A stretch of 19,279 nucleotides of DNA, taken from NCBI RefSeq assembly GCF_020216685.1, contig NZ_JAIWNS010000111.1, forward strand, positions 1 through 19,279, written 5' to 3'. Below are positions 1 to 19,279 of the stretch, piece after piece; the stretch's first letter is position 1, and every line of letters starts with the position of its first letter. The translations under genes and the position numbers were made by a program. This DNA is from Methanospirillum hungatei. Lineage in GTDB: Archaea; Halobacteriota; Methanomicrobia; Methanomicrobiales; Methanospirillaceae. The notes below the pieces were generated by a model. That model saw only the letters and a list, made by a program, of their open reading frames with translations. It was not told the DNA's origin and made no database searches.

Positions 1-1926
1 TTCATCGTCAAACAAAGAGATGGGCCGAGTGTTTCTGATGCAATAAATTCAGGGAAACTCAAAGGGGGAAGTATGGTCGTACAATTCCCAGTTGGTATCC
101 GTCATGTAGATTACTTCTATATACCTATTAAGGATCCACGGGGAAATGTTCACAAAGTCATTGAGATTTTTTTGGATCGGACAAATCTTGTGGAACAATT
201 ACATGAATCAGAGACTTTAGTAAATGATAGTCCTGCCGGAATAATTACAACAGATCTAAATGGGAAAATTCTCTCATCAAACAAGGCATTTCAGGATATT
301 ATTCAGTTATCTGAGTCTGAATTGACTAAGATGAGTCTGCGAGATATTAATGTCATTGATCGGGAGGGATCGACATTAAATGAAATCATTTCTTCAAAGA
401 AATATGGAACTGGGACCATTACTGTTGATCTCGGCTCATTTACAAAAATATTGAATTATACCTACATCCCCATCCTTGATGTCAATAACAATGTCACCAA
501 AATTGTTATGATGTACATCGATATTACGACCATCAAAAAGATGGTTGTGTATCTTGAAAAATCTATCAGCAATCTGTATGAGAATATATTATCCCTATCT
601 CATGGAAATACAAGTTTTACGTCTACTGTTCTTGATGCTGACCGGGAGATTATTGGAGCACAAGAGCAGTTTGTAAAGATAAATCAAGCAGTAAATATTG
701 CACGTGATGCAATAGCCAGGCTTGTTTTCGATTCAACACAGATTGCAAATGCTGCTCTTGCAGGAAATCTCTCTTTTCGTGTGGATCAGACAGTACACGA
801 GGGAGATTATCGAAAAGTAATCGAAGGGATGAATCAGACTCAGGCATCAATAGAAATTCCGGTTATGGAAGCTATGCGGATTGCAAAAGAATTTGCCGGA
901 TATAATTTTACCGCCCGGTTTGATAAAAAACTGAATATTAAGGGAGACTGGATATCATTCAGAGAGGCACTTGATGAAATTGGAGATAAGGTTGCAGAAG
1001 CGATCTCAACAATAAACATGCAGGTGAAAAATCTCTCATTAAATGCGGATCAGGCCAATGTCAACGTAGGTGAGATAGCACAGGGAGCAGGACAGATGGC
1101 ACATAGTGCCAGTCAGGTATCTGCCAATGCAGAACAGGGCAATTCTGGTGTTCAGCAGATACTCAAGGCAATGGAAGATTTGACAATTACGGTTGCTGAA
1201 GTGTCTAAAAAGACTGAAGAAGTATCAGAATATTCCCGGAATGCCAATGACCTTGCTAAGGAAGGAACATCTCTTGCCAAGAAAGCTGAGGATGGAATGC
1301 AGGTCATTACAATGAGTGCAGAGGATATGAACCGGTTAATTGGAGAAATTCAGCAGGATATGGGTCAAATAGGAAAAATTGTCCGGCTGATTTCTGATAT
1401 TGCGAATCAGACTAACCTTCTTGCACTCAATGCAGCTATTGAAGCTGCAAGGGCTGGTGAAGCAGGAAGAGGATTTGCGGTAGTTGCTGCAGAAGTAAAA
1501 GCCTTGGCGACTGAATCAAGAACATCCGCAGAAAACATTGCTGAAATGATCTCTTCACTTCAGAAAAAATCAGAGAATGCCGGAAATTCTGCAGAGGCTG
1601 CTGCAGAAGCAATAAAAGATGGTAATGTGGCATTGAGTGACACACTGAAGGTCTTTGGGAAACTAGCCGAATCAGTTAATGGCATCTCCGTGCATATAGA
1701 GCAGGTTGCTGCGATGACTGAGGAACAGGCTTCCGGGGTGGAGGAGGTTACTGCGAGTGTGAATGAGATATCCAACCTTCTTGAAGGAAATTCCAAAGAA
1801 GCTGTGGATATTGCCGGAATCGCAGAGGAATCGGCAGCTTCAATAGATGAATTAAAGCAGGTAATTCAGCAAGTAAACTCAGGAACTGAACAGGTATCAA
1901 AAGCAGTTGCACATTTTATTGTATAA
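1..1926 (+). CDS. Methyl-accepting chemotaxis transducer, soluble, PAS + HAMP-like (5' partial)
   Basis: The reading frame is open from base 1, so the gene starts upstream of the window; the ATG at 73 is internal. Visible order: the end of one PAS-like domain (to about 190), a full PAS domain (about 208-540, starting near [12 protein letters not shown] and ending DITTIKK), a HAMP-like helical region probably of two units (about 690-1010, with [10 protein letters not shown] and [11 protein letters not shown]), then the MCP signalling coiled coil (about 1060-1900). The hairpin tip reads [19 protein letters not shown], the hallmark binding site for CheA/CheW. No membrane segment is visible, so the seen part is cytoplasmic and probably senses an internal signal through PAS. 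By family knowledge it controls CheA kinase activity and archaellum-based taxis. The receiver protein 53 bases downstream is on the same strand and likely co-transcribed. The family is certain; ligand and N-terminus are unknown. Confidence 0.95.
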
Positions 1927-1979
1927 AATTTTTGATACATTCTATTCAACCAGATTACCATTATTTTCCAGGATTTATT

Positions 1980-2429
1980 ATGAAGAGTTCTATTCATTCT
2001 CCATTACCTCAATCACAAATTATTCAGTGTTCCAATTATGAAAAAAATCAGAAGTCCAAGTATCGTGTTCTTTTGGTTGATGATGATGAAGACCTGCTGT
2101 ATGTAAATCAGGTGTTTATTGAGCGATATGAAGGATTTCAGGTTGACACTGTTTCATCAGTAAAAATGGCATTAGAAAAGCTAAAGCAATATTCTCATAA
2201 TGTAATAATATCAGACTATGATATGCCTGAATTGAACGGTATTGATTTCTATAAGATAGTAAGATCTGAAGGACACATTACCCCATTTATAATTTACTCA
2301 AGTAAAAGCCGGAAAGAGATTTCTCTTTGTCATCAAATACCTGATTCACTTATATGCCTACAGAAACAAACCAATGTATCACAGGGATGTAAAGAACTCG
2401 TAACTCTTATTCGCCAAATAATTTCGTAA
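1980..2429 (+). CDS. Stand-alone response regulator receiver (REC) protein
   Basis: 149 aa from the ATG at 1980, which has AGGA about 8 bases upstream; a TTG at 1932 in the same frame has no ribosome binding site and would add 16 uncharacteristic residues. One REC domain fills residues about 28-149. Acidic pocket D34-D36 (LLVDDDED), predicted phosphoacceptor D79 in IISDYDMPELNG, a serine at the Thr/Ser switch position (IIYSSKS) and the conserved Lys in LQK are all present. There is no DNA-binding or enzymatic output domain, so it probably acts through protein contacts, as a CheY-like or phosphorelay intermediate. The segment after the switch residue is less canonical than in the receiver of the kinase at 8162 (LQKQT instead of LQKGG). 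It directly follows the chemotaxis transducer, which suggests a shared pathway; that is inference. Confidence 0.88.
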   Translation: MKSSIHSPLPQSQIIQCSNYEKNQKSKYRVLLVDDDEDLLYVNQVFIERYEGFQVDTVSSVKMALEKLKQYSHNVIISDYDMPELNGIDFYKIVRSEGHITPFIIYSSKSRKEISLCHQIPDSLICLQKQTNVSQGCKELVTLIRQIIS

Positions 2430-2569
2430 TTCTACTCACGATGCTAATTACTCATAGGAAATATCAAATTGATTTTTATTATAAAGATATTTTATGGGAG
2501 TATTAACCTGAATGGGACTAATTTTTTATCATAACTATTATCACGAATTCTGACACAATCTGTTACCCC

Positions 2570-3994
2570 ATGTCCCAAATCATCTCCAATCAACTCCACC
2601 AAAGACTTCTTCTAACGGCCGCTGCAGTCGGAATGTTTTTAGACGGGCTTGACGGCTCGATTGTAACAATAATTCTCCCACAGATTTCAGAATCATTCAA
2701 CACCGATACCGGGACAGCTTCCTGGGTCATTATCACCTATCTCCTGATGATGGCAGGATTAATCCTCATCATAGGAAAAATTGCCGAACGAGGACATATC
2801 AGGAAGATATTCCTCTTGGGTTTGTGTGTCTTCACTGCTGGATCTGCTGCGTGTGGAATTGCCCCCGACCTCGAAATTCTTCTGGCTGCCCGGATTTTAC
2901 AAGGAATCGGAGCAGCTATGCTTGCAGCAACCGCCTCATTACTCTGTGTCACCTACCTTCCAAAGGATATGTACGGGATGGCCTTTGGAGCGATTTCCAT
3001 GTCAGTATCAGTCGGGGTAGCAACCGGTCCGGCAATCGGAGGATTTATTGCCCAGTATTTCTCCTGGCATTGGGCATTTCTCATGAATGTCCCTGTCGGC
3101 ATCCTCATTCTGGCTTTTGGTATGTATATCATTCCTCCCGATATTCCCCGTGAAAAGCAACCATTTGACCTGTACGGATCAATTCTGCTCTTTGGGCTGA
3201 TGGCGTCATGCGTATATTGTCTTGAACGCATTTCTCACCTGGGGATATCTGACCTGCAGATTCTGCTCAGTGGGAGCATCAGTATTGCCTGTCTGATTGC
3301 CTTTTACATTCGTGAGCGGATGTGTCATATGCCCCTGATACATATCCGGGTGTTTTCAGTCATGAACTTTACCGCAACACTCCTTGCATTTCTCATTTAC
3401 GGGTGTGTATCTATGGGTATTTTCTATCTCCTTCCATTCTTCCTCCAGGCAGGGATGGCATATGACCCGGCAATGGCCGGACTGTTTCTCCTCATTCCAC
3501 CGCTCATAACCGCAATAATAGGCATTCCGATGGGAAGATGGTCTGATCTTATCGGCAGAAGACCATTTGCAATAGCAGCAGCAGTATTATCTATTGCAGC
3601 GAGCGGGATATTTATGATAATCATTCCGGAAACCGGGTTTATTCCACTTATCTTTGGCCTTCTCATTATGGGTCTCTTTATGGGTTGTTTTGGCGGACCG
3701 GTTGCCAGCAGGGTTGTAGAAAATGCTCCTCCTGGAGAAGAGGGTACTGGAACATCACTCATGGTCACTGCAGTATACCTTGGAAGTGTCCTTGGTACCG
3801 CTCTGTTTGCAACATTTTTTACCTTGGGAAGCGCAGAAACAGGAATTTCAGCATTCTCTGATCTTGATCCGGAGAAATTTTTACACGGATTTCACCTCTC
3901 AATGACTGCGGGTTTTATCCTTTCAGTTCTGGCACTCATACTGTCGGTCATTGTCAGAGAAAAGAAGACCCGGGAGAACTCAGTACGGATTTAA
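2570..3994 (+). CDS. MFS efflux transporter, DHA2 (EmrB/QacA) family
   Basis: 474 aa from ATG 2570, very hydrophobic throughout, consistent with the 14 transmembrane segments of the DHA2 drug:H+ antiporters. Early in TM1 it has LDGSIVTIILPQI (family motif D1). The loop after TM2 has a motif-A-like GKIAERGHIRKIF. TM5 carries the antiporter motif C (GPAIGGFIAQYFSWHWAFLMNVPVG region, about residues 150-175). A second motif-A-like loop, GRWSDLIGRRPFAI, lies in the C-terminal half. Expected role is proton-coupled export of small lipophilic molecules across the cytoplasmic membrane; the substrate cannot be told from sequence. There is no clear GGTGA site before the start. It lies 47 bases before a MATE exporter on the same strand, so the two look like an efflux pair in one transcript. 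Confidence 0.92.
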   Translation: MSQIISNQLHQRLLLTAAAVGMFLDGLDGSIVTIILPQISESFNTDTGTASWVIITYLLMMAGLILIIGKIAERGHIRKIFLLGLCVFTAGSAACGIAPDLEILLAARILQGIGAAMLAATASLLCVTYLPKDMYGMAFGAISMSVSVGVATGPAIGGFIAQYFSWHWAFLMNVPVGILILAFGMYIIPPDIPREKQPFDLYGSILLFGLMASCVYCLERISHLGISDLQILLSGSISIACLIAFYIRERMCHMPLIHIRVFSVMNFTATLLAFLIYGCVSMGIFYLLPFFLQAGMAYDPAMAGLFLLIPPLITAIIGIPMGRWSDLIGRRPFAIAAAVLSIAASGIFMIIIPETGFIPLIFGLLIMGLFMGCFGGPVASRVVENAPPGEEGTGTSLMVTAVYLGSVLGTALFATFFTLGSAETGISAFSDLDPEKFLHGFHLSMTAGFILSVLALILSVIVREKKTRENSVRI

Positions 3995-4041
3995 AATAGA
4001 CAGAATAAAGCCGAATCACATCATCATGGTGAAGTACTTAC

Positions 4042-5409
4042 ATGGATCATCAACCTGATACAACCGGAGTCACCCTTCTGAAAGGTGATCCGAAAATTGC
4101 CATTATCAAACTCTCTATTCCGATGATAGTGGCCATGCTGCTCATGTCCACCTATAACCTGGTGAATGCCATCTGGGTGGCCGGACTTGGGGCAGATGCC
4201 CTGGCAGCAGTTGGTTTCATCACTCCCCTGTTTATGATTCTCATCGGACTGGCAAATGGTCTTGGAGCCGGAGCTACATCAGTAATTTCCCGAAGGATCG
4301 GTGCAGGGGACAGAAATGGAGCTCATACAACTGCAATTCAGGCAGTTCTTCTGAGCATCGTGATATCGATTGTCATATCTCTTGTGCTAATTACATTCAG
4401 CAGACCACTGATGGTCCTGTTTGGCGCAGGAAATACTGTAGATCTCGCAGTAGAGTATGGAAATATCGTATTTGCAGGGACCATCCTGATCCTTTTCACA
4501 AATGTCGGATATGGCATTCTCAGGGGAGAAGGAGATACCAAACGGACGATGTACGTGATGGGAGCAGCATCCATTATCAACATCGTTCTTGATCCCATCT
4601 TCATCTACTATCTGAACTGGGGTATTGCCGGTGCGGCCTGGGGTATGATAGTATCGCTGGTTCTCATTGCATCTGTCCAGATATACTGGTTCTGTATCAA
4701 AAAGGATACTTATATTACCTTTTCAAAAGATATGAACCTTCATGAGACCAGGCATATCAAAGATGTTCTGGCAATCGGACTTCCGGCCAGTTGTGAATTT
4801 TTTCTGATGGCAATTCTCTCTGTTTTTATTAATATACTGCTGGTCATGGTAGCGAATACTGATGCTGTCGCGGTATATACAGCAGGATGGCGGGTTATTA
4901 TGTTTGCAATCATTCCTCTTGTCGCAATATCCACCTCTGTTGTAGCAGTTACCGGTGCAGCATTTGGAGGACGGCATTTTGAAAAGTTTCCGGTTATTCA
5001 TAACTTTTCTGTTCTCTTAGGCATTGTCATAGCTACCATCATTGCAATTCTGACCTGGCTTTTTGCAGATCAGATCTCGTTTATATTTTCATACTCAGCT
5101 GATGGAGCACATCTGGCGCCATCAATAGCAGCATTCCTTGCGACGATGTGTATATTTTATCCATTTGTATCTCCGGGAATTATGTCATCTTCTGTCTTTC
5201 AGGGAACCGGGCGGGGATTGTCATCACTTCTTCTCAATGTGCTCAGAGAGATAGTATTCATGGCATCTGCCGCATATCTGCTCGGCGTTGTTCTGGGTTA
5301 TGGTGAACACGGCATCTGGTGGGGACTTATTATCGGAGATATTCTTGGTGGAATTACCGGGTATATCTGGGTCAGATTTTACATCAGTAGAATTATCAGA
5401 TATACCTGA
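4042..5409 (+). CDS. MATE family efflux transporter
   Basis: 455 aa from ATG 4042, preceded by GGTGA at 4028-4032, a good archaeal ribosome binding site. The protein is an integral membrane protein with about 12 segments in two homologous halves. The N-terminal part has features of MATE proteins: PMIVAMLLMSTYNLVNAIWVAGLGADALAAVGF in TM1-2, then GLGAGATSVISRRIGAGDRNGA, and a second-half counterpart LPASCEFFLMAILSVFINILL. Length is normal for the family. MATE proteins export cationic compounds using a Na+ or H+ gradient; the substrate here is unknown. It is probably translated from the same mRNA as the MFS exporter upstream, and the T7 run at 5427 would end that transcript. Confidence 0.93.
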   Translation: MDHQPDTTGVTLLKGDPKIAIIKLSIPMIVAMLLMSTYNLVNAIWVAGLGADALAAVGFITPLFMILIGLANGLGAGATSVISRRIGAGDRNGAHTTAIQAVLLSIVISIVISLVLITFSRPLMVLFGAGNTVDLAVEYGNIVFAGTILILFTNVGYGILRGEGDTKRTMYVMGAASIINIVLDPIFIYYLNWGIAGAAWGMIVSLVLIASVQIYWFCIKKDTYITFSKDMNLHETRHIKDVLAIGLPASCEFFLMAILSVFINILLVMVANTDAVAVYTAGWRVIMFAIIPLVAISTSVVAVTGAAFGGRHFEKFPVIHNFSVLLGIVIATIIAILTWLFADQISFIFSYSADGAHLAPSIAAFLATMCIFYPFVSPGIMSSSVFQGTGRGLSSLLLNVLREIVFMASAAYLLGVVLGYGEHGIWWGLIIGDILGGITGYIWVRFYISRIIRYT

Positions 5410-5426
5410 ATCATTAATTTATTCCA

Positions 5427-5433
5427 TTTTTTT
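5427..5433 (+). terminator. T-run terminator after the MATE gene
   Basis: Seven T residues in an AT-rich stretch 18 bases after the MATE stop codon. Archaeal RNA polymerase terminates at short T-runs without needing a hairpin. It separates the efflux pair from modD. Confidence 0.45.
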
Positions 5434-5530
5434 CAACAGAAAAAAGTCATACCCTTAAAAGGGGTCTGAACGCTGACGATGAGAAGCGTATTCTGATCTC
5501 TTATCTTCATCCTATAGAAGGGCAGGTCTC

Positions 5531-5548
5531 TGGATCCAATTGGATACA
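5531..5548. promoter_or_regulatory. 18-bp palindrome upstream of modD, candidate operator
   Basis: The core ATCCAATTGGAT (5534-5545) is a perfect 12-bp palindrome. One mismatched pair outside it is followed by a further TG/CA match, giving 18 bp of dyad symmetry ending 33 bases before the modD ATG. Position and symmetry suit a dimeric repressor. No specific regulator is recognised, and it does not look like the E. coli ModE site as I know it. Confidence 0.4.
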
Positions 5549-5581
5549 TGTAATATAACTCCAAAGTTAAATGAAATTGGA

Positions 5582-6436
5582 ATGATTTATTTTACTGAAG
5601 CAGATATTGACCGACTGATAGAAGACGATCTGCCGGCTGGAGATATGACAACCTTCCTGTTAGATCTTACCGGAAAGAAAGGATCTATCGCATTGATCGC
5701 CCGAAATGAGATGGTTGCCTGCTGTACTGAAGAAGCAGTCCGGCTCTATAAAAAAGCAGGACTGGAGGTTGGACATTTTGTCGCATCAGGTACCAGATTA
5801 CAACCTGGAGACAGACTGATTGAAGCGAAAGGAGAGGCCTCTGCAATCCATATTATCTGGCGGACGGGAAGTGCGATGATCGAGTTTGCTTCAGGTATTG
5901 CAGGTCGGACAAATCAACTGGTAATGGCAGCAAAGAAAGAAAATCCTTCAATATCAGTGGCAGGGACCCGGAAACACCCCCCGTTTGTTAAAAAAATGGC
6001 ATTAAAAGCATTGATGGCAGGAGGAGGGGTTCCACACCGGACCGGGCTCTCTGATACCATCCTCATCTTCCGTGAACATCTGTTATTTACCGGCGGATAT
6101 GAACGCCTGCCAGAGGTTATCCGCTCAGTCAAAGAGAAGATGAAAGAGAGAAAAATCGTTATAGAAGCACATAGCCTGAAGGAGGCATTGATTGCAGCTA
6201 AATCCGGAGCGGATGCAGTTCAGATGGACAAGAGTACACAGGAAATCTTTTCTGAATGTTCAGGAAAGTGTCGTGCCATCAATCCGAATATCTGCATGAT
6301 AGCTGCCGGGGCTATTAATGATTCGAATGCAGGAATGTATGCAAAAGCAGGGGCAGATGTGCTGGTCACTTCATGGATGTATTTCGCTCCTCCGGCCGAT
6401 ATCATGGCAGAGATCCTGCCAATAGATGAATACTAA
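5582..6436 (+). CDS. modD: ModD-like nicotinate-nucleotide pyrophosphorylase homologue
   Basis: 284 aa from ATG 5582, giving the N-terminus MIYFTEADIDRLIEDDLPAGD, which matches the way ModD proteins begin. A TTG at 5540 in frame would add 14 residues but sits inside a palindrome and is less likely. The protein is a member of the QAPRTase (NadC) superfamily. It has the N-terminal DDLPAGDMTT segment, the substrate-binding GTRKHPP (residues 128-134), GGGVPHR (147-153) followed by GLSDTILIFREH, and a C-terminal barrel with VIEAHSLKEAL and AAGAIND. In the ModD branch F-x-E-H replaces the NadC K-x-N-H motif, as seen here. ModD is usually found with molybdate transport genes and its reaction is not firmly established. 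Here no modABC is visible, but the formate dehydrogenases in the window need Mo or W, which fits. A divergent true NadC is less likely. Confidence 0.82.
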   Translation: MIYFTEADIDRLIEDDLPAGDMTTFLLDLTGKKGSIALIARNEMVACCTEEAVRLYKKAGLEVGHFVASGTRLQPGDRLIEAKGEASAIHIIWRTGSAMIEFASGIAGRTNQLVMAAKKENPSISVAGTRKHPPFVKKMALKALMAGGGVPHRTGLSDTILIFREHLLFTGGYERLPEVIRSVKEKMKERKIVIEAHSLKEALIAAKSGADAVQMDKSTQEIFSECSGKCRAINPNICMIAAGAINDSNAGMYAKAGADVLVTSWMYFAPPADIMAEILPIDEY

Positions 6437-6445
6437 GCCTCACGT

Positions 6446-6481
6446 TATTTTCTATTAATTTTATCCTATTTTTTCTTTTTC
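6446..6481 (+). terminator. T-rich terminator after modD
   Basis: Several T-runs in succession begin 10 bases past the modD stop, the longest TTTTTT followed by C and TTTTT near 6469-6480. This is typical of archaeal intrinsic termination. Confidence 0.45.
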
Positions 6482-6519
6482 GTTCAAAAATTGAGATTTT
6501 TCAGAGGGACAATACCTTC

Positions 6520-6531
6520 AAATATAATATT
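6520..6531 (+). promoter_or_regulatory. TATA-like element of the broken secreted-protein gene
   Basis: AAATATAATATT lies about 32-43 bases before the ATG at 6563. An archaeal start about 25 bases downstream of it would give a nearly leaderless mRNA, which agrees with the absence of a GGTGA site. Confidence 0.3.
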
Positions 6532-6562
6532 TTTAATTTTAATACCTGGAATATCCTTTGGT

Positions 6563-8030
6563 ATGTCAAGGATTGCTTATTGGGCTATTTATTGCCGTTT
6601 TATCCCTTATTTTTACCGGTGCATCACCCAAACAGAGAACCTTTCAGACATACGGGATCTGATCCCGGCAGGCATGGAGATAGACAAAGAGATACTCTAT
6701 GAGCTCTTTGAGCCAGAACCCATACCATCTGAAGCGGATGCACGATTCCTTACCATCTTATCTGATGAAGGATTTGAAGTCCAGCAGGGAGCAGTAAAAA
6801 AAATTAGATCTCATTAAACTAGCCGAACTCGGCGTTCTCCCCGATGCGGAGGGAAATAATGCAGATAATCCCTACTATGCATTCGCCCTTCCCCGATCAC
6901 CAGGTCGGGCGGTTGCCAATGACCATGAGTTCCTAAATGGGATGAGTGGCAATGTCAGACTCAGACCAGATGAGGCTTTATTGATGATCGGAAAGACCCC
7001 GTCTGGGGTAAAAATTTACAATTACCCAACATTCATGGTCTTTCGGACGATTGGATCAGAGCGGGCAATGATATTTGCTGGGTTTGGTGATTTAGTAAAT
7101 ATCGGGGCCATACAGGTAGAAACAGGAACAGACGGATTTGATCAGCCTATCATGATCATCTATTCGGCAGATAAGACGATTGCAGAACGGGTCCAATCTT
7201 ATGCAATAGCAGCAGGATACCCTGCGAGCATGATTCATATCAAGCAGATACCGTCTCCGATGGTGAATATGGGACTTGAGGAGGATGATGAGTCTTTCGG
7301 ATTTGGTATCAGGGTCGGGGTATTTGATACACCGAAGGTGCAAGATCAGTATATGAGCGATGTGTACACTATGTATCGTGTTTACCGGCTGACACCGAAC
7401 CAGTCTCAACCATTAAACCCCTACCCGGTATCAGATCTCCGGATACGGGGGACAGGAAAGACAGAATTTGACCTGATGCCTCCGGTGAACCACTTACGTG
7501 ATGCCATCATAGCGGCATATCCGGGATACACATACCAGGAGATGAAGACCGGGATATCATTCCCTGAAAGTAGTCAGGTGATGCAGAATAATGAGCAGGC
7601 ATATGGAGAGAACAGGGATCCCACATATCTGGGGAGTGAAAAGTTTACCCTGAAGGAAGGACAGTTTGCAGTGAGATACGGTGTCAATCACGCCGCATTC
7701 GGGAAGGCAGTATACAGTAATATCGTCGCATATGGTGCTGAAAAGATAAACGGTGTGGTCACTGCAGATAATACCCAGTTTGAAGGGAGAGCATCCCGAT
7801 ATATTCCTGATGATCCCAATGCCCCGATGCTGTATGCGTACACGATCACCAGAACAGAATCAGATGAGCTATATACGATGAACGTTCCAACAGGTCCATA
7901 TCTCGAGGGAATACCGCTGGATGAGGAGATGTGGATCAGGTGGAGAGCATATTTAGAACCGGAGACCAATGTCGGACCGGCATATCCGGAACTTATATAT
8001 GATAAGGTCATCGTATTCACCCCCCTATAA
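6563..8030 (+). pseudogene. Unknown secreted-type protein, frameshifted (pseudogene or indel errors)
   Basis: One gene is now in two pieces. The 5' piece runs from ATG 6563 to the stop after RSH at 6817. The 3' piece is in another frame, open from 6798, with its first ATG at 6942. Removing one A from the A8 run at 6796-6803 joins them without a break (GFEVQQGAVKK-LDLIKLAELGVLPDAEG), giving about 489 aa. The N-terminus is also odd: in frame +1 from 6572 to about 6628 the DNA encodes GLLIGLFIAVLSLIFTGAS, a textbook signal peptide or anchor, while the frame that continues reads MSRIAYWAIYCRF. An insertion near 6570 and a loss near 6625 would explain this. The body has no motif I know. It is acidic and Tyr-rich with no later membrane segment, so the ancestor was probably exported. 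Function unknown. Confidence 0.7.
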
Positions 8031-8097
8031 CTTCTTTTCTTCCATCTTCAGACAAAAAATTCAAAAAAAAAGAAAAATTTCGATTGAGAATACAGAA

Positions 8098-8107
8098 CTT
8101 TTAAATA
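8098..8107 (+). promoter_or_regulatory. TATA box of the hybrid sensor kinase
   Basis: CTTTTAAATA fits the archaeal TATA consensus. A start about 25 bases downstream would leave a leader of roughly 30 bases before the ATG at 8162. The flanking DNA (8031-8161) is very AT-rich and holds no gene. Confidence 0.5.
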
Positions 8108-8161
8108 AAAACGTTACCAATAGTGTCCTGTAAGTATATTTGTCATTATTTGGTCTGAAAA

Positions 8162-11100
8162 ATGATTGATACAGATAACAGTGTCTCTACAAATCAGATC
8201 TCATTATTGTATGTTGATGATGAAGAGGTACTTCTCCATCTTGGTAAGCGATTCCTTGAGCGAATGGGGGAGTTTTCCGTCGATATTGTTCAATCAGCTG
8301 GAGAAGTTCTTCATCCCGGCTTTTTGCAAAAATATGATGCAATAATCTCTGACTACCAGATGCCCGTTATTGATGGGATTGAATTTCTCAAAGCAATAAG
8401 AGAACAGGGAAATGATATACCATTTATACTCTTTACCGGGAGGGGTCGGGAAGAGGTTGTCATTGAAGCAATTAATTACGGGGCCGATTTTTATCTGCAA
8501 AAAGGGGGTGAACCAAAATCCCAGTTTGCTGAATTATCACATAAAATCAAACAGGCGGTCGCGAGAAAAAGGGCAGAAAAATCACTAAAGGACTCACAAA
8601 AACAACTTGCAGATATTATTGATTTTCTTCCTGATGCAACCTTTGCCATAGATCGGTCTGGCACGATCATTGCGTGGAACCGGGCAATTGAGAAGATGAC
8701 CGGTTACTCCTCATCACAAATGCTTGGGAAAGGAAACTATGAGTATGCTGCTACACTTTATGGGCATCGTCATCCGGTTCTGATTGATCTTCTCAATGAG
8801 AGCAATGAGGTCTTATCCAGGTATTATACCAACATTTCACGTTCAGGAAATGTAATTCAGGCAGAAGCGGAGTATGTCAATACACAAGGGGATTTGATCG
8901 CACTATTTATAAAGGCCTGTCCTCTGTATGATAATGAGGGGAACATTACTGGATATATTGAATCGATTCGTGATATAACAGAAGTGAAAAAATCTGCACG
9001 AAAGATAGAGGAGAATGAAAGAAAATATCGGGTTCTGGCCGAGTATTCACGGGATGCTATTCTCATCATTGGATTTGACGGAACAATATATTATATCAAC
9101 CCTGCCGGTGTCCGGATGGTTGAAGAAGAATCTGCGGATACAGTGCTTGCAAGAAAAAACGTGATGACATATGTCCATCCTGATTCCCATGACCTGGTTT
9201 TGCATGATATAGAACAGGTAAGATCAGGAAATGATTCATACATCTCACAGTATAAACTCATCACTGGGAAAAGCCGTGAAATCTGGATCGAGACCCAGGG
9301 GAGAAAGATACAAATGGATGTGTCAGATGCAATATATGTCACATTCCGGGATATCACTCAAAAGAAACAGTTGGAAGAAGAGCGGGATATCTTTCTTAAA
9401 CGATTATTATCTCAACAAAAATTCACGGACGCCCTTCTTGATGCACTCCCTCTCCCGGTTTTTTGGAAGGATAAGAACTTCAGATTTATGGGTTGCAATC
9501 AGGCATATTGTACATATATGGGGATATCAAAAGAAGACCTGGTGGGAAAAACAATTGATGAGGTATGGCCTGACCACAATATATCGCTTGAGACAATAAC
9601 CCACGATCAGGAGTTAATTCCTAACAATCCGGTTCAAAAATATCAGATAAAACTCACCGATAAATCTGGAAAAACTCATCATATCATCGTCTCAAAAAGT
9701 ATCTTTTATGATCATGCTGGTAATATTGCAGGAATCGTTGGATCAATGCAGGATATTACCGAATATAAGTCTTTAATTGGGGATCTGAAAAACAGGGAGG
9801 AGTTATTCAGGATGATTGTCACCCAATCTTCAGACATCTTTATGATCGTCTCCCCTAAGTATGAAGTAACCTATATAAGTCCGAATCATTCCTCTTTAAC
9901 GGGTTTTCTTACAGAAGAGGTCATTGGGCCTGCAGGCAGGTTTGTCCATCCCGATGATTTCTCGGTTGTAAAATCCAGGTTGGACAGACTTATAAACAAT
10001 ATTTCCGTGATCGAAACTGCAGAATTCAGAACACTAAAACGTGATGGTTCATATGTTCTCCTGGAAGGGGTAGGAGTAAATTGCATTGATAATCCGGCGA
10101 TTCAGGGTATTCTGATTACCGCTCGAGATATTACCAACCGAAAGAAAACTGAACGGGGATTATCTCTGATGACGCGGTTATTCAAGAATATTTCGAATTC
10201 TTCTCCAATATTTGCAGCACTTCTTGATGAACATGGGTTCATCGTCTTTTCGAACCGATCATTCTCAAAAAAGAATGGCAATCCGGATAAAGAAAAAAAT
10301 GGAAGGAGAATTCATGAGTTATTTAAATCAGATTGGGAGACAGAATGTTCAAAGATTCTTCGGGAAGTTATAGAAAAAGGACAGCCCTCGGTTCAGGAGT
10401 GCCGGATAGATCTCAAAGAGGGAGAGAGAATTTTATCTGCAGTTTTCTTCCCCATCTCTGAAGATGATAGGACATTTATCGGATTTATTGGATTGGATAT
10501 TACCGAACAAAAATCATTGATCTGCCAGCTAAATAAGAGTATCAATCAGAACGAGGTCCTTGAAAGACTAGTCGAAGAACGGACTGCGGAAATCGCAAAT
10601 TTATTGGAGATGAAAAATCTCCTCATTACCGCTATCGCTCATGATCTGAGAACCCCCCTTACTCCTCTTATCGCTCTACTCCCCTTACTTGAAAACGAGG
10701 ATGATACACAGAAAAGAACTGAAATAATTCAAATTCTAGAGAAAAATGCCACTCGGATTGCATCAATTATACAGACACTTCTTCATTTCAATGACCTGGG
10801 ATCACCATACCGGGTTGAAGATGAATCCGAAATAAATCTCAAAGAATTAATCGATAATTTGCTCAATGTCCATTCTATCGCCGCAAATAAAAAAGATATT
10901 TCCATTCTGACAGATATCCCTGATACGATTTGTATTAACTCTTCTTTACCCCATGTAATATCCATCTTTGATAATGTCATTACAAATGCCCTGAAATACT
11001 CATATGCAGGGGGCACCATCAGAATATATACCGAAGACCTTGGACAGATGGTCAGGATTTGTGTTCAGGATAATGGAGTGGGTCTGACAGAAAAGGATTT

Positions 11101-11281
11101 ATCCAGGATTTTTGAACCCTTTTTTAAAGCCGATCCCTCCCGTCATGACCGTTCATCATCAGGTCTGGGCCTTTCTGTGACAAAACGATTAATCATGGCT
11201 ATTGGGGGAGAAATATATATTCGAAGTGAGGGCCTGGGGAAAGGAACAGAAGTAGAGATCAGGTTGAAGAAAATGATCTGA
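8162..11281 (+). CDS. Soluble multi-PAS sensor histidine kinase with N-terminal receiver domain
   Basis: 1039 aa from ATG 8162. Domain order: REC (about 12-130; D19/D20, phosphoacceptor D64 in IISDYQMPVIDG, T92, K114 in YLQKGG); PAS1 (147-276); PAS2 (284-402); PAS3 (420-536); PAS4 (544-661); PAS5 (670-786), each of the first four ending in a D-I-T-like PAC end; a short coiled coil (797-815); HisKA with phospho-His H827 in AIAHDLRTPLTPL; HATPase_c with N box NVITNALKYS (938-947), G1 DNGVG (970-974), FEPFF (984-988) and G2 GLGLS (1001-1005). All catalytic elements are intact. There is no signal peptide or membrane segment, so it is cytoplasmic. The receiver is at the front rather than the C-terminal position of classic hybrid kinases, suggesting it receives phosphate or modulates the PAS chain. 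No partner regulator lies next to it; the signal is unknown. Confidence 0.94.
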   Translation: MIDTDNSVSTNQISLLYVDDEEVLLHLGKRFLERMGEFSVDIVQSAGEVLHPGFLQKYDAIISDYQMPVIDGIEFLKAIREQGNDIPFILFTGRGREEVVIEAINYGADFYLQKGGEPKSQFAELSHKIKQAVARKRAEKSLKDSQKQLADIIDFLPDATFAIDRSGTIIAWNRAIEKMTGYSSSQMLGKGNYEYAATLYGHRHPVLIDLLNESNEVLSRYYTNISRSGNVIQAEAEYVNTQGDLIALFIKACPLYDNEGNITGYIESIRDITEVKKSARKIEENERKYRVLAEYSRDAILIIGFDGTIYYINPAGVRMVEEESADTVLARKNVMTYVHPDSHDLVLHDIEQVRSGNDSYISQYKLITGKSREIWIETQGRKIQMDVSDAIYVTFRDITQKKQLEEERDIFLKRLLSQQKFTDALLDALPLPVFWKDKNFRFMGCNQAYCTYMGISKEDLVGKTIDEVWPDHNISLETITHDQELIPNNPVQKYQIKLTDKSGKTHHIIVSKSIFYDHAGNIAGIVGSMQDITEYKSLIGDLKNREELFRMIVTQSSDIFMIVSPKYEVTYISPNHSSLTGFLTEEVIGPAGRFVHPDDFSVVKSRLDRLINNISVIETAEFRTLKRDGSYVLLEGVGVNCIDNPAIQGILITARDITNRKKTERGLSLMTRLFKNISNSSPIFAALLDEHGFIVFSNRSFSKKNGNPDKEKNGRRIHELFKSDWETECSKILREVIEKGQPSVQECRIDLKEGERILSAVFFPISEDDRTFIGFIGLDITEQKSLICQLNKSINQNEVLERLVEERTAEIANLLEMKNLLITAIAHDLRTPLTPLIALLPLLENEDDTQKRTEIIQILEKNATRIASIIQTLLHFNDLGSPYRVEDESEINLKELIDNLLNVHSIAANKKDISILTDIPDTICINSSLPHVISIFDNVITNALKYSYAGGTIRIYTEDLGQMVRICVQDNGVGLTEKDLSRIFEPFFKADPSRHDRSSSGLGLSVTKRLIMAIGGEIYIRSEGLGKGTEVEIRLKKMI

Positions 11282-12124
11282 TCCCTGAACGTATATCCAG
11301 ACTTTTTCGATAATCTTTCAAGATTCAGCGGACTGATATTGGGAATTACCTGGGATATGAAAAAACACAGAATATGATAATTATAGCGAATTCGCTGATA
11401 AAATCTGTCTGATCAGTTTTTATATAATAAACTATTGTATCGGGACACCAGATATCAGACTTTTATTTCTGACAAAAAACAACGAACTAGTACTCATGAA
11501 TACCGCATATATAATGAGGTAGAATGAGGATGGACCTTGTCAGGTACGGGATCTCTCAGGGTTAACCGGGAAAGGGTAAAACCACACACAATAGACCGAA
11601 TGGTCACCAACACCTTTCCATCTTTCAGGGTCCATAATATCTATGTGATATCCTTTTCATCCAATCGTACTTGTTCTCATTTCAATCGCGCCTGAAAAGG
11701 CAGGTTCTCTGTTCATCACACTCCATTAATAACTATTGAAATTAATTGAATTTCATTATTTGACAGAAATGCCACAAAAGAAGTAACCATCTGATACAAT
11801 TATCATAAAAAGAAAAATCGGCGCATTTTTCGAATATCACAAAATATAAGCCCTGTTTTTCTACGCAGAATTCAGAACTTCAATTCGTAAGATTTATGCT
11901 TTGATATCAGGAACAGAAGAGATATACTGTGTACACGCATGAATCAGTATGCATATACCTGAAGGGACAGGTGTTCAGGCAGATTCAAAATGCCTCACAG
12001 TATATGAGTCACGTTACCATGATTCGAACCATCGGAACTGAGATGACTGAAACATACCTGGTATGGATGTGTTCATCTCTGCGTGAGAATTGCCAGTGTC
12101 ATCTCATCACCGGATGAGAGCACA
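11282..12124. other. Long gene-free stretch upstream of fdhA1
   Basis: About 840 bases without a convincing gene on either strand. It holds an 8-bp palindrome CTGATCAG (11409-11416) next to a TATA-like TTTTATATAATA, an AT-rich inverted repeat TGAAATT/AATTTCA (11737-11743 and 11749-11755, 5-base loop), and many short A/T runs. A 62-codon frame at 11929-12117 starts with GTG, lacks a ribosome binding site and has no recognisable composition. On the minus strand about 39 codons (11656-11540) end in a plausible looking peptide but have no start. It may be gene debris or a regulatory region. Confidence 0.5.
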
Positions 12125-12136
12125 ATTAATTCGCCA
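12125..12136 (+). promoter_or_regulatory. ATTAATTCGCCA element, copy 1 (upstream of fdhA1)
   Basis: ATTAATTCGCCA occurs here, 154 bases before the fdhA1 ATG, and identically at 15583-15594, 198 bases before the fdhA2 ATG. The surrounding sequences differ, so a shared site for a regulator or part of the promoter is likely. Downstream of it at this copy only a weak TATA candidate (GTTAAAAC, 12142-12149) is visible. Confidence 0.45.
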
Positions 12137-12140
12137 AACC

Positions 12141-12278
12141 GGTTAAAACAGCCATATTGGATGAGATTTTCTGATCGATACAGGGTTAGTGTGGTTTCCC
12201 GGTATTGAACGTTCTTCTCAGGGACTGGAAGGAGACCAGTCCTCATGGCTGTTTTACCCTGAGAACTCGGGTGAAAGA
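12141..12278 (+). promoter_or_regulatory. Structured leader of fdhA1 with RBS-sequestering hairpin (candidate RNA switch)
   Basis: Elements read by eye are as follows. P1 is a long-range stem, 12144-12155 with 12245-12256 (12 perfect pairs; GGT/ACC adds pairs past a one-base bulge). P2 is 12175-12181 + 12183-12185 with 12198-12200 + 12202-12208. P3 is GGACTGG 12222-12228 with CCAGTCC 12236-12242. The RBS hairpin is 12252-12262 with 12267-12276, containing the GGTGA at 12270-12274; the ATG is at 12279. The 5' arm of the RBS hairpin overlaps P1. Its CCCTGAG (12257-12263) can also pair with CTCAGGG at 12217-12223, so RBS-hidden and RBS-free folds exclude each other. If transcription starts near 12170, P1 would not be in the RNA but the CTCAGGG alternative would. 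No known riboswitch class is recognised. Confidence 0.5.
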
Positions 12279-14335
12279 ATGAGCGAAAGCAATCTAGTTA
12301 AGTATGTACAAACCATCTGCCCCTATTGTGGTGTCGGGTGTACTCTGAACCTTGTTGTTAAGAATGAAAAGGTCGTCGGCGTAGAACCATATAAGCGAAG
12401 CCCTATTAATGACGGGAAACTCTGTCCAAGGGTCTGACATGCTGAGAACATATCCACAGCCCTGACCGGCTAACGACACCTCTCATAAAAAAAGATGGGA
12501 AATTTGTCGAGGCGTCGTGGGATGAAGCTCTTGACCTTGTCGCAAAGAAATTGAAAGAAACAAGCGACAAATACGGACCTAAAGCATTTGGATTTCAGAC
12601 ATCCTGCAGAACAGTAAATGAAGACTGTTATATCTTTCAAAAATTCGCCCGTGTCGGTTTTAAAACAAACAATGTTGATAACTGTGCACGTATCTGCCAT
12701 GGGCCATCAGTAGCAGGCCTTTCCCTATCATTTGGATCTGGTGCAGCAACGAATGGCTTTGAAGATGCTCTAAATTCTGATTTTATCCTTGTGTGGGGAT
12801 CGAATGCTCTTGAAGCACACCCCCTTGCCGGGCGGCGTCTTGTCCAAGCAAAATTGAAAGGGATCCCTATCTATGCAGTTGACCCCCGTCTCTCAACCAC
12901 AGCCAAGATTGCAGATAAGTGGATTCAGTTTAATCCGTCAACACACATTGCTCTGGCAAACTCGATGATGTACTGGATCATCAAAGCAGACAAACATGAC
13001 AAGAAATTCATCGAAGAACGTGTGAACGGGTTTGAAGAACTCAAGGCGACGGTTGAAAAATATGCAGATGCTGAAGACAGCCATGGCGTCCCACTTGAAA
13101 CCGTAAAAGAACTGGCATATAAGTATGCATCAGCAAAGAGTGCAGTTATCATTTACTGTCTTGGAGTCACCGAACTGACCACCGGTACTGACAATGTCAG
13201 GTCTATGGGTAACCTTGCCCTGCTCACCGGAAATGTCGGTCGTCCTGGAACTGGTGTAAATCCCCTTCGTGGGCAGAACAATGTACAGGGTGCTTGTGAT
13301 ATGGGTGCATATCCAAATATGTATTCTGGATATCAGAAGTGCGAAATTGCTGAAAACCGTGCAAAAATGGAGAAGGCATGGGGCGTGACAGGTCTTCCGG
13401 ACTGGTATGGACAGACCCTTACTGAGCAGATTAACATCTGTGGGGATGAGATCAAGACGATGTATATCCTTGGTTTAAATCCGGTTGTCACTTATCCTGA
13501 TTCCAACCACGTGAAAAGACAACTTGAAAAACTCGACTTTCTCGTTGTCCAGGATATTTTCTTTACAGAAACCTGTCAATATGCAGATGTTATCCTACCA
13601 GGGGCTTGTTTCGCCGAGAAGGATGGTACTTTCACCAGCGGTGAGCGCCGTATTAACCGTGTCAGAAAAGCAACCAACCCACCAGGCAAAGCAAAAGAAG
13701 ATATCTGGATTATATCAGAACTTGCAAAGAAGATGGGTCTAAAGGGTTTTGATCTCCCGACTGCAAAAGACGTCTGGGATGATATGCGGAACTGTACCCC
13801 AAGCATGTTTGGTGCAACATACGAAAAACTTGAAAAACCTGAGTCTATTGTCTGGCCTTGTCCAACTCTCGAGCACTGTGGAACCCCGATCCTCCATTGT
13901 GAAAAATTCGCTTGTGCAGATGGAAAGGGTAACCTCTTTGGTATTGAATATCGCCCACCAGCAGAGGTTGCAGATGCTGAGTATCCGTTCACCATGATGA
14001 CAGGCCGGCTCATATTCCATTACCACTCCAGGACACAGACCGACAGGAGTGCCGCTCTTCATTACGAAGTGCCTGCATCATATGTCCAGATCAACAACGA
14101 AGATGCAAGACGCCTCGGTATCGGACAGCATGAGAAGATCCTGATCACCAGCAGACGTGGAAAAACCGAGACCATCGCCCATGTAACCGATGAGATCGGA
14201 CCTGGTGTCCTGTACATGACCATGCACTTTAATGAAGGTGTCAACAACCTGACGAACACTGTTCTTGATCCGATGTCCAAGATGCCGGAACTCAAGCACT
14301 GTGCTGTGAAAGTTGAAAAGATAGGGGGGAACTAA
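12279..14335 (+). pseudogene. fdhA: Formate dehydrogenase alpha subunit, copy 1, disrupted
   Basis: Starts at ATG 12279 with GGTGA at 12270-12274. Compared with the intact copy at 15781 it would be 685 aa. Two lesions break it. One A is missing at CCAAGG (12426-12431; the other copy has CCAAAGG), which gives a stop at 12435-12437 after only 52 codons. In the corrected frame, TGG (Trp57 of copy 2, TCWEHIHS) is TGA at 12443-12445. After that the frame is open to 14335 with full-length Mo-bisPGD oxidoreductase sequence. The N-terminal 4Fe-4S ligands (CPYCGVGC and the Cys of GKLCP) are retained. So are the catalytic Cys-His (NCARICHGPSVAGL), TSGERRINRVRKA and the C-terminal MGB-binding domain. 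As it stands, ribosomes would make only a 52-aa peptide. It could be recent decay, strain variation or sequence error; the substitution argues against pure homopolymer error. Confidence 0.88.
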
Positions 14336-14336
14336 T

Positions 14337-15487
14337 ATGGCAGCAACAGGCGACATGATTTATGCCTGGACAACTGACAGTGGTATTGCTAAAAAGGCAG
14401 AGTGTGGTGGTGCAGTAACGACCCTTTTAAAATATGCACTAGAAAACAAGATCGTTGATGTTGTTGTCGCAGTAAAGAAGGGATTTGATCTATATGATGC
14501 CGTTCCCGTTGCCAAACCGATGCAAAGGATCTTGACCAGACAGCTGGGTCATTACACTGTGGTACCCTGCTCATGTCCACCTTTATCCAGAAATACCTGG
14601 ACGGAGCAAAGAACATGAAAGTGGGTGTCGTAGTCAAAGGTTGCGACCTCATGAGCATGATTGAACTAGGTAAGAGGAACGAGATCAACATGAACAATGT
14701 CCTTACCATCGGTGTAAACTGTGGAGGTTCTGTAAATCCAATTCAGGCCCGGAAGATGATCAAGGAAAAGTTTGGTGTTGATCCAGACAAGGTTACTAAA
14801 GAAGAGATCGATAAGGGTCAGTTCATCATCGAGTATGAAGGCGGACACAAGGGCATCAAAATCGATGAACTTGAAGAAGAGGGTTATGGACGTCGTTCCA
14901 ACTGTCGGCGATGCAAGTACAAAATCCCCCGTCAGGCAGACCTTGCCTGTGGAAATTGGGGAGTGATCGGAGATAAGGCTGGGAAGGCAACCTTTATTGA
15001 GATTTGTAGTGACAAAGGTGCTGATATCGTTTCAAAGGCAGTATCAGCTAAGAAACTGGATACCTGTGCTGCTGAACCAAAGGGAATCGAGATCAGAGGC
15101 AAGACAGAGGGAGCCATGCTTAAACTTGGTGAGAAATGGCGTAAGAAGGAGTTTACTGCACTTCGTGACAATCTCTGGGACTTCATTAAAAAGGAGACAT
15201 CACGGTATATCAAGTGCTACTCCTGTATTGAAAAGTGTCCGGTTTGTATCTCCACACCATTCGTGGAAAGGCCTGAATCATATATGGTCAGACCAGGGTA
15301 TATCCCATCAGACCCAATGTTCCATCTTCGCCGGTTTGCATCCATCTCTGACAGTTGTGTAAATTGTGGTCAATGCGAAGAACTCTGTCCGGTTGAGATC
15401 CCCCTGGCTCTTATCTCACATGCCATCAGGGTTGAAGGGGATAATGCCTACGTTCCGAAACTCGGCGCTGCTCCATACAAAAACTAA
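14337..15487 (+). pseudogene. fdhB: Formate dehydrogenase beta subunit (F420-reducing), copy 1, disrupted
   Basis: ATG 14337 follows the fdhA1 stop by one base, with a G-rich site (GGGGGGAA) overlapping the end of fdhA1. FrhB/FdhB family: KAECGGAVTTLLKYALE at the N-terminus, GVNCGGSVNP, and GRRSNCRRCKYKIPRQADLACGNWG. One base is missing at AAA 14514-14516, so frame 1 ends at 14618 with a nonsense tail while the family sequence continues in the next frame (TDAKDLDQTAGSLHCGTLL) to 15487. Repaired length is 383 aa against 414 in copy 2. The C-terminal ferredoxin-like part is also altered. The first Cys of CxxCxxCxxxCP is Tyr (codon 15206-15208, YIKCYSCIEKCP), the CYCIEC stretch of copy 2 is reduced to CIS, and the last ~30 residues are absent. 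The second motif CVNCGQCEELCP is intact. These changes suggest decay that is not only frameshift. Confidence 0.87.
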
Positions 15488-15488
15488 C

Positions 15489-15516
15489 CTTTCTCATTTT
15501 TTTATACTCTTTTTTT
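15489..15516 (+). terminator. fdhB: T-run terminator after fdhB1
   Basis: Two T7 runs (15497-15503 and 15510-15516) directly after the fdhB1 stop. They should separate the two fdh transcripts, so the second operon needs its own promoter, for which TTTATATG at 15597 is the candidate. Confidence 0.55.
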
Positions 15517-15582
15517 CACCATCTCATTTGGGTAATAAATCATTCCCTGAATAGTTCCCACCACTAAAAACCAAAATTCCGG

Positions 15583-15594
15583 ATTAATTCGCCA
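15583..15594 (+). promoter_or_regulatory. ATTAATTCGCCA element, copy 2 (upstream of fdhA2)
   Basis: Identical to 12125-12136. Here it ends two bases before a TATA box, the place where TFB/BRE contacts or a transcription activator or repressor would sit. This favours a promoter-linked function for the element. Confidence 0.45.
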
Positions 15595-15596
15595 TC

Positions 15597-15604
15597 TTTA
15601 TATG
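15597..15604 (+). promoter_or_regulatory. TATA box of the fdhA2-fdhB2 operon
   Basis: TTTATATG is a good archaeal TATA box. Initiation about 25 bases downstream (near 15625-15630) would give a leader of about 150 bases whose first bases form the closing stem of the structured region. Confidence 0.5.
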
Positions 15605-15625
15605 AGTATGTGGAGTAATACTTCT

Positions 15626-15780
15626 CTGCATTGTGATCAGGGGGTGTGCGATTACACCCATGGACATATTCGGGTTGTCCATTCCTGTGTGCCTGGTTAC
15701 AAAACGCAAGAATGATTTGAAGAGCGAAGGCTTCGTACCTGTAATTACGGTATCTTTCACCAGTCAAACTCGGGTGAAAT
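15626..15780 (+). promoter_or_regulatory. Structured leader of fdhA2: three-way junction plus RBS hairpin
   Basis: Two perfect hairpins abut without a gap: GGGTGT 15642-15647 with ACACCC 15654-15659, then ATGGACA 15660-15666 with TGTCCAT 15676-15682. They are enclosed by CAGG 15638-15641 with CCTG 15684-15687, and possibly GCA/TGC (15628-15630, 15690-15692), forming a compact three-way junction. Downstream, a near-palindrome TACC-GTAATTAC-GGTA (15737-15752) precedes the RBS hairpin TTTCACC 15755-15761 with GGTGAAA 15773-15779. The latter buries the GGTGA of fdhA2, 3 bases before the ATG at 15781. The last 13 bases, AACTCGGGTGAAA, are the same as in leader 1. Confidence 0.5.
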
Positions 15781-17841
15781 ATGAGTGAAAATTCAGAAAT
15801 AATGAAATATGTGGCAACCACTTGTCCCTACTGTGGTGTTGGTTGTACATTAAACCTGGTTGTTAGTAATGGTAAGGTCGTTGGTGTTGAGCCAAACCAG
15901 AGATCTCCCATCAATGAAGGAAAACTTTGTCCAAAGGGAGTTACCTGCTGGGAACACATACACAGCCCTGACCGTCTGACCACTCCCTTGATTAAAAAGG
16001 ACGGAAAGTTTATTGAGGCATCCTGGGATGAGGCACTAGATCTCGTTGCAAAGAACCTTAAGGCCATCTACGACAAACATGGCCCAAAAGGACTTGGATT
16101 CCAGACCTCCTGTAGAACCGTCAATGAAGATTGCTATATATTCCAGAAGTTCGCACGTGTTGGATTCAAGACAAACAACGTTGACAATTGTGCCCGGATC
16201 TGTCACGGACCATCTGTTGCAGGTCTTTCACTCTCCTTTGGTTCTGGTGCAGCAACAAATGGTTTTGAAGATGCACTGAACGCCGATTTAATTCTCATCT
16301 GGGGATCAAATGCAGTCGAAGCACATCCCCTGGCAGGTCGTCGGATTGCACAGGCGAAGAAGAAAGGCATACAGATTATTGCCGTTGACCCACGGTACAC
16401 GATGACTGCCCGTTTGGCCGACACATATGTGCGGTTTAATCCATCAACCCATATCGCCCTTGCAAACTCTATGATGTACTGGATCATCAAAGAGGGCCTT
16501 GAAGATAAAAAATTCATTCAAGATCGTGTCAACGGGTTTGAAGATCTCAAGAAGACGGTTGAGAACTACGCCGATGCAGAAGCAATCCATGGGGTTCCCC
16601 TTGATGTTGTAAAAGATATTGCATTCAGATATGCAAAGGCAAAGAATGCAGTTATCATCTACTGTCTTGGAATCACTGAACTTACCACAGGTACTGATAA
16701 TGTTAGATCCATGGGTAATCTTGCTCTTCTGACTGGAAACGTTGGTCGTGAGGGAGTAGGAGTCAACCCCCTTCGTGGTCAGAACAATGTGCAGGGAGCA
16801 TGTGACATGGGTGCATACCCGAATGTCTACTCTGGTTACCAGAAATGTGAAGTTGCAGAAAACCGTGCGAAGATGGAGAAGGCATGGAGTGTGACTAATC
16901 TCCCGGACTGGTACGGAGCAACCCTCACAGAACAGATCAACCAGTGCGGCGATGAGATCAAGGGAATGTATATCCTCGGTCTGAACCCCGTTGTAACCTA
17001 TCCAAGTTCTAACCATGTTAAAGCACAGTTGGAAAAGCTTGACTTCCTCGTTGTACAAGATATATTTTTCACGGAAACCTGTCAATATGCAGATGTCATA
17101 CTTCCAGGAGCCTGTTTTGCAGAGAAAGACGGAACCTTCACCAGTGGAGAACGCCGTATTAACCGGGTCAGAAAAGCAGTCAATCCACCAGGTCAGGCAA
17201 AAGAAGATATTCACATCATCTCTGAACTCGCTGCAAAGATGGGCTTTAAAGGTTTTGAACTTCCGACTGCAAAGGATGTATGGGATGACATGCGGGCGGT
17301 AACTCCGTCCATGTTCGGAGCAACCTACGAAAAACTTGAGAGGCCTGAAGGGATCTGCTGGCCATGTCCAACAGAGGAGCACCCGGGAACCCCAATTCTG
17401 CATCGGGAAAAGTTTGCTACTGCAGACGGCAAGGGTAATCTCTTTGGAATTGATTACCGGCCGCCAGCAGAAGTTGCTGATGCTGAGTATCCGTTCACCC
17501 TCATGACCGGACGGCTTATCTTCCACTATCATTCCAGAACCCAGACGGATCGTGCTGCTGACCTGCACCGCGAGGTTCCTGAATCATATGCCCAGATCAA
17601 TATTGAGGATGCACGTCGTCTTGGTATTAAGAACAATGAGTACATCAAGCTGAAAAGCCGCCGTGGAGAGACCACAACACTCGCACGTGTCACCGATGAA
17701 GTCGCTCCAGGTGTTGTGTACATGACCATGCACTTTGCCGATGGTGTCAATAACCTGACCAACACCGTTCTTGATCCAATGTCCAAGATGCCGGAGCTCA
17801 AGCATTGTGCCATATCAATTGAAAAGGTTGGAGGGAACTAA
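15781..17841 (+). CDS. fdhA: Formate dehydrogenase alpha subunit (catalytic, Cys-type), intact copy
   Basis: 686 aa, full length. It catalyses formate oxidation to CO2 at a Mo- or W-bis-pyranopterin guanine dinucleotide centre. N-terminal 4Fe-4S ligands are C15, C18, C22 (CPYCGVGC) and C50 (GKLCPKG). Catalytic C141-H142 lies in NCARICHGPSVAGLS, at the place of the Sec-His of E. coli FdhF, so this is a cysteine enzyme. Other family segments are LIWGSNAVEAHPLAGRR, GLNPVVTYP, TETCQYADVILPG, TSGERRINRVRKA, and the C-terminal cap MTGRLIFHYHSRTQTDR and MHFADGVNNLTNTVLDP. There is no Tat or Sec signal, so it is cytoplasmic. fdhB2 follows after one base. In Methanomicrobiales FdhAB supplies F420H2 and can attach to heterodisulfide reductase (family knowledge). 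Translation is probably gated by the leader hairpin. Start ATG 15781 with GGTGA at 15773. Confidence 0.97.
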   Translation: MSENSEIMKYVATTCPYCGVGCTLNLVVSNGKVVGVEPNQRSPINEGKLCPKGVTCWEHIHSPDRLTTPLIKKDGKFIEASWDEALDLVAKNLKAIYDKHGPKGLGFQTSCRTVNEDCYIFQKFARVGFKTNNVDNCARICHGPSVAGLSLSFGSGAATNGFEDALNADLILIWGSNAVEAHPLAGRRIAQAKKKGIQIIAVDPRYTMTARLADTYVRFNPSTHIALANSMMYWIIKEGLEDKKFIQDRVNGFEDLKKTVENYADAEAIHGVPLDVVKDIAFRYAKAKNAVIIYCLGITELTTGTDNVRSMGNLALLTGNVGREGVGVNPLRGQNNVQGACDMGAYPNVYSGYQKCEVAENRAKMEKAWSVTNLPDWYGATLTEQINQCGDEIKGMYILGLNPVVTYPSSNHVKAQLEKLDFLVVQDIFFTETCQYADVILPGACFAEKDGTFTSGERRINRVRKAVNPPGQAKEDIHIISELAAKMGFKGFELPTAKDVWDDMRAVTPSMFGATYEKLERPEGICWPCPTEEHPGTPILHREKFATADGKGNLFGIDYRPPAEVADAEYPFTLMTGRLIFHYHSRTQTDRAADLHREVPESYAQINIEDARRLGIKNNEYIKLKSRRGETTTLARVTDEVAPGVVYMTMHFADGVNNLTNTVLDPMSKMPELKHCAISIEKVGGN

Positions 17842-17842
17842 A

Positions 17843-19087
17843 ATGGCAGCTAAAGGTGATATGCTCTATGCTTGGGCAAAGGACGCAGAAATCCAGAAGA
17901 AAGGAGAGTGTGGTGGAGCAGTCACAGCACTTTTAAAACATGCCCTTGAAGCAAAAATGGTCGATGCTGTAGTTGCCATCAAGAAGGGCAAAGATCTGTA
18001 TGATGCAGTACCGACCGTCATTACCAATCCTGAAGACATCATCCAGACCGCCGGGTCATTGCATTGTGGCACACTCCTTATCCCTAAACTGATCAAGAAA
18101 TATCTGAACGGTGCAAAGGATATGAAGCTCGCAGTCACCTGTAAGGGCTGTGATGCTATGGCATTCTATGAGCTGGCAAAGCGGAACCAGATAAACCTTG
18201 ATAACATCATCATGATCGGTGTCAACTGTGGAGGTTCCGTAAGTCCTGTTACAGCACGAAAGATGATTTCAAACAAGTTTGGTGTTGACCCTGACACGGT
18301 TCATAAGGAAGAGATTGACAAGGGTCAGTTCATCATAGAGTATGAAGGTGGACACAAGGGCATAAAGATCGATGAGCTTGAAGAGGAAGGATATGGTCGG
18401 CGTTCCAACTGCCGACGCTGTAAGATGAAAATCCCCCGTCAGGCAGATATTGCAGCAGGAAATTGGGGAGTCATCGGAGATAAGGCAGGTAAGGCAACAT
18501 TCCTTGAGATCTGTTCAGAGAAGGGTGCAAACCTTGTAAACAGTGCTCAGTCAAAGGGTGCTCTTGAGATCTCTCCTGCTGATCCAAAGGGTATTGATAT
18601 CCGAGCGAAAGTCGAGAAGGCAATGTTCAACCTTGGTGATGAGTGGAGACACCGTGACTTTGAGGGCATGGGTAAAGGCAAGGACCGTCTGAAACTCATG
18701 ATGTCGGAGTCTTTAAAATGCATCAAATGTTATGCCTGTGTTGAAGCATGTCCAATCTGCTATTGTATCGAGTGTTCTACCAAGAAGCCCTGGTACATTG
18801 CTCCCGGTGTTCTGCCAACCAGCTTCATGTTCCACCTGATAAGGTTTGCACATGTTTCAGACTCCTGTATCAATTGTGGTCAGTGTGAGGAACTTTGTCC
18901 AATGGAAATCCCGAATGCCCTTTTCATGCACTCTCAACAGGTTGAGATAGAGAAGATGTTTGGCCATATCCCGGGCCAGGATATGACGCCTCCAATTCAT
19001 GCCTTTGTTGAGGAAAAAGCAGAACGTGCACGTCTCGATGCAACTGGCACCGATTCAATATACACCAATATCTTTACGGATGAATAA
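17843..19087 (+). CDS. fdhB: Formate dehydrogenase beta subunit (F420-reducing), intact copy
   Basis: 414 aa from ATG 17843. A strong GGAGG site lies about 8 bases upstream inside the end of fdhA2; a longer frame from 17771 is only read-through of fdhA2 sequence. FrhB/FdhB family flavoprotein that takes electrons from FdhA and reduces coenzyme F420 with FAD. It has KKGECGGAVTALLKHALE (C23), LHCGTLLIPKLIKKYL, CKGCDAMAFYE, MIGVNCGGSVSP, and GRRSNCRRCKMKIPRQADIAAGNWG with its cluster-binding cysteines. The C-terminal part has two ferredoxin-like 4Fe-4S motifs: C293, C296, C299, C303 (CIKCYACVEACP) and C342, C345, C348, C352 (CINCGQCEELCP). It also has CYCIEC after the first motif and a charged tail. 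All motifs lost or changed in copy 1 are present here, so this is the likely functional partner of FdhA2. Confidence 0.96.
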   Translation: MAAKGDMLYAWAKDAEIQKKGECGGAVTALLKHALEAKMVDAVVAIKKGKDLYDAVPTVITNPEDIIQTAGSLHCGTLLIPKLIKKYLNGAKDMKLAVTCKGCDAMAFYELAKRNQINLDNIIMIGVNCGGSVSPVTARKMISNKFGVDPDTVHKEEIDKGQFIIEYEGGHKGIKIDELEEEGYGRRSNCRRCKMKIPRQADIAAGNWGVIGDKAGKATFLEICSEKGANLVNSAQSKGALEISPADPKGIDIRAKVEKAMFNLGDEWRHRDFEGMGKGKDRLKLMMSESLKCIKCYACVEACPICYCIECSTKKPWYIAPGVLPTSFMFHLIRFAHVSDSCINCGQCEELCPMEIPNALFMHSQQVEIEKMFGHIPGQDMTPPIHAFVEEKAERARLDATGTDSIYTNIFTDE

Positions 19088-19095
19088 TCCGAACC

Positions 19096-19102
19096 TTTTT
19101 TT
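19096..19102 (+). terminator. fdhB: T-run terminator after fdhB2
   Basis: Seven T residues nine bases after the fdhB2 stop, the usual archaeal arrangement. Read-through into the gene at 19174 cannot be excluded. Confidence 0.45.
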
Positions 19103-19173
19103 CCTATTAGTTCCAGTATTTCACAGAGGCCTGAAATTTTCTTTCCCTCTCTTTTCCTGCCCGGGTGACAGAA

Positions 19174-19279
19174 ATGACACAAAATGACGAGACCCAAAAA
19201 ATAACAAAAGAATATCAGGTAATCAAAGCTCATGGAACTGAAATTTGGGAAACTACCGTCGAGGTATGTACTGAGTCAA
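19174..19279 (+). CDS. N-terminus of a gene cut by the window end, possibly FdhD
   Basis: ATG 19174 is preceded by GGGTGA at 19163-19168, and the frame stays open for 35 codons to the end (MTQNDETQKITKEYQVIK, then AHGTEIWETTVEVCTES). The pattern of a polar start, then a strand and an E-x-x-x-E stretch resembles the region just before the first NG turn of FdhD. FdhD is the sulfurtransferase that sulfurates the Mo-bisPGD of formate dehydrogenase, and it would fit the neighbourhood. Too little is visible to be sure. As sequence alone it is a short hydrophilic N-terminus without signal peptide, so a cytoplasmic protein. Confidence 0.5.
   Translation, partial: MTQNDETQKITKEYQVIKAHGTEIWETTVEVCTES

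Follow-up and report, generated by a model that had tools for sequence, protein, structure and literature searches.

Translation of fdhA1 in Methanospirillum hungatei is somewhat likely to be controlled by pairing of its mRNA leader with an adjacent upstream non-coding RNA, here called element U, a reading that comes from sequence comparison. The folds of the two elements and their conservation, the conserved and exact antiparallel complementarity between them, and their co-occurrence from genome to genome are established. The window, meaning the whole stretch of DNA analysed (19,279 nt of contig NZ_JAIWNS010000111.1), belongs to a genome assembly (G000) of 300 contigs that is 90% complete.

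A DNA search of 61 genomes located the fdhA1 leader in the window genome and in seven relatives of the same genus; a short chance match elsewhere (L010) was excluded from the alignment. Because the window and L003 are 99% identical in this region, the eight aligned genomes count as about seven independent ones. The conserved leader extends 5′ of the region singled out in the preliminary description, which makes up just its 3′ part. The features of the leader and its promoter are:

11884–11898, + strand: putative BRE/TATA-like promoter of the leader (TTCGTAAGATTTATG), conserved in 8/8 genomes (alignment by eye)
11922–12005, + strand: leader domain A, closing stem 11922–11931/11996–12005 with inner hairpins, conserved
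12006–12025, + strand: leader domain B hairpin, 95.8% of cells paired, no two-sided change
12040–12079, + strand: leader domain C hairpin, two-sided changes in 5/7 pairs, 71.4% of cells paired
12087–12132, + strand: leader domain D hairpin, two-sided changes in 3/11 pairs of the inner helix, outer helix invariant
12141–12258, + strand: P1 of domain E, 12141–12155 with 12245–12258, two-sided changes in 4/8 counted pairs, 96.8% of cells paired
12175–12208, + strand: P2 hairpin with the invariant loop GTGTGGTT (12189–12196), two-sided changes in 4/9 counted pairs
12222–12242, + strand: P3 hairpin, two-sided changes in 6/6 counted pairs, 83.7% of cells paired
12252–12276, + strand: SD-sequestering hairpin, in its full form exclusive with lower P1, seen in the sequence, its core nearly invariant and outside the covariation test
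12256–12264, + strand: ACCCTGAGA, anti-SD arm and loop, complement of U segment 1, absent in L006
12269–12281, + strand: SD GGGTGA (12269–12274) and start codon ATG (12279) of fdhA1, from the sequence

The usual spacing between archaeal promoters and transcript starts places the beginning of the leader near nt 11920, which predicts an fdhA1 leader of about 355 nt with all of P1 included. An earlier caveat, that the transcript might start 3′ of the 5′ arm of P1, is probably answered by the conserved BRE/TATA-like block, as the predicted start lies far upstream of that arm. In an alignment of the 1 kb upstream, domains A to D (11922–12132) are conserved across the eight genomes. Domains A and B vary too little to be informative (covariation 0.076 versus 0.069 shuffled, reached by 114/500 shuffles), while domains C and D jointly covary (0.234 versus 0.135, 0/500 shuffles). 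Domain A resembles a cloverleaf by eye, with its closing stem and three inner hairpins; ARAGORN found no tRNA in the window. At the 3′ edge of domain D, the invariant UUCGCC (12130–12135) could pair either with GCGA in the first codons or with GGUGAA of the SD. UCGC (12131–12134) pairs with GCGA in the consensus fold of seven of the eight genomes, L009 being the exception, and this pairing was kept out of the model because the bases are nearly invariant and UUCGCC/GGUGAA is equally possible.

For the 3′ part, the pairings proposed in the preliminary description were exact in position, and P1, P2 and P3 all appear in the minimum-energy fold of 12141–12300, together with a shorter form of the SD hairpin. 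The core of P1 (12144–12155/12245–12256) consists of 12 perfect pairs, and an extension past a bulge is possible (GG 12141–12142 with CC 12257–12258); the full SD hairpin (12252–12262/12267–12276) has 10 pairs, one bulge and one G-U. The proposed three-way junction above an SD-sequestering hairpin is borne out by stems that are both conserved and covarying. In the sequence-only alignment of eight genomes this 3′ part (domain E and the SD hairpin) had a covariation score of 0.448, versus 0.237 (sd 0.028) for shuffled alignments, none of 500 shuffles reaching the observed value; a slid-partner control gave at most 0.158. Two-sided changes were seen in 14/28 of its pairs, with none in the five pairs of the SD hairpin, which hardly varies. 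Stability also exceeded that of most shuffled sequences: fold z was −2.26 for 12141–12300 (4/200 shuffles equally stable) and −3.61 for 11920–12300 (0/100). The equivalents of 11920–12290 gave −2.6 to −5.6 across the eight genomes, the P1-P2-P3 part by itself being weaker (−0.8 to −4.4). Taken together, the fdhA1 leader is a real, large and conserved leader RNA.

Two details of the proposed switch stood only in part. P1 and the SD hairpin do share the strand 12252–12258, as an exclusive choice between folds would need, but the minimum-energy fold contains both P1 and the shorter SD hairpin. CTCAGGG (12217–12223) is complementary to CCCTGAG (12257–12263) as described, but it is no conserved switch element, since it occurs in only 2/8 genomes, the window and L003. 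The SD itself (GGTGA) is predicted to be unpaired with a probability of 0.06–0.52 across the eight genomes. The conserved unpaired parts of the leader are the P2 loop (predicted unpaired 0.38–0.91 in the eight genomes) and the anti-SD arm, which is not specially exposed (0.29–0.43).

Covariance models were made from the eight aligned sequences for domain E (R1) and for U (R2). Their matches in those genomes follow by construction, and what the searches contribute is copy number and absence elsewhere. R1 matched eight of 12 Methanospirillum genomes (E < 1e-30), with one strong copy each, before fdhA1. Under the stricter filters of the order-wide searches, with 11 candidates scored per genome, R1 had no comparable match outside Methanospirillum among 232 genomes of the order; weak matches in eight of these genomes from outside the genus (E 0.013 to 0.084) are at about chance level. 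In the search of the genus, one weak match (L027, E 0.033) is an fdhA2 leader. The fdhA2 leader of the window (15570–15785) has ATTAATTCGCCA and AACTCGGGTGAAA in common with the fdhA1 leader, and in it ATTAATTCGCCA directly precedes TTTATAT, a TATA-like sequence. An SD hairpin of its own (TTTCACC/GGTGAAA) can form there as well. By eye, AACTCGGGTGAAA was absent from 21 fdhA loci outside the genus among the matches listed (170 nt upstream of the motif). Rfam gave no match at the gathering score in the window or in L003, L009, L065 and L066, none for 12060–12320 up to E 10, and only matches far below threshold for 11282–12300; the comparison with known families, including the Moco RNA motif, that had been suggested for the leader thus gave no match.

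A second structured element, U, lies upstream of the leader promoter:

11421–11429, + strand: TATA-like site before U (TATATAATA), A/T-rich and in the aligned place in 8/8 genomes by eye, of putative function
11448–11645, + strand: element U, candidate non-coding RNA with approximate ends, recognised by fold z and R2 matches
11530–11635, + strand: main stem of U, 11530–11539 with 11626–11635, from folding, enclosing both pairing segments
11554–11562, + strand: U segment 1, TCTCAGGGT, complementary to 12256–12264, from conserved-block comparison
11579–11587, + strand: U segment 2, AAACCACAC, complementary to the P2 loop (12189–12197), from conserved-block comparison

In the eight genomes, U (11483–11645) has a fold z of −1.9 to −4.7, compared with −1.8 to 1.3 for the spacer at 11700–11880, which is unstructured, and −2.4 to 2.0 for the flank at 11290–11415. 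Its covariation score was 0.256 versus 0.170 shuffled (0/500 shuffles); the four pairs with two-sided changes were reached by 126/500 shuffles, so that this count is not above shuffles. R2 found U once in each of eight of the 12 genus genomes, the same eight that carry the leader, and both elements were unmatched in the remaining four. Elsewhere in the 232 genomes of the order there was no U at E 0.05. U adjoins the leader in 8/8 genomes, on the same strand and in fixed order. The genes 5′ of U vary among genomes, and L078 and L079 have their nearest long upstream frame on the opposite strand; as the upstream genes differ, U goes with fdhA1 and is not the end of any particular upstream gene. 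Copies of U segment 2 away from the locus (L083, L086 and L088) were rejected as U paralogues: they fall within listed open frames, and no further feature of U was seen there by eye.

Conservation in at least 7/8 genomes picks out three blocks of 7 nt or more in the U region, and exact reverse complements of conserved blocks in the leader lie within two of these. In the first, TCTCAGGGT (11554–11562) is complementary to ACCCTGAGA (12256–12264), which spans the arm and loop of the SD hairpin; in the second, AACCACAC (11580–11587) is complementary to GTGTGGTT in the P2 loop. Both segments can pair simultaneously, given their antiparallel order. Complementarity is kept in 7/8 genomes for segment 1 and in 8/8 for segment 2; the pairing sites hardly vary, and so there is no intermolecular covariation. 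Within U, segment 2 is predicted to be unpaired in all eight genomes (0.80–0.99), and segment 1 is not specially exposed (0.46–0.62). The third block, ATCGCGCC (11685–11692), kept in at least 7/8 genomes, has no complement in the leader. The U of the window and of L003 also holds AGGGTAAAAC (11570–11580), a 10-nt complement of the P1 3′ arm, which is the longest match in these two but not in the other six genomes with this leader and U (type 1 genomes).

Two antiparallel 8-mers arose in 0/5000 shuffled-U trials, and one or more in 47/5000; of the U blocks, the shuffles preserved single-base composition only. No such 8-mers came from the identity, reverse and complement controls at the 7/8 threshold. 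With conservation thresholds of 6/8 and 7/8 both antiparallel 8-mers persist, and 0/2000 shuffles give them; one 7-mer identity control was positive at 6/8. At 8/8 only the loop match is left, L006 having lost segment 1 on both sides, and for blocks of at least 7 nt this single 8-mer is reached by 39/2000 shuffles.

The case for pairing rests on conservation and not on energy. Joint folding of type 1 pairs showed no gain over shuffled U: the number of shuffles, out of 60, that equalled or bettered the real U was 42 to 60 in six genomes, 36 in L009 and 15 in L006. The P2 loop was paired with U in 1/8 genomes and the anti-SD arm in 0/8 by a joint folding that cannot represent loop pairing that preserves the P2 stem. 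Duplex folding of the whole RNAs was uninformative. The longest type 1 match of each genome is weakly unusual, its length being equalled in 15 to 250 of 1000 shuffles. After subtraction of opening costs, the summed energies of the segments, which were chosen by us and had no shuffled control, came to −15.2 to −17.6 kcal/mol in seven genomes and −9.6 kcal/mol in L006. With pairing, the predicted cost of opening the SD was lower in 6/8 genomes, unchanged in L006 and higher in L009.

Two other genomes of the genus, G008 and G004, have an fdhA copy resembling fdhA1 (83% and 82% to the fdhA2 query), as judged by similarity without a tree, but lack this leader and U. No fdhA1-like match was found in G002 and G005, which are 88% and 67% complete. 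In place of the type 1 pair, G004 and G008 carry what we call type 2. The type 2 leader (L065, L066) is structured, with its SD within AACTCGGGGA, and a conserved element about 420–435 nt further upstream holds, in each genome, an 11-nt exact complement of the sequence directly 5′ of the SD. Such a match length was reached by 10/1000 (G004) and 4/1000 (G008) shuffles; the 10- and 11-nt type 2 matches are not aligned in both genomes, owing to an aligner gap in the leader, and their homology was judged by eye. The longest complementarities were 8–12 nt between type 1 U and type 1 leaders, 11–14 nt within type 2, and 6–9 nt across types. Joint folding predicts the type 2 duplex on its target at probabilities of 1.00 and 0.99, and pairing of the SD at 0.98 and 0.68, the gain being equalled by 8/60 shuffles in each genome. 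Without the duplex, the SD is predicted to be open in G004 (0.95 unpaired) and mostly closed in G008 (0.26). The predicted type 2 duplex covers the SD and, on this model from two genomes, would repress. U and the type 2 element are not shown homologues, R2 having no match up to E 10 in L065 or L066. A 5′ hairpin common to both was seen by eye only.

The following mechanism would account for these observations. The fdhA1 leader, with its several domains, would hide its own SD in a hairpin, and U would be made as a separate non-coding RNA from its own putative promoter on the same strand. Segment 2 of U would bind the exposed P2 loop at 12189–12197 while segment 1 binds the arm and loop of the SD hairpin at 12256–12264, and this binding would alter the access of ribosomes to the SD. 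P1, through the common strand 12252–12258, may tune the same choice, and regulation of the U promoter would suffice as input. For the sign of the effect in type 1 we lean weakly towards activation by freeing of the SD, which we hold to be only slightly more probable than the opposite, since U targets the hiding arm and not the SD. Two points speak against activation: the duplex would end only 4 nt short of the SD, where it might obstruct the ribosome, and the type 2 arrangement looks repressive. More broadly, the system could be a two-piece archaeal translational switch, in which a non-coding RNA gene beside its target grips both a leader hairpin loop and the SD-hiding arm, and in which the pair has been rewritten within the genus to unrelated sequences of comparable layout (type 2). 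Such rewriting is expected if two RNAs coevolve; the broader proposal is a tentative one, which we rate at a little below even.

Other explanations were weighed against control by U. The arrangement of U and leader, adjacent and in fixed order on one strand in all eight genomes, would also suit a single transcript, about 830 nt long and begun at the TATA-like site before U, in which the segments form long-range helices and promoter choice decides the fold; those helices would be nested. A conserved BRE/TATA-like block stands between U and the leader in 8/8 genomes, however, and the spacer is unstructured, so that part of the fdhA1 mRNA would lack U; the single transcript is, in our estimate, unlikely. 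The preliminary description had suggested a translational riboswitch, with formate, molybdate, tungstate or the pterin cofactor as speculative inputs; in such a switch the small molecule would stabilise P1 and free the SD. The three-way junction, the covarying stems and the strand shared by P1 and the SD hairpin all accord with such a model. Nevertheless, the region around the junction has no invariant column in 12154–12183 or 12200–12247 of the eight-genome alignment (a pocket could lie elsewhere in the leader), the element was found in one genus only, with one copy per genome, and the conserved unpaired bases are complementary to a neighbouring structured element. With the junction unconserved and Rfam giving no match, a metabolite riboswitch is conceivable but not favoured, and we consider it quite improbable.

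A protein that regulates translation or stability by binding the P2 loop, or another part of the leader, would also account for the invariance and exposure of that loop; the match to U would then be secondary. Protein binding predicts neither two antiparallel complements in U nor the type 2 pair, and appears very unlikely. Finally, the segments could be DNA sites of a transcription regulator in opposite orientations, given that operators occur in either orientation and that the region holds two promoter-like sites. One of the segments is, however, the loop of a covarying stem and the other an arm of the SD hairpin, and type 2 genomes carry other letters at the comparable place; DNA sites are very unlikely, and the least probable of the explanations considered.

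In the window, the fdhA1 frame (12279–14335) is interrupted by a stop at 12437 (...GKLCPRV*), and the remainder continues in a different frame that contains one TGA. The seven aligned relatives have an open frame over the whole length checked (405 to 504 codons), and the interruption in the window is either decay or an assembly error. fdhB1 (14337–15487) is apparently split between overlapping frames (14337–14618 and 14573–15487), and fdhA2 and fdhB2 are intact. M. hungatei JF-1 lives on hydrogen and formate from syntrophic partners, and control by RNA pairs is, to our knowledge, little documented in archaea. Five formate dehydrogenase clusters are described for the JF-1 strain (PMC4704411). 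The leader and U both occur in the cultured strains JF-1 (G003) and M. stamsii Pt1 (G009), which makes the promoters, the pairing and the effect on FdhA directly testable. With this system, two RNAs missing from Rfam would be added, a large conserved leader from archaea and its dedicated partner, and no description of it was found in the titles and abstract openings of the mainly open-access literature searched.

Long 5′ leaders before catabolic operons of methanogens have a precedent in the CO dehydrogenase operon of Methanosarcina, which has a long structured leader. Translational riboswitches, including the Moco RNA motif, place a junction above an SD-hiding platform with exclusive folds. 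The fdhA1 leader differs in having no Rfam match and no conserved junction, and in that its conserved unpaired bases are complementary to another RNA. In bacteria, DsrA-rpoS and GlmZ-glmS work by anti-antisense activation, the small RNA pairing with the arm that hides the SD, and U would target the same kind of arm. Unlike these, U is archaeal, is encoded beside its target and has a second contact at a hairpin loop, and its type 2 counterpart looks repressive. The nearest archaeal case found is sRNA162 of Methanosarcina mazei, which pairs with mRNA, masks a ribosome-binding site and contacts the 5′ UTR of its neighbour (PMC3510493). Like it, the candidate RNA U would be a methanogen small RNA pairing near a ribosome-binding site. 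In the same account, sRNA162 is antisense to its neighbour, on the opposite strand, and reaches its trans target via a different domain (PMC3510493), whereas U shares the strand of fdhA1 and has two segments that match two sites within a single leader.
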